From contig NZ_CP049143.1 in assembly GCF_011044495.1 (NCBI RefSeq), positions 434,001 to 498,000 of the forward strand: 64,000 bases of DNA. The letters are read 5' to 3'. The DNA is from Roseimicrobium sp. ORNL1. GTDB taxonomy: Bacteria > Verrucomicrobiota > Verrucomicrobiia > Verrucomicrobiales > Verrucomicrobiaceae. The position numbers and the translations under genes were made by a program. This document shows, piece by piece, positions 1 through 64,000 of this stretch. Positions within the stretch are counted from its first letter, which is position 1; each line of letters starts with the position of its first letter. Below the pieces are notes generated by a model. That model made no database searches and was not told the origin of the DNA. It saw only the letters and a program-made list of their open reading frames with translations.

Positions 1-795
1 CATTTTTTTCTGCTCAAGTTCCATTCGTTCGGCGGCAGCGCTGTCTTCAAGCACGCAGCGGAATCCAACACCAGGCGAGCGAGTGCTCGCAGACACATGA
101 TAGGCGTACTGCGTTTCCAGGCACTCCTGGCGCCAGTACATCCATGAACCTCCGCGCAGGGTCACGGCGAGTTCACCGGTTTGCAGGTGGTCTGAAGTCC
201 ATTCCCAGACGTTCCCCCCGAGATCATAACAACCGCTGCGGGACGGGAGAAATTGACCCACTGGCGCTGTGAAGGCATATCCATCTTCGGAAACTTCAGC
301 GATGGGTTGATGGCCGTAGTTTCCTGATTGCTGAGGCGGTGGCCAGGCGTCGCCCCAAGGATAGAGGCTGTCGGACGCATTAGACTCGGTGGCAATACCC
401 GATGCGGCGTCCCATTCGGCCTTGCTGGGAAGGCGATAGGACTGCCCTGCTTTCAGCACTCCAGCCTTCCTTTCATGCGCCGTCAGCCAAGTGCAAAACT
501 CCTGCGCCTCTGAAAATGTCACGTTCACCACAGGATCCTGTGTGGTTTGCGTGAATGCTGGCTTATATGTCCAGGGAATGCCTTTCTCCTTGATGTAGGC
601 ATCCCAATCCGACACGCGTGTCTCCCAGATGGACACAAACACCGGCGTGCCCGGCAGTTCCACCAACTTCATGCCCACGCTGTTGATGATTTCTTTTCGA
701 TCTGGAGCATCACTATCTTCGCCTGGTCCACTCTCGCTGAACGCTGCGGTGGACAAGCTGGATAGGGATAGGGCAATAACACAAGAACGTAACAT
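1..795 (-). CDS. Secreted formylglycine-generating-enzyme (SUMF1)-like protein, C-terminus cut by window edge
   Basis: The reading frame is open from an ATG at 795 to the first base of the window, so 265 codons are visible and the C-terminus lies outside. It starts with a Sec-type signal peptide (MLRSCVIALSLSSLSTAAFS). The FGE-sulfatase fold is shown by YRLPSKAEWDAAS, YPWGDAWPP, GGNVWEWTSD, LRGGSW and GVGFRCV in the usual order. In catalytic FGE the segment after RGGS carries two copper-binding cysteines. Here it reads WMYWRQEC, so only the second is kept. A C-alpha-formylglycine oxidase role is therefore doubtful, and a structural or ligand-binding FGE-like protein is more likely. Such proteins are abundant in Verrucomicrobiota. 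No neighbour suggests a partner sulfatase. Confidence 0.8.
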   Translation of the reverse strand, partial: MLRSCVIALSLSSLSTAAFSESGPGEDSDAPDRKEIINSVGMKLVELPGTPVFVSIWETRVSDWDAYIKEKGIPWTYKPAFTQTTQDPVVNVTFSEAQEFCTWLTAHERKAGVLKAGQSYRLPSKAEWDAASGIATESNASDSLYPWGDAWPPPQQSGNYGHQPIAEVSEDGYAFTAPVGQFLPSRSGCYDLGGNVWEWTSDHLQTGELAVTLRGGSWMYWRQECLETQYAYHVSASTRSPGVGFRCVLEDSAAAERMELEQKKM

Positions 796-1040
796 GGATT
801 CAACGGGGCGCGACAATAGTCTCTTGTTCGCGAGACCCAAGTAAGAAAGGACGCAATGCAACAGCGTCAATTTCGTCACAGCACTTGCAGTTGCAAACCA
901 GGGCTCTTGGAATGCAACAGCGGCATATCTCAATGCATGAGAATAGTGCCGTCGCTCAATCTGGTCATGTGCATGCACGTTCGTGAGCATGGCAGCCAGA
1001 GGCATGCCAGCGTCGTAGCCTCGCTGAGATACTTTGCACG

Positions 1041-2687
1041 TTAGAGGGACACGCCACGCTTCCACGGCAGGAAGTCATCTTGTCCCAATGCCACCGCCTT
1101 CGGCATGTATGCACCACTCGCGGTGGCGATCGTCAGATCCAGCAGTTCTTCACCAGCCTGTTCCACCGTTTTCTTTCCGGTGATGATGGGGCCGGCATCA
1201 TAATCAATGACGTCACCCATGCGGAGGGCGAGTTCGGTGTTCGTGGAGATCTTGAGCGTGGGGCAGATGGGATTGCCGGTGGGGGTGCCCAGGCCGGTGG
1301 TGAAGAGCATCACCGTGCAGCCGGCACCTGCGAGGGCGGTGGTGCTTTCCACGTCATTGCCCGGAGTGCATACGAGTGCGAGGCCGGACTTTGTGATGGG
1401 CTCGGGATAGTCCAGCACATCAGTCACCGGTGAGGTGCCGCCTTTCTTTGCGGCGCCGGCGGACTTGATGGCATCGGTGATCAGGCCATCGCGGATGTTG
1501 CCGGGTGAAGGATTCGCATCGAATCCGCTGCCACAGGCTTCCGCAGCTTTCTGGTAGGAGCGCATGAGTTGCACAAAGCGATCTGCGAGAGATGCGGTCA
1601 CGCAGCGATTGCTGAGTTCCTGCTCGATGCCGCAAAGTTCGGGGAATTCCGAAAGCGCTGCGGTGCCGCCGAGAGCGACCAAGAGATCCGCCGTGTGGCC
1701 AATCGCAGGATTCGCGGAGATCCCCGAGAAGCCATCGCTGCCGCCACACTCCACGCCCACGATGAGATCGCTGATGGCGCATGGCTCGCGCCGCAGTTCG
1801 TTGGCCTCGGCGACTCCCAGAAAGGTGGTCCTGATGGCGCGGCTCATCATGTCCTGCTCCGAAGCGGACTTCTGCTGCTCAAAGATGTGCAGCGGCTTGG
1901 AGAAATGCGGATGCCGATCCGCGAGTGCCTTCTCCAGCACGCTGACCTGCGCATGCTGGCAACCGAGGCTCAGCACCGTGGCGCCGGCGACATTCGGATG
2001 CGCGATGTATCCCGCGAGCAGCGCGCAGAGCGCTTCCGCATCCTGCCGTGTGCCGCCGCATCCCAAGCCATGCTCCAGAAACTTCACACCATCCACATGC
2101 GGGAACAGCGGCTGTGGCAGCGCAGTCTTCTCAAAGGCTGCCGTGAGTGATTCGAGTTCCGACTTCGACGCACCCTTCTGATGCATCGTGGCAAGTTGTC
2201 GTGCGAACTGCTGGTACGGCCCGGTCTTCTTGTACCCGAGTTCCGTCAGCAAGGCCTCGCGCATGAAGCCGAGATTGCGGTTCTCACAAAACACCAGCGG
2301 GATCACCACCCAGTAGTTTGCAGAACCAGCGCGCCCGGTGGGACGCTTGTAGCCTGCGAAGGTGCGCGACTTCCAGCGCGAGACATCCGGTCCGCTCCAC
2401 GCGAAGTCCTGCTGCTTGCCGCCGAAGGCGTCCGAGTCGTGCTTGAGATTGTGCGTGTGCACAAGCGCTCCAGCCGTAATGGCCTGCGTGGTGCGGCCCA
2501 CCGTGACGCCATACATCGTCACCCGATCTCCAGCGGCGAAGTCGTGCGCGGCAAACTTCTGTTTCGCGCCCACATCTCCCGGAAGACTCCAGGATTCGTG
2601 ATCGAGCTGATAAGTCTGACCCGCTTTCAATGGCTGGAGTGCCACAATGAGATCATCGGCGGGATGGATGCGGAGGATGGAGCGCAT
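1041..2687 (-). CDS. uxaA: UxaA/GarD-family sugar-acid dehydratase (altronate dehydratase-like)
   Basis: This is a full-length two-part UxaA-family dehydratase: an N-terminal SAF-like domain (about residues 1-90) followed by the large catalytic domain with conserved GGTRQDAEALCALLAGY, GVECGGSDGFSGISANPA and CTPGNDVESTTALAGAG blocks. Family members remove water from altronate or galactarate to give 2-keto-3-deoxy acids in uronate catabolism, using an iron centre. I chose the ATG at 2687 because MRSILRIHPADDLIVAL aligns with the start of known UxaA proteins; an ATG at 2717 or a TTG at 2735 would add 10 or 16 residues. No uronate isomerase or reductase lies nearby, so altronate rather than galactarate as substrate is an inference. 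Confidence 0.8.
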   Translation of the reverse strand: MRSILRIHPADDLIVALQPLKAGQTYQLDHESWSLPGDVGAKQKFAAHDFAAGDRVTMYGVTVGRTTQAITAGALVHTHNLKHDSDAFGGKQQDFAWSGPDVSRWKSRTFAGYKRPTGRAGSANYWVVIPLVFCENRNLGFMREALLTELGYKKTGPYQQFARQLATMHQKGASKSELESLTAAFEKTALPQPLFPHVDGVKFLEHGLGCGGTRQDAEALCALLAGYIAHPNVAGATVLSLGCQHAQVSVLEKALADRHPHFSKPLHIFEQQKSASEQDMMSRAIRTTFLGVAEANELRREPCAISDLIVGVECGGSDGFSGISANPAIGHTADLLVALGGTAALSEFPELCGIEQELSNRCVTASLADRFVQLMRSYQKAAEACGSGFDANPSPGNIRDGLITDAIKSAGAAKKGGTSPVTDVLDYPEPITKSGLALVCTPGNDVESTTALAGAGCTVMLFTTGLGTPTGNPICPTLKISTNTELALRMGDVIDYDAGPIITGKKTVEQAGEELLDLTIATASGAYMPKAVALGQDDFLPWKRGVSL

Positions 2688-2856
2688 GAGCGGGTGGGTG
2701 AAACGCAAGATCGGCATTGAGCCGCTGATAATCAAGTGGTGCCGTAAGCCACATCACGGCGGGATCTGGGGATTTGACCTTCGGGCGAGAGAACGGAAAA
2801 TCCCGAACGTTTACATTGCATCTGCGACCCATTCTCAATACCTTCGGACCCGCATC

Positions 2857-3096
2857 ATGCCCACTGCCACCACCCTCTGCCAGCTCCCTCCCGGCGCCTC
2901 CGCGGTCATCGAAGACATCCCCGTTGGGCATGATGAACATATCACGCGGCTGCGTGAGCTTGGCCTGGTGCCAGGCACCCGTGTCCGCCTTGTGCGTCGC
3001 GCCCCCCTGGGAGATCCCATTGAGATCTCGGTCCGCGGTTCCCGCCTCGCCATGCGCCGCAGCGAAGCGCAGCACATCAAGATTCTCCCCCAGTAG
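2857..3096 (+). CDS. feoA: FeoA, small SH3-like partner of the ferrous iron transporter
   Basis: The 79-residue product has the FeoA beta-barrel pattern: a leading LCQLPPGASAVIEDI segment, LRELGLVPGTRVRLVRRAPLGDPIEI, and a closing LAMRRSEAQHIKI. FeoA is a cytosolic SH3-like protein needed for full activity of the FeoB Fe2+ channel. The gene ends nine bases before the feoB start, so the two are co-transcribed. The frame is open upstream into the region divergent from the dehydratase gene, but homology begins only at the ATG at 2857, which I take as the start. I saw no convincing Fur box in the 2736-2856 promoter region. Confidence 0.9.
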   Translation: MPTATTLCQLPPGASAVIEDIPVGHDEHITRLRELGLVPGTRVRLVRRAPLGDPIEISVRGSRLAMRRSEAQHIKILPQ

Positions 3097-3105
3097 TTCA
3101 TTTTC

Positions 3106-5223
3106 ATGCCTGGAGCTGTAGCTGATGCATTGCCGGAGCAGCCGGCGAGTGTTGCCACTCGCGAGACGCTGTTTGCCATCGTGGGCAATCCGAATTGTGG
3201 GAAGAGCACGATTTTCAACGCGCTCACCGGCCTGAAGCAGAAGGTGGCGAACTATCCCGGCGTGACCGTGGAGAAGCGCGAGGGCTCCTGCATGTCCCTG
3301 CACGGGAAGCGGATGAAGCTCATCGACCTTCCCGGTGCCTACAGCCTGAACGCACGCTCGCCCGATGAGGCCGTGGTGCGTGATGTGCTCTTTGGCCGAC
3401 GTCGGGATGTCCCGCGCCCGGACGCCGTCGTGATCGTGGTGGATGCGTCGAACCTCGAACGCAATCTCTACCTTGCTACCCAGGTGCTGGAACTGGGATT
3501 GCCGACCATTGTGGTGCTGAACATGATGGACGTGGCCGAGGCCAAGCAGTGGCGCATCGACCTTGCCCAACTCAGTCAGCATCTCGGGGTGCCCATCATC
3601 CCCATGCAGGCCAGCATTGGCAAAGGCCTGGTGGAACTGAAGGCGGCCATGAGCCGCAAGCTCGAAGCGCCCCCGAAACATGAGGCTCCCATGCCAGCGG
3701 ACATCACACGCGCGCTGATTGAGGTGCGCGGTGATCTGGTGAATGCCGGTGCCCTGCACAATGAGGCTTCGCTGCTGGAGCCGCTCTATTTGATTTCGGA
3801 TCACGATCCTGAGCATTACGGGATCAAGGACGAGCACGTGAACCGCATCGCCGCGGCACACGATGCGCTGGAGAAGAAGTTTCCCGGCTGGGAGGACACG
3901 CTGGCTGGCGCGCGCTATGAAGCCATTGAAAAGTTGCTGGGTGGCGTCCTCCGCCGTCCTGAGCGCGAGGAGAGCACCTTCACGGACAAGCTGGACCGCG
4001 TCCTGCTGCATCCCGTGTGGGGCATTCTCTCGCTCGCAGGCATGATGTTCGTCATGTTCTACGCGGTGTTCAGCCTCTCGGAGGGTGCCACCACCTGGAT
4101 CGAAGACACGTTCGGCGCGCTGGGCTCTTGGGTGGAATCCACCATGCCCGCCGGCGATCTGCGGGACCTGATTGTTCAGGGAGTTATTGCCGGGGTCCAG
4201 GGTGTCGTGGTCTTTCTTCCGCAGATTCTCATTCTCTTCCTCTTCCTCGGGCTCATGGAAGACACAGGTTACATGGCTCGTGTGGCTTTCATTCTGGATC
4301 GCTTGATGGGTGTGGTGGGATTGAGTGGAAAGTCATTCATTCCATTTCTGAGCTCCTTCGGCTGCGCGGTACCGGGAATCATGGCTACCCGTACGATTCC
4401 CGGATTGAAGGATCGCATCGTCACCATCTTGGTGGCGCCATTGGCGAGCTGCTCCGCGCGCATCCCGGTCTACACGCTGATGATTGCAGCCATGCTGCCG
4501 TCTGATCGGGCTTCCACCATGACCAAGGCGCTCATCATGCTCTCCATGTATGCTCTGGGCACCTCCGGCGCGTTTGCTCTCGCATGGTTGTTCAAGCGTA
4601 CGCTGATGAAAGGACAGAGCAGCCTGATGGTGCTGGAAATGCCCAGCTACAAGCGTCCTGCATTCAAGCACGTCCTGCTCTTCATCCTTGAGCGTGCCCG
4701 CATCTTCGTGCGCCGTGCGGGTACCGTAATCCTTGGTCTCTCCATCCTCCTGTGGGCGGCGATGACCTATCCCAAAACAAACACTGAGGACAAGTCCGTG
4801 CAGCTCGCCAACAGCTTTGCCGGACAGGCGGGCCACTTCGTGGAGCCAGTCATCAAGCCGCTGGGCTTTGACTGGCAGATTGGCATCGGCCTCATCGCCA
4901 GCTTCGCGGCGCGTGAAGTCTTCAACAGCACCATGGGCATCGTCTACGCGGTGCAGGCAGAGGATGATGAGGAGAATATCCAGCTTCGTGAGCACATGGC
5001 TGCTGAGAAGTGGCCTGACGGCTCCCCCGTCTTTACCCCACTGGTGTGCGTGAGCATCATGGTCTTCTTTGTGTTCGCCATGCAGTGCCTCAGCACGGTC
5101 GCCGTGGTGAAGCGCGAGACGAACGGCTGGAAATGGCCGCTCTTCCAGATTGGCTACATGACCGCCGCGGCTTGGCTGGCCAGTTTTGTTGTCTATCAAG
5201 GAGGGCGCCTGCTGGGCTTCTGA
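3106..5223 (+). CDS. feoB: FeoB ferrous iron transport GTPase/permease
   Basis: The 705-residue protein joins an N-terminal G domain to a polytopic membrane domain. G1 is GNPNCGKST (residues 27-35), G3 is DLPGAY (74-79) and G4 is NMMD. A helical GDI-like segment follows at about 180-290. The Gate motifs in the membrane half include GYMARVAFILDRLMGVVGLSGKSFIPFLSSFGC, in which the conserved cysteine thought to line the pore is present, and a second gate around CSARIPVYTL. It moves Fe2+ across the inner membrane. It is the second gene of feoA-feoB-(5228) and is slightly shorter than E. coli FeoB (773 residues). Confidence 0.95.
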   Translation: MPGAVADALPEQPASVATRETLFAIVGNPNCGKSTIFNALTGLKQKVANYPGVTVEKREGSCMSLHGKRMKLIDLPGAYSLNARSPDEAVVRDVLFGRRRDVPRPDAVVIVVDASNLERNLYLATQVLELGLPTIVVLNMMDVAEAKQWRIDLAQLSQHLGVPIIPMQASIGKGLVELKAAMSRKLEAPPKHEAPMPADITRALIEVRGDLVNAGALHNEASLLEPLYLISDHDPEHYGIKDEHVNRIAAAHDALEKKFPGWEDTLAGARYEAIEKLLGGVLRRPEREESTFTDKLDRVLLHPVWGILSLAGMMFVMFYAVFSLSEGATTWIEDTFGALGSWVESTMPAGDLRDLIVQGVIAGVQGVVVFLPQILILFLFLGLMEDTGYMARVAFILDRLMGVVGLSGKSFIPFLSSFGCAVPGIMATRTIPGLKDRIVTILVAPLASCSARIPVYTLMIAAMLPSDRASTMTKALIMLSMYALGTSGAFALAWLFKRTLMKGQSSLMVLEMPSYKRPAFKHVLLFILERARIFVRRAGTVILGLSILLWAAMTYPKTNTEDKSVQLANSFAGQAGHFVEPVIKPLGFDWQIGIGLIASFAAREVFNSTMGIVYAVQAEDDEENIQLREHMAAEKWPDGSPVFTPLVCVSIMVFFVFAMQCLSTVAVVKRETNGWKWPLFQIGYMTAAAWLASFVVYQGGRLLGF

Positions 5224-5227
5224 CGTC

Positions 5228-5392
5228 ATGCCTGCATCGAACGACTGGCAATCCTGGGCCGCACTCCTTGTGGTGCTCGGCACGCTGGTCATCTTCGTTC
5301 GCAGGATCTTCCGACCCAAGAAAAAAACCGCAGGATGTTCGTCCTGCGGTTCGGCGCCTAAAGCGAAGATTCCGGGTGGAAAGAAAGCCTGA
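5228..5392 (+). CDS. Small Cys-rich membrane protein of the feo operon
   Basis: This 54-residue protein starts four bases after the feoB stop. It has one hydrophobic segment (about residues 9-26), a positively charged RRIFRPKKK stretch and a C-terminal GCSSCG motif. The arrangement (membrane anchor, basic patch, CxxC, Lys-rich tail) matches the FeoB-associated Cys-rich membrane proteins found after feoB in many bacteria, sometimes taking the place of FeoC. An earlier in-frame ATG at 5186 would overlap feoB by 38 bases and is less likely. The codons for KKKTAGCSSCG also form a hairpin that reads as a terminator on the other strand (see 5321-5350). Confidence 0.7.
   Translation: MPASNDWQSWAALLVVLGTLVIFVRRIFRPKKKTAGCSSCGSAPKAKIPGGKKA
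5321..5350 (-). terminator. Intrinsic terminator for the lipoprotein gene, lying inside the convergent CDS
   Basis: Read on the minus strand, a nine-base perfect stem (ACCGCAGGA / TCCTGCGGT) with a six-base loop is followed at once by seven T residues. That is a canonical Rho-independent terminator for the minus-strand lipoprotein gene ending at 5395. It lies wholly within the plus-strand CDS at 5228-5392. Confidence 0.75.
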
Positions 5393-5394
5393 CT

Positions 5395-6243
5395 TCAGCT
5401 TCCCGGGAAGGCGCGTGCGTCGTCGCGTGTCATGCCTTCTTTGATGCGGGCCATCTTCGCGGCAGCTTCGTCTTCCACGTACACGGCCACGCCGATGACG
5501 CCGACGTTGCGTGCGCCTTTTTCGCCGCCGGACTTGGCTGCCTGGGAGTCGCGTACGGAACCGAATTCGAAGCGACGCATCTTGCCATTGTATTTCATGC
5601 CATCGATACGGATTTCGCTCTTCGGGGGAATGACATAGCCGCGCCGGCTTGCAGAGGCGGGTGTGCCACTCAGCGTATCAAGGCCATCCACAGACACCAC
5701 GACTTCCACCTTTTCCTTGCCGGGGTTTTCCAGCACGATGAAGTAGCTCCTGCCTGCTTCGCCGATCACGAAGATCTTTCCGTTGGACTCGTACCACGGG
5801 AGTTTGCCGCCATACCATCCCGTATCCAGAAGAGCCCTCACCCTGCCGCCTGCCAGCTTGAAGCTGCCGGTGTGCTTCGACGAGTCGCCTAGGAACTCCG
5901 ACATGGCTTTGGCGCCTTCTTCGTCGTTATAGTAGAAGGAGCCCACGGCATCCGGCGTGGACTGGCTGCGGCGGTAGAACATGGTGGCAACGGAGTTATC
6001 GGTGTATTCGCTGCCCAGTGTGGTGCCCAGACCAGGTCTACTCTCCAAGGCTTTTGATTTTTGTGGAGAAGTGGAAGGAACGGCTCCCGAGGCGGTGCGA
6101 CCACCGATATAACCCTCGCTGTAGGCGACCGAGCTGCTTGAGGAGGACGAGGCGCAGGCGCCCAGCAGAAGTGCGAGACCGCCTGTCACGAGCGCGGTGC
6201 AAAGGACATGAAGACGGCGTATGGAATCGGATTCGGCTTTCAT
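5395..6243 (-). CDS. Predicted lipoprotein of unknown function, BlaI-operator controlled
   Basis: The 282-residue product from the ATG at 6243 has a lipobox (LLLGAC, Cys about residue 30) followed by a serine run, so it should be lipid-anchored. The mature part is rich in beta-strand-like segments (SYFIVLENPGKEKVEVVVSVDGLDTLSG, YVIPPKSEIRIDGMKYNGKMRRFEFGSV), resembling secreted proteins with an immunoglobulin-like or jelly-roll fold. I recognise no catalytic motif. An ATG at 6261 would add six residues. A 16-bp dyad identical in core to those upstream of the divergent blaI-like gene ends one base before the start codon, so this gene is probably part of the same regulon and may respond to envelope or cell-wall stress. 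Confidence 0.65.
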   Translation of the reverse strand: MKAESDSIRRLHVLCTALVTGGLALLLGACASSSSSSSVAYSEGYIGGRTASGAVPSTSPQKSKALESRPGLGTTLGSEYTDNSVATMFYRRSQSTPDAVGSFYYNDEEGAKAMSEFLGDSSKHTGSFKLAGGRVRALLDTGWYGGKLPWYESNGKIFVIGEAGRSYFIVLENPGKEKVEVVVSVDGLDTLSGTPASASRRGYVIPPKSEIRIDGMKYNGKMRRFEFGSVRDSQAAKSGGEKGARNVGVIGVAVYVEDEAAAKMARIKEGMTRDDARAFPGS

Positions 6244-6244
6244 G

Positions 6245-6260
6245 TGCAGATTTTTCTGCA
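6245..6260. promoter_or_regulatory. Operator copy 1 of a putative BlaI/MecI-family dyad
   Basis: TGCAGATTTTTCTGCA is a dyad with six-base arms (TGCAGA/TCTGCA). It abuts the lipoprotein start, covering the position of its ribosome-binding site or transcription start. Confidence 0.6.
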
Positions 6261-6287
6261 TTAACCCCCGGATCGTCAAACGAAAAA

Positions 6288-6305
6288 GTGCAGATTTTTC
6301 TGCAC
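6288..6305. promoter_or_regulatory. Operator copy 2 (central) of the same dyad
   Basis: GTGCAGATTTTTCTGCAC repeats the core of copy 1 with one more paired base on each side. It sits mid-way in the divergent promoter region and could control both directions. Confidence 0.6.
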
Positions 6306-6349
6306 TAAGTTTGAGCCGGTTCCATCTTTCCCCTTGCGCCGGGTTCAAA

Positions 6350-6367
6350 GTGCGGAAAATTCTGCAC
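6350..6367. promoter_or_regulatory. Operator copy 3, directly abutting the blaI-like start codon
   Basis: GTGCGGAAAATTCTGCAC is a variant of the same dyad. Its last base is immediately before the ATG at 6368, which implies either leaderless transcription or repression by direct occlusion of the start region. Confidence 0.55.
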
Positions 6368-6775
6368 ATGCCCGCCCCCGCTGACGAACCCCTCCCGCGC
6401 CGCGAGCGCGAAGCCATGGACATCCTCCATCGAACGGGAGAGTCCGGGGTGGGGCAGGTGCAGGAGCAGATGTCCGGTGAGCCCAGCTACTCCGCTGTGC
6501 GCGCCCTGCTGGGGCTTCTGGTGGAGAAAGGCCTCGCCCGGGTGCGGAAGGATCCTGCTTCGCGCCAGTACCTCTATGCGCCCGCCGTTCCGCTTACCCG
6601 TGCGCGCAAAGGCGCCCTGGGCCGCATGCTGGATACTTTCTTCGGCGGCTCGCCCAGCGAACTCGTTGCCACGCTGCTTGCTGAAAACGAACGCCAGCTT
6701 CCCGCGGAGGAACTCAAGAAAATCCGCGACATGCTGGAGGAGCATGCGCGCAAGAAGAAATCCTCCAACCGCTGA
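6368..6775 (+). CDS. BlaI/MecI/CopY-family winged-helix repressor
   Basis: The 135-residue protein matches the BlaI family in length and layout: an N-terminal winged helix (LPRREREAMDILHRTGESGVGQVQEQM, then SYSAVRALLGLLVEKGLARVRKDPASRQYLYAP) and a C-terminal dimerisation helix pair (residues about 85-128). Family members bind dyads as dimers and are released by proteolysis triggered by a BlaR1/MecR1-type membrane protease, here encoded 12 bases downstream. Three copies of a dyad precede the gene, so autorepression is likely. A longer frame upstream runs through the operators and lacks homology, so I took the ATG at 6368. The target is unknown, as no beta-lactamase is in the window. Confidence 0.85.
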   Translation: MPAPADEPLPRREREAMDILHRTGESGVGQVQEQMSGEPSYSAVRALLGLLVEKGLARVRKDPASRQYLYAPAVPLTRARKGALGRMLDTFFGGSPSELVATLLAENERQLPAEELKKIRDMLEEHARKKKSSNR

Positions 6776-6787
6776 GGCACCAACACC

Positions 6788-7798
6788 ATGATCTCTCTGC
6801 TGCTTTCCATGACCCTCGCGCTTCTGGGTGTGTTGGCGGTTGCTGGTGTTTTGCCAGCACACGCGCATGCGTTGCGCAGGAGGGTGCTGCTGGTTGGGCT
6901 CATGATTTTGATTGGCCTACCGCTGGTTCGCTGGGGTGCTTCCGTTACCGGTCTTGTTTTGGACTTCCATGTTGAAGCGAGTGGAGTGCCCGTGCCCTCA
7001 GGAGAACCACAAGTGCCCGCAGTCGGGTGGATGACGATCGTCGCAGGATGCTGGCTGCTGGGAACGGGTGCGCTGTTGTTGCGCTTGTTCGTCCGCTGGC
7101 GCGGCATGCATGCCCTCGTGGAAGCTTCGGAAGAGGCCTCGGAATCTTTGCCACATTCCATGGCCATGCATCGAATCGTTGCCGAGATGGGCCGGCCCCG
7201 GGTGCGTGTTTCGTCTCGTGTAGCCACGGCCTGTGTCGCTCTTTGGAAATGGAATCCGGTGGTGCTGCTCCCTGAGCAGGCCCTGGCATGGCGGACATCC
7301 ACGCTTCGTGCCGTGCTACGCCATGAAATGGAACACGCGCGCCGCGGCGATCTCTGGTGGCGTCTTGCGGGTGAGGTGGCGCTCGCCCTCTGGTGGTGGC
7401 ATCCTCTCGCTCATGTCGCTCTCCGTCGCTGGACCGAAGCGTGCGAGCAGGTGTGCGATGATGCAGTGCTGAAGTCAGGTGTGCGGCCGGAGAGTTATGC
7501 GCGTTCCTTGCTGACGCTCGCGGGTGGTGCCCTGGTGCCTACTCCGGCTCCTGCGATGGCCTTCCTCGGACGGTCGCCGTCGCGTCTGCGTCGACGTGTG
7601 GCCTCGATACTCAATCATCACGGGGCAGGGCATGCCAATCCCTCGTGGGTTGCCTGCGTGGCGATTGGAATCCTGGCGCTCGTGGTGGTGTTCGCGACCA
7701 CAATGCACCTGCAGCGCGAAGATGCGGCTCACTATGCGCAGCTTCAGTCCGAGGCCCAACTCCGACTGGATGCGAATCCGTTTCCGGCGGATCCGTGA
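6788..7798 (+). CDS. BlaR1/MecR1-like M56 membrane metalloprotease without a penicillin sensor domain
   Basis: The 336-residue protein has hydrophobic segments near residues 1-22, 32-55, 78-98 and 285-305 around an M56 protease core. The zinc motif HEMEH (HExxH) sits in LRAVLRHEMEHARRGD and the downstream ACEQVCDDAVL block supplies the third ligand region. In BlaR1 the protease cleaves the partner BlaI when a C-terminal extracytoplasmic domain is acylated by beta-lactam. Here the protein ends about 30 residues after the last membrane segment, so that sensor is missing and the input must differ. It forms a two-gene operon with the repressor. Confidence 0.85.
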   Translation: MISLLLSMTLALLGVLAVAGVLPAHAHALRRRVLLVGLMILIGLPLVRWGASVTGLVLDFHVEASGVPVPSGEPQVPAVGWMTIVAGCWLLGTGALLLRLFVRWRGMHALVEASEEASESLPHSMAMHRIVAEMGRPRVRVSSRVATACVALWKWNPVVLLPEQALAWRTSTLRAVLRHEMEHARRGDLWWRLAGEVALALWWWHPLAHVALRRWTEACEQVCDDAVLKSGVRPESYARSLLTLAGGALVPTPAPAMAFLGRSPSRLRRRVASILNHHGAGHANPSWVACVAIGILALVVVFATTMHLQREDAAHYAQLQSEAQLRLDANPFPADP

Positions 7799-7811
7799 GG
7801 GGTTTCTCAGA

Positions 7812-8001
7812 AGCCGTAGGCCCTGGACTGCGGCAGCCTGCTGCCGCTTTGAAGAGTCCACAGCCTGCTGTGGCGATGGTGACAATCACTCGCAGCACGA
7901 CACCCCCCGGGAAAGCTTGGCGACTTCGTCGCGGTACGGCGTGCAGCAGGCTGCACTGAGGGAAAGCGGCTGCAGGCATCCGCAGTCCAAGGCCTTCGGC
8001 A
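7812..8001. repeat. REP/MITE-like inverted-repeat element, about 190 bp
   Basis: Ends at 7812-7850 and 7963-8001 are imperfect inverted repeats of about 39 bases sharing a tract like CTGGACTGCGG and a GCAGCCGCTTT-type end. Each end contains its own palindrome (GCGGCAG-CCTG-CTGCCGC on the left). Two more hairpins lie inside, at 7858-7873 (CCACAG/CTGTGG) and 7941-7956 (GTGCAG/CTGCAC), so the CAGCCTGCTG core recurs. It fills the gap between the M56 gene and thiG and contains no credible coding frame. Confidence 0.65.
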
Positions 8002-8034
8002 CAAGTCACCTCAGGGGCGTGGAAACTTGATGAC

Positions 8035-8904
8035 TCACGGATTCAAGAACGCCCCGAGCGGACTCGTCGCGGAAGCGCGCTCACTGGCATCAGCTAGGCC
8101 GATTTCATACGCGGCCCTGCCAGCTTCCACGGCCATCTTGAAGGCCTGGGCCATGCGTACGGGGTCACCGGCCACGGCAATCGCCGTATTCACCAGCACT
8201 GCATCCGCACCCATCTCCAAGGCTTCGGCGGCGTGGCTTGGAGCGCCGATGCCGGCATCCACCACCACGGGCACGGAGGCTTGTTCGATGATGATTTCGA
8301 TCTGCTTCCGTGTCGTGATTCCCTGGTGCGAGCCAATCGGCGAACCGAGCGGCATCACGGTCGCGGTCCCCACATCCTGCAGGCGCTTGGCGAGCACGGG
8401 GTCAGCGTTGATATAGGGCAGCACTACGAAGCCTTCCTTCACGAGCACCTCAGCCGCCTTCAGTGTTTCCACCGGATCGGGCAGCAAGTAGCGGGGGTCG
8501 GGATGAATCTCCAGTTTCACCCAATTCGGCAATCCCGCAGCCACGGCCAGTCTTGCGAGGCGCACGGCTTCCTCGGCATTCATCGCGCCGCTGGTATTGG
8601 GCAGGAGCAGGTACTTGTCCGCAGGGATGAACTCGAGGATGTTCGCAAAGGGATCCTTCTTCCCAGTCAGGTCGGCGCGGCGCAGGGCCACCGTTACGAT
8701 CTCACCTCCGCTGGCATCCAGGGCGGCGCGCATCTTTTCTCCTGAGCTGAACTTGCCCGTGCCCAGCATCAGGCGTGACCGGATCTGGCGTCCGGCGATG
8801 GTGAATGGAGTCCCTTGCGTCACGAAGTCGGTAATGAGTGAGTGCGGTGCTTCTGGTTTTGACCTTCGTCTCTTCTTAGAGCTGCACACGGCGCAGCAGT
8901 TCAT
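8035..8904 (-). CDS. thiG: Thiazole synthase ThiG
   Basis: The 289-residue protein has the ThiG barrel: [17 protein letters not shown] near the start, the active-site lysine in [37 protein letters not shown], the phosphate loop PLGSPIGS and [31 protein letters not shown]. It forms the thiazole moiety of thiamine from DXP, dehydroglycine and ThiS thiocarboxylate. The ATG at 8904 overlaps the end of the upstream gene by 29 bases and adds a 30-40-residue N-terminal tail ([16 protein letters not shown]) that is unusual for ThiG. A GTG start around 8831 would remove most of it. No thiS, thiF or thiH and no TPP riboswitch lie next to it. Confidence 0.9.
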
Positions 8905-9784
8905 CCAGCGGCATCTGCAGGCCGATGTAGAAGTCCCCGAATTCGGCGTACTTCGAGCTGACTTCGTCGAAGCGCATCTGGTACACGATGCCCTTGATGT
9001 GGTAGGTGTCGTGGGCCAGCAGCGTCACGCCCCACTCCATGAGGTCCAGGCCGGTCGAGCCGGTGATGAGCTGGCGCACCTTGCCGTGCCACTGGCGGCC
9101 CACTCGGGCGTGGCCCTGCATCAGCTCGCGGCGTGCTTCAAACTCGGTCGCGTACCAGTTGTTCCCGTCCGAGCGGCGCTTGCTCATGGGGTAGAAGCAA
9201 AGGACCGGCCAGTCAGCCATGTTCGGGTAGAGGCGGTCCTGATTGTACTTCTTCATGCGCTCGCGCCATTCATTCAGGCGCAGTTCGAAGGTGTCGCTGC
9301 CGTCCAGATCATTGGGGCTCAGGACGATTTCGGTGCCGTGCTCCTCCTGATTCTGCAGCTCGGCGCGGAGCTGTTTCTTGTACTCCTCTTCGGAGGTGGA
9401 GTACTCGCTGAGCTCCGTCATGGAGTAGTAGCTGTACACCGGCTCCAGGATGTCAGGACCGAGGCCGAGCGTAAGCTGCTTTTCGAAGAGGTTCGCATCC
9501 TGCAAATCCGGCGTCATCAGCATGAAGCCGAGGTCCGCCTTGGGGGTGATCACGCTGAAGGTCAGCAGTTGGGTGCGGGGATGCGAGCGGATGGTCTGGA
9601 CCAGCTTCGCAAGGCGTGTCTTGGCCTCCTGCTGCTCTTCGGTGGTGAGTGTCTGCCACAGACCGTGATCCACCGTGTAATACAGGTGCACTACGTGCAG
9701 GCCTTCCACCGGGACGAGAGGTTTCAGGGCCGTGGCGGGCTGAGCCGAGGCCGAGGTGGAGGGGAAGGGGATGGTCGAGGACAT
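8876..9784 (-). CDS. chdC: Coproheme decarboxylase / HemQ (chlorite dismutase-like family)
   Basis: The 302-residue product shows the dimeric alpha-beta barrel signatures of HemQ/Chd[14 protein letters not shown], then [72 protein letters not shown]. ChdC converts coproheme III to heme b in the coproporphyrin-dependent heme pathway. The histidine of the [13 protein letters not shown] block is where the proximal heme ligand is found in this family. The ATG at 9784 precedes a 30-residue Ser/Pro-rich leader; an ATG at 9835 and the full open frame to 9997 have proline-rich low-complexity ends and no homology. thiG overlaps its 3' end. Confidence 0.85.
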
Positions 9785-10017
9785 GGGAGGCAGGGGGGAG
9801 CGAGTGGGTAAGGAAGAGGGAGGGGAATGGAGCATTGGGGGAGGCGGAAGACAAGCACCGAGGAAAAATCCCGCCGCCGTGGCCCGCATCCTGCACCAGA
9901 GACGAATACGAAAGCTGAAGACCTGTGCTGCCGGGGAAGTTTGACTGGCCAAAAAACCGTTTGAATCCCCGCCACCAGACATTACCCTGCGATCCAACTT
10001 TTACCAAAACTCGAAAA

Positions 10018-10251
10018 ATGGCAGACGTCGAAAATAAGTATCCGCAGAATACCGCTGGCAAGTTCTACGTGGACGACCAGTGCATCGACTGTGACCTTTG
10101 CCGTGAAACTGCCCCGGCCAACTTCACCCGCGACGACGACGGTGGCCACAGCTACGTCTACAAGCAGGCGGAGAACGACGAAGAGCAGCGCCTCTGCGAG
10201 GAAGCCATGGCGGGATGCCCGGTGGAAGCCATTGGCGCGGACGGCGAGTAA
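10018..10251 (+). CDS. Small [4Fe-4S] ferredoxin
   Basis: The 77-residue acidic protein has Cys22, Cys25, Cys28 (CIDCDLC) and Cys67 followed by Pro (GCPVEAIG), the pattern of a single-cluster bacterial ferredoxin (Fer4_13/Fer4_15 type). It should be a cytosolic electron carrier. It is divergent from the coproheme decarboxylase gene with about 230 bases between the starts, and it is followed by its own terminator. The ATG at 10018 gives a start directly before homology; the frame upstream to 9925 is not conserved in character. The electron donor and acceptor cannot be told from context. Confidence 0.9.
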   Translation: MADVENKYPQNTAGKFYVDDQCIDCDLCRETAPANFTRDDDGGHSYVYKQAENDEEQRLCEEAMAGCPVEAIGADGE

Positions 10252-10280
10252 GCCTCCTTTTCGCCTCTCATACCCTTTCG

Positions 10281-10318
10281 AAAAGCCGCGCCCGGCAGGG
10301 TGCGGTTTTTCTTTTTTT
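10281..10318 (+). terminator. Rho-independent terminator after the ferredoxin gene
   Basis: A GC-rich stem (GCCGCGCCC with GGGTGCGGT, loop GGCA, one G-T pair) is followed by TTTTTCTTTTTTT. Confidence 0.75.
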
Positions 10319-10393
10319 GGCAGGCCAGCTGGAGACACCGTTGCCTTCCCGGTTGCCCGTTGACTCCCACCCCTTTTCCCCTGAATCTCCCCC

Positions 10394-10765
10394 ATGCGCT
10401 GGGCCACCCGACGAGACCGACTCCGCCACCAGGCCATCACGGACTGGCGCGGCGTGGAGGACGGCCCGCTCATGGACAGCCATGCGCAGAGTCTCGAGTC
10501 CATCATCCCCCAGATCCTGAAGACCTGGAAGCTGGATGAGCGCCTGCGCGAGGACGACGTCGCCGCTGCCTGGGAGGGCATCGTGGGCTCGTTCAATGCC
10601 CGCCACACGGCCCCCGACGGCCTGAAGCGTGGCGTGCTCACCGTGCGTGTCCTGCAGCCGGCGCTGCACCACACCCTGATGATGCAGAAGGCCTCCCTGC
10701 TGAAGCGGCTTCAGGAGCGGTTCGGTGAGAAGGAGATCAAGGATTTGCGCTTCCGGCACGGGTGA
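10394..10765 (+). CDS. DUF721 / DciA-like protein
   Basis: The 123-residue product has the DUF721 pattern: VAAAWEGIVGSFNARHTAPDGLKRGVLTVRVLQPALHHTLMMQKASLLKRLQERFGEKEIKDLRFRHG, that is Trp-x2-IVG, a beta strand with a hydrophobic LTVRV core, a helix and the final I-x2-LRFR strand. DciA proteins are the ancestral loaders of the replicative helicase DnaB in bacteria that lack DnaC. The KH-like fold is compact and this protein has a short basic N-terminus instead of the long helical region of some homologs. It ends three bases before a convergent gene. Confidence 0.75.
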   Translation: MRWATRRDRLRHQAITDWRGVEDGPLMDSHAQSLESIIPQILKTWKLDERLREDDVAAAWEGIVGSFNARHTAPDGLKRGVLTVRVLQPALHHTLMMQKASLLKRLQERFGEKEIKDLRFRHG

Positions 10766-10768
10766 CGG

Positions 10769-11083
10769 TCACTGGGAAGTGGACGTCGTATCAAGATAGA
10801 CCTCGGTACCGATGGGAATGTCGAATACGTGAATGTCCTTCGGAAACGAGATTGGAGTGGCCTCAAGCCTCTTCGCGTCGGGTTGATAGTGGATCATCTC
10901 AAGCTCTTGAATCTTTGTTCGGATAGCCTCTCCGAGTGGTGTCCGAAGGAGCAGCGGGTCGCCTTTCCGTACGGTGGGTATCCCCTCGGTCCAAGGAATG
11001 CCCGGCACGACTACGACACCGCGACCCTGAATATGAAATCGATCGGTGACGGTGAACAGGTAAGCAAGAGTTTCCATCCTCAT
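10769..11083 (-). CDS. Small hypothetical protein resembling translation-factor domain 2 (EF-Tu-like beta barrel)
   Basis: From the ATG at 11083 (or 11077) the frame encodes 104 (102) residues. Its core, METLAYLFTVTDRFHIQGRGVVVVPGIP followed by VRKGDPLLLRTPLGEAIRTKIQELEMI, follows the strand order of the EF-Tu domain 2 barrel, where V-x-D-x-F-x-I-x-GRG-x-V-V is the hallmark. Free-standing domain-2-like proteins of about 100 residues occur in bacteria without known function. The frame upstream of 11083 overlaps the divergent transporter gene and has no homology. Function is unknown; ribosome or GTPase association would be a guess. Confidence 0.6.
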   Translation of the reverse strand: MRMETLAYLFTVTDRFHIQGRGVVVVPGIPWTEGIPTVRKGDPLLLRTPLGEAIRTKIQELEMIHYQPDAKRLEATPISFPKDIHVFDIPIGTEVYLDTTSTSQ

Positions 11084-11191
11084 CCAATACTCGCCATGTC
11101 GTCCGGTGAGAGCAATTCGAATCCAGCCTGCCGCGGAACTCACAAATTGGCCCTTCCCGCCCGGTGGAATTGCGTCTAGAAATCTGGCCCC

Positions 11192-12787
11192 ATGTCCAAG
11201 CCCACCTCCAAAAAGTCCGCCGCTGAGAGCTCGTCCGCTCCTGACGTGTCTCCGAGTGCCTCGCCTTCGGACGCCCGCGTCACCCACTGGCTGCTGGCCA
11301 TCATCTGCTTTCTTTCGGGTGCCTCCGTCATGGTCATCGAGATCAGCGCGAACCGCCTCCTTGCGCCTTACTTTGGGAACAGCATCTACACGTGGACGGC
11401 GCTCATCGGCGTGGTGCTCATCGCCCTGAGCGGTGGCGCCTGGTTGGGCGGGGTGCTGGCGGACAAGATTGGCCGCGTGGATCTTCTGGCCAAGCTGCTG
11501 GCGGGTGCCGCCGTGCTTACCATGCTCATCCCCGCGTTCGCCACCTGGTTCTCACCGGAAATCTCCACCAAGGGGCTCATTGCAGGGCCCGTGTTTATCT
11601 CGCTGTTTCTGTTCGCCCTGCCCGCCATCCTTCTTGGGGCGGTGTCTCCGGCGAGCGTGCGTTTCTACAGCATGGTGAATCAGGATCGTCAGGTGGGCCA
11701 TGCGGCTGGGGTCATCAGCATGCTGGGCTCACTGGGCAGTTTCGTGGGGACTTTCCTCTCGGGCTTCTTCCTGTTATCCGCCTTTGGTGTGAAGGCCATT
11801 TTCATCGGCACGGGTGCACTGCTGCTCGTGCTTGCCCTCATTGCCTTCTGGATGGCGCGCAAGCCAGCTCTCCACCAAGCGGGGGCGAGCGCAGTCATTG
11901 CGGTTGCTGGCTTGATCGGATTCTTCGTGGAGGCGCCGGTGTCTGCCGAAGTCGTTCACCGCGAAACCTCCTTCTACCACCAGATCACCGTGGAGGAGCC
12001 GAAGAACTTCCCCGGAGCGCGCCTGCTCAAGCTGGATAACACCATGGAGGGCGGCATGCGCGTCTCCGATGGCTCGCTCATCCTCGACTACCAGCACTTC
12101 TGGAGGCTCGCTCTTTTGAATGAGGACCTCAAAATCCATCGCGCGCTCTTCATCGGCGCCGGAGCCTTTGGCATGCCGGAAGAAGTGTCACGCGTGGTGC
12201 CTGGTTCCCATGTGGATGTCGTGGAAATCGATCCCGCCGTCATCAGTGTGGGGCGCCGGTTCTTCAAGCTCGACGAGCATCCCAATGTCCACGCGCACGC
12301 CAGCGATGCGCGCCGCTACCTGCGCGCAAGCGAGGGGAACTATGACCTCATCTTTGGTGATGCCTATAGCGGGCGGCAGCACATTCCTTCCCACCTCGTG
12401 ACACGTGAGTTCTTCGAAGAGGTGAAATCGAACCTGAGCCCCAACGGTGTATTTCTCATGAACGTCATCTCGGCATCCCAGGGCGAGAAAGCTGAGCTGC
12501 TCTCGGCCATCATGGGCACACTGCGAAAAGTATTCCCGCACGTGGAGGTTTTCGCTGTGGGCGGCGGTACGGACATGCAAAACCTCATCCTGCTGGGCTC
12601 GAAGCAAAGCTGGAAGCCGTGGCTGGAGGACAAGTATCGCACCCCAGGCAGTATTGAGTCGCGCATGGTCGTCCGGAGACTGCTTGAGCGCCAGCTTCCG
12701 ATTGAGGGGCCGATTCTTACCGATGATCTGAATCCGGTGGAAGCAATCGTTGCACGGCAGTTGCTCCGCTGGAGCAACGCCGAGTGA
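11192..12787 (+). CDS. Fused membrane transporter-like / spermidine synthase-like protein
   Basis: The 531-residue protein starts with about 200 residues of polytopic membrane sequence that includes SGASVMVIEISANRLLAPYFGNSIYTW, the hallmark of the fused MFS/spermidine synthase family. The C-terminal half is a Rossmann methyltransferase-like polyamine synthase domain with RALFIGAGAFGMPEEV, VDVVEIDPAVISVGRRFF and YDLIFGDAYSGRQHIPSHLVTREFF. The signature aspartates that bind the aminopropyl donor are partly kept (EIDP, GDAYSG). Proteins of this type are common but biochemically obscure; polyamine synthesis at the membrane is an inference. It stands alone, without speD or speA nearby. Confidence 0.8.
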   Translation: MSKPTSKKSAAESSSAPDVSPSASPSDARVTHWLLAIICFLSGASVMVIEISANRLLAPYFGNSIYTWTALIGVVLIALSGGAWLGGVLADKIGRVDLLAKLLAGAAVLTMLIPAFATWFSPEISTKGLIAGPVFISLFLFALPAILLGAVSPASVRFYSMVNQDRQVGHAAGVISMLGSLGSFVGTFLSGFFLLSAFGVKAIFIGTGALLLVLALIAFWMARKPALHQAGASAVIAVAGLIGFFVEAPVSAEVVHRETSFYHQITVEEPKNFPGARLLKLDNTMEGGMRVSDGSLILDYQHFWRLALLNEDLKIHRALFIGAGAFGMPEEVSRVVPGSHVDVVEIDPAVISVGRRFFKLDEHPNVHAHASDARRYLRASEGNYDLIFGDAYSGRQHIPSHLVTREFFEEVKSNLSPNGVFLMNVISASQGEKAELLSAIMGTLRKVFPHVEVFAVGGGTDMQNLILLGSKQSWKPWLEDKYRTPGSIESRMVVRRLLERQLPIEGPILTDDLNPVEAIVARQLLRWSNAE

Positions 12788-12871
12788 CAGCTGTGATTCG
12801 TTCTACTCAAAAAGAAAAGCGCCTGCTGGATCCTCTCTTTACCATGGCATGAGGATCGCTGAGAAAGGCGC

Positions 12872-14143
12872 ATGATCCCCGCCACCACTACCGCGGTCAG
12901 GAGAGTTGTTGGAGTCGGCTGGTTCGCCGCCCTGATGTTGGGTGCCACCGCAGTGGTGACGGCGAATCCGATTCCTGGGGAGGATGCGGAAGTGCCAGTC
13001 GAGATTCCGCTGACGGACGCGGCGAGGCACTACCGCCTGCAGCGACTGTACGTGAAGCAGCGTTTTGATTCACCGGTGGCCATGACAGTGGCGCCCCTGC
13101 CTGAGCCACGGCATGTGATCATGCAGCAGCGCGGCGAGGTCTGGGTGCTCCCGCAGGATGAGATCCTGGGCACGCCGGAGCGGTTCCTGGATTTCCGCGA
13201 GCAGTTGAAAAACGTCATCCTCTTCGAGGAAGGTTTTCATGGCATGGCCTTCCATCCGGACTTCGCGCAGAATGGGAAGTTCTACATCTCGTACTCCGCC
13301 GTGGAGCCGCGTCGCACGGTCATCAGCGAGATGCGCGTGATGGAGGGGAATCCCCTGCAGGCGGATCCTGGCACCGAGCGTGTGCTGCTGGAGCTGCCAC
13401 ACATCATGGCGAATCACTTCGCCGGCGGGCTGGCCTTTGGTCCCGACGATAAACTCTACATCGCCATCGGCGATGGTGGCATGCGTGACGAACCCTATCG
13501 CCTCGCGCAGAATCCATTTTCACTGAATGGCAAGCTGCTCCGCATCGATGTGGATGAGCGCACCGGCAATCTCCCGTATGGCATCCCGAAGGACAATCCC
13601 TTTGCGGACAAGCAGGAGTGGCGTCCTGAAATCTGGGCACTGGGTCTGCGCAACCCGTGGGGCTTCGCCTTTGACCGCGTCACGGGTCATCTCTGGCTGG
13701 CGGACGTGGGACAGGACATCTGGGAAGAGGTGAACCTGATCAAGAAAGGCCGGAACTACGGCTGGAGCGATCGCGAGGGCCCGAAGCAGGCAAACTTCCA
13801 CGCCACGCCTTTCCTGCCGGATCGCAAGTATGAGGAGCCTGTCTACGCGTACATGCACTCCGAAGGCGTGAGCATCACCGGTGGATTCGTGTACCGTGGT
13901 GAGCGGCTCCCCAAGCTGGAAGGGTGCTACATCTACGGTGACTGGGGATTCGGCACACTGTCCGCACTGCGTTACGAACCGGACTCGGGGACGGTGCAGG
14001 AGCGTTTCGCGCTGTACCGCAGACCGGAAAATGCTGAGACTCCCTTCAATCCGACCATGATTTCCGAAGATGTGAGCGGTGAAATCATCATCATGTCCCA
14101 GGAGGGGAATGTGTACACGCTCATTCCCGCGGCGGGGGAGTAG
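12872..14143 (+). CDS. Secreted PQQ-dependent glucose/sorbosone dehydrogenase-family protein
   Basis: The 423-residue protein has a signal peptide (about residues 1-33, ending ATAVVTANP) and a six-bladed beta-propeller typical of soluble quinoprotein glucose dehydrogenase and Hhip-like proteins. Seen are VAMTVAPLPEPRHVIMQQRGEVWVL, EEGFHGMAFHPDF, GGLAFGPDDKLYIAIGDGG, RPEIWALGLRNPWGFAFDRVTGHLWLADVGQDIWEEVNLI and SITGGFVYRGERLPKLEGCYIYGDWGFG. It probably oxidises a sugar in the periplasm using PQQ. No PQQ biosynthesis gene is in the window. The start at 12872 is the only one giving a full signal peptide. Confidence 0.85.
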   Translation: MIPATTTAVRRVVGVGWFAALMLGATAVVTANPIPGEDAEVPVEIPLTDAARHYRLQRLYVKQRFDSPVAMTVAPLPEPRHVIMQQRGEVWVLPQDEILGTPERFLDFREQLKNVILFEEGFHGMAFHPDFAQNGKFYISYSAVEPRRTVISEMRVMEGNPLQADPGTERVLLELPHIMANHFAGGLAFGPDDKLYIAIGDGGMRDEPYRLAQNPFSLNGKLLRIDVDERTGNLPYGIPKDNPFADKQEWRPEIWALGLRNPWGFAFDRVTGHLWLADVGQDIWEEVNLIKKGRNYGWSDREGPKQANFHATPFLPDRKYEEPVYAYMHSEGVSITGGFVYRGERLPKLEGCYIYGDWGFGTLSALRYEPDSGTVQERFALYRRPENAETPFNPTMISEDVSGEIIIMSQEGNVYTLIPAAGE

Positions 14144-14235
14144 GGCATACGCACAGTATAGGATTCGTGGTTTCCCTATCCGCGGCATGCGGTAGCATGA
14201 GGGCTGCATTCGTTTTGCCCGCATCTCCTCTGTCC

Positions 14236-14568
14236 ATGCTTCAGCGCTTCCAACTCATCATCCACGCGAGCGGATTCCACGTGCCTGAAAAAGGCCAGGA
14301 TCCCATCATTGGCTTTCTCACCGTGAAGCGCGTGATGGCGCACGATGAGGAGGAAGCGGGCAACGTCGCCAAAGAGGAGATGATGAATGATCCAAAGATC
14401 CTCGGGATGATGGAGCAGACCAGGGAGCACACGGGGACGGACGCCACCTGCAAGCTGGAAGTGGGCGAGTGCTTCCGCATTGGTTGGCTGCGCTGGACCC
14501 TTTCCCCACTGCCCACGCGACTGCTGGTGTATTCGGCGGAGAAGGATGCAGATCAGGAAGCGAAGTAA
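14236..14568 (+). CDS. Hypothetical protein, 110 residues
   Basis: From the ATG at 14236 the frame encodes a soluble alpha/beta protein (MLQRFQLIIHASGFHVPEKGQDPIIG, then FLTVKRVMAHDEEEAGNVAKEEMMND). The pattern of a strand followed by an EEA-rich helix suggests a small ferredoxin-like fold. I do not recognise the family. It lies 12 bases before the next gene and is probably co-transcribed with it. A frame extension upstream to 14167 is less likely because homology-like structure starts at 14236. Confidence 0.55.
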   Translation: MLQRFQLIIHASGFHVPEKGQDPIIGFLTVKRVMAHDEEEAGNVAKEEMMNDPKILGMMEQTREHTGTDATCKLEVGECFRIGWLRWTLSPLPTRLLVYSAEKDADQEAK

Positions 14569-14580
14569 CGCGCGGGGGCT

Positions 14581-15012
14581 ATGACGCGGACAACGTTTTA
14601 TATCATCTGGTTTGGAGGGTTTGCTTTCATCGCTGCGGTGTTGGCATCCGGACCTCTCCTCATCAGATACGCGGCACGGAAAGCAGGAGGGGTCATCCGC
14701 AAGCTTCCGCCGGACTTCCTCCGCAGCGTGGATGAGGTCTGGTCCGTGAGCGTGGGCTGGATCAATATCAGCTGTGAAGAGATCAGGTTCTATCCGGATG
14801 GCATCGGCGTTCCACTCAGGCGGGGGAACGAACTCTTCTTCCGGTTTGACGGGCTCGCCATCGCACCCAACGAACGCATGGGAGACAAGTGCATGCTCAA
14901 AATCATGTCCCGGCACAGTGGACGCGAAGTGTACGTGCCTCCCCACGTGCGTCCGGAAGTCCTGGCGTACTTGGTCGAGAACGGAGTGAAAATGCCGGAG
15001 TCGGCGGAGTGA
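14581..15012 (+). CDS. Hypothetical membrane-anchored protein, 143 residues
   Basis: The product has one N-terminal transmembrane segment (residues about 5-27, FYIIWFGGFAFIAAVLASGPLLI) and a soluble domain of about 110 residues rich in beta strands (WSVSVGWINISCEEIRFYPDGIGVPL, FFRFDGLAIAP, REVYVPPHVRPEVLAYLVENGV). The layout is like small PH-domain-like membrane proteins, but I see no diagnostic motif. It follows the previous hypothetical gene by 12 bases, in a likely two-gene unit. Confidence 0.6.
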   Translation: MTRTTFYIIWFGGFAFIAAVLASGPLLIRYAARKAGGVIRKLPPDFLRSVDEVWSVSVGWINISCEEIRFYPDGIGVPLRRGNELFFRFDGLAIAPNERMGDKCMLKIMSRHSGREVYVPPHVRPEVLAYLVENGVKMPESAE

Positions 15013-15148
15013 GTGGCCCCTGATGATGGCGATGGAGACGAGGCGAGCATTCAGCGTTGCGATTCCGCAGTTTCTTTCAGCTAGAGTTCTCCTCCGGGAG
15101 ACATCGCCATCTTGACAATCACCGCTCCCGGTGGTGCTCTTCTGGCCC

Positions 15149-16021
15149 ATGAAATTATCGCCACGTCTCCTTTCGTTCGCCGCGCTGGGCTCGCTCGCCC
15201 TGGCTGTTGGTGTCTTCGCCGCCAACCCCGTCCCCGACACCGTCAAGCAGGGCGGCTTCGCCATCGGACCGCAGGCCTACTCCTTCAACCGCTTCACCGC
15301 GTTTGAGGCTGTGGAAAAGGCCGCCGCTGCCGGCGCGAAGTGCATTGAGTTCTATCCCGGCCAGAAGCTGAGCAAGGACAAGCCCGACTCCAAGCTGCAT
15401 CACACCATGAGTGATGAAGACTTCGCCGCTCTCCAGGCCAAGCTGAAGCAGCATGATGTGACCGCCGTGAACTACGGCGTGGTCGGCGGCAAGGACGAAG
15501 CCGAGTGGCGCAAGATCTTCGAATTCGCGAAGAAGCTGAACCTCTACGCGATCACCACCGAAGACGTGAAGAACATCGACGTCATCGAGAAGCTGGTGAA
15601 GGAGTTCGACATCAAGGTGGGCTACCATGAGCACGCCAAGCGTCCGCTGGATCGCAGCTATGAACTCTGGGACCCGAACTTTGTGGCCAAGCTCGTGAAG
15701 GATCGCGACCCCCGCATCGGCGCCTGCGCGGACACCGGCCACTGGCAGACCAGCGGCCTCAAGCCGATTGAGTGCCTGAAGATCCTCAAGGGCCGCATCA
15801 TCAGCAGCCACCTCAAGGATCGTGAAGCCATCGGTGAGAAGAAGCCGGACATCGTGTACGGCACCGGTGTGAGCGACATCGCGGGCTGCCTTGCCGAACT
15901 CAAGGCCCAGGGCTTCGATGGCAACATCTCCGTGGAGTATGAGAACAAGTGGGAAGACAACGTCCCCGACATCAAGACCTGCATCGAGTTCGTGAAGAAC
16001 TGGGGCGAGAAGAACAAGTAG
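15149..16021 (+). CDS. Secreted sugar phosphate isomerase/epimerase-like TIM-barrel protein
   Basis: From the ATG at 15149 the 290-residue protein begins with a signal peptide (MKLSPRLLSFAALGSLALAVGVFA). The mature part is an AP-endonuclease-2/xylose-isomerase-like barrel: FEAVEKAAAAGAKCIEFYPGQ, VGYHEHAKRP, RIGACADTGHW, IISSHLKDR and GNISVEYENKWEDNVPDIKTCIEFV, which supply the His, Asp and Glu metal ligands. Secreted members of this family are characteristic of Verrucomicrobiota and Planctomycetota and are often linked to keto-sugar metabolism. The substrate is unknown. A strong terminator follows. Confidence 0.85.
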   Translation: MKLSPRLLSFAALGSLALAVGVFAANPVPDTVKQGGFAIGPQAYSFNRFTAFEAVEKAAAAGAKCIEFYPGQKLSKDKPDSKLHHTMSDEDFAALQAKLKQHDVTAVNYGVVGGKDEAEWRKIFEFAKKLNLYAITTEDVKNIDVIEKLVKEFDIKVGYHEHAKRPLDRSYELWDPNFVAKLVKDRDPRIGACADTGHWQTSGLKPIECLKILKGRIISSHLKDREAIGEKKPDIVYGTGVSDIAGCLAELKAQGFDGNISVEYENKWEDNVPDIKTCIEFVKNWGEKNK

Positions 16022-16062
16022 TCTCCTCTCCAGGCCTTTCCCCAAGGACTGATTTCAAATTG

Positions 16063-16101
16063 AAAACGCCGTGGCGCCTCGCGTCACGGCGTTTTGTTTT
16101 T
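16063..16101 (+). terminator. Intrinsic terminator after the isomerase-like gene
   Basis: An 11-base perfect stem (AAAACGCCGTG/CACGGCGTTTT) is followed by GTTTTT. Confidence 0.8.
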
Positions 16102-16166
16102 CAGGCTTGGAGAATAGGCTGACAGATATCGTCGCTGTCTTACTGCTTCGACCGCATACCGAAGTT

Positions 16167-16414
16167 GCTGCCTGAAGGGCAGCAGGAGCCCAGCTCAGAG
16201 CTAGGGAGCCTTAGCGACCGACACTCTGGGTAGGATGTGAAATCCATGCCACCCTGAAAGGGTGGAGGAACGGGCACCATGGTTTCAGACGACAAACTGG
16301 ATAGATTGCTCTCCTCCGCCCCTTCAGGGCGGTATCTCTTTCCATGCCCACCCAGGGTGTCGGTCGCCAAGGCTCCCTAACCCTGGGCTTGGCTCCTTCG
16401 CCCCTTCAGGGCGC
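16167..16414. repeat. Long inverted-repeat (MITE-like) element, about 248 bp
   Basis: Arms of about 102 bases (16167-16268 and 16313-16414) are imperfect inverted repeats around a spacer of about 44 bases. Shared tracts include TAGGGAGCCTT and GCGACCGACAC, and each arm carries CCTGAAGGG-type palindromes at both ends. The DNA could fold into one long cruciform. The whole gene-free stretch 16022-16610 holds the terminator at 16063, this element, and about 195 further bases (16415-16610) in which I see only the upstream region of the next gene. Confidence 0.7.
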
Positions 16415-16610
16415 AATGCGGAAGCTCATGAGCGTATCGTAGCAGTAGTCGCCAAAGCAGCTCATTGCACATGCCTCAATGAGGCACCGTCTTCCTGCGC
16501 TCGCTCTGACGTGATGGACTGTCCGCATCGCCCGCCAAGTTTCCATGGCGAAAAGTTTTTGTCATTTGCGTCACAATCGCCTGCCACTTCAAATGCAATC
16601 AGTCCAAACC

Positions 16611-17015
16611 ATGAAGCATTCCCTCCTCAAAACCCTCGCCATCCTCATCCTTGCTGGAAGCAGCATCGGTACCGCCGCCGCTGAAGGCCCGCTGCCCTTT
16701 GAAGTGAAGGTTGGCGATCAAGCCGCGACCCACAAAGCCGGTGAACCCTTCGCGCAGATCGAAAAGCCTGTGGCTGCAGATGCTGGCATCTCCATTGGCA
16801 ACAAGGCGGAGATGACCATCATCAATGTGCACAAGACCGCTGCCGACGGCGTAACCCCGGACCAGTCCGCCCAGACTGCCATCATCATTCTCCAGGGTAC
16901 GAATGCTGGAAAACTTGACCAGACCATGGACAAACAGAAACTGTCCCCGGGCAAGTACCTCCTGAGCATCTCCTCCGGCGAGAACACCGCCACCATCAAA
17001 TTTGAAGTGAAGTAA
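16611..17015 (+). CDS. Small secreted hypothetical protein, 134 residues
   Basis: The ATG at 16611 is followed by a clear signal peptide (MKHSLLKTLAILILAGSSIGTAAA). The mature protein of about 110 residues alternates beta strands (FEVKVGDQAATHKAGEPFAQI, AEMTIINVHKT, AQTAIIILQGTN, KYLLSISSGENTATIKFEV), suggesting a small Ig-like or lipocalin-like beta sandwich exported to the periplasm. I know no family for it. The next gene encodes another small secreted protein 56 bases downstream, so they are probably one unit ending at the 17384 terminator. Confidence 0.65.
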   Translation: MKHSLLKTLAILILAGSSIGTAAAEGPLPFEVKVGDQAATHKAGEPFAQIEKPVAADAGISIGNKAEMTIINVHKTAADGVTPDQSAQTAIIILQGTNAGKLDQTMDKQKLSPGKYLLSISSGENTATIKFEVK

Positions 17016-17071
17016 CTCTCATTTCACCTTCCAAGAAACAAATCACATCCACATCCCAAATCAGAACAGAC

Positions 17072-17353
17072 ATGAAAGCTCTTACCATCCTCGCCCTCAT
17101 GACCACCCTCGCTGCCTCTGCCGTTGCCGAAGACAAGATTGGTTTCACCCCCTCCGACACGCCCGCCACGGTGCTCAAGCGCAATGAAGGCCAGAAGGCG
17201 GAAATCCGACTGAAGTCCGGCGAGAAGCTCTCCGGCAAGGTCGCTGCCGTCGGTGAGAAGGCGGTGCACATCTCCGAGCTGACCGGCCAGGAATTCTATG
17301 ACGCGGTCATCAGCTTGGATGACGTGAGCGCGGTCATCATCCGCGTAAAGTAA
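17072..17353 (+). CDS. Small secreted protein with an SH3/LSm-like beta barrel
   Basis: The 93-residue product has a signal peptide (MKALTILALMTTLAASAVA) and a mature domain reading TVLKRNEGQKAEIRLKSGEKLSGKVAAVGEKAVHISELTGQEFYDAVISLDDVSAVIIRVK. The G-x-KAEIRLKSGE-x-LSGKV-x2-V and final DVSAV-I-I-R pattern is like LSm/SH3-type barrels, where a strand-turn-strand core ends in a conserved IRG-like strand. The role is unknown; being exported, it is not an RNA chaperone in the usual sense. Confidence 0.65.
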   Translation: MKALTILALMTTLAASAVAEDKIGFTPSDTPATVLKRNEGQKAEIRLKSGEKLSGKVAAVGEKAVHISELTGQEFYDAVISLDDVSAVIIRVK

Positions 17354-17383
17354 GTCTCCCGGTTTTCCATCAGCAGTGTGTGT

Positions 17384-17415
17384 AGCGGCAGCCCTGAACG
17401 GCTGCCGCTCTTTTT
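17384..17415 (+). terminator. Intrinsic terminator
   Basis: A ten-base stem (AGCGGCAGCC/GGCTGCCGCT) with a CTGAAC loop is followed by CTTTTT. Confidence 0.8.
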
Positions 17416-17423
17416 GCGCAGCA

Positions 17424-17470
17424 ATTGCAGGTCAGACTCAATCTCATTTATGTATTGCAGGTGAGACACA
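17424..17470 (+). promoter_or_regulatory. Candidate operator: two direct repeats 30 bp apart upstream of the siderophore receptor
   Basis: ATTGCAGGTCAGACTCA (17424) recurs as ATTGCAGGTGAGACACA (17454), matching at 14 of 17 positions. The starts are exactly 30 bases apart, so about three helical turns. They lie about 100-145 bases before the receptor start. A regulator binding the same DNA face twice would fit; iron control is likely from the gene's role, but this is not a standard Fur box. Confidence 0.35.
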
Positions 17471-17567
17471 GTCGCACTAAAACGAACGCCCCGTGCGGTA
17501 CTCCCTTTAGCCCTGTCTTCAGGGCAGCCGCTGGGCTGGCATCCAACCAACAACAACACACCCTCCA

Positions 17568-19754
17568 ATGACCCTCAGACGTCGAAGCTGCGCTGCTGCG
17601 TCCCTGCTTGTGCTCGGGACCACCGCCGCCTTCTCCCAGACCACCGCTCCCGCTCCTGCACCTGCTCCCACGGGTGGCGGAGTTACCCTCGCCCCTGTGA
17701 CCGTCACAGCGGACGCGGTCACCCCCTACAGCGCGCCTGTTTCCAACACTGGCGGCCTGAAGATGGACGTGCCTCTTCTGCAGACTCCCCAGGCGATTTC
17801 CGTCATTTCCGAGGCTGCCATCAAAGATCAGGGCGTGCCCAAGCTGGAAAAGATCCTGCGCAACGTGGCCGGTGTGACACCCGGTGGCTACTACCAGGAC
17901 TGGGACTACTACCGCCTGCGTGGCTTTGACGCCTCCTTCGAGACCTATCGCGACGGATTGAAGGGCGACTACGGCCTGAACTCCGAGCTCTACGGCGTGG
18001 AGCGCGTGGAAGTGGTGAAAGGCCCGGCCTCCACCCTGTACGGACAAGGCCCTCTGGGTGGTCTGATCAACCTGGTCAGCAAGAAACCCTCCCGTGACCG
18101 TGGTTTCTCCGGTGAAGTCGGCGTGGCCGGCGGCATGTGGGATCACTACGAGGGTTTCTTCGATGTGAACATCCCCCTCGTCACTCCCGTGGCGCCTGTG
18201 CAGGCTTCCGGTAAGGGTGCCAAGAACGTCGTGGTCGGCAGCCCCGGCTCGGACACCGGCGTGTATGCACGCCTGGTCGGCCTCTATCGCAACCAGGGCT
18301 CCTTCGTGGACTACGCGGATGCCGAGCGCGTCTACGTGGCTCCCTCGCTGACGTGGGACATCAGCCCGGACACCTCCATCACCTTCCTGGCTGACTACAC
18401 CCATGACAATAACATCGTGGGCATGCCGCTGCCGGCCTCCGGCACGGTGCGTAGCAATCCGAACGGGAACATCGACATCAGCCGCTTCATTGGCTACCCC
18501 GGCCACTCGAATGAAATCGAGCAGTCGATCTATCGCATCGGTTACCAGTTCCGCCACAACTTCAACGATGCGGTGACTCTGCGCCAGAACTTGGCTTACA
18601 CCTACATCGACCAGAAGTGGAACTCGATCATGTATCCCAGCTCACTGAGCGGGGACGGCCGCACGCTCTACGTGTATCCCTACATCTACGATGACCAGAA
18701 CAACCGCTTCGCGGTGGACACCGCGCTCGACATCAAGTTCGAGACCGGTCCTATCGAGCACACGCTCATGGTGGGTGTGGATTACTTCCGCGAAGCCTAT
18801 GAGAACTCGGCGACGCAGATCAACTACGATGACTTCCCCGGTTCGTACGTCGCCATCGACCTGTTCCGTCCCTCGTATCACAACCTCGTGAAGCCCTCCT
18901 TCAAGTCGTATGACGAGGATGACACGGACTCCCTCGGCTTCTACTTCCAGGATCACGCGAAGCTCACGGATCAGCTGACCCTGACCTTTGGTGGTCGCTA
19001 TGACTTGCACTGGGCGGTGGATGATCGCCAGGAAGCCTTCACTCCGAAGGTGGGCGTGACGTATGAGTTCGTTCCCGGCGTCGCCGCCTATGCGAATTAC
19101 AGCCGTTCCTTCCAGCCGCAGTCCTTCAGCACGGACTCCTCCGGCAGGCCGGTGGATCCCGAAGAAGGCGAAAACTGGGAAGCCGGTGTGAAGTACAACC
19201 TGGCTGAAGGCCGCATCACCGGCATGATCTCCGTGTTCCAACTGACGCGTGAGAACGTCGCCACCTCGAATCTCTCGACGCCTGATCCGTTCGACTCGAC
19301 GGTTGCCGGTGAGCAGCGCTCCCGTGGCGTGGAATTCGAAATCGGCGCCGAGCTCGCTCCTGGTCTCGACTTCATCGCCGCCTACACCTACCTCGATACC
19401 GAGGTGACGGAGGACAACGACATTCCCGTGGGCACGCGCCTGCAGGGTGTGCCGGAACACGCCGCCAGCGCCTGGCTGAAGTACACTGTGCAGGACGGCC
19501 CGCTCAAGGGCTTCGGCGTCGGTGTCGGTGGCACTTACGTTGGGGACAAGGCGGGTGACGTCAATGACACCTTCACCATCCCTTCCTATGCCCTGCTCGA
19601 CGCGGCTCTCTTCTATGAGCGCGAGAACTACCGCATTCAGGTGAACTTCAACAACATCACAGACAAGCGCCACTTCACTGGCTCCTACGACGATCTCTAC
19701 GTCCTCCCCGGTGAGCCCTTCAACGTGAGCGCCAGCGTGACCTGGAAGTTTTGA
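17568..19754 (+). CDS. TonB-dependent siderophore receptor 1
   Basis: The 728-residue outer-membrane protein has a signal peptide (about residues 1-23), a TonB-box-like VTVTADAV segment, a plug domain (about 60-190) with TPQAISVISEAAIKDQG, YRLRGFDASF, VERVEVVKGPASTLYGQGPLGGLINLVSKKP, and a 22-strand-type barrel ending in aromatic Phe (SVTWKF). The plug motifs are those of the TonB-siderophore family (FhuA/FpvA/FoxA group). It imports a ferric siderophore using energy from TonB-ExbBD, none of which is in the window. A second, related receptor follows directly. Candidate direct-repeat operators lie upstream. Confidence 0.9.
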   Translation: MTLRRRSCAAASLLVLGTTAAFSQTTAPAPAPAPTGGGVTLAPVTVTADAVTPYSAPVSNTGGLKMDVPLLQTPQAISVISEAAIKDQGVPKLEKILRNVAGVTPGGYYQDWDYYRLRGFDASFETYRDGLKGDYGLNSELYGVERVEVVKGPASTLYGQGPLGGLINLVSKKPSRDRGFSGEVGVAGGMWDHYEGFFDVNIPLVTPVAPVQASGKGAKNVVVGSPGSDTGVYARLVGLYRNQGSFVDYADAERVYVAPSLTWDISPDTSITFLADYTHDNNIVGMPLPASGTVRSNPNGNIDISRFIGYPGHSNEIEQSIYRIGYQFRHNFNDAVTLRQNLAYTYIDQKWNSIMYPSSLSGDGRTLYVYPYIYDDQNNRFAVDTALDIKFETGPIEHTLMVGVDYFREAYENSATQINYDDFPGSYVAIDLFRPSYHNLVKPSFKSYDEDDTDSLGFYFQDHAKLTDQLTLTFGGRYDLHWAVDDRQEAFTPKVGVTYEFVPGVAAYANYSRSFQPQSFSTDSSGRPVDPEEGENWEAGVKYNLAEGRITGMISVFQLTRENVATSNLSTPDPFDSTVAGEQRSRGVEFEIGAELAPGLDFIAAYTYLDTEVTEDNDIPVGTRLQGVPEHAASAWLKYTVQDGPLKGFGVGVGGTYVGDKAGDVNDTFTIPSYALLDAALFYERENYRIQVNFNNITDKRHFTGSYDDLYVLPGEPFNVSASVTWKF

Positions 19755-19790
19755 TGCTCTTAAACATGCAGTGCATCAATTGGTAGGTGG

Positions 19791-19826
19791 CACGTGGCAG
19801 GCGGAAACGTCTGCCACGTGTTTTTT
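19791..19826 (+). terminator. Intrinsic terminator between the two receptor genes
   Basis: A stem of CACGTGGCAGGCG with CGTCTGCCACGTG (one mismatch, loop GAAA) is followed by TTTTTT. Confidence 0.8.
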
Positions 19827-19867
19827 CTACGGGTGCCCAATTCGTTTTCCCACTCCCCACGACAACC

Positions 19868-22081
19868 ATGAAACTAACACCACTCGGCTGCGCCAGCCTT
19901 CTCTTGATGGGAAGTGTCGTACACGCCCAGAACACCGCTGCCCCCGCTCCTGCAGGCGGGCAGATTCTCCCACCCGTCACTGTGACGGCAGATGCAGAAG
20001 CCGCCACTTACAGTGCTCCCGTCAGCACGGTGAGCGGTCTCAAGACGGACACCCCGTTGCTGGAAACGCCCCAGGCCATCTCCGTGGTGACGGGTGCCGT
20101 CATCAAGGACCAGGCAGCGCGCGACCTGGGTGATATCATCAAGAACGTCGCAGGCGTGACCCCGGGCGGCTACTACTCCGAGTGGGACTACTACCGTATC
20201 CGTGGCTTTGATGCGGCCTTCACCACCTATCAGGATGGCCTGCGCGGTGACTACGATGGCATTGGCGCGGAAACGTTCGGCCTCGAGCGTGTGGAAGTGA
20301 TCAAGGGACCTGCCTCCACCTTGTACGGCCAGGGGCCTCTCGGTGGCATCGTGAACATGGTGAGCAAGCGTCCGCGCCGTGAGTTCGGCGGCGAAGTAGG
20401 GTTCACCGGCGGCATGTGGGATTATTATGAAGGCACCATCGACATCAATGTGCCGTTGCTCACTCCCGGGCCTGCCCTCACGCCGACTCCCGCTGGAAAA
20501 GGTGCGAAGGCGGTGCAGCCCATCGCCGTTTCTACCAGCGATGATCTCGGCATCTACTTCCGCCTCGCCGCGCTCTATCGCGACAAGGGTTCCTTCGTCG
20601 ACTACTACGACTACGAGCGCATCTTCATCGCTCCGTCGCTGACGTTTGAATGGGGTGATGACACTTCGCTCACTTTCCTCACGAGCTACTTGAGGGACGA
20701 TGGCTTGTTCTCCATGCCGCTTCCGGCGCGTGGCACGGTGCTGCCGAATCCCCATGGAGAGATTCCCGTGAGCCGTTTCATCGGCGTTCCCGGAAAATCC
20801 GGCCAGATCAACCTCGATACCCTGCGTCTCGGGTATGAGTTCAAGCATCGCTTCAATGACTCGCTCTCGATGCGTCAGAACCTCGCGTACTACCGCGTGG
20901 AGCAGCATTGGAATGACATCCTGTACAATGCCGTGCTCGATGATGACCTGCGCACGCTCTATGCGAATCCCTACGACTACAATCGCGGCCTGTACCAGCG
21001 CTTCATGGTGGACACCGCGGTGGACTTCCTCTTCGACACGGGATCCATCAAGCACTCCGTGACCCTCGGCACGGACTACTACTACTCGAACCAGAAGGCC
21101 CGCTACACCGAGATCGACTACGACGATTTCCCCGGTTCGTACGTGGCCCTCGATCTCTTCAGGCCGAACTACAACATTTCCATCCCGCAGCCGACCATCC
21201 CCGGTTCCTTCGAGGCGAATGAGCACAACGTGGGCATCTACCTGCAGGACCACATGAAGCTCACGGACAAGCTGACCCTCACCGTCGGCGGCCGTTATGA
21301 GTATCTTTGGTTGAAGGACTCCGGTTCCTACGGCAGCACGCCGGTGGATGCCACGGATGATGCCTTCACACCCAAGGCGGGCATCACGTATGAGTTCGTT
21401 CCCGGCGTCGCCGCCTATGCGAACTACAGCCGTTCCTACCGCCCACAGTGGTCCTCCCGTGATGAAACCGGCGCACCCATCGCTCCGGAAGAAGGCGTGA
21501 ACTGGGAAGGTGGCGTGAAGTATGATCTGCTGGATGGTCGCCTTACCGGCATGATCTCCGTGTTCCACCTCACGCGTGAGAACGTGGCCACCAGCAACCT
21601 CTCCACGGCGGATCCGTTTGACGCGACCGTGAGCGGTGAACAGCGCAGCCGTGGCTTCGAATTCGAAACCGCCGCCGAGCTGCTGCCCGGCCTGCAGTTG
21701 ATCGCGGCGTATTCGTACATCGATGCGGAAGTGACCGAGGACAACGACATCCCCGTGGGAACCCCGCTGCTCGGCGTGCCGGATCACACCGTCACCGCGT
21801 GGCTGAAGTACACCGTGCAGGATGGTCCGCTCAAGGGCTTCGGCGTGGGCGTGGGCGGCCGCTACTACAGCGCCCAGTCCGGCGACACGTACAACACGTT
21901 CAACCTTCCCAGCTATGGCCTGGTGGACACCGCCCTCTTCTATGAGCGCGAGAACTACCGCGTCCAGGTGAACTTCAACAACGTGTTCGACAAGCGCCAC
22001 TTCGTCGGTTCTTACGACGAACTCTACGTGCTCCCCGGCGAGCCCTTCAACGTGAGCGCCAGTGTGACCTGGAAGTTCTAG
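19868..22081 (+). CDS. TonB-dependent siderophore receptor 2 (paralog of receptor 1)
   Basis: From the ATG at 19868 the 737-residue protein has a signal peptide (MKLTPLGCASLLLMGSVVHA), a VTVTADAE TonB-box region, the plug motifs TPQAISVVTGAVIKDQA, YRIRGFDAAF, LERVEVIKGPASTLYGQGPLGGIVNMVSKRP, and a barrel ending SVTWKF. It is collinear with the upstream receptor over its whole length, so the pair arose by tandem duplication. Some tracts are nearly identical in DNA (for example 21386-21437 against 19059-19110). The extracellular loops differ most, which suggests different ligands. A frame extension upstream to 19787 passes through the preceding terminator and is rejected. Confidence 0.9.
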   Translation: MKLTPLGCASLLLMGSVVHAQNTAAPAPAGGQILPPVTVTADAEAATYSAPVSTVSGLKTDTPLLETPQAISVVTGAVIKDQAARDLGDIIKNVAGVTPGGYYSEWDYYRIRGFDAAFTTYQDGLRGDYDGIGAETFGLERVEVIKGPASTLYGQGPLGGIVNMVSKRPRREFGGEVGFTGGMWDYYEGTIDINVPLLTPGPALTPTPAGKGAKAVQPIAVSTSDDLGIYFRLAALYRDKGSFVDYYDYERIFIAPSLTFEWGDDTSLTFLTSYLRDDGLFSMPLPARGTVLPNPHGEIPVSRFIGVPGKSGQINLDTLRLGYEFKHRFNDSLSMRQNLAYYRVEQHWNDILYNAVLDDDLRTLYANPYDYNRGLYQRFMVDTAVDFLFDTGSIKHSVTLGTDYYYSNQKARYTEIDYDDFPGSYVALDLFRPNYNISIPQPTIPGSFEANEHNVGIYLQDHMKLTDKLTLTVGGRYEYLWLKDSGSYGSTPVDATDDAFTPKAGITYEFVPGVAAYANYSRSYRPQWSSRDETGAPIAPEEGVNWEGGVKYDLLDGRLTGMISVFHLTRENVATSNLSTADPFDATVSGEQRSRGFEFETAAELLPGLQLIAAYSYIDAEVTEDNDIPVGTPLLGVPDHTVTAWLKYTVQDGPLKGFGVGVGGRYYSAQSGDTYNTFNLPSYGLVDTALFYERENYRVQVNFNNVFDKRHFVGSYDELYVLPGEPFNVSASVTWKF

Positions 22082-22129
22082 GTCAGGATAGTTTCATTTC
22101 AGTGTCAGTGTATCCCAGTCGGTTGGTGA

Positions 22130-22167
22130 CCTGGGGCAGGTGGAAACACCTGCCCCAGGCTTGTTAT
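22130..22167 (+). terminator. Intrinsic terminator after receptor 2
   Basis: CCTGGGGCAGGTG pairs perfectly with CACCTGCCCCAGG around a GAAA loop; a weak T-rich tail (CTTGTTATTT) follows. Confidence 0.7.
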
Positions 22168-22258
22168 TTGGGAAGGAGACTTGTGAAGCTGAAAAGGTTC
22201 TTGCTCCTTTGAAATGGCTTTGGCAGTCTCTGGAGCAATCTCAAGTGAGGACTTTCGG

Positions 22259-22555
22259 ATGATTGCCGGTACCAAGACCACGTGCACCTACCTGATTGCG
22301 ATCGGATTCAGCATCATCGTTCTCAGCACGTGGCCGACTGATACGGGCAACTGGTCAGACCTGCCTCCATGGCGCATGGCGGGCCACCTTGTCGGACTGA
22401 CCGTGTATTTAGTCGGCTGGTGCCGGTATTGCCGGGGCATGGGTTATGCGTGGCCATGGGGATTGCTTGGATTCTTCTGCCCGATAGGAGTCGTGATCCT
22501 GCTGTGGCTGCCAGATCGGCATCCGGAGAAGGATGACTGGTGGAAGGAGAAGTGA
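22259..22555 (+). CDS. Small hypothetical membrane protein, 98 residues
   Basis: The protein has hydrophobic segments near residues 8-24 (CTYLIAIGFSIIVLS), 36-52 and 64-82 (WPWGLLGFFCPIGVVILLWLP), and a charged tail (DRHPEKDDWWKEK). The ATG at 22259 is preceded by GAGG at a good distance; an ATG at 22214 would add 15 residues without that site. No family is recognised. It is followed 34 bases later by a convergent gene. Confidence 0.5.
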   Translation: MIAGTKTTCTYLIAIGFSIIVLSTWPTDTGNWSDLPPWRMAGHLVGLTVYLVGWCRYCRGMGYAWPWGLLGFFCPIGVVILLWLPDRHPEKDDWWKEK

Positions 22556-22589
22556 CTGCTCGCGCGTGCGACTGCGGCGGGCTTGGGAT

Positions 22590-23090
22590 TCACAGCTCTC
22601 TGCAGGCCCGGCAAAGCTGATCCACCTTCGTGATCAATGTGGGAATCCGATGGGGGCCGTGCATGTGTTTCACCAACTCCGCAGCGATCATTGGGTCCAT
22701 GCCGGCGGCGGTGACATACAGCGGGCGCTGACTCGTGCCGCGCAATACTGGCTGGGCGTTTGTCGAGCCACGATAGGCCGTCTTGGCAATGCCGATGACG
22801 GGCACTTCCTTTTTCAGGGCTTCATACAGATAGGCACCGAGGCCTGGCTTGTTGTCGTCCAGCCAGACGTTTCCATCGATGATGATGTGGGTAGGCTGGG
22901 GGATAGCCTGAATCACCGCCAGCAGGCAAGGCAGTTCCCGTTTGTAGAAGTTCCCTGATTCGTAGGCCGCAACCTGTCCCACACAGACCGCCTTCTCCGC
23001 GGTGGGCTGATCAGCATCCCAACTGTCGCACAGCACCGTGGCTGCGAATGCGGTATCATCCTGATAATGAACGTCGAGGAAGGCGATCAT
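22590..23090 (-). CDS. nfi: Short endonuclease V (deoxyinosine 3' endonuclease-like)
   Basis: The 166-residue protein carries the endonuclease V motifs in order: the catalytic aspartate in FLDVHY, AYESGNFYKRELPCLL, the IIIDGNVWL aspartate, GLGAYLYEAL and the lysine in VIGIAKTAYRG. Endonuclease V cuts near inosine in DNA (or RNA) for repair of deaminated adenine. E. coli Nfi is 223 residues, so this is a short form that starts directly at the first catalytic strand and lacks the N-terminal helices. A group of bacterial homologs shares this compact layout. The usual PYxPG wedge is AYESG here, so substrate preference could differ. Confidence 0.75.
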   Translation of the reverse strand: MIAFLDVHYQDDTAFAATVLCDSWDADQPTAEKAVCVGQVAAYESGNFYKRELPCLLAVIQAIPQPTHIIIDGNVWLDDNKPGLGAYLYEALKKEVPVIGIAKTAYRGSTNAQPVLRGTSQRPLYVTAAGMDPMIAAELVKHMHGPHRIPTLITKVDQLCRACREL

Positions 23091-23189
23091 GGTTTCGGAA
23101 CGAGGAGCGGGTCGACAAGCACAGAATTGCTCAATCCCACGAGCCGTGAACGCTCAGAATGAAGCCCTGGCTCCATTTTGCGAACGAAA

Positions 23190-23216
23190 TTAGAATGATT
23201 CTTGATCTCATTCCAA
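23190..23216. promoter_or_regulatory. Candidate Fur/PerR-type box upstream of the fur-like gene
   Basis: TTAGAATGA and TCATTCCAA form a nine-base inverted repeat with one mismatch across nine spacer bases. The left part (TTAGAATGATTCTTG) also resembles the PerR consensus. It is 48 bases before the regulator start and could serve autoregulation and control of the suf genes. Confidence 0.45.
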
Positions 23217-23263
23217 TCGAGCGTACCCTGTGATCCCAACCACCTTCCTCACCCTGGTTGCCC

Positions 23264-23701
23264 ATGAAAGCTCCTCTGCCCGACCACGAAGAACCCACCA
23301 TGCCGACCGACCTGCGCATGACGCCGCAGCGAAGCATTGTGCATGAGGTATTACGTGCCTCCCACGACCATCCCACGGCCACGGATGTCTTCATCCGCGC
23401 GAAGGATCGCATGCCGGGAATCTCGCTGGCCACGGTCTATAACTGCCTGGATACGTTGGTAGAACACAAGCTGGTACGGCAGGTGAACCTGGAACGCAGC
23501 TCCACCCGGTTCTGCGCCAATCTGAATGATCACGTGCATTTTCACTGCGAACAATGTGGTGCCGTCGCCGACGCCCAGCCCATCGACATGATCGAGGCGC
23601 CCAAGCTCTGGAGACTGCCGAAGGGCAGCCGCGTTACCAAGCTGGACGTCGCCATCCGCGGCCTGTGCCCCGAATGCGCCAAGAAGAAGCCACAGGCCTG
23701 A
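23264..23701 (+). CDS. Fur/PerR-family metalloregulator heading the suf operon
   Basis: The 145-residue protein has the Fur winged helix (MTPQRSIVHEVLRASHDHPTATDVFIRAKDRMPGISLATVYNCLDTLVEHKLVRQVNLE) and a C-terminal metal-binding dimerisation domain with two CxxC pairs (CEQCG and CPEC), the structural zinc site, plus HVHFHCEQCG. It senses Fe2+ or peroxide; the short length and HVHFHC motif do not decide between Fur and PerR. The stop is 48 bases before sufC, so it is probably co-transcribed with sufCBD and controls Fe-S assembly locally. The first ATG is at 23264; a TTG at 23258 is possible. Confidence 0.85.
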   Translation: MKAPLPDHEEPTMPTDLRMTPQRSIVHEVLRASHDHPTATDVFIRAKDRMPGISLATVYNCLDTLVEHKLVRQVNLERSSTRFCANLNDHVHFHCEQCGAVADAQPIDMIEAPKLWRLPKGSRVTKLDVAIRGLCPECAKKKPQA

Positions 23702-23749
23702 CCACCGGGCCCCAGCCACCAATTTCAAATCTGTAATCTCAAATTCTCA

Positions 23750-24502
23750 ATGAGCCTGAACATCCAAGACCTCCACGCCAGCATTCCTGACCGCCAGATT
23801 CTCCAAGGATTCACCCTCGAAGTGAAACCCGGCGAAGTGCACGCGATCATGGGACCCAACGGCTCGGGGAAAAGCACGCTCAGCAAGGTGCTGTGTGGCC
23901 ACGAGGAGTACACGGTGGACAGCGGCAGCGTCATGATGGACGGCAAGGACCTGCTGGCCATGCCGGTGGATGAGAGGGCGCGCGCAGGATTGTTCCTCGC
24001 CTTCCAGTATCCCTTTGAGATTCCCGGCGTGAGCAACGCCAACTTCATCCGCGCCGCGCTGCAGGCCCGCCTGCCCAAGGGCGAAGAGCTCGACGCGGTG
24101 GCCTTCTACAAGAGGCTCTACTCCCGCATGGACCAGCTCGAGATGAGCCGTACCTTCACCTCCCGCAGCGTGAATGAAGGCTTCTCCGGCGGTGAGAAGA
24201 AGCGCAATGAAATCCTGCAGCTCATGATGCTGGAGCCGAGGTATGCCGTGCTCGATGAGACGGACAGCGGCCTGGACATCGATGCGCTCAAGATCGTTTC
24301 TCGTGGCGTGAACGCCATGCGCTCGGCGGAGCGTGGCTTCCTCGTCATCACCCACTACCAGCGCCTGCTGGACTACATCAAGCCCGACATCGTCCATGTG
24401 ATGAAGGAGGGCCGTATCATCCGCAGCGGCGGCCCCGAACTTGCTCTCGAGCTTGAAGAGCATGGCTACGACACCGTGGCGAACGAACTGCAGGCGGTCT
24501 GA
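23750..24502 (+). CDS. sufC: SufC, Fe-S cluster assembly ATPase
   Basis: The 250-residue ABC-type ATPase has Walker A GPNGSGKS, the signature [10 protein letters not shown] and the extended Walker B region [14 protein letters not shown] that is characteristic of SufC. It is soluble and drives conformational change in the SufB2/SufBD scaffold during cluster assembly. The ADI and ALE blocks match cyanobacterial and Bacillus SufC in length. It lies between the Fur-like regulator and sufB (26 bases downstream), the C-B-D order. Confidence 0.95.
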
Positions 24503-24528
24503 GCAGAACCCCCAACTTTTCCCTCATC

Positions 24529-25944
24529 ATGAGTACTGAGACCGAGGACATTGCCGACATCAAAGTCGACAGCATTGGGGACTTCACGTTCCCCGAGCGT
24601 AACAAGTTCGATGCAGGCTTTGGCCTTTCCGAGAAGACCGTCGACTACATTTGCGATGTGAAGGGCGACCCCGATTGGGTGCGCGAGTTCCGCAAGAAGG
24701 CGCTTCAGGTCTTCAATGAAAAACCCATGCCTACGCACTGGGCGACGAAGGATCTGGAGAACATCCACTTCGACGAGTTCCGCTATTACCTCTCGGACGG
24801 GCAGAAGCCCAAGCGCACGTGGGACGATGTGCCCGAAGACGTGAAAAGGACGTTCGATCGTCTGGGCATTCCCGAGCAGGAGCGCAAGTACCTCGCTGGC
24901 GTGGAGGCCCAGTATGATTCCGAGGCGGCCTATTCCAATATCAAGGCCGCGGTGGAGGAGCAGGGCGTGATCTTTGTGAACAGCGCCGAGGGCCTGAAGA
25001 AGTACCCGGAAATCTTCCGCAAGTGGTTCGGCAAGGTCATCCCGACCGGTGACAACAAATTCAGCGCGCTGAACAGCGCCGTCTTCAGCGGTGGCTCCTT
25101 CATCTACATCCCCCCAGGTGTGAAGGTGAAGCATCCCTTGCAGGCTTACTTCCGCATCAACAGCGAGCAGTTCGGCCAGTTCGAGCGCACGCTCATCATC
25201 GCGGATGAAGGCGCCGAGGTCATGTACATGGAAGGCTGTACCGCGCCGAAGTTCGAAACGGCCACGCTGCACAGCGCGGTGGTGGAACTCGTGGCCATGA
25301 AGGACGCGAAGATCCAGTACGTGACCGTGCAGAACTGGAGCAGCAACGTCTTCAACCTCGTGACGAAGCGCGGCCTCGCCCATGAGAACGCGGAGATCCG
25401 CTGGATCGACTGCAACATCGGGAGCCGTCTCACCATGAAGTATCCCGGCGTGGTGATGAAGGGTCGCAAGGCGCGTGGCGAAGTGATCAGCATCGCCCTG
25501 GCCAACACCGGCCAGCATCAGGACACCGGCGCGAAGATGATTCACGCCGCGGATGAGACCACGAGCAACGTGATCTCCAAGTCCATCTCCATCGGCCAGG
25601 GTCGCTCGACCTATCGCGGTCTGGTGCACATCCCCAGACATCTCAAGGGCTGCAAGAACAACACCGAGTGCGATGCGCTGCTCATCAACAGCCGCAGCCG
25701 TACCGACACCTATCCCGCCATCAGCGTGCGCGGCAACCAGCATGCCACCCAGCATGAGGCCAGCGTGAGCCAGGTGAGCGCGGAGCAGCTCTTCTACATG
25801 CAGCAGCGCGGTCTCTCCGAGGCGGAGGCGATGAGCCTTTCCGTGAACGGCTTCATCAATGACCTCGTGCGTGAATTCCCCATGGAATACAGCGTCGAGC
25901 TGAAGCGCCTCATTGACCTGGAAATGGAAGGCAGCGTGGGCTGA
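24529..25944 (+). CDS. sufB: SufB, Fe-S cluster assembly scaffold
   Basis: The 471-residue protein has the SufB hallmarks: [49 protein letters not shown], the [57 protein letters not shown] core of the beta helix and a C-terminal [25 protein letters not shown]. The cysteine in EGCTAP and the conserved cysteine in [11 protein letters not shown] are present. It is where the nascent cluster is built, with SufC and SufD. Length is normal (E. coli 495). Confidence 0.95.
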
Positions 25945-25997
25945 CCACGCGGACCTGCAACCCTACTGACTCGCGATTCCCGACACGACTCTCTTCA

Positions 25998-27275
25998 ATG
26001 TCCACAGTTCTCATGTCCGCCCCTGCCACTGTCGCCACCTGGTTCAGCAAACTTCAATACCAGGCGGGCGAACGGTTCGCTGCCATGCCTTCGCCGATCC
26101 GCACGGATGAGCACTGGCGCTATGGCTCCGTGAAGCAGGCGGAAGTCATGCTCGCCATCGAGCCCGTCTCTTCCCTGAAGGATGAGGACAAGGCGCGTGC
26201 ACTCAGCGAGTCCACCTCCACGCTGGACGCGGCGGTGCGTCTGGTCTTTGCCAATGACGAACTGCTGAATCCTGAAGCGCTGGGCTCGCTGCCGGAAGGC
26301 GTGACCCTCGTGCCGCTGGTCGAGGCAGCCTCCCGCATGCCGGAACTGATGCAGGAGCACTTCATGGCCCGCGAGACCACGCTGGGCGGCATCAAGTTCT
26401 CCCAGATGCACCAGGCCCGCACGCGTGCCGGTATCGTGGTGCATGTGGCGAAGGGCGTACAGATGGAGAAGCCCATCGAGGTCTTCCACTGGATTGGTGG
26501 ACGCGGCGCGGTCTTCCCGCACACGCTCATTGTGGGCGAGCCGAATTCGCAAATCACCGTGCTGGAGCATCAGCGCTCGCTCGATGACGAGGAGCAGGGT
26601 GTGGTGGGCGTGACGGACCTCCATGCGCGCGATGGCGCGAAGATCATCTATGGCGTCGTACAGGACCTGAACCTCAAGAGCCGCGCGGTGCACCTCACCA
26701 GCGCCAGCGTGCACAAGGCTGCCACCGCGACCGCCCTGCTCATGAACCTGGGTGCCGCTTGGGTGCGCAATGAGAGCGTCTCCCGCATGGAAGGCGCCGG
26801 TGCCGAGAGCTACATGCTCGGCGTCTCCTCTCCGCATGACACGCAGGAGGTGGACCAGCGCACCTTCCAGCATCACGCCGCCCCGCGTGCGAAGTCGGAC
26901 CTGCTGTACAAGAACGTGCTGGATGACCAGGCTCGCACCGTCTTCTCCGGCCTCATCTTCGTGGATGAAGGCGCGCACTACACGGATGCCTACCAGACCT
27001 GCCGCAACCTGCTCAACAGCGACACCTGCGAGGCGAACTCCATGCCCGGCCTGGAGATCAATGCGGACCAGGTGAAGTGCAGCCACGGCTCCACCAGCTC
27101 CCCGGTGGACAAGGACGAGCTTTTCTACCTCATGGCGCGCGGCATTCCCACCCAGGAAGCCCGCACGCTCATCACGCTTGGTTTCCTGGAAGACGTCTTC
27201 ACCCGCCTGAATCACGAGGCGCTCCAGACGGCTGTGTGCCAGCGACTTGAAGAAAAATTCGCGGTGCCCTTCTGA
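25998..27275 (+). CDS. sufD: SufD, Fe-S cluster assembly protein
   Basis: The 425-residue SufB paralog ends with the family signature CSHGSTSSPVDKDELFYLMARGIPTQEARTLITLGFLEDVF and carries the beta-helix region around YTDAYQTCRNLLNSDTCEANSMPGLEINADQVKCSHG. It pairs with SufB and SufC. The gene follows sufB by 53 bases. No sufS desulfurase or sufE/sufU follows: the next gene is malQ, so sulfur supply must come from elsewhere in the genome. A second ATG at codon 11 (26028) is a possible start. Confidence 0.9.
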   Translation: MSTVLMSAPATVATWFSKLQYQAGERFAAMPSPIRTDEHWRYGSVKQAEVMLAIEPVSSLKDEDKARALSESTSTLDAAVRLVFANDELLNPEALGSLPEGVTLVPLVEAASRMPELMQEHFMARETTLGGIKFSQMHQARTRAGIVVHVAKGVQMEKPIEVFHWIGGRGAVFPHTLIVGEPNSQITVLEHQRSLDDEEQGVVGVTDLHARDGAKIIYGVVQDLNLKSRAVHLTSASVHKAATATALLMNLGAAWVRNESVSRMEGAGAESYMLGVSSPHDTQEVDQRTFQHHAAPRAKSDLLYKNVLDDQARTVFSGLIFVDEGAHYTDAYQTCRNLLNSDTCEANSMPGLEINADQVKCSHGSTSSPVDKDELFYLMARGIPTQEARTLITLGFLEDVFTRLNHEALQTAVCQRLEEKFAVPF

Positions 27276-27360
27276 GGCGCGATTAGGGGTATGAAGAAAT
27301 CCGTGTGCTGGTGGGAAACTGCCAGCTTGCACGGCACGCGCCTTGCGCTCTTTTGAGGCC

Positions 27361-28908
27361 ATGCTTTCCATCCCGCGCTGCTCCGGCATTCTCCTTCATC
27401 CCACGTCCTTGCCGGGGCGCTTCGGCATCGGGGAGATTGGGCGGGGTGCGGAACTGTGGCTGGAGGCGTTGCATCGTATGGGCCAGCGTGCCTGGCAGGT
27501 GCTGCCACTGGGACCCACGGGCTACGGGAACTCACCGTACCAGAGTCTTTCCAGCTTCGCGGGGAATCCGCTGCTCATCAGTCTGGATTCGCTGGTGAAG
27601 GACGGCATTGTCCGCCCCTCGGACCTGGCGATTCTGCCGGAATTTCCCGATGACCATGTCGACTTCGGCTCGGTGCTGGAGATCCGCACGGCCTTCCTCA
27701 AGAACGCCGCGCACAAGTTCATCCGGCAGTGCAGCGCGAGCCCGCTGCTGCAGCGCGCCTTCGAGACCTTCTGCCAGCGTGAATCGGAATGGCTGGATGA
27801 CTGGGCCATGTTCATCGCGCTGAAGGGTGAATACGACCTCCGTCCGTGGACGGAATGGCCCAAGGGCATCGCGCTCCGTGATGAAGTGGCCATGGCCGAG
27901 GTGATGGCCGGGCTGGAGGAGGAGATCGAAGCGGCGAAGGTGCTGCAGTTCTTCTTCCACCGTCAGTGGAACAAGCTCCGCCTCCGCGCGAAGGAACTCG
28001 ACATCAGCATCATCGGGGACATCCCCATCTTCGCCGCGCACGACAGCGCGGATGTGTGGGCCAATCGGCACCTCTTCCACCTGGATGAGCATGGCAATCC
28101 CACTGTGGTCGCCGGTGTGCCGCCTGATTATTTTGCCGCCACCGGCCAGCGCTGGGGCAATCCGCTCTACGATTGGGAAGTCCACCAGAAGACCAATTTC
28201 GCATGGTGGAAGTCCCGCCTGCGCAAGACGCTCTCGCAGGTGGATATTGTGCGCATCGACCACTTCCGCGGGTTCGCCGCTTACTGGGAGATTCCCGCGT
28301 CTGAAGCCACGGCGGTGAATGGCCAGTGGGTGGAAGCCCCTGGAGATGCGCTTTTCGAGGCGTTCAAGGAAGACCTCGGCGAGGTGCCCATCATTGCGGA
28401 AGACCTGGGCCTCATCACGCCAGACGTGGTGGCCCTGCGTGATCGCCATGACCTGCCTGGCATGCGCGTGATGCAGTTCGCCTTCGGCGCGGATACGCTG
28501 GCGGAAGACTACATTCCGGAAAACTACCCGGACAACAGCGTGGCCTACACCGGCACCCACGACAACGACACCATGGTGGGGTATTTCAACAGTGGTGAGG
28601 ACGAGCACACCACCCGCACCGCCGAGATGGTGGAGAAAGAGCGGGCCAACATTCTCGGCTACACCAAGACGGACGGCACGCAGATCCACTGGGACTTTAT
28701 CGAGCACGTCTGGGAGAGCAAGGCGCGGCTGGCCATCTGCCCGTTGCAGGATGTTCTGGGGCTCGGCAGCGAGGCCCGCATGAATATTCCGGGCAAGACC
28801 GGCGAGTTCTGGACCTGGCGGTTTGAGTGGAAGGACCTCACGACGGAGCTCGAGTGGCGGCTGAAGCGCGTGACGCTACGGCATGGCCGGGCGGCGGCAG
28901 CGAGCTGA
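27361..28908 (+). CDS. malQ: 4-alpha-glucanotransferase (amylomaltase)
   Basis: The 515-residue GH77 enzyme has LHPTSLPGRFGIGEIGRGAELWLEAL near the start, the catalytic nucleophile in VRIDHFRGF, the acid/base in IAEDLG and YTGTHDNDTMVGYF near the end. Lengths of 500-520 residues are typical of bacterial amylomaltases of this group. It transfers alpha-1,4-glucan segments in maltodextrin or glycogen metabolism in the cytosol. The ATG at 27361 precedes the homology; a TTG at 27343 is less likely. The gene starts 85 bases after sufD without any functional link. Confidence 0.95.
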   Translation: MLSIPRCSGILLHPTSLPGRFGIGEIGRGAELWLEALHRMGQRAWQVLPLGPTGYGNSPYQSLSSFAGNPLLISLDSLVKDGIVRPSDLAILPEFPDDHVDFGSVLEIRTAFLKNAAHKFIRQCSASPLLQRAFETFCQRESEWLDDWAMFIALKGEYDLRPWTEWPKGIALRDEVAMAEVMAGLEEEIEAAKVLQFFFHRQWNKLRLRAKELDISIIGDIPIFAAHDSADVWANRHLFHLDEHGNPTVVAGVPPDYFAATGQRWGNPLYDWEVHQKTNFAWWKSRLRKTLSQVDIVRIDHFRGFAAYWEIPASEATAVNGQWVEAPGDALFEAFKEDLGEVPIIAEDLGLITPDVVALRDRHDLPGMRVMQFAFGADTLAEDYIPENYPDNSVAYTGTHDNDTMVGYFNSGEDEHTTRTAEMVEKERANILGYTKTDGTQIHWDFIEHVWESKARLAICPLQDVLGLGSEARMNIPGKTGEFWTWRFEWKDLTTELEWRLKRVTLRHGRAAAAS

Positions 28909-29044
28909 GGCTGAGTCTGTGTTTTAGTAAGACGGGTTTTAAGCATCCACCGTCCGTTTTCAGGCGCATCTTTTCGAGACCCATCCCAAGAAAGGGCGGT
29001 GGCGAACGTTTCTTCCTGACAAGTTGTCTCCCGTTTTCCCCACC

Positions 29045-29662
29045 ATGAAACTCAAGGTACTGCTCGCACTCTTTATGTCCGCCATCGTTTCTGCAACGGC
29101 TGTCGCTGCCGATGAAAAATCCGCTCCTGCCAAGATGGAGGAAGCCATCCTCGGGGGTGGCTGCTTCTGGTGCACGGAAGGCTGCTATCTTCCCGTCAAA
29201 GGTGTGGTGAAGGTCATCAGTGGCTACTCTGGTGGCCACGTGGAGAACCCCACGTACGAACAGGTCTGCACCAAGACGACTGGCCACGCGGAAGTCATCA
29301 AGGTGATCTTCGACCCCACGGTGGTGAGCTATAAGGACCTCGTGGAGCTCTTCTGGTATGCGCATGATCCCACCACGCTGAACCGCCAGGGCAATGACTC
29401 GGGGCCGCAGTATCGCTCCGTGATCTATTACACGAATGACGCGCAGAAGAAGATCGCCGAGGAGTCTGTGAAGGAACACCAGAAGGAGTTCAAGGACCCC
29501 ATCGTGACCGAGATCGCGCCGCTGAAGAACTTCTACCCTGCCGAAGATTATCACCAGGACTTCGCCAACAAGAACCCGAACCAGGGTTATGTGTGCGCTG
29601 TGGTGAAGCCCAAGGTGGAGAAGTTTTCCAAGAAGCTGAAGGAGCTCTCCAAGGGCAAGTAA
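29045..29662 (+). CDS. msrA: Secreted peptide methionine-S-sulfoxide reductase
   Basis: From the ATG at 29045 the 205-residue protein has a signal peptide (MKLKVLLALFMSAIVSATAVAA) followed by the MsrA domain with the catalytic GCFWC (Cys40, Cys43), then SGYSGGHVENPTYEQVCTKTTGHAEVIKVIFDP, FWYAHDPTTLNRQGNDSGPQYRSVIYY and FYPAEDYHQDF. It reduces methionine-S-sulfoxide in exported proteins, so it should protect the periplasm from oxidation. A cysteine near the end (GYVCAVV) could be the resolving residue. The next gene starts 14 bases after the stop. Confidence 0.9.
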   Translation: MKLKVLLALFMSAIVSATAVAADEKSAPAKMEEAILGGGCFWCTEGCYLPVKGVVKVISGYSGGHVENPTYEQVCTKTTGHAEVIKVIFDPTVVSYKDLVELFWYAHDPTTLNRQGNDSGPQYRSVIYYTNDAQKKIAEESVKEHQKEFKDPIVTEIAPLKNFYPAEDYHQDFANKNPNQGYVCAVVKPKVEKFSKKLKELSKGK

Positions 29663-29676
29663 GCCCGCCATGAGAC

Positions 29677-30612
29677 ATGGCTGATACGGAGGGCGGGACG
29701 CCAAATTCATCATCCGGGCAAACACCGGACCCGCCCTCAGCCGTGCTGAGCGCCGTCGTGGCGTTCGGCATGTGGGGCACGCTTCCCATCTACTGGAAGC
29801 TCGTGCAGCGCTTCGGCTCGGATGTCGTGGTGCTGCAACGCCTCGTGTGGACCGTGGTGTGGGTGCTGCCACTGCTGCTCGTCACGAAGAACTGGCGGGC
29901 CTGGGTGGAGGCGATGAAAAAGCCGTCCCAGCTGCGGGCGCACGGCCTGTCCGCCCTGCTGCTCACCGTGAACTGGTCGCTCTTCATCTGGGCAAATCAG
30001 CACGGGCACATCGTGGAAGCCAGCCTCGGCTACTTCCTCAACCCGCTGCTCAATGTCGCCATCGGCCGCATGTTGCTGGGCGAAACCATGTCACGCTGGC
30101 GTCTGGTGAGCATCGCACTGGCCGCAGCGGGGGTGGTTCTGCAGGTGATTCTGGTGGGGCGTCTGCCGTGGATTGCGTTGGCGCTGGCGCTCACGTTTGC
30201 CGCTTATGGCCTGGCGAGAAGGAAGTCACCACTGGGCTCGCTGACTGGCCTCGCGATGGAGTCCGTGCTCGTGCTGCCCCTAGCTCTCGGTGGCTTGGTG
30301 TGGATATCCTCACATGGCCGCCCGCTCGCCGATACGGGCAGTACCGGTGATTGGTTCCTGATGTTCCTCGCCGGCGCCTGCACCGCCGCGCCACTGCTGA
30401 CCTTTGCCCATGCGGCGCGGCACTTGCGTTTCAGCACGCTGGGCCTGCTGCAATTCATTGCGCCCACCGGCCAGTTCTTGATTGGCGCACTGATGTACAA
30501 AGAACCCGTAACGCTCGGCGTGATGGTGTCCTTCGCCTGCATCTGGGCGGGTGTGGCCGTGTTTTGTGCGGAGGCGTTTCTCAGCCGCACACGCGAGCCG
30601 GGGAAGGAGTAA
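29677..30612 (+). CDS. rarD: RarD-type EamA/DMT-superfamily transporter
   Basis: The 311-residue protein has about ten predicted transmembrane segments and the RarD pattern: FGMWGTLPIYWKLVQRFGSDVVVLQRLVWTVVWVLPLL, NWSLFIWANQHGHIVEASLGYFLNPLLNVAIGRMLLGE, FAHAARHLRFSTLGLLQFIAPTGQFLIGALMYKEPV. In E. coli RarD is linked to chloramphenicol resistance; the natural substrate is not known. A 30-residue Ser/Pro-rich cytosolic N-terminus precedes the first membrane segment. It follows msrA by 14 bases. Confidence 0.85.
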   Translation: MADTEGGTPNSSSGQTPDPPSAVLSAVVAFGMWGTLPIYWKLVQRFGSDVVVLQRLVWTVVWVLPLLLVTKNWRAWVEAMKKPSQLRAHGLSALLLTVNWSLFIWANQHGHIVEASLGYFLNPLLNVAIGRMLLGETMSRWRLVSIALAAAGVVLQVILVGRLPWIALALALTFAAYGLARRKSPLGSLTGLAMESVLVLPLALGGLVWISSHGRPLADTGSTGDWFLMFLAGACTAAPLLTFAHAARHLRFSTLGLLQFIAPTGQFLIGALMYKEPVTLGVMVSFACIWAGVAVFCAEAFLSRTREPGKE

Positions 30613-30827
30613 GGTCGACATGGCCGCACCCGTCCTGAAGATCCAAAGGGAAAGGTTGCCACAGGCCCAAGGAGAGGGAACGCCCCGTTCCCTTCACGCC
30701 TGCACGTCCCATGATTCTCCACCTCTCGCGATCAAGCTGGCTTTCTCAAGGAGTGGAGACATTCCGGTCTGCATTTTGGCGCGTTAGAGAAGCTATTGAG
30801 GTGAATACTTCCCACAGCAGAAGACGG

Positions 30828-30972
30828 TTCGCAGGGAGCGGCACTAGCCTAGTGCCGCATATATGGCATGGCAGTGTCGAACCGCAAAGAAGCCTCCTTT
30901 AAGCTTCCGGAAAAGGCTCCGCCCCCAATTTGCCCACCACCGGCACTAAGGCTAGTGCCGCTCCCTGCGGAA
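30828..30972. repeat. MITE-like inverted-repeat element, about 145 bp
   Basis: Ends 30828-30857 and 30941-30972 are near-perfect inverted repeats sharing GCAGGGAGCGGCACTAGCC. Each end is itself a palindrome (CGGCACTA-GCC-TAGTGCCG on the left). The gene-free stretch 30613-30989 holds this element, with nothing else I can support in 30613-30827. Confidence 0.65.
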
Positions 30973-30989
30973 GAGTCACTCCGTTCGCA

Positions 30990-31307
30990 TCACGCCGCAT
31001 CTGGTCGCAGATACACCCACGTCGCGCCCCAACCACCGCTCTGCTCTCCGGCAGGCCATTGCCACGATTCCACCTCCGGCAGTTGATTCAAAAGGCGGTG
31101 CACGCCTGCCCGCAACGTCCCGGTACCCTTCCCATGCACCACCCGCACAGCGAGGATGCCGTGGCGAATGCATTCCCCGAAATAGTCCGGCAGCAAATCG
31201 CCGATTTCATTCGGGCGGAAGGTGTGCAAATCCAGCGTGTCCGTGATCGGGATCTTCACCGGTTCATCCGGATTGGGCTCGGGCGGGTCTTGATCGGCGG
31301 GATGCAT
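30990..31307 (-). CDS. Small free-standing Smr-domain protein
   Basis: The 105-residue protein is almost entirely an Smr domain: TDTLDLHTFRPNEIGDLLPDYFGECIRHGILAVRVVHGKGTGTLRAGVHRLL, with the LDLH and HGKGTG motifs. The Smr domain is the small MutS-related nuclease or nucleic-acid-binding fold found at the MutS2 C-terminus and alone in YdaL-like proteins. It has an acidic, proline-rich N-terminus of about 18 residues. Its 3' end abuts the 30828 repeat element. A role in nucleic acid turnover is inferred from the fold only. Confidence 0.8.
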   Translation of the reverse strand: MHPADQDPPEPNPDEPVKIPITDTLDLHTFRPNEIGDLLPDYFGECIRHGILAVRVVHGKGTGTLRAGVHRLLNQLPEVESWQWPAGEQSGGWGATWVYLRPDAA

Positions 31308-31405
31308 GACCGTTCGGTACGATGCCTTGGATGCGTGAGGTCTATTGTCTGAATCGCGTCACAAAGTGCAACCTTAAAGGTATTGCCTGCGGACCGCGAC
31401 ACGGA

Positions 31406-32248
31406 ATGATACGCCGCTTGAACACGCTCGCTCCACGCCTCTTCTGCCTCGCTCTAGGTCTGGCTCTCTGTCATTTCGAAATGACATCCGCTGCTGCCGC
31501 TGAGCCCGCAGCAAAAGCACAAGCAGTGGCTCTACAAGGCCCTGCTGGCACCTACACCGTCGCCCAGTGGAAGAAGGACTGGCCGGGCTGCGAATTCGAA
31601 GGCGGTATCAAGGACGGCCGTGTTTCCATAGTCGAGCACGATCGTGCCAAAGCACTCCGCATCACGTACGCCCTTGGCCAGATTGGCCCCGAGAAAGGCG
31701 GTACTGGCTGGCGCTGGCCCATCGGCACGCATGAGAGCGCCGAACTGCGCTACACCGTCCGCTTCAGCAAGGATTTCGACTGGGTGAAAGGCGGCAAACT
31801 CCCCGGCCTCTGCGGTGGCCCGGAGAACGTCAGCGGCGGTCGCCCCGCCACCGGCACCAACGGCTTCTCCGCCCGCCTCATGTGGCGTCGTGATGGCCGA
31901 GGTGAAGCCTACATCTATCACAAGAACCAGCCCGAGAACTACGGCCACAGCTTTCCCTTCCCCGAAGACTTCCGCTTTCCCACAGATACTCCTATTCACG
32001 TCCGCCTCGCCGTCACCATGAACACCGTGGGCAAACGCGATGGCATCTTGCGGGTGTGGATTGCTCTCGATGAAGGCTCAGAAAAACTCATGGTCGAGCG
32101 CACCGACATGGAATGGCGCACGGTGGGCACCTTTGGCGTGGACTCGATCTACTTCGAAACTTTCCACGGCGGAAGTGACGCGACATGGGCACCGAAGAAG
32201 CCATGTTGGGCGGAGTTTGGCGGGGTGAAGGTCGTGAGCGAGCGTTAG
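31406..32248 (+). CDS. Secreted polysaccharide lyase-like protein (PL14-like fold)
   Basis: From the ATG at 31406 the 280-residue protein has a signal peptide (about residues 1-31) and a beta-jelly-roll lyase-like domain: AELRYTVRFSKDFDWVKGGKLPGLCGG, TNGFSARLMWRRDGRGEAYIYHKNQP, HVRLAVTMNTVGKRDGILRVWID-like segment and FETFHGGSDATWAPKKPCWAEFGGVKV. The KLPGLCGG, FSARLMWR and GGSDxxWAP motifs are those of PL14-type alginate or glucuronan lyases and of related fungal proteins. Substrate is unknown; a uronic-acid polymer is likely by family. The next gene encodes a helicase, so there is no polysaccharide locus here. Confidence 0.7.
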   Translation: MIRRLNTLAPRLFCLALGLALCHFEMTSAAAAEPAAKAQAVALQGPAGTYTVAQWKKDWPGCEFEGGIKDGRVSIVEHDRAKALRITYALGQIGPEKGGTGWRWPIGTHESAELRYTVRFSKDFDWVKGGKLPGLCGGPENVSGGRPATGTNGFSARLMWRRDGRGEAYIYHKNQPENYGHSFPFPEDFRFPTDTPIHVRLAVTMNTVGKRDGILRVWIALDEGSEKLMVERTDMEWRTVGTFGVDSIYFETFHGGSDATWAPKKPCWAEFGGVKVVSER

Positions 32249-32303
32249 ATGAATCGCGCCGCTTGAACTTGTAGTCTCCGCGTGTACCGGACGCCACGTT
32301 ATC

Positions 32304-35300
32304 ATGTCCAGTCTGTTGAATGAAGAGGCAAGGACTGCAGCCAGTGAGTGGTTGCAGAGGTTGGAGTCTCAAATCGCCACACGGGGAAGCAAGCTGGCAG
32401 ATTCCGGGGCAGTGGAGGATTGGAGTTGGGACGATGATGGTCTTGGGGTCAGTGCGGTTGTCCAGGGCGGGTCGGAGTATGGAGTGACCATTCCCTTCAA
32501 GAACGGAAGATTCCTGCGTTCCGTCTGCACTTGCCCGTATGCCTCCAATTGCAAACACGCTGCCGCTGCCATGTATGTAGCGCTGAGTGCTTCCGGGGGG
32601 CCCGTTAAGAAAAGGACGAAAGCCACTTCCAAGTCCCAGAAATCCGCTGGAGCCTCCCAGTCATCGGCAGCACAAAGTGCAATTGTCACACATGCCGGGG
32701 AACGGACCGGGAAGACATTATCAGCAAAGGCCGCGACGGCCCTTGATAGAGTCGAGCAATGGTGGCTTGCAAAGACTCGCACCTTGACCATGAGCGATCT
32801 CCTTTCGCTCACAAACTCGCCGAACTACTGGTCGAGAGAGCAGATGGTGTTGCATGGCAAGCATGCCGTGCCTCAGAGTGTTTGGGACTACCTCGCCTGC
32901 GTGGACGCGAAGCTGTCGGAGCGGGGGCACAACCTGCCAGAACCTCTGCCTGAACTCATCGACCGCGAGCGTCAGGCGGCACTGATGGCGGCACAGCGTG
33001 CCGAGATTGCGGAAAAGGAATGGAAGAGCAGAATCAAGCATTGGGCTTCCAGCCTGCCGGGTGAAAGCGCGGGAGCCGATGTGTCGCCATGGCTCCGTCT
33101 CAGACTCGTAGACAATGGGGCAATCATTGAACTGCGGAAACCCGGCCAGTTGGAGTTCTCGAAGGCGAGCACGGCACAATTGAAGAATCTCCCAAACAGT
33201 GGAAACAGGACTGCGGGTGACACAATCCTCTCCTTCGCCAAAGGCCAGTGGGGGATGGTGAAAAACGAATTTCACAAGGTAGGGGACGACCTCCCTGGAC
33301 TGTTGCTGCAGTTCATTTCCATGCCTCAACTGAGAAATGCTCTCGTGGGGTCTGACGGACAGCCGGTCACTTTTCACGAAGAGCCACTCGTCTGGGCAAT
33401 CGATGAGGCTTCGTCTCATGCCTACACGCTGCATCTGCGCGATGTGCATGGGGCGACACCCCCGGAGCCGTTAGTGGTTGTCCTGAGCCATCCCTCATGG
33501 TTCGTGACCTCCAAGGAAATCTGGCCGCTGGAGCGCTGGCCCTTCACGCATCGGGATGCTGGCGCTCGCATGGACATTCCAGCATCCGCACTGGAAACGG
33601 GTGAAGGGGTGACAGTCCTTCGCAAGCTTGGGCTGTCACTTCCGGAACGCATCCAAGCCAAGGTAAGAACCGTCAAGGCCACAGTCACCGTTCGGGCCGG
33701 CATCGACCAGCAGGGCGAGGGTGCGAGTTCCTATCTCAAGGTGACAGCACAGTCGGATTATGACGACGGTAGTCCCGGTGAGCTCTTGAGTCTTAGCGGC
33801 TGGTTATCCATCAAAGGAGAGAAAGGTGCAACCCCTATGCAGGGCATCGTGACCTACGAACGGTCAGCACTTCTGCGTGCTACCGCATGGTTGAATACCA
33901 TGGACCTGAAGCATCAGATATCCTGGAGAAATTCGGAAACCTGGTGGCAGCGACGCATCACCAAGGAGTTTCCGGATGAGTTTCTCCAATGGATGGCGGC
34001 CCGACCTGAAGATGTCGTGGTGGAGTTGGACAAGGAACTCGCCAGTTTGCGTGACGGCATGGTTTCAGCTTCGGTCCGGCTTGATGTCGAGGAGAGCGAG
34101 ATGGACTGGTTTGATCTGCGCGTGGCGCTGAATGTTACGGACACCACACTCACACAGGAGGAGATCCAACTGCTGCTCAAAGCGCAGGGACGCTGGGTCC
34201 GCATCACTGGGAAGGGCTGGAGGAAGCTGCACTTCGAAATGACGCCTGAGCAGGAGGCCGAGCTTGCCGCGATGGGCCTCACGGTGGCGGACTTCGATGG
34301 GGCACCGCAGCGTCTGCATGCCCTGCAACTCGCCGGTGGTGCCGGGAAAGAGAAGAGCTTGCTGCCGGCCGAGCGTGTGGAGGCGGTACGTCGGCGCGCC
34401 GAGGAGATTCGCACGCGTGTGCAGCCGGTGATACCGGCCACCATCACGGCCCAGTTGCGTCCATATCAACTCGAAGGCTTTCATTTCCTCGCGTACCTGA
34501 GCACCAATCGCTTTGGCGGCGTTCTGGCGGATGACATGGGGCTTGGCAAAACCTTGCAGTCACTGACGTGGCTGGCGTGGTTACGGGAAACGGAACTGAA
34601 CCGTGAACCCGCGGGCACCCTTCCTCCCGTGCTGGTCGTCTGCCCCAAATCCGTACAGGACAACTGGCGCAGTGAGACAGCTCGTTTCTGCCCGGACCTC
34701 CGTGTCGTGGTATGGTCCAGGGATGATGCGGGTAAGTCCGGACTGGATGGTGAGGCTGATCTTGTGGTGATCCATTACCAACAGCTCCGGCAGCATGAGG
34801 AGGCGCTTTCACGGCAGCGCTGGCTCGCGGTGATCCTGGATGAGGCTCAGGCCATCAAGAATCCATCGTCGTTGAGCGCTAAGGCCGCGTGTGCTTTGCA
34901 AGCGGGTCACCGTCTCGCGCTCTCCGGAACGCCGGTGGAAAACCGACTGCTGGATCTGTGGAGCATTCTGGGATTTGCCATGCCTGGTATTCTCGGGAAC
35001 CGCACCCATTTTGCGAAGCACTTCGATGCCAAGGAGGATCCTCTCGCGCGTCGCAGGCTTGCAGCGCGAGTGCGTCCTTTCCTCCTGCGTCGCACCAAGA
35101 AGGAGGTCGCAAAGGATCTGCCTGACCGCGTGGAAGAGGACCTCGTGTGCGAGTTGGAGGGGAGCCAGCGCACGTTGTATCAAGCAGAGCTAAAAAGAGC
35201 CCGCGCCGCACTACTCAACATCAAGACCACGAAGCAGCTCGACAAGGCCCGCTTCAACATCCTCACCAGCCTGCTGCGGCTCAGGCAGATTTGCTGCCAT

Positions 35301-35906
35301 CCGGCATTGGTCCTAAAGGAGGATGTCAGTACCAGCAAAACAAAGAAACGCCGCGGCAAAGCAAGTACGGCTGATGCAGCGACCGCAGCCACCGGGAGCG
35401 CCAAGCTCGATGCCCTGCTTGAGTTGCTGGAGCCCATCATGGAAGAGGGTGGGAAGGTGCTGGTGTTCTCACAGTTCGTGGAAATGCTGAGCCTTGTCCG
35501 AGGCCAGCTGGAGGCGCGTGAATGGCCGCATTTCTTACTCACCGGTCAGACGGAGGACCGCGGCGCTCTCGTGAAGCAGTTCCAGGAATGCTCCGGTCCC
35601 GCCATCTTCCTCATCAGCCTGAAGGCAGGTGGCTTTGGTTTGAATCTCACTGCCGCGAGCTATGTGGTGCTTTGCGACCCATGGTGGAATCCCGCCGTGG
35701 AAGCCCAGGCCATCGACCGCACCCATCGCATCGGCCAGACGCAGAAGGTGAATGCCTACCGCCTCATCGTGAAGGACAGCATCGAGGAGAAAATCCGCCT
35801 CCTGCAAAAGCAGAAGAGCGCGCTGGCTCAGGATATCCTCGGCGAAGAGAATTTCGCTTCCGCGCTGTCGCTGGATGATTTCCGGTTTTTGCTGGGGGAG
35901 GGGTGA
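32304..35906 (+). CDS. SWIM zinc finger plus SNF2/HepA-type helicase-like ATPase
   Basis: The 1200-residue protein starts with a SWIM zinc finger (Cys75, Cys77, Cys83, His85 in CTCPYASNCKH), continues with about 600 residues of poorly conserved sequence, and ends with a SNF2 ATPase (about residues 710-1200). Motif I is DDMGLGKTLQ, II is DEAQ, III is SGTPVENRLLDLWS, V is SLKAGGFGLNLTAASYVVLCDPWWNP and VI is QAIDRTHRIGQ. Bacterial SWI2/SNF2 proteins act on DNA or RNA polymerase, as RapA does; the exact role here is not known. It follows the lyase gene by 55 bases. Confidence 0.9.
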   Translation: MSSLLNEEARTAASEWLQRLESQIATRGSKLADSGAVEDWSWDDDGLGVSAVVQGGSEYGVTIPFKNGRFLRSVCTCPYASNCKHAAAAMYVALSASGGPVKKRTKATSKSQKSAGASQSSAAQSAIVTHAGERTGKTLSAKAATALDRVEQWWLAKTRTLTMSDLLSLTNSPNYWSREQMVLHGKHAVPQSVWDYLACVDAKLSERGHNLPEPLPELIDRERQAALMAAQRAEIAEKEWKSRIKHWASSLPGESAGADVSPWLRLRLVDNGAIIELRKPGQLEFSKASTAQLKNLPNSGNRTAGDTILSFAKGQWGMVKNEFHKVGDDLPGLLLQFISMPQLRNALVGSDGQPVTFHEEPLVWAIDEASSHAYTLHLRDVHGATPPEPLVVVLSHPSWFVTSKEIWPLERWPFTHRDAGARMDIPASALETGEGVTVLRKLGLSLPERIQAKVRTVKATVTVRAGIDQQGEGASSYLKVTAQSDYDDGSPGELLSLSGWLSIKGEKGATPMQGIVTYERSALLRATAWLNTMDLKHQISWRNSETWWQRRITKEFPDEFLQWMAARPEDVVVELDKELASLRDGMVSASVRLDVEESEMDWFDLRVALNVTDTTLTQEEIQLLLKAQGRWVRITGKGWRKLHFEMTPEQEAELAAMGLTVADFDGAPQRLHALQLAGGAGKEKSLLPAERVEAVRRRAEEIRTRVQPVIPATITAQLRPYQLEGFHFLAYLSTNRFGGVLADDMGLGKTLQSLTWLAWLRETELNREPAGTLPPVLVVCPKSVQDNWRSETARFCPDLRVVVWSRDDAGKSGLDGEADLVVIHYQQLRQHEEALSRQRWLAVILDEAQAIKNPSSLSAKAACALQAGHRLALSGTPVENRLLDLWSILGFAMPGILGNRTHFAKHFDAKEDPLARRRLAARVRPFLLRRTKKEVAKDLPDRVEEDLVCELEGSQRTLYQAELKRARAALLNIKTTKQLDKARFNILTSLLRLRQICCHPALVLKEDVSTSKTKKRRGKASTADAATAATGSAKLDALLELLEPIMEEGGKVLVFSQFVEMLSLVRGQLEAREWPHFLLTGQTEDRGALVKQFQECSGPAIFLISLKAGGFGLNLTAASYVVLCDPWWNPAVEAQAIDRTHRIGQTQKVNAYRLIVKDSIEEKIRLLQKQKSALAQDILGEENFASALSLDDFRFLLGEG

Positions 35907-35916
35907 GAAGGTATCC

Positions 35917-35979
35917 CTACGCGAGCACATACTCACCGTTCTGCTTTGAGCCGATGCGTTTGATGAGGTTGTACTTCAT
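35917..35979 (-). other. Possible remnant of a lost gene: 20-codon tail ending in a stop
   Basis: Minus-strand codons 35979-35917 read MKYNLIKRIGSKQNGEYVLA and stop. It looks like the C-terminal end of a soluble protein rather than random sequence, but a stop codon lies two codons upstream of the first Pro-Leu, so at most 22 codons are open. It could be chance. The rest of 35907-36090 shows nothing else. Confidence 0.2.
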
Positions 35980-36090
35980 CAGCGGATATCATGAGTTCCG
36001 CGTGACGTGTAAACTGAAAGTCAACCTGTTGGTAAACCGAAAGTAAACCAACAGCAGGAGTTTTTACTGCGCTGTTCCTCAACGAAGTAT

Positions 36091-36123
36091 AAAAAAGGCC
36101 GCTCCCTTCTCAGGAGCGGCCTT
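36091..36123 (-). terminator. Intrinsic terminator of the aconitase gene
   Basis: AAGGCCGCTCC pairs with GGAGCGGCCTT around a seven-base loop. On the minus strand the stem is followed by a run of six T, so it ends the aconitase transcript. It may also stop plus-strand reading weakly. Confidence 0.85.
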
Positions 36124-36151
36124 GATTCAAAAGCAACTTGGTCAACCAGCC

Positions 36152-38851
36152 TTACGCATTCGCCCGCAGGATCTGCGCGAGCACATAAGGCAGGATGCCG
36201 CCGGCGCGGTAGTAGTCGATTTCCACGGGGGTATCCAGGCGGACGACCACGGGGATGTCGAGGGTGCTGCCGTCGGCCTTGTGGACGCGGAGGGTGGCTT
36301 CGCTCTGGGGCTTGATGCTGTTGCTCACGTCGAGGAGGTCGAAGGTGGCGTCGGACAGGTCCTTCACCTTATCGTAGTCCTCCTTGTTCACGAAGTTGCA
36401 GGGAAGCACGCCCATGCCCACGAGGTTGGAGCGGTGGATGCGCTCAAAGGACTTCGTGATCACGGCCTTCACGCCGAGGAGGCGGGTGCCCTTGGCGGCC
36501 CAGTCGCGGCTGGAGCCCATGCCGTAGTCTTCAGCGCCGATGACGATGGTCGGGGTGCCAGCGGCCTTGTACTTCTCCGCGGCGTCGAAGATGGACATCT
36601 CCGTGCCTTCGGGCTGCAGGATGGTATCGCCACCTTCCTTGCCGCCGAGCATCAGGTTCTTGATGCGGACGTTGGCGAAGGTGCCGCGGGTCATGATGCG
36701 GTCATTGCCGCGGCGTGAACCGTAGCTGTTGAAGTCGGACTGCTCCACGCCGTGCTCCAGGAGGAAGCGGCCTGCGGGGCTGTTCTTCTTGATGGCACCG
36801 GCAGGGCTGATGTGGTCCGTGGTGACGGAGTCGCCGAAGATGCCGAGCGGACGAGCGCCCTTGATCTCCACGATGTCGCTGGGATCCATCGAGAAGTCCT
36901 CGAAGAAGGGCGGGTGCTGGATGTAGGTGCTGTCCGCATCCCAGCCGTAGACGAGGCCGGTGGTACCGGCGATTTCGTTCCACTTGGGATTCTGGCTGGC
37001 GAAGTCGGTGTAGAGCTTGCGGAAGACGTCCGGGGAAAGCGCGGACTGCATGGCGTCGCGGATCTCCGCGAGGGAGGGCCAGATGTCCTTGAGGAACACT
37101 TCCTTGCCATCCGTGCCCTTGCCGAGCGGATCCTTGCTCAAGTCGATGTCCACCGTGCCGGCGATGGCGTAGGCCACGACGAGGGGAGGGGACATGAGGA
37201 AGTTCGCCTTGATGCTCTGGTGCACGCGGGCTTCGAAGTTACGGTTGCCGCTCAGCACGCTGGCAGCCACTACGTCCTGTGCCTTCACCACATCTTCGAT
37301 ACCGGCGTCGAGCGGGCCGGAGTTGCCGATGCACGTCGTGCAGCCGTAGCCCACGGTCTGGAAGCCGAGCTTGTCGAGTTCCACCTGCAGGCCGGTCTTG
37401 GTAAGGTAATCGGTCACCACGCGGCTGCCGGGTCCGAGCGAGGTCTTCACGCTGGGCTTGATGGTCAGGCCGAGGGCGTTCGCCTTCTTCGCGAGGAGAC
37501 CCGCGCCGAGCATCACGCTCGGGTTGCTGGTGTTCGTGCAGCTTGTGATGGCGGCGATGAGCACGGAGCCATCCTGGATGGTGTCCTTGATGCCGTCCTT
37601 GCTGTCGACGACGACTTCGGCCTCCTTGAAGGCATTGCCGTTCTTGCCGTAGCCGCCAGCCTTCACGTCGCTCTTGAGGAGGTCGCGGAACTTCGACTTC
37701 ACGTTCGGCAGCTCGATGCGGTCCTGCGGGCGCTTCGGTCCGGCCACGCTGGGCTGCACGGTGCTGAGGTCGAGCTCAAGCTCGCTGGTGAATTCCACCT
37801 CGCCCTTGTCCGGGATGCCGAACATGCCCTGGGCGGTGTAGTAGTTCTTGTAGGTGGTGCAGAGTTCCTCGCTGCGGCCAGTGCCACGGAGATAGTTCAC
37901 GCACTCTTCGTCGACGGGGAAGAAGCCCATGGTCGCGCCGTATTCGGGGGCCATGTTGGCAATCGTCGCACGGTCAGGCAGCGGCAGGCTCACGGCGCCG
38001 GGGCCGTAGAACTCGACGAACTTGCCCACCACACCGTGCTTGCGCAGCATCTGGGTGCAGTGCAGGGCCAGGTCGGTGGCGGTCACGCCTTCGCGCAGCG
38101 CGCCGGTGAGGTACACGCCCACCACTTCAGGCACGAGGAAGGTCACCGGCTGGCCGAGCATGCCGGCTTCTGCTTCAATACCACCTACGCCCCAGGCCAC
38201 GACGCCGAGGCCGTTGATCATGGTCGTGTGGGAGTCAGTACCCACGAGAGTATCAGGATAATACACCCCATCCTTTTCAAGTACACCCTTGGCGAGGTAC
38301 TCGAGGTTCACCTGGTGCACGATGCCGATGCCGGGAGGCACGACCTTGAAGGTGTCAAAGGCCTGCTCACCCCACTTGAGGAACTGATAACGCTCACGGT
38401 TGCGCTCGAACTCGAGGGCCAGGTTGCGATCCAGTGCGGCCTGCGTGCCTGCGAAGTCCACCTGCACGGAGTGGTCCACCACGAGATCCACCGGCACGAG
38501 CGGCTCGATCATCTTGGGATTCTTCTTCATGCCATCCACCGCGGAGCGCATGGCGGCGAGGTCCACAAGAAGAGGCACGCCAGTGAAGTCCTGCAGCACG
38601 ATGCGCGCGACAGTGAAGGGGATTTCGTAATCGCCGGGAGCCTTGGCATTCCAGTTCGCAAGGTTCTGCACATCCTTCTCCATCACCTTCTTGCCGTCGA
38701 GATTGCGCACCAGCGACTCGAGCACGATGCGGATGCTGACGGGCAGGCGGGAGATCTTGCCGATGCCTTGTGCCTCCAGTTCGGGGAGTGAGAAATATTT
38801 TCCGTCCGTGCCGGACCCGGTCTTGAAAGTACGCTGAACGTTGAGAGCCAT
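36152..38851 (-). CDS. acnA: Aconitate hydratase A
   Basis: From the ATG at 38851 the 899-residue enzyme has the AcnA/IRP1 layout: [90 protein letters not shown] with the first cluster cysteine, [14 protein letters not shown] with the other two, and the swivel domain [21 protein letters not shown] and [27 protein letters not shown]. It isomerises citrate to isocitrate through a [4Fe-4S] cluster in the TCA cycle. The 23 codons upstream of 38851 lack homology. It is transcribed alone, with a strong terminator downstream. Confidence 0.95.
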
Positions 38852-38976
38852 GGAAATGAAGCAGGTGAGGGTCTGCACTGTAAGCAGGAGCCGGGCCGAG
38901 GCAAGGGCGGGCGCGAACAATGCAAGGCCTGCTACTCGGCCCGGGGCTCAGCAGAGGTTGCGAGGCCCCATAAAGG

Positions 38977-39213
38977 CTACGTCTGAGGGGCCCGGGAAGG
39001 GGCAGCCGAACTCGATGAAAGCACCCAGACAAGCGCCCGTCCTGAGCCCTTGCGCCGGACCAGGCCAATCTCCTCTTCCAGCCTGCGGGTCCACTCCGGG
39101 CACGCCCGGTCATAGGGCAGCGCCAGAGCCTCCCGCAACTCCACCCACGTGGCACCCTGGCGGTTCTTCCGCAGGTGGTGCTGGATGGCTGATTTGAACT
39201 CGGCGTAGCTCAT
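38977..39213 (-). CDS. Small winged-helix-like hypothetical protein, 78 residues
   Basis: From the ATG at 39213 the protein reads MSYAEFKSAIQHHLRKNRQGATWVELREALALPYDRACPEWTRRLEEEIGLVRRKGSGRALVWVL plus a short tail. The order helix, GATWVELREAL helix, LPYDR-x-CPEWTRRLEEEIGLVRR helix and GRALVWVL wing is the pattern of a small winged helix-turn-helix. DNA binding is therefore possible but not shown. The frame upstream to 39492 overlaps the sirtuin gene on the other strand and is not supported. It lies between the aconitase and sirtuin genes and is not obviously linked to either. Confidence 0.55.
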   Translation of the reverse strand: MSYAEFKSAIQHHLRKNRQGATWVELREALALPYDRACPEWTRRLEEEIGLVRRKGSGRALVWVLSSSSAAPSRAPQT

Positions 39214-39349
39214 GGCAGAGGTAAATAAATATAACACTGTCTGCGGGCACATTGCCACGCCACATCGCCCAGAACCCAGCAAGAGATAGGACCTTCTGAC
39301 CATTGCCGAACGCAAGCAATGCCAGTACAAAAAGAGGCAATCCCCATCC

Positions 39350-40063
39350 ATGTCCTCCGCCCCCAGCATTGTCATCCTCACCGGCGCCGGCATTTCCGCG
39401 GAGTCTGGGGTCCCGACGTTTCGTGATGCCAACGGCCTGTGGGAGAACCACCGCATCGAGGAGGTGGCCAGTCCGAATGGATTTTCGCGCAATCCCGCGC
39501 TGGTGCATCGCTTTTACAATATGCGCCGCGCCGCGCTGAGCACGGTCCATCCGAATCCGGCACACCAGGCCATCGCCCGCCTGCAGAGGGAGCATCCCGG
39601 CTGGGTGACGCTGATCACGCAGAATGTGGATGACCTCCACGAGCGCGCCGGCAGTCCCGAGGTGATTCACATGCACGGGGAACTGCTCAAGGCCCGCTGC
39701 GCCCAGTGTGACGAGGTGCGGACCTGGAGAAAGGACCTGGATGCACTCATGCGCTGCGACTACTGCCGCAGCGTGGGGAAGATGCGCCCGCACATCGTCT
39801 GGTTCGGCGAGACGCCTTTTTACATGGAGGACATCGCCACCGCGCTGAACCGGGCGGAGATCTTCATTGCCATCGGCACTTCCGGGCATGTGTACCCGGC
39901 GGCAGGTTTTGTGGAGGTGGCGAGGCAGGCTGGCGCCCGCACGATTGAGGTGAACATGGACGTGACCGCGATGTCCGATGTGTTCCAAGAGCACCGCGTC
40001 GGCAAGGCGGGAGAAAAAGTTCCCGCCCTTGTGGAGGAATTGTTAGGGAGCACTCGCGGTTGA
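39350..40063 (+). CDS. cobB: NAD-dependent protein deacylase, class III-like sirtuin
   Basis: The 237-residue protein has the sirtuin core: LTGAGISAESGVPTFRDANGLWENH, TQNVDDLHERAG, the catalytic His109 in HMHG, zinc cysteines 117, 120, 136 and 139, and IVWFGETPF. Tyr56 and Arg59 (FYNMRR) match the Tyr-x-x-Arg pair that in SIRT5-like class III sirtuins binds the carboxylate of succinyl- or malonyl-lysine. It probably desuccinylates as well as deacetylates. It uses NAD+ in the cytosol. It stands between a convergent small gene and the MCE operon. Confidence 0.9.
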   Translation: MSSAPSIVILTGAGISAESGVPTFRDANGLWENHRIEEVASPNGFSRNPALVHRFYNMRRAALSTVHPNPAHQAIARLQREHPGWVTLITQNVDDLHERAGSPEVIHMHGELLKARCAQCDEVRTWRKDLDALMRCDYCRSVGKMRPHIVWFGETPFYMEDIATALNRAEIFIAIGTSGHVYPAAGFVEVARQAGARTIEVNMDVTAMSDVFQEHRVGKAGEKVPALVEELLGSTRG

Positions 40064-40100
40064 GGCGACCCTTGCATTTGCTTTGCCTGCCGTCCGGTGC

Positions 40101-40928
40101 ATGATGCCGAACGTATTGAGTAGCCCGATCCCGATGGATGCCCTTCGATTGCCAGGCCGTGCCTTTTTGAATTTTCTGACCTACATGGGTCAATTGATGG
40201 CCCTATTGATCGACTTGGGGGGGGCGGTGCGGACGGGAGTGTGGCGCATGAAGCTGGTGGCGCACCAGATTGTGTCCATCGGCTTCGGATCCCAAGTGGT
40301 GGTCATCGTGACCGGGGCGTTCACCGGTGCGGTGTTCACCGCACAGACGTACTTCAAATTCAAGGACTTCGGTGTGGAGTCCGGCGTGGGGGCGATTGTT
40401 TCCATCGCCATGTGCCGTGAGCTGGGGCCGGTGCTGGCGGGGCTCATGGTCACGGGCCGTGTGGGCGCGGCGATGGCGGCGGAAATCGGCACGATGAAGG
40501 TCACGGAGCAAATCGATGCCCTGCGCGCCATGGCGGTGCATCCAGTTGACTACCTCGTGCTGCCGCGGTTCATCGCCATGATGGTCTCCATGCCGCTGCT
40601 CATTGCAGAAAGCATCGTGTTCGGCCTCGTCGCCTCCTATCTGGTCACTGTGATGGGTTTTGGAGTGCCCAATGCGTGGTTCATCACGCACATCACGGAG
40701 CACACGAACATGGAGGACGTGACCTGCGGCATGATCAAGGGCTTCATCTTTGGCATTCTCATCACCGTCATTTCCTGTCACCAGGGACTCATGGCGGAGA
40801 ATGGCGCCGTCGGCGTGGGACGAGGCACCACGAGTGCGGTGGTGTATTCGTCACTTGCGATTCTCATTGTGAACTTTTTCATGAGCATCCTGCTGAACTA
40901 TTTCTTCCCTCTCGGCACACCGATGTAG
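40101..40928 (+). CDS. mlaE: MlaE, permease of an MCE-type phospholipid ABC transporter
   Basis: The 275-residue protein carries about six membrane segments and the MlaE signature region LGPVLAGLMVTGRVGAAMAAEIGTMKVTEQIDALRAMAVHPVDYLVLPRFIAMMV, in which the EQIDAL helix contacts the ATPase. It is the inner-membrane permease that moves phospholipid to or from the MlaD ring. I used the ATG at 40101; the ATG at 40134 (MDALRLPGR) is also possible. The ATPase gene begins 12 bases after the stop and mlaD follows, an order found in many Gram-negative bacteria. Confidence 0.9.
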   Translation: MMPNVLSSPIPMDALRLPGRAFLNFLTYMGQLMALLIDLGGAVRTGVWRMKLVAHQIVSIGFGSQVVVIVTGAFTGAVFTAQTYFKFKDFGVESGVGAIVSIAMCRELGPVLAGLMVTGRVGAAMAAEIGTMKVTEQIDALRAMAVHPVDYLVLPRFIAMMVSMPLLIAESIVFGLVASYLVTVMGFGVPNAWFITHITEHTNMEDVTCGMIKGFIFGILITVISCHQGLMAENGAVGVGRGTTSAVVYSSLAILIVNFFMSILLNYFFPLGTPM

Positions 40929-40940
40929 TTGGTCCGTCTC

Positions 40941-41711
40941 ATGGCTCTTCCCCCAAGCTCCAACTCCAAACCCTTCATCGAAGTCCGAGGCCTTAAGAAA
41001 AAGATAGGCAAGCAGGAGATTCTTCGTGGCGTGAACCTCGATATCTATCGGGGGGAGACACTGGTGCTCATCGGTCCCAGCGGTGAGGGCAAGAGCGTGC
41101 TGCTGAAGCACCTCATCGGCCTGATGAAACCTGACGAGGGCTCTATCAAGATCGATGGCACGAGCCTCACGGGTCTGCGTGAACGGCAGCTCGCGCCTCT
41201 GCGCAAACAGATTGGCATCCTCTTCCAGAACGCCGCCCTCTTCGATAGCATGACGCTGGAGCAGAATGTGGCCTTCCCCCTTCAGGAGGCGGGTGTGAGG
41301 GATCACAAGGAACTCGTGGACCGGGTACACGAGGCGCTGGATGTGGTGGAACTCGCCGACCACAAGCAGAAGATGCCGGTCAATCTCTCCGGGGGCATGC
41401 GCAAGCGCGCCGGCATTGCGCGGGCCATCATTTCGCGGCCCGCCTGTGTGCTCTACGATGAGCCAACATCGGGTCTAGATCCCATTGTCTCGGACGTCAT
41501 CGACCAGATGATTATGCGTCTGCAGAAGCGGTACCAGATGACGGCCGTCGTGGTCACGCATGACATGAAGAGCGTTTTCAAGATCTCCAACCGCGTCGCG
41601 ATGCTCAAAGGCGGGGTGATTCACTTCCTCGGGACACCGGAGGAACTGCGCACTTGTCCGGAGCAGGACGTGCAGGATTTTATCGAGGGAAAATCGGACA
41701 TCGAGGGATGA
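40941..41711 (+). CDS. mlaF: MlaF, ATPase of the MCE transporter
   Basis: The 256-residue ABC ATPase has Walker A GPSGEGKS, the signature LSGGMRKRAGIARAI and Walker B CVLYDEPTSGLDPI, with the D-loop and H-loop (VTHDM) present. The GEGKSVL and LSGGMRKR forms are those of MlaF rather than other ABC importers. It powers lipid movement through MlaE. The preceding stop is 12 bases upstream. The TTG at 40929 would give four more residues. Confidence 0.9.
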   Translation: MALPPSSNSKPFIEVRGLKKKIGKQEILRGVNLDIYRGETLVLIGPSGEGKSVLLKHLIGLMKPDEGSIKIDGTSLTGLRERQLAPLRKQIGILFQNAALFDSMTLEQNVAFPLQEAGVRDHKELVDRVHEALDVVELADHKQKMPVNLSGGMRKRAGIARAIISRPACVLYDEPTSGLDPIVSDVIDQMIMRLQKRYQMTAVVVTHDMKSVFKISNRVAMLKGGVIHFLGTPEELRTCPEQDVQDFIEGKSDIEG

Positions 41712-41842
41712 AACAGGGTACACTTCAAAAATCGGCTTTCCGGATTCAGCAGAAGCGCTTGCCCGTTGTCTTCCCCTCGGGCACGCTTTCCCCACGCTGA
41801 CCTCATCGTCGTCCCGGCATCTAGCAATTCAGGACAAACAAC

Positions 41843-42928
41843 ATGGAAGAACGCGACAAGAAAACCGAGCTGCTGGTGGGATTGTTCCTCACCATCGGCC
41901 TGATGCTGATCGCCCTTCTGGTACTGCAGTTCGGCAGTGTGAGGGAGCTCTTCAAGACCTCCTATGAAATCACCGTGCCCTTTCCAGATGGTACCGGTAT
42001 CCGTGACGGCACACCTGTGCGCCTGGGAGGTTCCAAGGTGGGCAAGGTCCCCCGTCAGCCGGTGCTGGACGCTGATTTCAAGGGCGTGCTCATTACGCTG
42101 GAGATCTATGACCACGTGAAGATTCCGAAGGACGCGATGTTCGGCATCGGTACGGCTGGTCTGTTGGGCGACTCATTCATAGAAATCCGGACCACGGGTT
42201 CGCAAGCGCAGACGTTCTTTGAGGCTGGCACCCAGATTCCCAAGACGAATGTGGTAGGAGCGACGGGACTCCAGGGGCTGCAGGATTCCGCCAAGGACCT
42301 GAGCAAGCAGGCGGAGGATGCACTTAAAGAAATCAAGGGTGCTGCCGCAGATCTGCGGGTTTCTTTGAGCAAGATCAATGAGAAGGCGCTGGGTGATGAC
42401 AACATGAAGGAGCTCAAGGAGTCCTTCGCGCACCTCAACAGCGTGCTGAAACGCCTGGATGAAAAGACGCTGGGCGAAGATACCAGCAAAGAAGTGAAGG
42501 AGGCCGTGGCGTCATTCAAGGCGGCTGCGAAGTCCATGGAAGATGCGGCCAAAAAGTTTGATCCCATCGTGACCAAAATCGACAGCGCCTCGGGCAAAAT
42601 CGAATCGGCGGCCGGTAAGGCGGACACGGTGATGGGAAATGCGGACAAGGCCATCAAGTCGATTGATGAAGCGGCAGTGTCGCTCGGGAAGGTGGGAACG
42701 GATTTGAGGAAAGGAGAGGGTCTGCTGCCAGCGCTCATTCATGACAAGACCCTGAAAAATGAATTCTCCATGTTGGTCAGCAACCTGCGGCAGAAGGGCA
42801 TCCTTTGGTACAAGGACAAGGCGGGTGAGCAGCAGTCGAGGGAACCCCAACCCGCGCCGCAGAAGAAGCAGCAACAACAGCAACAGCCGCAGCAGAAGCC
42901 GGAGAAGCGAGGGCTTTTCAGCCGGTAG
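41843..42928 (+). CDS. mlaD: MlaD-like MCE-domain protein with a long helical tail
   Basis: The 361-residue protein has one N-terminal membrane anchor (about residues 9-31) and an MCE domain (about 35-125: YEITVPFPDGTGIRDGTPVRLGGSKVGKVPRQPVL, then AMFGIGTAGLLGDSFIEIRTTG). MlaD of E. coli stops soon after. Here a further 220 residues follow: amphipathic helices with SAKDLSKQAEDALKEIKGAAADL and KIESAAGKADTVMGNADKAIKSIDEAA-type heptads, then a glutamine-rich tail (about 310-350). This long tail resembles the needle-like helical extensions of PqiB and Mce proteins that span the periplasm. It follows mlaF by 131 bases. Confidence 0.85.
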   Translation: MEERDKKTELLVGLFLTIGLMLIALLVLQFGSVRELFKTSYEITVPFPDGTGIRDGTPVRLGGSKVGKVPRQPVLDADFKGVLITLEIYDHVKIPKDAMFGIGTAGLLGDSFIEIRTTGSQAQTFFEAGTQIPKTNVVGATGLQGLQDSAKDLSKQAEDALKEIKGAAADLRVSLSKINEKALGDDNMKELKESFAHLNSVLKRLDEKTLGEDTSKEVKEAVASFKAAAKSMEDAAKKFDPIVTKIDSASGKIESAAGKADTVMGNADKAIKSIDEAAVSLGKVGTDLRKGEGLLPALIHDKTLKNEFSMLVSNLRQKGILWYKDKAGEQQSREPQPAPQKKQQQQQQPQQKPEKRGLFSR

Positions 42929-43040
42929 GGGCAGGGGAGCGACCGCATTCGCAAGCCGTGAGCCATCGGGCCGTGCCGGCTTGATTTTGTTTCCCCATAT
43001 CATCACTTGAAACTTGCGGGCGACCCCGGCACATTCGGTC

Positions 43041-44075
43041 GTGCAAGTACCATGGTCCATCAAGCTCGCGCGGGCGCTCTTTCTGACGCTCGCCGTCGTG
43101 CTTGGCGGTGCCGTCGCCGCAGGCTTTCATGCGGAGATCTGGATTGGCACCCTGATTGGCCTCGTTGTGGGTGGTTTCTTCGTGCTGGTGGATGCGCTGC
43201 TGGCCCAGTTCACCTTCCGTGAATTTTCCTTTGGGACCTTTGGACTTCTGGTGGGGTTGTTCTGCGCGTGGCTGGTGACGAAGATCGGCATCATGGACCT
43301 TCCGTGGTTCCGCAGTCTGGAAGATCCAGACTCCATCCGTAGCGTGGTGGAGATCTGCATGTATCTGATCTTTGGCTTTCTCGGCATCACCCTCGCGCTC
43401 CGGAGTGACCGGGATCAGTTTTCCTTCATCATCCCCTACGTGCGCTTCCGCAGGGACGCCTCCGAAGGTGAGCCCATGTTGCTTGATACCAATGTGATCA
43501 TCGACGGGCGCATCCCCCAGGTTTATGAGACGGGCTTCCTCTCGGGAAATCTGGTCATCCCCCGGTTTGTTCTCGATGAACTGCAGCGCATGGCGGATTC
43601 ACGAGATCCCCTCAAGAGCTCGCGTGGGAAGCGAGGCTTGGATGCTGTGCAGAAGCTCCGAGACACGAAAGGGATTGAACTCACGGTGCATGAAGCTCCC
43701 GGCAATCATGAGGGCGCAGCGGTGGACACACTGCTGGTTACGCTGGCTCATGAGCTGAATGCCCGACTCCTCACCAACGACGTGAATCTCGGGAAGGTCG
43801 CCCGGGTGAAAAACGTGACCGTGCTGAACTTCAATGATCTTGCCAGGGCGCTTCAGCCGGAAGTCGGAGCCGGGGACGAACTGGACATCAGTCTCGTGAA
43901 GTCAGGCAAGGAGAAGCATCAGGCGGTTGGCTACCTGCCGGACGGAGCCATGATTGTGGTGAACTACGCCTCCCAATTCATCGGGGACACCGTCGCCATT
44001 GTGGTGAGTGGCGTGACGCACACCTCCGCTGGCCGGCTTATTTTCGCCGACTTGAAACAGGCGCGGGCTCAGTAG
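43041..44075 (+). CDS. YacL-like membrane PIN/TRAM-domain protein
   Basis: From the GTG at 43041 the 344-residue protein has about four membrane segments (to about residue 125), then a PIN nuclease fold (MLLDTNVIIDGRIPQVYETGFLSGNLVIPRFVLDELQRMAD, GLDAVQKLRD, GAAVDTLLVTLAHELNARLLTNDVNLGKVARVKNVTVLNFNDLA) with the expected acidic residues. A C-terminal TRAM domain follows (ELDISLVKSGKEKHQAVGYLPDGAMIVVNYASQFIGDTVAIVVSGVTHTSAGRLIFAD). This is the YacL/PilT-TRAM family of membrane-bound putative RNases. A TTG at 43014 is an alternative start. Its last 38 bases overlap a convergent gene. Confidence 0.85.
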   Translation: MQVPWSIKLARALFLTLAVVLGGAVAAGFHAEIWIGTLIGLVVGGFFVLVDALLAQFTFREFSFGTFGLLVGLFCAWLVTKIGIMDLPWFRSLEDPDSIRSVVEICMYLIFGFLGITLALRSDRDQFSFIIPYVRFRRDASEGEPMLLDTNVIIDGRIPQVYETGFLSGNLVIPRFVLDELQRMADSRDPLKSSRGKRGLDAVQKLRDTKGIELTVHEAPGNHEGAAVDTLLVTLAHELNARLLTNDVNLGKVARVKNVTVLNFNDLARALQPEVGAGDELDISLVKSGKEKHQAVGYLPDGAMIVVNYASQFIGDTVAIVVSGVTHTSAGRLIFADLKQARAQ

Positions 44076-44505
44076 GCGGAGTCGGCACACCCGCCTTGTG
44101 GGAGCGCACGGTGATTTCGCGTTGGGTCAGGTCGCGTAGGATGGAAATCACTTGAGGGCGCAGACGGTTGAACTCCTCGCGCTGTTCCGGGTTGAGTTCA
44201 CGGGCGATTTCCTCGTGGGTTTCCTGTGCCACGTTGACGATGCGCTCATAGGATTCGCCCCCGATGTCGCGGATGTGCATGTCAGCGCTTTCCACGATGG
44301 GGCGGATGCGCTGCTTCTGCTCGGGAGTGATTTTGAGGCGGCGCTCCAAGTCGGCGAGCCGGGCGTTCACCCACTTTTCTTGGGGTGGGGTACGGGAGAA
44401 GATACGCTGCAGCGCCACCACGGTGCCGATGGCACCGGTGCCCACGCCCGCGCCGAAGATGGCCATGAGGCCGAGTACCATTTTCCAATGACGGAAGAGT
44501 CTCAT
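44038..44505 (-). CDS. Membrane-anchored CpxP/Spy-like periplasmic protein of the sigma operon
   Basis: The 155-residue protein has an N-terminal membrane anchor (about residues 8-28) and a helical domain with ARLADLERRLKITPEQKQRIRPIVESADMHI, then ELNPEQREEFNRLRPQVI. The helix-loop-helix with two TPEQ/NPEQ-type motifs is the LTxxQ pattern of Spy/CpxP and of the heavy-metal sensor family, periplasmic proteins that sense or buffer misfolded envelope proteins. It ends the sigma factor operon (44813-44502 overlaps it by four bases), so it may act as a stress sensor. The tail is Pro-rich. It overlaps the convergent YacL-like gene by 38 bases. Confidence 0.7.
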   Translation of the reverse strand: MRLFRHWKMVLGLMAIFGAGVGTGAIGTVVALQRIFSRTPPQEKWVNARLADLERRLKITPEQKQRIRPIVESADMHIRDIGGESYERIVNVAQETHEEIARELNPEQREEFNRLRPQVISILRDLTQREITVRSHKAGVPTPPTEPAPVSSRRK

Positions 44506-44813
44506 AGCGTCAGCAGCGAATCAATCCAACCTCCCGCAAGTGCCGTCTCGCCCGTGAAGATGCCGAACAGCGTGTCATAGCTGAGTGCAGCGCTTCCCAG
44601 CAGGATGACTACCGCCACGGCTACTCCGCGAAGGGCCAGCCATTCCAGCAGGGCGAACGAAGCCTCGCGTGGATGGGATTTCCACTGGGCCACCACCCGT
44701 GTGGCAAATCCGAGCGGAGCTTCCGCAGCTGGCTGGACAGCAGGCGAGGTACTCGCACGGGCCGCGAGGCGCGGCCAGGCACGGTCAGCAGGATCGTGAG
44801 GGTGGCGGTTCAT
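44502..44813 (-). CDS. Hypothetical one-pass membrane protein in a sigma factor operon, possible anti-sigma factor
   Basis: The 103-residue protein has a cytosolic Pro/Ala-rich N-terminus, one membrane segment (about residues 66-87, RGVAVAVVILLGSAALSY) and a short outer tail. Its start overlaps the sigma factor stop by four bases (ATGA) and its own stop overlaps the next start by four. Translation of the three genes is thus coupled. In ECF loci a single-pass membrane protein next to the sigma factor is usually an anti-sigma factor, but I see no zinc-binding anti-sigma motif. Confidence 0.6.
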   Translation of the reverse strand: MNRHPHDPADRAWPRLAARASTSPAVQPAAEAPLGFATRVVAQWKSHPREASFALLEWLALRGVAVAVVILLGSAALSYDTLFGIFTGETALAGGWIDSLLTL

Positions 44814-45421
44814 GTGGCGGGAGAGGGGGAATAGGTAGCATCGAGTGCGGCGAAGGCCTTGCGCAGTTTACGCCGTGCCCGGAAGGCGCGCACCTTTACA
44901 AGCGTGGCACTCCATCCGGTGGCGGCCTGGACGTCGGCGACGGAGCGGCCTTCCATGTCCATCATGGTTAGTACGAGACGATCGGCGGGTTTCAGCGTTT
45001 CGAGAAGTTTGCTGGCCAGTTCGCGTGCACCCACGGCATCAGCGGCACCGCTGTCCGTTTCATCATGCAGGACGTGATCGAGCATCTCCGCCTCGTTTTC
45101 GCTCAGGTCGGCCCAGCGCAGTTCGGGCCGCCGTTTTTGGTGGCGCAGGGCGTCCAGGCACGTGGTGACTGCCACACGGGAAACCCAGTGCTCAAAGGGC
45201 ATTTGTGCGCGCCATTGCTCAATGCGGGCAAACATTTTCATGAACACCTCCTGCGCGAGATCCTCTTCGCTGCTGCGCCGGGGGAGGTGGGCCCGCACGA
45301 TGCGCAGCACCAGCGGGTAGAGACGCTCCACGAGCGTGGTGGCCGAGCGTTCACAACGGTCATCGCGCACCCTTGCCACCAGGTCGGTAAGATCGGGGCT
45401 GGAGGCGGGAGGGACGGACAT
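44810..45421 (-). CDS. ECF sigma-70 factor
   Basis: The 203-residue protein has region 2 (RLYPLVLRIVRAHLPRRSSEEDLAQEVFMKMFARIEQWRAQMPFEHWVSRVAVTTCLDALRHQKRRPE) and region 4 (LETLKPADRLVLTMMDMEGRSVADVQAATGWSATLVKVRAFRARRKLRKAF), the two-domain layout of ECF sigma factors. It would direct RNA polymerase to a small regulon, probably of envelope-stress genes, given its two coupled neighbours downstream. Candidate promoter motifs are not clear in 45422-45531. Confidence 0.9.
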   Translation of the reverse strand: MSVPPASSPDLTDLVARVRDDRCERSATTLVERLYPLVLRIVRAHLPRRSSEEDLAQEVFMKMFARIEQWRAQMPFEHWVSRVAVTTCLDALRHQKRRPELRWADLSENEAEMLDHVLHDETDSGAADAVGARELASKLLETLKPADRLVLTMMDMEGRSVADVQAATGWSATLVKVRAFRARRKLRKAFAALDATYSPSPAT

Positions 45422-45531
45422 GGACTCGGCAGGGGCACAGGATCAACGACGTCCCGCCCGTGTCCGCGGTTACACACACTCTGCCTCCTTGTCTTGGGCG
45501 AAAAAGAAAAATGCTGTACCAGTGCGTGAGG

Positions 45532-45786
45532 TTACTCCTCCGCCTCACGATGCACCTGGAGGATGCGCTGGAGGGCGTCGAGAAACTCCTCTGCGTTCTC
45601 CATGGGAAGCATGATCGTGTCCCTGCGGCCACGCACATCCTCTGTGATCTTGATGAAGCGTCCCCGATCGTTCTCCTTCAGGTCGAGAAAGAAGATCTTT
45701 CTTTCTCCAACGATTTTCTCGCTGTGCAGCGGCGGCGCGCCGCGCGGGTGCTGTTGATCATCACCACCGAATCCAAACATGCTCAT
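45532..45786 (-). CDS. PUR-family (DUF3276) nucleic-acid-binding protein
   Basis: The 84-residue protein carries the PUR repeat pattern: SEKIVGERKIFFLDLKENDRGRFIKITEDVRGRRDTIMLPMENAEEFLDALQRIL, that is a KIFFLDLKEN strand pair, GRFIKI, a basic turn and an amphipathic helix. Bacterial members such as BpuR of Borrelia bind single-stranded nucleic acid and act in gene regulation. It has a Gly/Pro-rich N-terminus. It lies in its own short unit between the sigma operon and ndk. Confidence 0.8.
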   Translation of the reverse strand: MSMFGFGGDDQQHPRGAPPLHSEKIVGERKIFFLDLKENDRGRFIKITEDVRGRRDTIMLPMENAEEFLDALQRILQVHREAEE

Positions 45787-45938
45787 CGTTCCTCCTGTTG
45801 CTGCTGCTGCGGGCTCCTGATATGCCGGGTTTGGAGGGAGTTTAGGGGGCGTGTGCTCCCATTGTCAACTTTTTCGGCACAATCCCGTCAGACAGGAAAT
45901 GCCTTACCCAGTGGTCCCGCAGCTTTTTGGAGCAGCAA

Positions 45939-46364
45939 TCAGCGGTCGAAAAGCTCGTCCGCCTTGAAGAAGCGCTTAAGCTCGGCCTCGGCGTTCTCCG
46001 GAGAGTCGGAGGCGTGGGCCACATTCACCATCATGTCGCCGCCGTAGTCGCCGCGGATGGTACCTTTGTCCGCCTTGCGGGAATCGGTAGGTCCAAGGAG
46101 GGTGCGCACGCGATCGATGACGTTGTCACCACGAAGTGCGAGGGCGATCACCGGGACGCTCTTCATGAAATTCGCCACTTCGGGGAAGAAGGGCTTGTCC
46201 GCGATGTGCGAGTAGTGATCCTTCAGCACTTCATCCGTGAGCTGGATCATCTTCAGGCCGCGAATGACAAAGCCGGCGTTTTCGAAACGCTTGAGCACTT
46301 CGCCGCAGAGGCCTTTGGAGACGCAGTCGGGCTTGAGAAGGATGAGGGTCGTTTGCGCGGACAT
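45939..46364 (-). CDS. ndk: Nucleoside diphosphate kinase
   Basis: The 141-residue enzyme has the Ndk pattern TTLILLKPDCVSKGLCGEVLKRFENAGFVIRGLKMIQLT, HYSHIADKPFFPEVANFMKSVPVIALALRGDNVIDRVRTLLGPTDS, and the active-site histidine in NVAHASDSPENAEAELKRFF. It passes the gamma phosphate of ATP to other NDPs through a phosphohistidine. Length is normal (E. coli 143). The ATG at 46364 is clear. It is followed downstream by the PUR gene at 150 bases. Confidence 0.95.
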   Translation of the reverse strand: MSAQTTLILLKPDCVSKGLCGEVLKRFENAGFVIRGLKMIQLTDEVLKDHYSHIADKPFFPEVANFMKSVPVIALALRGDNVIDRVRTLLGPTDSRKADKGTIRGDYGGDMMVNVAHASDSPENAEAELKRFFKADELFDR

Positions 46365-46456
46365 GGGGCGAGGTGTTTAGGTCAGCCGCGCGGGGTAGTC
46401 AAGAGGGCGCATGGGATTCCTGCGAAGAGTTCGCAATGCCGGATTCCACGCGCTGT

Positions 46457-47251
46457 TCAGTGCGCATAGGCTGCACAACGATTGCTCCAGCCGGGTAGCC
46501 AGCGCTTTTCACCACGCTCGGGCGGGCTGTTCGTCACGCGGCGGGCCAGTACCTGCTGGGAAGAGGTGGCAAAGGCGGCCGGTGCGCTGGCGGCATCTGC
46601 AGGGCGCATGTTCATCAATACCTGCAACAGGCCCCAGCCCTCACCCTTGTAGCGTTCCTTCGGATTCAACCCCTCGCCTTTGAAGTTTACATAGTCGATG
46701 AGCGCAAAGTTTCCCGCCGCCGTCTGGCGGAGCAGCGCGATGTTGCGCTCGACCAGGGTGCCGCTTTTCCCAGCGGCTTTCACCAGACGCGGAGCGGCCT
46801 GATCCAGGCGGGCGATGATGAACAGGGTCTGTTCGCCGATGGTGGAGGACAGCAGCCTCCGCAGATCCTTCTGTCTGCTGCCATCGTGCTCCCTGGTAAA
46901 TGAAGCCTTGTCAGGCCATGGGCAGTCCTTGGTGGTGAGCAACCATTCAGGCACAGCCACGCCGCGTTGGCGGTACCACTGGATGAGTTTTGGGAAGCTT
47001 TCTTCAAAGGGCCCCTCTACTCCCGCCGGGTACCAGATGAAGTGACCGATGCCCAGCGAGGCAAAATCCTCTCCCGAGTTCCAGCTCGTCAGCCCGTCCA
47101 CGGAGCCGGCGCATTCATTCTGCCAGATGCGCTTCCCGATACGCTGCAGGTCGGCCTCGTTCAGAGCGTGAACGCGTCCTCCACAGAAGGCGAGACCGAT
47201 CAGGAGTAGAGATAGGGTAAATTGAAACCTGCTAAGATGGCGGGGGTTCAT
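46457..47251 (-). CDS. Secreted hypothetical protein with a lysozyme-like look
   Basis: From the ATG at 47251 the 264-residue protein has a signal peptide (MNPRHLSRFQFTLSLLLIGLAFCGGRVHA). The mature start reads NEADLQRIGKRIWQNECAGSVDGLTSWNSGEDFASLGIGHFIWYPAG: a glutamate (Glu46) in a helix followed by a GLTSWN-x-GE and GIGHF (67-71) segment. That order (catalytic Glu, then G-I-G-H) is reminiscent of lysozyme-fold muramidases, where the sequence Glu, then G-x-G-x-T/H, opens the active site. The rest (DYVNFKGEGLNPKERYKGEGWGLLQVL) is similarly suggestive of a hydrolase. I know no family name. The assignment is a guess from pattern. Confidence 0.5.
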   Translation of the reverse strand: MNPRHLSRFQFTLSLLLIGLAFCGGRVHALNEADLQRIGKRIWQNECAGSVDGLTSWNSGEDFASLGIGHFIWYPAGVEGPFEESFPKLIQWYRQRGVAVPEWLLTTKDCPWPDKASFTREHDGSRQKDLRRLLSSTIGEQTLFIIARLDQAAPRLVKAAGKSGTLVERNIALLRQTAAGNFALIDYVNFKGEGLNPKERYKGEGWGLLQVLMNMRPADAASAPAAFATSSQQVLARRVTNSPPERGEKRWLPGWSNRCAAYAH

Positions 47252-47440
47252 GCGTCGTGATGGTGTGGCATTCCAAATCAGGGCGCAAACGCGGAATTCG
47301 GCCCAAACCGATCGCTTCCCGGCATCTTTCCGGCTGTCGTGCAACCAGCAAACTAAGTCTTAATTGAGGCAGGTTTGCGTTGCCTCCGAAAAAAACCGTA
47401 CCTAAATTTAATAAATACCGCGATTTTGCGACTCTAAACC

Positions 47441-50400
47441 ATGCCTTACCTGGCCTTCAACCTCAACAACGGCAATGAGTTCATCTTCGATCTCGAGGAT
47501 GCGCGTCTTTCGCTGGGTCGGAACAGTCGTAACGAAATCGTCATCGACAGTTCCCAAATCTCCAGTTTCCACGCGGAATTGTTGCGACGTCCCGACGGAA
47601 ATTACGAGGTGGTCGACCTGAAATCGTCCAACGGGACCTTTGTGAACGGCAAGCGTGTCGAGCGCGCGGTGCTGCGCCAGGGAGACAAAGTCCGCTTTGG
47701 CGGACTTGAAGCCAAGTTCAAGGATTCCGCCGACACGGAGCCCAGCAACGGCCATCCCAAGAGCAGCGGCAAGTCGGTCGAGGAAAAGAAGCGCGAGGCG
47801 GAACGGAGCGGTACCCCCGAGTCCAAGACGGAAGCGGTACAGCTCAAGGAACGTGTGGCCCCGCAGATGAGGAATGGCGGCGGCAGGCCTGCACAGCACA
47901 TGGCTTCGACGGCTACCAGCGCGGTGCCAGTGCTGCGTGACAGCAAGGCGCCTTTCCCCGCACCCACTCCCTCGCCTGCGCCGCGGTCGGGCCCTTCCGG
48001 CAGCTCGCGTGGCAGAAGTGATGATGAACCGATTGTCACTGCTCCCATTGCCTTTGGACCGAGCGATTCATCTCTCGCCATGGCGCCGCCCAGCGGCCTG
48101 AGCGATGCGCCCCTGACGTTTGCCGCACCGCAAGGGCTGTCCATGATGCCGCCGCCGGCATCGATTTCCGCAACTCCACCCCCCGCAGCCCCTGTAGAGC
48201 CGCCACGCCCTGAGCTGGCGCCACCGGCACGCGGAAGAGCGCCGTCTTATGGGAACGGCAACGGCACGGAAGTGCCGCCGCAGCAACAACCGGCCTCTTT
48301 CAAGTCCGCAGGTGGACGGCAGGCAGCACCTTCCACTGCTACCAGTGCCGTGCCCACACTCAAATCCACGCGCTCGGTGCGTGTGGGTCCCGGGGCTATG
48401 GGCTTCAAGCCGCCGCAGCTTCAGTCGCTGGATCGGAGCACCGAGCCGGGCGCCCCTGAGGCTCCCCCTTCTGCTTCTCTTCCGCCTCCTCCCGCCGCGG
48501 CTCGAGGTGGTAATAAGAATGGTGGCAGGCCCGCGCACTCCATGATGGAGACCAGTGCCGTGCCGACCCTGAAGGCTACCCGTGGTGTTCGCGTCGGAAT
48601 GGCGGCGATGCCATCGGCCTTTGCCAGTCCCCCCGTGCAGGGCATGCCTCCCGTGGCGCCCGTCGAGATGCCGCCACCGGCACCTGCTCCAGCTCCGGCT
48701 CCGCCGCCCGTTCAGCAGGCTCCCCTGCCTCCGGGACCGGTGCCCATGCCTCCGCCTGCGCCTGCGCCAGCAGCTCCGGCCGTGGACAATCCGGCTGGGG
48801 TGAATGTCCAGCCGCTCATGCTGGATGCGCCCCAAAGCCTCATGGCACCGCCGCTCCCTCCGGGCTCGCTGGCCTCAGGCTCGGGCTTGGAAAGCCCTGA
48901 GATTTCGCAAGCCGGGACTGATGAGTTTTCTCGTGGCAGGATGCAGCAGGCCGTGGCAGAGCTGTCTGCCGTGCAGGCCCAGATCGCCGAGAACCGGGCG
49001 GCGGAAATGCGCACGCGCGAACGTGCGGGCCGTGAAGGCCAGGAAGCGGAGGAGTATCTCGCCAAGCTGAGCCGTGACATTCGTGAGGCGGAAGAACGGC
49101 TCGCCGCGTTGACGCGCGATGCCTCTTCGCGCGAGAGCAACGATGCCGCACTGGCCGCTGCCGCGTCCACTCGAGTGGACGAGCTCAACAGATCGCTGGG
49201 TACGATGCAGACGCGCCAGAAGGATCTGGAGTCGAACATTGCCGGTCTCTTCACCGAGCGCACTTCGCGCGAAAAGGATCTGGAAGAGGTCAATGCCCGC
49301 CTGGCTGCTGCCCGCGAGGAAGTGGAAGCTGCGAAGAGACTGCAGCAGGCCGTTGCCGATCAGACTCGTGAAGCCGAGGCCCGCCTGCGCGAAGCGGCGA
49401 GCAAGGCGGACCAGTCGCAGGAAGCCCACGGCATGACCGCGGAGCGCGTGCGCACCTTGCAGGCCGAACTGACGGCTGCCCAGGAACGCATGCAAACCAT
49501 GCGCAGCGAGGCGGAGCAGGCATCCAGAGCTTTGGACGATCGCAAGGCGGCCACGGAGGCAGTCATCGCCCAGCGCGAAGAGCATCTGCGCGCGCTGGAC
49601 ATGCGTGTGGCCGAGCATGAGGCCAAGCGGAACGCCGCAGAGACGCGACTTGTGGAACTCGCCGGTACCGACAACCGGCTTGCTTCTGCCAATGAAGCTC
49701 TCAAGCTGATTCAGGAGCAGCAGACCGCCACGGAAGTGGCTCTCGCGCGCCTGCGGACCCAGCAGGAGCAGGAACGCTTGGAAATGACCCAGACGGCCGA
49801 GAAGCTGGCTTCTGTAGTCGCCCAGTACACGAACGCCACTGCGCAGGCCGAGGAAGCGCAAAAGCAACTTGCCGAGCACGAGGCGAAGCTGGCTGGCGCC
49901 AGGGATGCGATTGCTCAAGTGGAAGCTGCGGCCGCAGCCCGGCAGGCGGAGTTGGATAGAGCGTTTGCCGAAAGGCAGGCTGCGATGGAAAAGGCCAGCG
50001 CGGAACGTCAGCAGCAGGTCAGTGAAGCGGAAGAGCGCACCCGGTCGTTGGAGGGCGTGTTTGCCGGACTCACCGGACGCATCAACGAACTTCGCGAACT
50101 GGAAAAGGTACTGGTGGAAACCAGGCCGCGGCTTGAGGCAGTGGAAGCCCGCCGCAACGAAGCCGAGGCCTCGCTGACTGCACTCTCCGCACAGGTGCAC
50201 GACCGCACTCGCGAACTCAGCGAGGTGGCGGCCCGTGTGGGCGCGCAGGAAAACGCGCTGAAGGAGATGGCGGCCAGCGAACAGCAAATGCAGGCAAACC
50301 TGCAGGCCATTCGCAAGGAAAGCGATGCCGAGCGGGCTCGTTTCGAAGAGTTGCGCGCCACGACTGCGGCCGGGGAAAAGGCCCTGGGCGGACGTCGCGC

Positions 50401-53254
50401 CGAACTGGAGCGCATGGTGGCGGACATGGAGAGCTCCGCACTGTCCTCCAAGGAGCGACTGGAGCAGCTGCGTCGGCAGGAGGAGGAAGTCATGCGGAAG
50501 CTTGGCGATCTCTCCACCACAGACTCGAAACTTCAGGATGCAGCCAAGGCGCTTCAAGTGGTCGAGGAACAACGCACACGCATCCAGGAGCAGATTATCG
50601 CTTTGGGAGCGCAGCGTGAGGAGCGCGAGCAGGAGATCTCCGCCACTGCGGAAAAGGGCGCCGCCCAGCACTTGCTGGTGCTGACGCTTTCCCGTCAGCG
50701 TGCCGGTCTCGAAGAGAACGTGACCGAGCTCACCGGTGCCGCTGAAAAAGCCCGCAAGCTGCTTGCGGATACGGAAGCCAAGAGAACCGAGATGGAGGCC
50801 AAGCTCACCGCCCGCACGGGTGAAGCTGAAAAGGCACTCGCCGAGATGGAGAAGAAGGTGGCTTCGGAGAAGAAGGCCTTCGAAGAATTCAAGACCAAGC
50901 GCGAGGAGATCGACAAGCAGCTTGCTTCGCTGAAGGACACAGAGAGCAAGATCGCTTCTGCGCGCGACATGCTCACTGCGACCAACAAGGGCCAGCAGGA
51001 AGCCGAGGCGAAACTCAAGCAAACGCTGGAAAACGTCACCGCGGAGCAGGCTCGCTTGGAATCACTGGCAGGCAAGGGCGCAGAGATGCAGCGCTCGATT
51101 GATGCTCACAAGCAGCAGCAGGATTTCCTTCAGGAGAACATCACCAAACTCTCGAACGATTCCAACGCGCAGCTGGCAATCATCGCGAAGAACCAGGCTG
51201 CGGCAGCAGAGTCGGCCCGTGTGCTCGGACTCAAGCAGACCGAACTCTCGAACGTGGAAGATCAGCTCGCCATCGCTTCTCGGAAGCGTTTGGATCTTGA
51301 GAACCAGATTGCTGAGTTCCGGGATCTTGAGCAGAAAATCGCCGCCGCGCGCGAAGGCTTTGCCGCACTGGAGCGCCAGACGGGAGAAGAACAGCAGAAA
51401 CTGGCTGCCGCCGCGCATGAAAAGACCCAGACCGAACAGGCGCTCGCCGCGGTGAGGCTGGAGATGGAAGGCCAGCGGACGCAACTGGACGCCCTACGCC
51501 AGCAGCAGGAACAGGCGAAGCGCGAGATCGAAGTCGCGAAGCAGCTTGCCGAGGCGGAGAACAATCGTGCTGTCGGTATCCGCGACGAGATGGCGCAGGT
51601 GGGCGCTGCAATCGCTGCGCGTCAGGCAGAGGTGGTTGCCACGGAAAAGAAACTGGAGGCGGTGCAGGCCAAGCTCGTGCCGGCGGAGAAGCGTTTCGCC
51701 GACCTGCAAGATTTGGAAAACCGGGTGCGCGAAGCCCAGGCGGCTTTGAAGGCGACCGAGAAGCTGCGTGGCAACGAGGAAAAGAACATCGCAGAACTCG
51801 AGAAGCAGCGTGAAAAGCTGCGTCGCGACATCGCCGGGCTTACCACGCAGGAGAAAGCAGACCGCGCCAAGGCGGACGAGCAGGCCAATCGTGCCAAGTT
51901 GGAAGAGGCCCGGGCGGTGGAAGCGGAGAAGAAGCGCGAGCAGGTCATCGTTGCCATCCAGCAGGTGGATGCGAAGCGCGCCGAGATCGAAAGCCGGATT
52001 CTCGCTGCGCAGGAAGAGGAAAAGGCCGTGCGCTCCGGCATCCCCGCCGTCACTGCGGAAATGGCAAAGTTGCGCGAGGAACTTCAGGCATTGCAGACCG
52101 AGCGTGTCCGCGAGGAGTCGAAGGTCAAGATGCTTACCGACGAGTCCAACGCTGCGGCGATGCGATTCGAAGCAGCAGCCGCGAAGTGCGCCGCAGTGGA
52201 CAAGGATCGCATTGCCATCGAGCAGGCCATCGCGGGACTGCGCGAGCAACAGGAGCAGGGCGCTGTACGACTTGCCTCCCTCAAGGTGGAGGAGGAGGAA
52301 TTGCAGACCAGCACTGCCGCGGCCCGCGCCCGCCACGACGAGCGGGAGGCTGCTTTTGCTGCCCGTCTTGGCGAGATGGAGAAGGCGCACGAACATCTTC
52401 GCCAGCAGGAGGAGGCCGTGGTCAATTCCATGAACGCCACCCGCCAGCAGCTGCAGGAAGAGGAAGCTGCGGGCGAAACCCTGCGGCAGAAGTTCGCTGC
52501 CGCTGAGGCGCGCTACTCAGAACTGGTTCGCTCGGGTGAGAAGATTATCTCCATCAATGAGGCCCTGGAGCTTGCGGACGAACGCAGGCGTGAGATGAAT
52601 CGTAACCTGGCCAGCCTGGCTGAACAGGAACTCGCGCTGCAAGTCCGTTTCAACGCCCTGGATGAGAACATCAAGCGTGACACGCGCCGTGAGGAAGAAG
52701 TCCGCCGCGAACGCGAACAGGCCGAGGAACAGAACCGCCAGACGATGGAACGCCTTCGCGGTGAGTTCGAAGGGATGAAGCAGATGTTCGGCGACCAGCT
52801 CAAGCGTGAAGAGACTGCGCTGGCTTCCCGGATGAAGGAGCGCATCGCGGACATGCAGCAGAAGCATGACATCCTTTCGCGAGGCCTTTCTGCCGCCACC
52901 GACGAGCAGACAGTCATCCTGTTTGCCAACGATCTTATCAAACGGCTGGACCTTCTCGACATCCTCATCCAGCGCTACACTGGCTCTGGGCAGGATGGCG
53001 TGGAGCAGCAGCTCCGCACGTTGAGGGCTTCCTTTGAAGATATTCTTTCCCAGCATGGCATCGCCGAGTTCCGCGTGGATACGGGAACAGAGGTCGATGT
53101 GGCTCTGCGTCAGCGCATTGCCGTGGTGGAGAACGTAACCGGTGAGCAGCGGCCCCGTGTCGTGGAGAGCTACCGCCCCGGTTTCGTCTATTCTCCTGAT
53201 GGTTCAAGGGAGATGATACTTCGCAAGGTAGAGGTTAAGACTTCGAGCGAATAA
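47441..53254 (+). CDS. Giant FHA - coiled-coil - GrpE-like fusion protein (1937 residues)
   Basis: The N-terminus (about 1-95) is an FHA domain, shown by LSLGRNSRNEIVID, SSFHAEL and DLKSSNGTFVNG; FHA domains bind phosphothreonine. Residues about 100-490 are a Pro/Ala-rich linker in which TSAVPxLxxT-type motifs recur near residues 159, 301 and 371. Residues about 500-1800 are charged coiled coil (Ala/Glu/Gln/Arg-rich) with an L-x3-[DEG]-x-[KR]-[LIV] landmark at 740, 884, 1024, 1164, 1293, 1422 and 1695. The last 120 residues follow GrpE: NDLIKRLDLLDILIQRY, LRASFEDILSQHGIAEFRV, IAVVENV and then PGFVYS, ILRKVEVK, which align with E. coli GrpE (FGVEVI, IAMVES, KGYTLN, IRAAMVTV). The gene for an Hsp70 starts 73 bases later, so nucleotide exchange on that Hsp70 is likely. 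It may tether chaperone activity to a phosphorylated target. Confidence 0.85.
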   Translation: MPYLAFNLNNGNEFIFDLEDARLSLGRNSRNEIVIDSSQISSFHAELLRRPDGNYEVVDLKSSNGTFVNGKRVERAVLRQGDKVRFGGLEAKFKDSADTEPSNGHPKSSGKSVEEKKREAERSGTPESKTEAVQLKERVAPQMRNGGGRPAQHMASTATSAVPVLRDSKAPFPAPTPSPAPRSGPSGSSRGRSDDEPIVTAPIAFGPSDSSLAMAPPSGLSDAPLTFAAPQGLSMMPPPASISATPPPAAPVEPPRPELAPPARGRAPSYGNGNGTEVPPQQQPASFKSAGGRQAAPSTATSAVPTLKSTRSVRVGPGAMGFKPPQLQSLDRSTEPGAPEAPPSASLPPPPAAARGGNKNGGRPAHSMMETSAVPTLKATRGVRVGMAAMPSAFASPPVQGMPPVAPVEMPPPAPAPAPAPPPVQQAPLPPGPVPMPPPAPAPAAPAVDNPAGVNVQPLMLDAPQSLMAPPLPPGSLASGSGLESPEISQAGTDEFSRGRMQQAVAELSAVQAQIAENRAAEMRTRERAGREGQEAEEYLAKLSRDIREAEERLAALTRDASSRESNDAALAAAASTRVDELNRSLGTMQTRQKDLESNIAGLFTERTSREKDLEEVNARLAAAREEVEAAKRLQQAVADQTREAEARLREAASKADQSQEAHGMTAERVRTLQAELTAAQERMQTMRSEAEQASRALDDRKAATEAVIAQREEHLRALDMRVAEHEAKRNAAETRLVELAGTDNRLASANEALKLIQEQQTATEVALARLRTQQEQERLEMTQTAEKLASVVAQYTNATAQAEEAQKQLAEHEAKLAGARDAIAQVEAAAAARQAELDRAFAERQAAMEKASAERQQQVSEAEERTRSLEGVFAGLTGRINELRELEKVLVETRPRLEAVEARRNEAEASLTALSAQVHDRTRELSEVAARVGAQENALKEMAASEQQMQANLQAIRKESDAERARFEELRATTAAGEKALGGRRAELERMVADMESSALSSKERLEQLRRQEEEVMRKLGDLSTTDSKLQDAAKALQVVEEQRTRIQEQIIALGAQREEREQEISATAEKGAAQHLLVLTLSRQRAGLEENVTELTGAAEKARKLLADTEAKRTEMEAKLTARTGEAEKALAEMEKKVASEKKAFEEFKTKREEIDKQLASLKDTESKIASARDMLTATNKGQQEAEAKLKQTLENVTAEQARLESLAGKGAEMQRSIDAHKQQQDFLQENITKLSNDSNAQLAIIAKNQAAAAESARVLGLKQTELSNVEDQLAIASRKRLDLENQIAEFRDLEQKIAAAREGFAALERQTGEEQQKLAAAAHEKTQTEQALAAVRLEMEGQRTQLDALRQQQEQAKREIEVAKQLAEAENNRAVGIRDEMAQVGAAIAARQAEVVATEKKLEAVQAKLVPAEKRFADLQDLENRVREAQAALKATEKLRGNEEKNIAELEKQREKLRRDIAGLTTQEKADRAKADEQANRAKLEEARAVEAEKKREQVIVAIQQVDAKRAEIESRILAAQEEEKAVRSGIPAVTAEMAKLREELQALQTERVREESKVKMLTDESNAAAMRFEAAAAKCAAVDKDRIAIEQAIAGLREQQEQGAVRLASLKVEEEELQTSTAAARARHDEREAAFAARLGEMEKAHEHLRQQEEAVVNSMNATRQQLQEEEAAGETLRQKFAAAEARYSELVRSGEKIISINEALELADERRREMNRNLASLAEQELALQVRFNALDENIKRDTRREEEVRREREQAEEQNRQTMERLRGEFEGMKQMFGDQLKREETALASRMKERIADMQQKHDILSRGLSAATDEQTVILFANDLIKRLDLLDILIQRYTGSGQDGVEQQLRTLRASFEDILSQHGIAEFRVDTGTEVDVALRQRIAVVENVTGEQRPRVVESYRPGFVYSPDGSREMILRKVEVKTSSE

Positions 53255-53327
53255 TGGCTCATACTGCTTCGGTCGCTTGTCTTGATCTGCGAATCCTGCT
53301 AAGGATCTTCAGTTCAACCCTCGAATC

Positions 53328-54815
53328 ATGGCAGAATTTGTCGGCATCGACCTCGGCACCACTCTGTCCGGTCTGGCTTATCTAAAGCCGGATGGACATC
53401 CTGAAATCGTCCCCAATGCGGATGGAGAACGACTGACACCGTCAGTCGTCTACTTCGACGCGCATGAAGACGTGAAGTTAGTGGGCAGTGCCGCGCGCGA
53501 TGGCGGCGATCCCGACCGCACGATCTACCAGATCAAGCGGCACATGGACGATCCTGAACACTTCGTGGAGATTGACGGCAAGAAGTGGACGCCGGCTGAG
53601 ATTTCCGCGCTCATCCTGAGCAAGCTCAAGCGGGAATGCTCGCGCATCGTGGGTGACATCAAGGAAGCCGTGATCACCGTGCCTGCGAACTTCAATGAGC
53701 TGGCGCGCAAGAGCACCATCGCCGCCAGTGAGATGGCCGGCATGAAGGTGCGTCGCCTGGTGAATGAACCCACGGCTGCGGCGGTGTATTATGCCCACGG
53801 CCAGGGCGTGCGCGGAAAAGTGCTCGTGTTTGACATGGGCGGTGGCACGCTGGACGTGACCATCCTTGAGGTGGACGGCGAGAGCTTCCGCATCATGACG
53901 AGTGAAGGCGCCCGCCACCTTGGGGGTTCAAATATCGATGAGCAACTTCTGGATCTCTACGCGGATCAGTATCGCGAGCAGACCAATTCAGAGCTCTTCT
54001 CGGATGAACGCCAGCGCCGCCGTGTGCTGCACGCTGCCGAGGATGCGAAGAAGATGCTGAGCAAGCTGCAGCGCGTGAATGACACCATCGGCAACGATGT
54101 GAATGGCATTGCACGCATCGACTTCACCCGGGATCAGTTTGAGAAGCTCGTGGCGAAGCTGCTCACGCGCGCCATCATGCTGGTGGAGCAGGCGCTGGCT
54201 GGCGTGAATCTCACGCCCAAGGATATTGATCACGTGGTGCTCGTGGGTGGTTCCACCCGCATTCCGAAAGTGAAAGTCGCGCTGGAGCGATTCTTCGGCA
54301 AGGCGCCCAAGTCTTGCGGCAACGTGGATGAAGCTGTGGCCCTCGGTGCAGCGCTCTTTGCGAGGAAGTCCGCGCGTGTGCGTGAAGTTTGCAATGCCAG
54401 CTATGGCACGCTTGCCTACGTCGTGAATCAGACGACGGGCGAGGAAGGGGTGCGTAACTCCATCGTCATTCCGAAGAATACGCCGATTCCCTGCTCCCAC
54501 ACGCAGGTCTACATCACCTCTGATCCGAATGAGCGCTTCATCGAGGTGGATATCACGCAGGGTGAAGATGATGATCCCCGCTTCGTGGACGTCATCGGCA
54601 AGATCACCCTGGAAGTGCCGGCGAACCGCCCTGCCGGATGCGAGGTGGCCGTGACCTACAGCTACGATGAAAACCAGCGCGTGCGCGCCCTCGTGGTGGA
54701 CAAGGAGAGCGGACGTTCCCAGGAAATCGCCGTGACCTACAAGGGCGCCGGCATCCTCACGGATGAGGAACTGGAAAACCGCGGTACCATGCTCCGCAAA
54801 CTGCGCATTGAGTAG
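53328..54815 (+). CDS. Hsp70-family protein without the alpha-helical lid
   Basis: The 495-residue protein has the Hsp70 ATPase domain (about residues 1-365): GIDLGTTLSGLAYL, DIKEAVITVPANFNELARKSTIAASEMAGMKVRRLVNEPTAAAVYY, VFDMGGGTLDVTILEV, LGGSNIDEQLLDLY and DHVVLVGGSTRIPKVKVALERFFGKAP. A shorter C-terminal part (about 390-495) corresponds to the substrate-binding beta sandwich. DnaK is about 640 residues; the helical lid is absent here and the linker does not show the DVLLLDV-type motif. It is not the housekeeping DnaK. It follows the GrpE-fused giant protein by 73 bases and precedes a small protein by 36 bases, in an apparent operon. Confidence 0.9.
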   Translation: MAEFVGIDLGTTLSGLAYLKPDGHPEIVPNADGERLTPSVVYFDAHEDVKLVGSAARDGGDPDRTIYQIKRHMDDPEHFVEIDGKKWTPAEISALILSKLKRECSRIVGDIKEAVITVPANFNELARKSTIAASEMAGMKVRRLVNEPTAAAVYYAHGQGVRGKVLVFDMGGGTLDVTILEVDGESFRIMTSEGARHLGGSNIDEQLLDLYADQYREQTNSELFSDERQRRRVLHAAEDAKKMLSKLQRVNDTIGNDVNGIARIDFTRDQFEKLVAKLLTRAIMLVEQALAGVNLTPKDIDHVVLVGGSTRIPKVKVALERFFGKAPKSCGNVDEAVALGAALFARKSARVREVCNASYGTLAYVVNQTTGEEGVRNSIVIPKNTPIPCSHTQVYITSDPNERFIEVDITQGEDDDPRFVDVIGKITLEVPANRPAGCEVAVTYSYDENQRVRALVVDKESGRSQEIAVTYKGAGILTDEELENRGTMLRKLRIE

Positions 54816-54851
54816 CGAGACCTTTCTGAAACCCCCGTCGTCATCGCCATC

Positions 54852-55319
54852 ATGTTCGAGAAGCTCAAGACCATCTTCAAAACCAAGGATGCTCCCGCAG
54901 GCAAGCCGCCACAGTCACGTGGCAGCAGCAACGGAGACAGCGTCCTTTCGAAAGTGACCAGCGTGGGCCGTGAGAAAGAGGCCCGTGGTCCCGTGCCTCT
55001 GGCTCCAACAGAAGGCGCAGCGAAACCAGCTCCCGCCGCAGCCGCTACGCCTGCCCCTGCACCCGCAGCGGCCCCAGCGCCGGCGCAGCGCCAGCCGATT
55101 CAACCCAAAGCGCCTGCCCAACCACAGGGTCCGAGCCCGGAAGAGATCTGCGGTGTCACCGCGAAGATGAGCAAGGACGAAGTCCGCACACGCCTCGCCT
55201 TCCTCTACAAGCGCTACAACCGCGCCACCAGCAGCCTCAACGCCAAGCTCCGTGCCGAGGCGAATGAAATGCTGGATGCCGTGGTCGCCGTGCGGGAGAA
55301 GGTGTTCGGGCCGATTTGA
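54852..55319 (+). CDS. Small Pro/Ala-rich protein with a C-terminal helical, possibly J-like domain
   Basis: The 155-residue protein begins with a basic MFEKLKTIFKTKDAPAGK segment, continues with about 70 residues of Ala/Pro-rich low complexity, and ends with a compact helical domain (about 95-155) reading PEEICGVTAKMSKDEVRTRLAFLYKRYNRATSSLNAKLRAEANEMLDAVVAVREKVFG. The layout (short helix, GVTAKMSKDEVRTRLAFLYKRYN, loop, long helix) is reminiscent of a J domain, with the HPD turn replaced by NRA. Because it follows an Hsp70 gene by 36 bases, a co-chaperone role is a reasonable guess. No family is recognised with certainty. Confidence 0.55.
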   Translation: MFEKLKTIFKTKDAPAGKPPQSRGSSNGDSVLSKVTSVGREKEARGPVPLAPTEGAAKPAPAAAATPAPAPAAAPAPAQRQPIQPKAPAQPQGPSPEEICGVTAKMSKDEVRTRLAFLYKRYNRATSSLNAKLRAEANEMLDAVVAVREKVFGPI

Positions 55320-55361
55320 CGTCCTTCTGCGGGGAAAGTGCGGAACTTTATTGATTAGACC

Positions 55362-55545
55362 ATGAATGCGATCTGGGTGGAAATCCGTGAGCACGTGGAG
55401 CAATCGGATGTTCCGCAAACTCACAGAGACCTGCTTGATGCGCGTCGCCATGGGCAAAGTTGTCATCCATGACTGGGATGACGTGAAGGAGAAGCTCGGA
55501 AAACGCGTCACGCAATCTGCCAAAGCGGAATCGGCTGACGGCTGA
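55362..55545 (+). pseudogene. Frameshifted remnant of an antitoxin-like (addiction-module component) gene
   Basis: In frame from the ATG at 55362 the codons read MNAIWVEIREHVEQSDVPQTHRDLLDAR and then stop at 55472. In another frame, ending at 55545, they read MRVAMGKVVIHDWDDVKEKLGKRV with a short tail. Joined, the two halves give the pattern of the Unstab_antitox family, where a helix ending LLDAR-x-ARV is followed by G-x-x-x-IHDWDDVKEKL. The total length (184 bases) is not a multiple of three, and the switch lies near LLDAR. A small deletion best explains it. No toxin gene is adjacent. Confidence 0.45.
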
Positions 55546-55577
55546 CATTTCGGCAATGCTGGGCGCGTACGGAACGC

Positions 55578-58500
55578 ATGCCACGTTTTCTGCTCTTCGC
55601 GCTCCTGAGCGCTGTCGCAAGCCTCTCTTTTGGCCAGGCGCCACAAGAGAAGCTCGCGGGATATGTTCTCCCGCTAGATCCCTTCTGGCCCGACCGTGAT
55701 TCTCCCAAGCTCACCACGCCGGAGTGGATTGGCGAAGCAGGCGTGGACGCTGCGATCACGATCTCCATCGATGACATGCGGGACACGGCGAAGTACGAGG
55801 CCTTCATCCGCCCCATTTTGGAGAAGCTGAAGGAGGTCAGTGGAGGACGTGCGCCTTTTAGCATCTTCACGTGTGAGGTGCCGCCGGATGATCCGCAGCT
55901 TCAGGCGTGGCTGAAGGAAGGGGTGAGCATGGAGGTGCACACGCTGAAGCATCCCTGCCCGCTGCTGCAGAAGGGTGACTTTGCGGCAGCGAAGGCGACG
56001 GTGGATGGCTGCATTGACCTGCTCAGTCAGATTCCCGGGGGCAAGCCGGTGTGTTATCGCATGCCGTGCTGCGACTCCATGAACAGCCCGAGTCCGCGGT
56101 TCTACGCAGAGATCTTCCACAAGATGACGCCTGCGGGGAATGCGCTGTCCCTGGACTCCTCCGTGGCATGCATCCTGACCAGCAAGGACAAGTCCATGCC
56201 ACGTGAGTTGACGATGGATGCGCAGGGTCGTGAGCGCTTCTGGAAGTATTACAATCCCCAGCCCGCGAATGCGGTGAAGTCCATGCAGAACTTCGGGACC
56301 TATATCGAGGACTACCCCTACCCGTATGTGATTGGCGAGCGCTGCTGGGAACTGCCCATCGCCATGCCGAGTGACTGGCTGGCGCAGAATTTCCAGGGGA
56401 AGAACAACGACGCGACCGTGGGCGATTGGAAGGCCGCGCTCGATATCATTGTGCTCAAGAAGGGCACGATGAACCTGTGCATTCATCCGCACGGCTGGAT
56501 CCAGGCGTCGCAGATGGTGGAGTTCATCCAGTACGCGCACGAGAAGTATGGGAAGAAAGTCCGCTTCCTCAGCCTGAAGGAGGCGGCGCACAAGCTCGCG
56601 AAGCTGGACATCAACAAGCATCGGCCTCAGCCGCCCAAAATTCCGGAGGCTCCGCTTCCGGACGGGGTGAAGCTCATGGATGCCCAGGGACGCGACAACG
56701 GAGTGCGCTTCGTGGACCTCAACGGAGATGGTCACGACGACATCGTCTTCTCCAATGCCGAGCGCTATGGCGTGTACATCTACAATCCCACGGAGAAGAA
56801 GAACGTGGACTGGCGCGTGGGGTGGACGTTCACCATGCGCGAAGGCAAGGCGGGCGATGCCAACTCCATCCCGCAGATCGTGCGTGCGGATGGCACGAAC
56901 AACGGCGTGTGGTTCAAGCACGGGTCCATGTGGGTGCAGAACGAAGACACAGACAAGCTGCCGGGAGTCGTGCGGCGCATCACGTACGAGCAACTCCTCA
57001 AACAACCAGGGCCACCGACGCGCAGTCCGGAGGAATCACTGAGTTCGCTTCGGGTGAAGAAGGGTTTCGTGGCGGAGTTGGTGGCGAAGGAGCCGATGGT
57101 ACAGGATCCCATCTTCATCGATTGGGACGAGCGGGGCCGCATGTGGGTGGTGGAGATGGCGGACTATCCGCTGGGCATGGATGGCCAGGGCAAGCCGGGT
57201 GGCCGTATCAAGATCCTGGAGGACACGAATCGTGATGGTGTGTATGACAAGGTCTCGCTGTTCCTTGATGAACTGCAGCATCCCACGGGACTGGCCCCGT
57301 GGAAGAATGGCATCTTTGCCCTCGCAGGTGGTGAAATCTTCTTTGCTGCGGACACGAATGGGGATGGCAAAGCGGATGTGCGCGAGACGTGGTACATCGG
57401 CTTCAACAAGGGAAACTCGCAGCACCTGGCGAATGGACTCTGCTGGGGACTGGACGGTTGGTTCTACGGAGCGAATGGAGACAGCGGTGGCAAGATTCAA
57501 TCCGTGAAAGGTGGCGGAGTGTTTGATTTGAGCGGCCGCGACTTCCGGTTCAATCCCGTCACGCGCGAATTCCAGCTTCAGCCGGGCAAAACTCAATGTG
57601 GCCGCTGGCGCGATGACTACGGCAACTGGTTCGGCTCCAACAACAGCTCCATGGGCTGGCACTATTTCATGGATGAGGGTTACCTCGCGCGGAATCCGAA
57701 GCTGGCGGTGCCGACCTTGCGTCGTGTGATGAACACACGGGAGGACAATAAGCGCGTATTCCCCGTGGCCGCGCAGATGCGCCGCTACAACTGGCCGGAT
57801 GCGGTGAACACGCTGACCTCGGCGTGCAATGCCATGCCGTATCGCGACACCGTGTTCGGTGAAGTCTATCGTGGCTCCATCTTCGTCTGCGAGCCGGCGA
57901 ACAATCTCGTGCATCGCGAAGTGCTGGAGCCGGAGGGTATCAGCTTCACCGGCCATCGTGCGGATGATGAGAAAGACGCGGAATTCCTCGCCAGTGAGGA
58001 TCCGTGGTTCCGTCCTACGATGGCGCGCACCGGTCCGGATGGCTGCCTCTACGTGGTGGACATGTATCGTCTGGTGCTGGAGCACCCGGAATGGATTCCC
58101 AAGGAGATGCAGGCGCACATGGATCTGCGCGCAGGTGAGGACAAGGGGAGGATCTACCGCATCCGTCCAGAGAGCTTGGAGAAGGAAAGGGTCTCTTTTC
58201 CGTGGAGAGGGGAGGACGGGCTGGAGTGGGACCCAAGCAGCAATGTCACCCTGATCTACCATCTGGGTGGCAGCAGTGGCTGGAAGGCGGACACGGCGCA
58301 GCGATTGCTGATCGAGCGCGGCGCCAGCGAAGCTGCTCCCATCGCTTCCGGCATGGTGGAGGGCTCTGCGGAAGACCCCCCTCCCTTTCCAGACGTGGTG
58401 AACGTGCGCGCGCTCTGGACGCTTCATACCTTGAAGGAGCTCAAGCCCGAGGATCTGGAGTTTGCGCTGAAGTCCTCCCAGCCGCTCACGCGTGCGCACG

Positions 58501-59270
58501 CGGTGAAGCTGAGCGAGGGACATCTCGGTGAGGAGGCGGTGCTGGCACAAGTCATCAAGCTCGCCGAGGATGCGGATATTCGCGTGCGTGTGCAGGTGGC
58601 GCTCACGCTGGGCGAATCTTCCAATGCCCGTGTTCCGGCAGTGCTGCGGGCACTCGCCAAGCGTGACGAAGGGAACAAGGACATGCTCACGGCCCTCCTG
58701 ACCGCCGTGCCCAAGCATGAAAAGGCACTCGAAGCGGATATCAAAACCTGGCAGGCAGCACTCAAGGCGGATGTGAAACGAGCGGCCGCACCGGCGCCCA
58801 TCATCCTCACCAATGCCAACCCGGATCGTGAGAAGGTGGTGAAACACTATGCCGGTGCCGCGCAACTCACTGGCAACCCGACCACCGGGCATGCGCTGTA
58901 CACGAATGTCTGTTCAGGATGCCACCGCTTGAAGAATGAAGGCACCGAGATTGGACCGGATCTGGGCGCAGTGGCGGCAAAGCCGATGGAGCAACTCATC
59001 GAGGCCATCATGGATCCGAACCGAGCTGTGGAGGCACGCTTCACCACGCAGACCATCACCACGAAGCAGGGGCGCGAGGTTATCGGTCTCGTGACGGAGG
59101 AAACGCCCAATAGCATCACCGTGCGCACGGCTGGAGGTCTGGAGACGATCCTGCGTGCGGATATCACCCGGCAGAACGGCAACACCAAGTCCCTGATGCC
59201 CGATGGTCTCGAAATGTTGCTGACTCCGCAACATGTGGCTGACATCCTGTCCTACATCCGGCAAAAGTAG
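55578..59270 (+). CDS. Secreted deacetylase / FG-GAP / PVC-type dehydrogenase-cytochrome c fusion (1230 residues)
   Basis: A signal peptide (about 1-19) is followed by a polysaccharide-deacetylase-like domain (about 25-330: AITISIDDMRD, FTCEVPPDDPQLQAWLKEGVSMEVHTLKHP, NLCIHPHGWI). FG-GAP/VCBS segments (about 361-470: GRDNGVRFVDLNGDGHDDIVFSNAERYGVYIYNP) and a beta-propeller dehydrogenase of the planctomycete/verrucomicrobial membrane-bound type (about 490-900: MWVVEMADYPLGMDGQGKPGGRIKILEDTNRDGVYDK) follow. HEAT-like helices (about 940-1070) and a PVC-type heme-binding domain with CSGCH at Cys1112 close the protein. It probably oxidises or processes sugars outside the cell, with electrons leaving by the heme. 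The deacetylase fusion is unusual. Confidence 0.85.
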   Translation: MPRFLLFALLSAVASLSFGQAPQEKLAGYVLPLDPFWPDRDSPKLTTPEWIGEAGVDAAITISIDDMRDTAKYEAFIRPILEKLKEVSGGRAPFSIFTCEVPPDDPQLQAWLKEGVSMEVHTLKHPCPLLQKGDFAAAKATVDGCIDLLSQIPGGKPVCYRMPCCDSMNSPSPRFYAEIFHKMTPAGNALSLDSSVACILTSKDKSMPRELTMDAQGRERFWKYYNPQPANAVKSMQNFGTYIEDYPYPYVIGERCWELPIAMPSDWLAQNFQGKNNDATVGDWKAALDIIVLKKGTMNLCIHPHGWIQASQMVEFIQYAHEKYGKKVRFLSLKEAAHKLAKLDINKHRPQPPKIPEAPLPDGVKLMDAQGRDNGVRFVDLNGDGHDDIVFSNAERYGVYIYNPTEKKNVDWRVGWTFTMREGKAGDANSIPQIVRADGTNNGVWFKHGSMWVQNEDTDKLPGVVRRITYEQLLKQPGPPTRSPEESLSSLRVKKGFVAELVAKEPMVQDPIFIDWDERGRMWVVEMADYPLGMDGQGKPGGRIKILEDTNRDGVYDKVSLFLDELQHPTGLAPWKNGIFALAGGEIFFAADTNGDGKADVRETWYIGFNKGNSQHLANGLCWGLDGWFYGANGDSGGKIQSVKGGGVFDLSGRDFRFNPVTREFQLQPGKTQCGRWRDDYGNWFGSNNSSMGWHYFMDEGYLARNPKLAVPTLRRVMNTREDNKRVFPVAAQMRRYNWPDAVNTLTSACNAMPYRDTVFGEVYRGSIFVCEPANNLVHREVLEPEGISFTGHRADDEKDAEFLASEDPWFRPTMARTGPDGCLYVVDMYRLVLEHPEWIPKEMQAHMDLRAGEDKGRIYRIRPESLEKERVSFPWRGEDGLEWDPSSNVTLIYHLGGSSGWKADTAQRLLIERGASEAAPIASGMVEGSAEDPPPFPDVVNVRALWTLHTLKELKPEDLEFALKSSQPLTRAHAVKLSEGHLGEEAVLAQVIKLAEDADIRVRVQVALTLGESSNARVPAVLRALAKRDEGNKDMLTALLTAVPKHEKALEADIKTWQAALKADVKRAAAPAPIILTNANPDREKVVKHYAGAAQLTGNPTTGHALYTNVCSGCHRLKNEGTEIGPDLGAVAAKPMEQLIEAIMDPNRAVEARFTTQTITTKQGREVIGLVTEETPNSITVRTAGGLETILRADITRQNGNTKSLMPDGLEMLLTPQHVADILSYIRQK

Positions 59271-59307
59271 CGGGCCCGTTCATTGTGCATCGCGTAACCT
59301 TCTTCCC

Positions 59308-59952
59308 ATGAATCGTTCTCTCTTCTCCTGCATGCTTGGCCTCTGCGCCTTGCTTCTGAGTCCGGCAGCGCACAGCCAGGAGAAGAGTGTGGATGCCTGG
59401 TTTGAGGAGGGCGTGAAGGCATTCTTTGATGCGAAGCCCAAGGAATCCGTCGCCGCGTTCGACAAGGTGATTTCCCTCCAGCCCGCAGCCGCTCCGCAGC
59501 TCTGGCAGCGTGGGCTTTCGCTGTACTACACCGAGGACTACAAGGAGGGGCGCAAGCAGTTTGAACTGCACCAGACGGTGAACAGCAATGACGTGGAAAA
59601 TGCGGCGTGGCATTTCATCTGCGTGGCAAAGGCCGACGGAGTAGAGGCGGCGAGGAAGGTGCTGATTCCCATTTCCGGAGATGCTCGTGTGCCGATGAAG
59701 GAGGTGCACGATCTCTTCGCAGGGAAGGGGAGCGAGGAAGCGGTGCTCAAGGCGGCGTCTGCCGAAACTGCCAGTGAAGAGGCGCGGAGGAATCACCTGT
59801 GCTATGCGCACCTGTACCTCGGGCTGTACTACGAAGCTCTTGGGGAGAAGGAGAAGGCGAAGGCGCACATGGTGAAGTCAGCGACGGAGTACAAGATGGA
59901 CCACTACATGGGCAAGGTGTCGCAGGTGCATGTGAAGCTGCGGAGATGGTGA
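59308..59952 (+). CDS. Secreted tetratricopeptide-like protein
   Basis: From the ATG at 59308 the 214-residue protein has a signal peptide (MNRSLFSCMLGLCALLLSPAAHS) and TPR-like helices (WFEEGVKAFFDAKPKESVAAFDKVISLQPAAAPQLWQRGLSLYYTEDYKEGRKQFELHQTVNSNDVENAAWHFICVAKA, then YAHLYLGLYYEALGEKEKAKAHMVKSATEY). Periplasmic TPR proteins such as NlpI work as scaffolds for peptidoglycan or protein-quality factors. It follows the 1230-residue fusion by 37 bases. An IS element is inserted 15 bases after its stop. Confidence 0.75.
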   Translation: MNRSLFSCMLGLCALLLSPAAHSQEKSVDAWFEEGVKAFFDAKPKESVAAFDKVISLQPAAAPQLWQRGLSLYYTEDYKEGRKQFELHQTVNSNDVENAAWHFICVAKADGVEAARKVLIPISGDARVPMKEVHDLFAGKGSEEAVLKAASAETASEEARRNHLCYAHLYLGLYYEALGEKEKAKAHMVKSATEYKMDHYMGKVSQVHVKLRRW

Positions 59953-60012
59953 TGGGTGATATTCACCTGAGGTGCGCTAATTTCTTGGACCACGGGATAA
60001 GAGACAAGCCGT

Positions 60013-60333
60013 ATGAGTACCGTGACCCGAAAAAAGCGTTACAGCAGTGATTTTAAAACCCATGCCGTGGAGTTGGTCCGCATGGGCAAGAGTGTGTCCG
60101 AGGTGGCTGAAGAACTCGGCATTGGCACTGGCATCCTTTACCGTTGGACCCGGTCCCAAAGGCAGCCGGTGCAGCTCGTAGGCGCAGACCTCCGAGCCGG
60201 AGGCGAGGAGGGCGAAGCCAACGAGCTGCACCGGCTGCGGCGTGAAATCGCCAACCTGCGTCTGGAGAACGACATTTTAAAAAAGGCCGCTGTCATCCTG
60301 GGCACGCCACAACCGTCCAAACCCGCGAAATGA
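60013..60333 (+). CDS. IS3-family OrfA (helix-turn-helix DNA-binding protein)
   Basis: The 106-residue protein has the IS3 OrfA pattern: RKKRYSSDFKTHAVELVRMGKSVSEVAEELGIGTGILYRWTRSQ (helix-turn-helix) and a C-terminal leucine-zipper-like ELHRLRREIANLRLENDILKKAAVILG. It binds the terminal inverted repeats. It overlaps orfB by four bases (ATGA), and the run A-AAA-AAG at 60279-60285 is a typical -1 frameshift site, after which the frame is open into orfB. Confidence 0.9.
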   Translation: MSTVTRKKRYSSDFKTHAVELVRMGKSVSEVAEELGIGTGILYRWTRSQRQPVQLVGADLRAGGEEGEANELHRLRREIANLRLENDILKKAAVILGTPQPSKPAK

Positions 60334-61184
60334 TCCTGCAACTCCAGCGCCAGACCGGTGGGAGTGTACGCAAGATCTGCGACGTCCTGGAGCTGCCCCG
60401 CAGCAGCTTTTACCATGTGGCGAAGTCTGCCTCCAGCCATGAGCAAGACGCTCGTCTGGGTGAACTCATCGAGGAGATCTTCAAACGCAACCGGCACCGC
60501 TATGGCTACCGCAGGATCCATGAGGAACTGCGCGACCATGGCATCGTGTGTGCACCCTCCAAGCTGCGCCGCATCCTCAAAACACGGGGCCTCAAGGCCA
60601 TCCAACCCAAGAACTACCTGCCCAAAACCAGCGATGGCCGGGCAGACCGTCCCTCTGCCAATCTGTTGGCCCAGCAGCCTGTGCCGCAGAAGCCCGGCGA
60701 GGCCTGGGTCGCAGACATCACCTTCATTCCCACTACGGCAAACTGGCTCTATCTGGCCGTGGTCATGGATTTGGGCTCGCGTCGCATTGTGGGCTGGAGT
60801 CTGGCGTCACACATGCGTGCAGAACTCGTCGTCCACGCCTTGGAACAAGCCCTGCAAACCCATCCCAAAGCCAGCGGCATTGTCTTCCACAGCGACCGGG
60901 GCAGCCAGTATGGCAGCACGGCCTTCCGTTCCGTGCTCACGCGTGCCGGCCTGCGCCAGAGCATGTCGGGGCGAGCCAACCCCTATGACAATGCGTGGAC
61001 AGAGTCCTTCATGGGTACCCTCAAGCGCGAGATGCTTCAAGGAGGCCGCTTTGAAGACCTCACCGATGCACGACTGGAACTCTTTGAGTACATCGAGGGC
61101 TACTACAACAACCAGCGCAAGCACTCCGCCATCGGTTACCTCACCCCCAATCAGTTTGAGACCCAATCCAGAAACCTAAACTAA
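60330..61184 (+). CDS. IS3-family OrfB, DDE transposase catalytic domain
   Basis: The 284-residue protein contains the IS3 HTH_21 segment (HRYGYRRIHEELRDHGIVCAPSKLRRILKTRGL) and the rve/DDE core with Asp129 (WVADITFI), Asp189 (FHSDRGSQY) and Glu225 (AWTESFMGTLKREM), giving a D-35-E spacing characteristic of the retroviral integrase-type family. C-terminal YYNNQRKHSAIGYLTPNQFE is also typical. Intact, so the element could be active. Translation probably couples to orfA through the overlapping ATGA or uses a -1 shift. Confidence 0.95.
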   Translation: MILQLQRQTGGSVRKICDVLELPRSSFYHVAKSASSHEQDARLGELIEEIFKRNRHRYGYRRIHEELRDHGIVCAPSKLRRILKTRGLKAIQPKNYLPKTSDGRADRPSANLLAQQPVPQKPGEAWVADITFIPTTANWLYLAVVMDLGSRRIVGWSLASHMRAELVVHALEQALQTHPKASGIVFHSDRGSQYGSTAFRSVLTRAGLRQSMSGRANPYDNAWTESFMGTLKREMLQGGRFEDLTDARLELFEYIEGYYNNQRKHSAIGYLTPNQFETQSRNLN

Positions 61185-61233
61185 GACACTCGCTGGTCCA
61201 AAAATGCGTTGCACCTCAACCTGCTTGGGATTC

Positions 61234-61421
61234 AACGCAGAGACACAGAGACACAGAGACGCAGAGGAACTTCGGAGACTGAAACTGAAGTACGTAACCC
61301 GATAGTGTGAGGGCTATGACTGCGATCAGGAGGTTGGGCTTCCGGCCTGACGACGGCCGGAAAACTCGCGTGATATGATTGAGCCACCCTCGGCCCTCAA
61401 CCTCCGAAGTTCCTCTGCGTT
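61234..61421. repeat. Inverted-repeat element next to the IS, about 188 bp
   Basis: A perfect 19-base inverted repeat (ACGCAGAGGAACTTCGGAG at 61259 and its complement at 61402-61420) encloses an internal hairpin (TTCCGGCC...GGCCGGAA, 61340-61362). Tandem ACAGAGAC-like units (61242-61258) precede the left arm. It fills most of the gene-free stretch 61185-61573, which also holds the terminator at 61493. The stretch 61422-61492 shows nothing I can support. Confidence 0.6.
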
Positions 61422-61492
61422 GAACTCACTGCACGTGAACACATCCAAACATCTGTGTGCAGCCAATCTCGAGCGCTCGCGTAGTAAAAACA

Positions 61493-61523
61493 AAAAAGCC
61501 CTCCGGTTTGCACCGGAGGGCTT
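61493..61523 (-). terminator. Intrinsic terminator of the outer-membrane protein gene
   Basis: AAGCCCTCCGGT pairs with ACCGGAGGGCTT; on the minus strand the hairpin is followed by TTTTTTG and more T. It is 50 bases after the stop at 61574. Confidence 0.85.
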
Positions 61524-61573
61524 GGTAACTTTGAACTCTTACGAGTTCAGAGAATGATGTTCCAATCGAAGAA

Positions 61574-62344
61574 TTAGAACGAGACGGAGAGGCTCACGCC
61601 ACCGTACACGCGGCTTTCTTCACCATTGTCATCGAGGTCTGCCACGGGCAGGTTGCCAGCGATGTAGGGGGTGAGGGTAGCGGTGCTGGTAAGCTTGATC
61701 GGAGCGGCAAGACCCACTTTGACGTGGTTGAAGCTGCTCACGCCGTAGTAGTCATCGCCCAGGGACACGAGGACTCCGGGAACGAGGCTGATGCGGTCGG
61801 TGATCGCGAAGGTGTGGGAAGCGCCGACTTCGAAGTAGAAGCCTTCGGTGGTCCAGTCGTAGTAAGCACCGCCGCTAAGGTCCACAGGACCGACGGCTGC
61901 GGTTGCCACGATGCCAAGCTCATTCACGTCTTCCACGCCGGATTCAGCGTCACCGAAGTAGAAGTAGTGGGTGTACTTGAGGCCCACGTTCACTGCGCCG
62001 AGGTCAGCCATGACCGCGCCGTAGAGGTCGAGTTCCTGGAAGGATCCGGGAGGATTGCCGAACACGCCGGAGTCATCCACGGAGGAGCCGTACCAGGCGC
62101 CAGCGTTGATGGAGATCACGTCGGTCACCGGGACGGTGGCGTCGAGGGAGCCGGAGACCAGGTTCTCAGCGAACAGCACGCCACGGAACACGTAGTGCGA
62201 GTCGTAGGCGAGGGAGGCCGTGATACCGAGAGGTTCTTCAGCGGGGGGAGCCTGAACCGGCACGGGAGCCTTGCCAGGGGAGCCGGCGAAAGCCGACGCG
62301 GCCAGCAGCGAGAGTGCCGGGGTAAGCAGGGAGCGGAGTTTCAT
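61574..62344 (-). CDS. Outer-membrane beta-barrel protein (TorF-like putative porin)
   Basis: From the ATG at 62344 the 256-residue protein has a signal peptide (MKLRSLLTPALSLLAASAFA) and alternating beta strands such as GITASLAYDSHYVFRGVLFAENLVSGSLDATVPV, LDLYGAVMADLGAVNVGLKYTHYFYFG and HVKVGLAAPIKLTSTATLTPYIAGNLPVADL, ending in aromatic Phe (SLSVSF). The YxFRG motif and overall pattern match the TorF putative porins. It is probably in the outer membrane. It has its own terminator. The codons between 62488 and 62344 are not in the normal family. Confidence 0.75.
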   Translation of the reverse strand: MKLRSLLTPALSLLAASAFAGSPGKAPVPVQAPPAEEPLGITASLAYDSHYVFRGVLFAENLVSGSLDATVPVTDVISINAGAWYGSSVDDSGVFGNPPGSFQELDLYGAVMADLGAVNVGLKYTHYFYFGDAESGVEDVNELGIVATAAVGPVDLSGGAYYDWTTEGFYFEVGASHTFAITDRISLVPGVLVSLGDDYYGVSSFNHVKVGLAAPIKLTSTATLTPYIAGNLPVADLDDNGEESRVYGGVSLSVSF

Positions 62345-62710
62345 GCAGTGTGTTTTGGTTTGGTTGGTGTTAGTCGGTTGAGACACATCCAACTGCCGAC
62401 TTGTGGACGAATCCTTAGGCGCGGCAAAAGGTGTATTTCGAGCGCCGAAACTAGCGAGCTTTTTCAGGGAGGGAAGCTTTTTTCGCACGATTGGGCACGA
62501 AAAATGCCCAAATATTGAACATTTTGTCGTCTTCGGGTGTCGTCGACACGCCGTGGGAACAAATTCACCTCAAAAACGGGGCAATTATCGCCCTTCAAAA
62601 AGCGGAAATGCGGGGGCGTAAAGGCGCCACCGCATCATGGCACGGTCTGGCTTCTGGGTGTAGCGGGCGTCGCGCCTCGGAGGGCGCCAATTCTTCCACG
62701 TGGTTCCCGT
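62345..62710. other. Gene-free stretch upstream of the outer-membrane protein
   Basis: This stretch of 366 bases lies between two minus-strand genes. I see no coding frame with protein-like composition, no terminator-like hairpin with a T-run, and no recognised site. It contains AT-rich pieces near 62460-62530 (GAACATTTTGTCG) that may hold the outer-membrane protein promoter. Confidence 0.5.
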
Positions 62711-62935
62711 TCACGCCATGTCGGAGGACAGGACGGAATTGGCCTTCCGCTTGGCGAGCAAATGCGCCTGCGCGGTCACGCGCTCGGCCGTCTCATCGAA
62801 GCGGTAGCCGTGGCAGCTCGGGCAGTGGAAAGTACGCACGGTGACGATGGAGCCGCAGCCCTCGCACACCTTATAATCGGACGGTTGTTCGAGGATCTTG
62901 GCCGCTTGCTTCAACCGTTCTTTGGAATCGCTCAT
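62711..62935 (-). CDS. Small zinc-ribbon protein
   Basis: The 74-residue protein has two CxxC knuckles (CEGCG and CPSCH), the pattern of a compact zinc ribbon, between an N-terminal helix (SKERLKQAAKILEQP) and a helical tail (FDETAERVTAQAHLLAKRKANSVL). The knuckles are 14-15 residues apart. Small ribbons of this size often bind RNA, DNA or a partner protein, but nothing fixes the role. It lies about 125 bases downstream of rpsT in the same orientation, with a terminator between. Confidence 0.65.
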   Translation of the reverse strand: MSDSKERLKQAAKILEQPSDYKVCEGCGSIVTVRTFHCPSCHGYRFDETAERVTAQAHLLAKRKANSVLSSDMA

Positions 62936-63007
62936 GCTTGGTGGGGGATGTCTAACTGAATACGCATGGTGTCAAGCGTGGGACTCACTGGCAGCACGTA
63001 GGAAAAA

Positions 63008-63035
63008 GAGAAGGCGCGGTGGTATACCGCGCCTT
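63008..63035 (-). terminator. Intrinsic terminator of rpsT
   Basis: AAGGCGCGGT pairs with ACCGCGCCTT around a short GGTAT loop; on the minus strand CTCTTTTTCC follows. It lies about 27 bases after the rpsT stop at 63062. Confidence 0.7.
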
Positions 63036-63061
63036 TGCCCGCAGGGATGTGTGAGTGGGGG

Positions 63062-63331
63062 TTAGGCCTTGGCAGCCTTGCCCAGTTTCTGAGCGATACG
63101 GCTCTTGAGACGGGATGCGGTGTTCTTGTGCAGCGTGCTCGTCTTGGCGGCCTTGTCGGCGGCGGAAGCGAAGTTGTTGTAGGCTTCCTGAGCGGCCTTC
63201 GAGTCACCGCTCGCGATCGCGGCGATGACCTTCTTCCGGAGGGTGCGAACACGGCTCTTGGTGGCCTTGTTGCGCGCGGTGCGTGCCTTGATTCGGCGGA
63301 CGTCTTTCTCGGAAGAGCGGATGTTCGGCAT
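63062..63331 (-). CDS. rpsT: 30S ribosomal protein S20
   Basis: The 89-residue basic helical protein matches S20: MPNIRSSEKDVRRIKARTARNKATKSRVRTLRKKVIAAI, then AQEAYNNFASAADKAAKTSTLHKNTASRLKSRIAQKL. S20 binds the 16S rRNA 5' domain in the small subunit. The ATG at 63331 is clear. The gene is followed by its own terminator. Confidence 0.95.
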   Translation of the reverse strand: MPNIRSSEKDVRRIKARTARNKATKSRVRTLRKKVIAAIASGDSKAAQEAYNNFASAADKAAKTSTLHKNTASRLKSRIAQKLGKAAKA

Positions 63332-63415
63332 AAAGCGGGTGTGAAATGCGGGGCGGGGTGTTTAAGGCACGGCCGGCCCTTTGTCAAACGGATGAGGAAA
63401 GTAATTTGAGAGGAA

Positions 63416-63925
63416 TCATTTGTACCCGGAAATCATGGCCACCAGGGCCTTCTTCTGGGTTCCTCCGGCATGTCGCACGGTCACCATGTACACGCCTGTG
63501 CGTTTGGGGGTTACGTGCAGGGTCACCCCCCAACCGCCGGGAGTCTTTTCCACTTTGGATTCGATGGGTTTACCCTCGGAGTCGAGCACTTGGGAGGAAA
63601 TTTGAACACCACTCTTGGGAGAGACGGCCACGGCCACGCGATATTCGTTGCCCTTGAAGAGCTGGATGCGGACGGCCTTGCCCATTTCAGGGGAAAGCTC
63701 CCGCTCCCAAATGTCCGCACGAAAGTCGAAGCCCTGGGCCTCCTGGGCCTTGGCCAGTTCGACGAGTGCTTCCTCCACCTGCGAGGCTTCATCTGCGCGG
63801 AGGGAGGCGGGGGCGAGAGGGAGCAAGGCAGAGGCGAGAAGTACGCCCAAAAAACGGCGCAACGATAGGCAAGAATTTGCCTTCGGAGAGAGGCGTGAGG
63901 AAGGGGGAATATCGTTCACACTCAT
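63416..63925 (-). CDS. Secreted hypothetical protein, 169 residues
   Basis: The protein has a signal peptide (about residues 22-45, LRRFLGVLLASALLPLAPASLRA) after a short Ser/Pro-rich start. The mature part is helical near the start (SQVEEALVELAKAQEAQGFDF) and then beta-rich (YRVAVAVSPKSGVQISSQVLDSEGKPIESKVEKTPGGWGVTLHVTPKRTGVYMVTVRHAGGTQKKALVAM), like a prealbumin-type or Ig-like sandwich. No family is recognised. The ATG at 63925 is used; its upstream region extends to the window edge. Confidence 0.6.
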   Translation of the reverse strand: MSVNDIPPSSRLSPKANSCLSLRRFLGVLLASALLPLAPASLRADEASQVEEALVELAKAQEAQGFDFRADIWERELSPEMGKAVRIQLFKGNEYRVAVAVSPKSGVQISSQVLDSEGKPIESKVEKTPGGWGVTLHVTPKRTGVYMVTVRHAGGTQKKALVAMISGYK

Positions 63926-64000
63926 GGATACGCTGACGGATTCCAGTTGGCCAGTCCGCCACTATAACGATCGCGTCTCAGTTTGCACCCGATAGTTCAA

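Follow-up and report, generated by a model that had tools for sequence, protein, structure and literature searches.

Three overlapping genes at positions 44038-45421 on the minus strand of the window (the whole analysed stretch of 64,000 nucleotides from Roseimicrobium sp. ORNL1) form a conserved unit that recurs across Verrucomicrobiota more often than expected by chance. The unit encodes an ECF sigma factor, a short one-pass membrane protein and a membrane-anchored LTXXQ/Spy/CnrX-like protein. It is a phylum-wide variant of the known modules consisting of a sigma factor, an anti-sigma factor and a periplasmic partner, and its candidate promoter and predicted targets are newly found here. There are good grounds to think that the trio is a transmembrane gene switch, in which the middle protein would hold the sigma factor, the periplasmic partner would tune this hold, and the sigma factor would drive its own operon and a few other targets.

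The genes of the ECF sigma factor (44810-45421, 203 aa), the middle protein (44502-44813, 103 aa) and the third protein (44038-44505, 155 aa) are open reading frames on the minus strand. As the initial annotation stated, they overlap by four bases, and both junctions are ATGA: 44810-44813 (sigma stop and middle-gene start) and 44502-44505 (middle-gene stop and third-gene start). Loci were gathered via the middle protein, with one early set gathered via the third protein, pooled and made non-redundant, which gave 215 middle-protein relatives. An ECF sigma gene lies directly upstream of the middle gene in 206 of them, and in 195 it is accompanied by a downstream gene for an N-terminally anchored protein, called by position, length and hydropathy, not by homology. 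Nine middle proteins have no upstream sigma gene; for six of these a contig end is no more than about 220 bases away, which is not so for L151, L212 and L215. The exact four-base overlap is seen at the sigma/middle junction of 130 and at the middle/third junction of 96 of the 195 trios. Two scans of genome contigs, an unsystematic look at other phyla, yielded 0 and 5 loci. No middle-protein relatives were found in plasmids at E 1e-3, nor in viral contigs with a single-protein query, which reaches close relatives only. No published description of the Verrucomicrobiota trio was found in the open-access papers searched.

The trio is preceded by a predicted autogenous ECF promoter. In the window it consists of a -35 box GTAACC, a 16-base spacer and a -10 box CGTC (45448-45473, minus strand), 26 bases ahead of the start codon of the sigma gene. 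Of 190 trios, 103 have the element GTWACC-N15..17-CGT at the start of the sigma gene, where 0.8 would be expected; the other 87 upstream regions do not have this strict form. The looser form GTNAC-N16..18-CGT is present in 136 of the 190 (7.0 expected). The sigma factor would transcribe its own operon from this promoter. The element and the conserved gene set support the earlier suggestion that the trio is one module. A site in L350, L353 and L402 lies inside a coding frame and was put down to coding conservation, and a conserved pair in L338 and L357, inside a 314-315-aa frame on the opposite strand, was set aside.

The sigma protein matches the Pfam families Sigma70_r2 (PF04542, 52.7 bits) and Sigma70_r4_2 (PF08281, 38.0 bits), both over the cut-off. 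No sigma region besides regions 2 and 4 was found in the Pfam scan, as in ECF sigma factors. The protein aligns to RpoE of E. coli (1or7, E 7.7e-12) and to CnrH (4cxf, E 1.4e-6).

The middle protein has no family in Pfam or NCBIfam. The initial annotation also denied it any known motif, which proved wrong, as its second predicted cytosolic helix carries the conserved pattern PxGFATRV. The AlphaFold2 model m3ce895c637a1 contains helices at residues 8-21, 33-46 and 48-102, with block pLDDT of 53-72 across residues 1-50, which include both predicted cytosolic helices. Helix 1 (residues 8-21 including W13; 44751-44792, minus strand) is predicted by the model, whose confidence there is modest, and by the alignment. 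Helix 2 (residues 33-46, PLGFATRVVAQWKS; 44676-44717, minus strand) is predicted by the model, and an alignment of 60 sequences shows its G35 and R39 to be conserved in at least 90%. Hydropathy, which peaks at residue 59, and the model place a membrane helix at about residues 59-77 (44583-44639, minus strand). Hydropathy predicts a single membrane segment in 142 of the 148 middle proteins examined, and flanking charge points to a cytosolic N-terminus in 122 of 147 relatives, the N-side being more positive. Other proteins encoded next to sigma genes have a related motif, PxG[F/L]xxR, at the corresponding position ahead of the membrane helix; three of them (L211, L214, L218) carry an Hx3Cx2C signature.

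Residue coupling was computed over 195 trios. The two strongest pairs between the sigma factor and the middle protein join A56 and Y35 of the former with F36 of the latter. The block of sigma residues 25-66 and middle residues 31-46 has a maximum of 1.77, while the highest value in within-cluster shuffles is 1.32 (0 of 41 reach the maximum), and the coupling of F36 to sigma regions 2.1/2.2 goes beyond the within-clade shuffle. The pair Y35-F36 remains within the top four at four other settings, and A56-F36 within the top two at three of those; at the most down-weighted setting A56-F36 falls outside the top six, and A56-G95, involving a tail residue, comes first. The pair W13-D155 has rank 4 among sigma-middle pairs, yet 31 of 41 within-cluster shuffles reach the maximum of the block formed by helix 1 and sigma-4; in the coupling, a sigma-4 contact is not separable from phylogeny. 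Bulk coupling gave 13 pairs between the sigma factor and the cytosolic part of the middle protein (9.3 expected), and also 13 between the latter and the third protein (6.1 expected), which cannot touch. Since this impossible compartment pair is equally enriched, bulk enrichment was dropped as evidence; an earlier run on 148 trios had given 19 pairs between the sigma factor and the cytosolic part (9.4 expected), an excess that the larger set did not keep.

Given its conserved position, its predicted cytosolic helices, the second with the motif, and the coupling of F36 to sigma regions 2.1/2.2, the middle protein most likely acts as a minimal anti-sigma factor of the CnrY kind. The anti-sigma position assigned to it earlier gains support from gene order, N-in topology, two predicted cytosolic helices and coupling. 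It would be very surprising if the protein were not an anti-sigma factor and the trio were merely co-transcribed. It indeed has no sequence match to any solved anti-sigma factor, and the CnrY of 4cxf is not recovered from the PDB sequences by its profiles A1 and A5, although such searches readily overlook short fragments. Against mere co-transcription speak the position next to the sigma gene in 206 of 215 cases, the coupling of F36 to sigma regions 2.1/2.2 and the related motif in the three sigma-adjacent proteins with the Hx3Cx2C signature.

The third protein was described in the initial annotation as a membrane-anchored LTxxQ-type protein, and it matches Pfam LTXXQ (PF07813) with 25.2 bits at a cut-off of 24.3. 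Two relatives that were scanned stay under this cut-off (23.9 and 19.0 bits), and also under that of Metal_resist (21.9 and 21.3 bits; cut-off 29.2). Both LTxxQ-type motifs are on the minus strand: ITPEQ at residues 59-63 (44317-44331), with Q63 in 99% of 195 sequences, and LNPEQ at residues 104-108 (44182-44196), with Q108 in 99% and L104 in 98%. A single membrane segment is predicted in 147 of 148 third proteins. Spy was found with the third protein in a profile search; a haemolysin component, second in rank with hmmsearch, was read as chance helix similarity. The model of the third protein has a modest pLDDT of 63.5, with residues 1-39 below 50. It aligns to STV (5io8, Z 8.1), CnrX (4wwf, Z 5.8; 2y39, Z 5.2) and Spy (5wo3, Z 5.7), but unrelated helical chains score Z 6.4 and 6.0, between STV and CnrX. 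A Foldseek search with the same model gave no match at E <= 0.001; its hits were for the most part helical noise, nuclear receptors included, and those to CnrX had E > 1. Folds and topology in the trio are predicted.

The third protein is a probable periplasmic co-sensor. Spy and CpxP are chaperone or adaptor proteins that are themselves stress-induced. One may therefore ask whether the third protein merely belongs to the response, as a chaperone of the periplasm made once the switch is on, while the middle protein senses alone, for example through regulated proteolysis of its periplasmic tail. The induction of Spy and CpxP fits this, as do the position of the middle and third genes behind one promoter element and the recurring end LSWP or FLP of the middle-protein tail in many of 30 aligned relatives. 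On the other hand, the third gene is kept in 195 of 215 loci and often overlaps the middle gene or lies near it, which would suit a need for a fixed ratio, and the protein has its single membrane segment almost throughout (147 of 148). Moreover, the sensor of CnrYXH is a protein of this fold, and AabB lowers the activity of SigAb, as far as the available parts of the sources tell. An output role alone is therefore considered unlikely, though it is the most serious of the alternatives, and the co-sensor role is preferred.

Candidate targets of the sigma factor were found outside the trio. A gene encoding a four-helix membrane protein, which has no Pfam or NCBIfam family at their cut-offs, follows the trio closely in eight loci, six of which contain the element. 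The protein had 33 matches, 30 of them with a locus; besides the eight trio-linked copies and one dropped because it had only 9 upstream bases, 21 unlinked copies were kept. GTWAC-N15..18-CGT is present upstream of 19 of these 21 (0.59 expected) and the strict form upstream of 18 (0.08 expected); the two copies without the element, in G022 and G125, also come without a trio match. Among the genomes of the family, 29 contain both the trio and the membrane gene, 11 the trio only, 4 the membrane gene only and 24 neither (Fisher P 2e-6, which is optimistic because the genomes are related). The membrane gene is thus missing from 11 of 40 trio genomes, and a trio match from 4 of the 33 genomes with the membrane gene; the element is nevertheless present in one of these four, G197 (68% complete), in a look-up that covered all of them but G140. 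In both genomes of the window's genus, G000 and G001, the element also precedes genes for an esterase, a fatty-acid-hydroxylase-like protein and a GDSL lipase. Their spacers share 5, 5 and 6 of 16 bases, respectively, between the two genomes, and about 0.009 co-hits of such kept elements are expected by chance. Downstream genes were checked for 27 of 27 pattern hits in G000, 16 of 22 in G001 and 20 of 20 in G012. The few unlinked membrane and lipid genes with the element are likely targets of the sigma factor. Their products agree with the envelope theme proposed earlier: two are probably exported enzymes of the esterase/lipase type, one is a membrane protein and one is fatty-acid-hydroxylase-like.

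These targets also bear on the possibility that the trio is a true transition-metal sensor of the CnrYXH type. The three roles are shared with CnrYXH, the third-protein model aligns to CnrX (4wwf and 2y39, as above), and both relatives scanned have Metal_resist matches, albeit under the cut-off. However, no conserved metal ligands were found in the third protein: over 195 sequences the best His column reaches 27% and the best Met column, excluding the start, 25%, whereas Met123 is conserved in CnrX homologs according to the available part of the source (PMC7689651). Efflux pumps, in turn, are not among the predicted targets, which are genes of membrane and lipid type. As there is no conserved His or Met column, the metal sensor was rejected as the main reading and is regarded as improbable.

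The preferred reading, a switch responding to the envelope, could operate as follows. At rest, the middle protein, its N-terminus inside, would keep the sigma factor at the membrane. Helix 2 with PxGFATRV would mask sigma regions 2.1/2.2, the site of core RNA polymerase binding, and helix 1 would probably mask sigma-4, by analogy with CnrY and CnrH. The CpxP/Spy-like protein, held in the periplasm by one N-terminal anchor helix, may touch the middle protein at its short tail and set the strength of the hold. A disturbance of the envelope, with lipids or protein folding as a likelier cause than a metal ion, would alter this contact and free the sigma factor, which would then transcribe its own operon from GTWACC-N15..17-CGT, the unlinked four-helix membrane gene and, in the window's genus, the genes of the probably exported esterase, the fatty-acid-hydroxylase-like membrane protein and the GDSL lipase. 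As brake and sensor would be made from the sigma-driven operon, the response would switch itself off.

Most of what is known about envelope stress sensing comes from Proteobacteria and Firmicutes. The trio offers Verrucomicrobiota a counterpart that can be tested through its promoter sequence, through the residue predicted to act in inhibition, F36 of the GF motif, and through candidate target genes, and it gives the four-helix membrane protein a predicted regulator. A minimal two-helix anti-sigma design is suggested far outside Cupriavidus, and therefore many "hypothetical" one-pass proteins encoded behind ECF genes may be anti-sigma factors. A broader reading, tentative and in our opinion slightly more apt to fail than to hold, is that this is a widespread envelope-lipid stress response of Verrucomicrobiota's own. 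The two-helix anti-sigma domain (helix 1 and PxGFATRV) would have been coupled by evolution to interchangeable sensors: a separate metal-independent Spy/CpxP-like protein in the trio and a fused domain at other loci, e.g. a glycogen-binding AMPK1_CBM-type module. Along with sigma specificity, the promoter would have shifted, GTAACC..CGTC becoming GTTACC..CGTT where positions 174 and 177 of the sigma factor are Met.

Of the envelope-stress module initially proposed, the single module, the anti-sigma middle protein and the envelope theme are supported, and the sensing of misfolded proteins by the CpxP-like protein is a conjecture. In kind, the idea is preceded by CnrYXH and SigAb-AabA-AabB, which have these three roles too. 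The RpoE-RseA-RseB system of E. coli likewise combines an ECF sigma factor, a one-pass anti-sigma factor and a periplasmic modulator in one operon. The fold of RseB is unrelated to that of the third protein. In RseA, four helices make up a class I domain that lies sandwiched between the domains of the sigma factor, as given in the available part of the source (PMC7406223), compared with two predicted helices in the middle protein. In the accessible descriptions of CnrYXH of Cupriavidus metallidurans (class II anti-sigma factor CnrY, sensor CnrX, ECF sigma factor CnrH), three like roles are found. CnrY, like the middle protein, is short and one-pass, and its two cytosolic helices embrace the sigma factor, holding CnrH at the membrane; CnrX, like the third protein, is membrane-anchored and has a helical fold similar to that modelled here. 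The gene order cnrY-X-H differs from sigma-middle-third, CnrY and the middle protein have no detectable sequence similarity, and, unlike in CnrYXH, the third protein has no conserved metal ligands and the predicted targets do not include a metal efflux pump. An operon of Azospirillum brasilense encoding RpoE8, a hypothetical protein and a periplasmic heavy metal sensor has a like three-gene layout by annotation, not by sequence, in the part of the paper available (PMC12826043). The SigAb-AabA-AabB system of Acinetobacter baumannii (PMC12153292), called Acinetobacter-specific and copper-linked, unlike the trio, and compared here by description, not by sequence, has the same gene order and overlapping genes in the available part of its report: AabA, a 107-aa transmembrane anti-sigma factor with a CnrY-like modelled interaction, resembles the middle protein, AabB, a periplasmic helical protein, resembles the third one, and SigAb, with its autoregulation and few direct targets, resembles the sigma factor of the trio.

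The trio occupies 44038-45421 on the minus strand and encodes an ECF sigma factor, a one-pass membrane protein and an N-anchored LTXXQ-type protein (203, 103 and 155 aa). The three overlapping genes claimed in the initial annotation are borne out, with ATGA shared at both junctions. A convergent PIN domain gene (43014-44075) overlaps the third gene tail-to-tail by 38 bases (44038-44075). Upstream of the trio are genes for a PurA-like protein and a nucleoside diphosphate kinase.

The trio is a conserved unit. The searches were mostly queried by the middle protein, not its neighbours; one early search was queried by the third protein. Profile A5 of the middle protein, built from 60 rows, has matches in 127 of 386 genomes of the order (E 1e-6) and in 40 of 68 genomes of the family. 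In a second order 46 of 322 genomes match, all from one family (f9), and among genomes spread over the phylum 57 of 387 match (E 1e-4), some of these through weaker, non-trio proteins. Five named records with matches, including Brevifollis gellanilyticus (L161) and a Prosthecobacter bin, all belong to Verrucomicrobiota. After pooling, an ECF gene stands immediately upstream for 206 of 215 non-redundant middle proteins; in 195 of these cases an N-anchored protein also follows downstream. Six of the nine without a sigma gene begin no more than about 220 bases from a contig end. Eleven loci have the sigma gene and fall outside the 195: L084 and L146 stop at a contig end, and the other nine are weaker matches (at most 32 bits). 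Exact four-base overlaps are common but not universal (130/195 at the sigma/middle junction, 96/195 at the middle/third junction). The trio is single-copy in the window's genome. Two loci (L023, L037) carry a fourth gene, for another N-hydrophobic protein that has LTxxQ-type motifs. Elsewhere, a family of 36 proteins is found repeatedly behind the trio.

Pfam gives names to the sigma factor and the third protein. For the middle protein no family was found by Pfam, NCBIfam and PDB sequence searches. It had been described as having no known motif; this stands with respect to Pfam and NCBIfam families and fails for the conserved pattern PxGFATRV, which marks the beginning of its second helix. AlphaFold2, run with six sequences (the window and named records), predicts helices at 8-21 and 33-46, followed by a single long one that starts at 48 (mean pLDDT 68). 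Judging by flanking charge, the N-terminus is inside in 122 of 147 middle proteins. Profile A5 also weakly matches sigma-adjacent proteins outside trios. Three of them (L211, L214, L218) bear the signature Hx3Cx2C, which serves as a zinc mark for class I anti-sigma domains (PMC7406223). In these three the match falls just past the signature, at PPxGLxxRI, ahead of the membrane helix. Judged from this pattern, which does not prove homology, the motif resembles the sigma-2-binding helix of anti-sigma factors generally, accompanied here by only one further helix. A Pfam scan of L211 and L214 found no domain; L209 contains an AMPK1_CBM domain. Nine such sigma-adjacent proteins (L209, L211, L213, L214, L216, L217, L218, L219, L257) weakly share the part comprising a short helix, PxGFxxR and the membrane helix, and differ from the middle protein in length and C-terminal part. 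The anti-sigma part may be modular.

Residue coupling served as a direct test of the anti-sigma role. In a mean-field analysis of 195 trios (effective number 154), sigma Y35-middle F36 ranks first and sigma A56-middle F36 third among all between-protein pairs, and with sigma and middle protein only, they are the two strongest. When middle proteins were shuffled within sigma clusters, the observed maximum of 1.77 was reached in none of 41 shuffles (highest 1.32). Under four other settings Y35-F36 is always among the four highest pairs, and A56-F36 is one of the two highest under three of them; the most down-weighted setting puts A56-G95 first and drops A56-F36 from the top 6. The signal expected between helix 1 and sigma-4, W13-D155, is present, but it is no stronger than in within-cluster shuffles (reached in 31 of 41). 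Bulk coupling enrichment was not used, as a physically impossible compartment pair is equally enriched.

A profile search with the third protein retrieved Spy (E 0.0037) and a weak match to CpxP (E 0.2). Second rank went to a haemolysin component, which was taken as chance. The structural model (pLDDT 63.5) aligns to an STV protein (Z 8.1, rmsd 2.0, 72 residues), CnrX (Z 5.8, rmsd 2.7, 74 residues) and Spy (Z 5.7, rmsd 2.7, 60 residues). Unrelated helical chains fall between STV and the latter two (Z 6.4, 6.0), and thus the fold match supports the assignment and does not prove it. Q63 and Q108 are 99% conserved. There is no conserved His or Met column; in CnrX, by contrast, Met123 is conserved (PMC7689651).

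A candidate promoter, GTAACC-N16-CGTC, lies at 45448-45473 (minus strand), 26 bases before the sigma start codon. In the region reaching from 250 bases ahead of the first possible sigma start codon to 90 bases beyond it, 103 of the 190 trios with sufficient sequence contain GTWACC-N15..17-CGT, where dinucleotide shuffles predict 0.8; a looser form occurs in 136 of 190 (7.0 expected). Eleven of the 103 elements fall past the first possible start, so these starts have probably been set too early. All 21 cases of GTTACC..CGTT have Met at sigma 174 and 177, in the region 4 recognition segment, whereas GTAACC goes with Val at 177 in 82 of 82 cases. Possibly this is a specificity switch, although the 21 cases may be one clade and thus one event. 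The sole other GTWACC-N15..17-CGT match in the window (53135-53158, plus strand) is probably due to chance. It lies inside the end of the gene at 47441-53254 (plus strand), some 170 bases upstream of a gene at 53328 which, by its first residues, we take to resemble HSP70. The 47441-53254 gene encodes a 1937-aa protein whose start presumably resembles an FHA domain, followed by a proline-rich part and a very long coiled coil.

GTAACC-N15..17-CGTC has 27 sites in the window's genome and 22 in that of its congener, both clearly fewer than the reversed pattern taken as control (97 each). In both genomes the element precedes five genes: the trio; a membrane protein of 197 aa with four hydrophobic segments (G000:C1:7827700-7828345, L352/L358, outside the window); a fatty-acid-hydroxylase-like membrane protein (PF04116, 109 bits); and two proteins with signal-like starts, an alpha/beta-hydrolase (Peptidase_S9/DLH) and a GDSL lipase (PF00657, 72 bits). 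At the hydrolase, hydroxylase and GDSL sites the 16-base spacers agree between genomes at only 5, 5 and 6 positions, with both boxes intact; chance would give about 0.009 such co-hits. Target starts are predicted only; at the hydroxylase the site stops 10 bases ahead of the first ATG, within a longer possible frame. When all 20 sites of G012, from another genus, were read, the sigma, membrane protein and GDSL-lipase genes were again behind the element, the last seemingly split across several frames; the hydrolase and hydroxylase did not appear among these hits. One site within a coding frame is excluded from the target list. GTAACC-N17-CGTC at L350, L353 and L402, in three genomes, falls within a coding frame (459 aa at L350 and L353) and was set aside as coding conservation. 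It precedes a gene whose N-hydrophobic product has 200-203 aa, and may be a promoter.

Recurrence of the membrane gene behind the element and behind the trio is an independent line of evidence for the targets. Homologues are encoded close behind the trio at eight loci (L017, L022, L026, L029, L062, L083, L106, L110). Unlinked copies have GTWAC-N15..18-CGT within 220 bases in 19 of 21 cases (0.59 expected) and the strict form in 18 (0.08 expected); the two without the element are in genomes without a trio match. In cases compared by eye, the form at the membrane gene, GTAACC or GTTACC, agrees with that in front of the same-genus window-type trio. Within the family 29 genomes have both trio and membrane gene, 11 the trio only, 4 the membrane gene only and 24 neither (P 2e-6, optimistic since the genomes are related). 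No Pfam or NCBIfam family exceeds the cut-off for the 197-aa protein; a relative weakly matches CysZ/EI24 (E 0.098). This membrane protein is a predicted target of the sigma factor.

In the most likely explanation, the middle protein would act as a minimal anti-sigma factor holding the sigma factor, the periplasmic CpxP/Spy-like protein would set this hold, and envelope disturbance would free the sigma factor, which would transcribe its own operon together with a few membrane/lipid-type genes. We infer regulation of the targets from the promoter, and inhibition, sensing and signal from related systems. As a whole this explanation is rather probable, our confidence being slightly lowered by the unrelated chains among the CnrX/Spy fold matches. 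The module now has specific testable parts.

This kind of module is already known. CnrYXH, described in two reviews (PMC7689651, PMC4598750), has all three roles; SigAb-AabA-AabB (PMC12153292) matches the trio in gene order and in the overlaps, with a CnrY-like model; and an Azospirillum operon is annotated like the trio (PMC12826043). No description from Verrucomicrobiota was found in the open-access literature searched. The module is real, conserved and ordinary in kind, and, as far as searched, new in its phylum. It differs from the known systems in phylum, in a middle-protein family that Pfam, NCBIfam and PDB sequence searches do not recognise, in a third protein without conserved metal ligands, in its own promoter and in its lipid/membrane target set.

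Follow-up and report, generated by a model that had tools for sequence, protein, structure and literature searches.

J proteins are well known to control where Hsp70 acts; we know of no case in which a nucleotide-exchange factor that forms part of a giant scaffold exerts such control. In the canonical GrpE dimer, long paired helices contact the nucleotide-binding domain (NBD) and the substrate-binding domain (SBD) of DnaK, and the wing and short helices open the NBD (PMC10803776; PMC11685456). Dedicated HSP70-GrpE-DnaJ cassettes have been described in GAP1-N2 GTPase systems (PMC7159879, eLife 2020). Here we report an undescribed operon, found in one order of Verrucomicrobia, that encodes a giant protein with an FHA head, a rod and a GrpE-like end, a lid-less Hsp70 and a small partner protein.

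The window analyzed is a stretch of 64,000 nucleotides from the genome of Roseimicrobium sp. ORNL1. Within it, three genes follow one another on the plus strand: the giant protein gene (47441..53254, 1937 aa), the Hsp70 gene (53328..54815, 495 aa) and the small gene (54852..55319, 155 aa). The open reading frames (ORFs) are separated by 73 and 36 bases, and on re-checking, the strand, coordinates and gaps given in the original prediction all proved exact. No CIRCE element was found within the window when up to three mismatches were allowed, and heat-shock control through CIRCE was dropped as a candidate on this ground. Ten neighboring genes were annotated with Pfam as NDK, DUF7133/cytochrome c, TPR, integrase core, PIN, sigma factor, LTXXQ, MlaD and Gcw_chp, with one giving no match. 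On the minus strand, positions 44038-45421 hold a sigma-70-like factor gene, a small ORF and an LTXXQ-motif (CpxP/Spy-like) protein, which together look like an ECF envelope-stress module. Directly downstream of the three genes, a 1230-aa protein with DUF7133, HEAT repeats and cytochrome c is encoded on the plus strand (55578-59270), and a transposase-like integrase-core protein with HTH_21 lies close by (60330-61184, plus strand).

The giant protein begins with an FHA domain (residues 24-87, 47510..47701; Pfam E 8.7e-20), placing this domain at the end of the protein where it had been predicted. Conserved Arg, Ser and Asn residues of FHA domains bind phosphothreonine peptides, and the corresponding positions are retained in homologs of the giant: R27 in 40/40, S41 in 39/40 and N64 in 36/40. 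A Pro/Ala/Ser/Gly-rich linker, probably disordered judging by its composition, covers about residues 101-490 (47741..48910); proline makes up 21% and alanine 15% of residues 101-500. The region of about residues 501-1814 (48941..52882) has hydrophobic residues recurring every 3.50 positions when 501-1815 are analyzed (peak power 9.2, mean 0.16), a sharp periodicity that marks a coiled coil. It is rich in Ala, Glu, Arg, Leu and Gln and has three prolines in about 1300 residues, in agreement with the length of coiled coil originally proposed. If it forms one continuous helix (0.1485 nm per residue), the rod would be about 195 nm long. A scan for internal repeats gave top diagonal scores of 72, compared with null maxima of 51-63, and a motif recurs near residues 744, 1028, 1168 and 1426; regular repeats were ruled out, as these recurrences are irregularly spaced. 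The protein was also predicted to be filament-like, which it may be; what the data give is a long coiled coil and no polymer.

A Pfam scan of the whole 1937-aa protein misses GrpE, and the C-terminal domain (residues 1810-1937, 128 aa; 52868..53251) must be isolated for the similarity to appear. The isolated domain matches PF01025 with E=2e-5 and 24.8 bits, just under the curated cut-off of 25.8, and 27/33 homologs match the same profile, the best with E 3.9e-9. In a profile-profile comparison (hhalign), 108 columns that take in the C-terminal strand align with a profile of 26 canonical GrpEs of this phylum at a probability of 94.6% (E 7.2e-8), compared with 0.5% for a sequence-reversed control. 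An AlphaFold model of the domain (pLDDT 88.6) comprises the end of a long helix, a helix pair and a six-stranded beta wing. When this model was searched against the PDB with Foldseek, the nine top matches were all GrpE or GrpEL1 (best E 2.6e-5) with noise below them, and GrpE likewise headed the VIA-align list (Z 12.8). The GrpE fold of the C-terminus, which the original prediction had set as one of its points to check, is borne out by these profile and structure comparisons. The canonical signatures NxRKR, in the long helix, and FDPxxHEA, in the wing, are absent from the giant's homologs, so that "GrpE-like" is the proper name for the domain. Its wing retains the GrpE-like C-terminal strand and is conserved at ~60-70% identity. 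Judged from profiles and the predicted structure, the C-terminus of the giant is a GrpE homolog with a GrpE fold. One copy of a separate, canonical GrpE is encoded in the same genome.

The second gene encodes an Hsp70 that matches its Pfam profile with E 2.9e-99 over positions 2-508 of 599. The match includes SBD-beta, and positions 509-599 are missing; the lid is therefore absent, as had been read from the sequence. Orthologs are 495-540 aa long. Positions were numbered against E. coli DnaK. None of the ATP-site residues D8, T11, K70, E171, D194 and T199 varies among the 39 orthologs compared, and R167, N170 and the G32 loop are retained as well. In the M. tuberculosis complex, the main chain of the DnaK G32 loop touches GrpE (PMC10803776). 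The interdomain linker DVLLLD is replaced by a conserved E-V-C-N-x-S in nearly all orthologs. In a phylogenetic tree, the Hsp70s of this system make up a single clade (100/100 support) with a long stem, separate from DnaK and the other Hsp70 paralogs. Within the clade, families mostly group together, the pattern expected under vertical inheritance.

The small third protein has a variable, Pro/Ala-containing N-terminal half and a strongly conserved C-terminal domain of 61 residues (55134..55316), to which the matches within the family are confined. AlphaFold models this domain as three helices (pLDDT 82.5). J domains are the top Foldseek matches to the model, at a weak E=0.39, and VIA-align against J domains gives a Z of 6.3, equal to that of other helical hairpins. 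The HPD motif occurs in 0/37 orthologs, Pfam returns no DnaJ match at E<=1, and hhalign against J domains reaches a probability of 6%; we therefore do not name this a J protein, and the suggestion that it is J-like, raised in the original prediction, was abandoned. A TPR_10 match is also weak (E=0.0066, under its cut-off). The small protein probably serves as an adaptor or regulator, and not as a J protein of the classical, ATPase-stimulating kind. Elsewhere in the same genome, at about 6551742-6554772 (loci L062 and L064, with L054), a variant Hsp70 (568-aa ORF) is accompanied by two ORFs that match J domains weakly and have RPD in place of HPD.

Conservation of the locus was surveyed in 68 genomes of the family, whose named members include Verrucomicrobium, Prosthecobacter, Brevifollis and Phragmitibacter. 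A single-protein search of the named genomes gave no matches; an alignment-based scan gave 49 loci. Across the family sample, the GrpE-like end is present in 63 genomes, the Hsp70 in 57 and the third gene in 59. Conservation of the giant in 63/68 genomes, mostly as long ORFs, excludes a chance reading frame. Its orthologs measured in the family vary from 433 to 2166 residues between the FHA domain and the GrpE-like end, with both ends retained. The gene order had been put forward as a second point to check in relatives, and it is kept: in the 50 family genomes that have both giant and Hsp70 on a single contig, 27-238 bp separate them, and the Hsp70 adjoins the third gene in 55/55 genomes where the two share a contig. 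Every Hsp70-bearing genome of the family also has the third gene, and none of those sampled has the Hsp70 without the giant.

The order FHA...GrpE-like, Hsp70, third gene recurs at loci of two other families (f3 and f6). There, short versions of 276-574 aa have the same neighbors, which indicates that the long rod is not essential. In an evenly drawn sample of 142 genomes of the order, 61 have both the GrpE-like end and the Hsp70, 16 the GrpE-like end only, 8 the Hsp70 only and 57 neither; these counts ignore relatedness, and some of the 16 hold a diverged paralog alone. The third gene was found in 71 and the Hsp70 in 69 of these genomes, in almost identical sets, making the third gene the closest, near-obligate companion of the Hsp70. 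Lineages without the system are often small-genomed, such as the Akkermansia-like family f2 and reduced members of genus g9. In a sample of 388 genomes from the phylum, no giant was found outside the order; beyond the family, the search gave weak matches (E 1e-7 to 1e-4, ORFs of 214-321 aa), at least one of which, in genome G211, is a canonical GrpE that Pfam finds too. Two metagenome bins labeled Akkermansia muciniphila (L244 and L259) carry a giant of the Verrucomicrobiaceae type, and their labels are for this reason probably wrong.

Several genomes depart from the common arrangement. Three (G067, G059 and G066) have the giant and lack both the Hsp70 and the third gene; G067 is a single contig of 8.2 Mb rated 100% complete. 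The giants of G059 and G066 are short, and in both the GrpE-like end has diverged much further than the FHA domain, a pattern that, in these two genomes, is compatible with a relaxation of constraint once the partner had been lost; in G067, the GrpE-like end shows no visible divergence despite the missing Hsp70. Conversely, the Hsp70 and third gene of two f3 genomes (G073 and G117) lie beside an FHA-coil protein that has no GrpE end, several f4 genomes have the pair without any FHA-GrpE gene, and pair and giant are on different contigs in four genomes (G006, G007, G008 and G012). From these cases of giant alone, pair alone and split contigs, we conclude that the association of giant and Hsp70 is strong and not obligatory. 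Genome G085 has two pairs of Hsp70 and small protein (L184 and L185), with an FHA-GrpE-like gene upstream of L185 alone.

Related genes were also observed in other contexts. In genus g13, proteins of 190-196 aa (L164, L166 and L170) combine a hydrophobic N-terminal stretch with the same GrpE-like domain; the one at L164 closes a run made up of a CdaA-type cyclase, a GlmM-type phosphomutase and an AAA_26 gene and has no Hsp70 in its vicinity. The same genus has a second FHA-coil-GrpE-like paralog of 521-544 aa (L165:6588-9022, L168 and L171) followed by a gene of ~285 aa, whose copy at L165 has no Pfam match. At two further loci in Akkermansia-type genomes, L218:4100-8537 (minus strand, G075) and L219:6944-11279 (plus strand, G081), a GrpE-like gene (304-338 aa) stands directly upstream of two variant Hsp70s (561 and 557 aa) and of a gene of 900 aa. 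The comparable set at L220 consists of a GrpE-like protein of 266 aa, an Hsp70 of 537 aa and a 533-aa gene. These sets are apparently a separate, dedicated Hsp70-GrpE cassette of the phylum.

On balance, we lean towards a reading in which the three genes tether a dedicated Hsp70, with the FHA head anchoring the rod and the GrpE-like tip docking and recycling the chaperone. The head would bind a threonine-phosphorylated partner and so recruit the rod to wherever a Ser/Thr kinase dictates; the retained phosphothreonine-binding residues suggest a phosphoprotein as the attachment point of the rod. The helices of the GrpE-like domain are continuous with the giant's coil, of which a dimeric rod with two wings at its tip is the simplest reading. 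A parallel coiled-coil dimer would thus carry two GrpE-like domains at its far end, as if the helices of canonical GrpE had been stretched into the rod. The tip may dock onto the NBD of the adjacent Hsp70 and accelerate nucleotide exchange. With its ATPase site and beta substrate-binding domain, an altered linker and no lid, this Hsp70 would be expected to bind clients only briefly, and the small third protein could act with it as an adaptor or regulator. A more specific version, in which a kinase marks the site and a rod of up to ~0.2 micrometre concentrates the specialized Hsp70 at a distance through its exchange tip, seems to us less likely than not. If true, it would amount to a spatially organized Hsp70 machine or to a chaperone-driven cytoskeletal element. 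To our knowledge, such a phospho-addressed chaperone tether has no described bacterial counterpart.

Several observations count against tethering: the GrpE signatures are lost, there are giants without the Hsp70, pairs without the GrpE end and pairs on other contigs, and GrpE-like relatives occur without an Hsp70 neighbor. In addition, the genome's canonical GrpE could serve the system's Hsp70. The main rival holds that the GrpE-like domain is dead for exchange and serves only to dimerize or cap the coil, the Hsp70 and small protein being an independent pair that is merely co-transcribed. Loss of both signature motifs, the persistence of giants and of pairs without one another and the presence of domain relatives away from any Hsp70, such as that beside the CdaA-GlmM operon, speak for this account. 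We judge it less probable than tethering; against it, the operon stays tight in 50 family genomes and recurs in other families, the Hsp70 is never without the giant in the sampled family, and the wing, with its GrpE-like strand and ~60-70% identity, diverges most in two genomes that have no Hsp70.

Less probable still is that the giant is a structural rod, cytoskeletal or a spacer, for which the Hsp70, an actin-fold ATPase whose substrate domain is modified, acts as assembly chaperone or remodeler and the GrpE-like end as the site where assembly is regulated. A heptad-periodic coil of ~195 nm, a spread of 433-2166 residues between retained ends and an altered Hsp70 linker that suggests a specialized client would suit such a role; against it, filament formation is itself conjectural, and f3 and f6 make do with versions of 276-574 aa beside the same neighbors. 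That GAP1-N2 systems combine HSP70, GrpE and DnaJ-fused proteins (PMC7159879) raised the further thought of a conflict or defense system built on the same theme. We regard this as very improbable: Pfam finds no GTPase or effector among the ten neighboring genes, the system is near-universal in the family and its tree mostly tracks families. PADLOC gave no matches for the Hsp70 and the small protein, and its matches for the giant were long LmuB and JetC stretches overlapping the coil; defense was set aside as an assignment.

Tethering, the reading we prefer, would make this operon a concrete case in which to ask whether phosphorylation directs a dedicated chaperone to its place in bacteria. Nearly all sampled Verrucomicrobiaceae have the system, among them relatives of Prosthecobacter and Verrucomicrobium, groups with unusual cell shapes and cytoskeletal proteins. 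An Hsp70 with conserved changes of linker and lid, paired with a partner that has no HPD, also offers a natural case in which to ask what in the Hsp70 cycle is open to change.

Compared with known systems, the giant shares with crescentin and other long bacterial coiled-coil proteins a long heptad-periodic coil, and it is in coil periodicity that the likeness consists; the giant has in addition an FHA head and a GrpE-like tail. Like HscC, HscA and other specialized Hsp70s, the Hsp70 described here is a non-DnaK Hsp70 with dedicated partner genes. It differs from them in that its best match is DnaK-like and far below curated cut-offs, and in having its own clade, no lid and no HPD-bearing J partner, the comparison with HscC being indirect. 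The GrpE of the DnaK-DnaJ-GrpE system (PF01025) has the same fold as the giant's tip, with significant profile similarity, and here too an Hsp70 gene is adjacent; the tip differs in being fused to a giant FHA coil, in having lost NxRKR and FDPxxHEA and in coexisting with a second, canonical GrpE in the genome. The Akkermansia-type cassette of L218 and L219 has the same order, with a GrpE-like gene directly upstream of variant Hsp70s. Its GrpE-like protein is about 300-340 aa long, lacks a giant coil and gave no FHA match, and its two Hsp70s are longer (561 and 557 aa); the tree places these Hsp70s as sisters of the system's clade, with moderate support (94/88) and on long branches. GAP1-N2 cassettes likewise keep a dedicated Hsp70 with its own GrpE outside the dnaK operon, whereas here the GrpE is the tip of a coil, the neighbors scanned include no GTPase and the third protein has no HPD. 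Dedicated Hsp70-GrpE cassettes are already known; in line with the original prediction, we found no description of the giant's domain architecture in the open-licence literature. What is novel is the fusion of a GrpE-like domain to an FHA domain and a giant coil.
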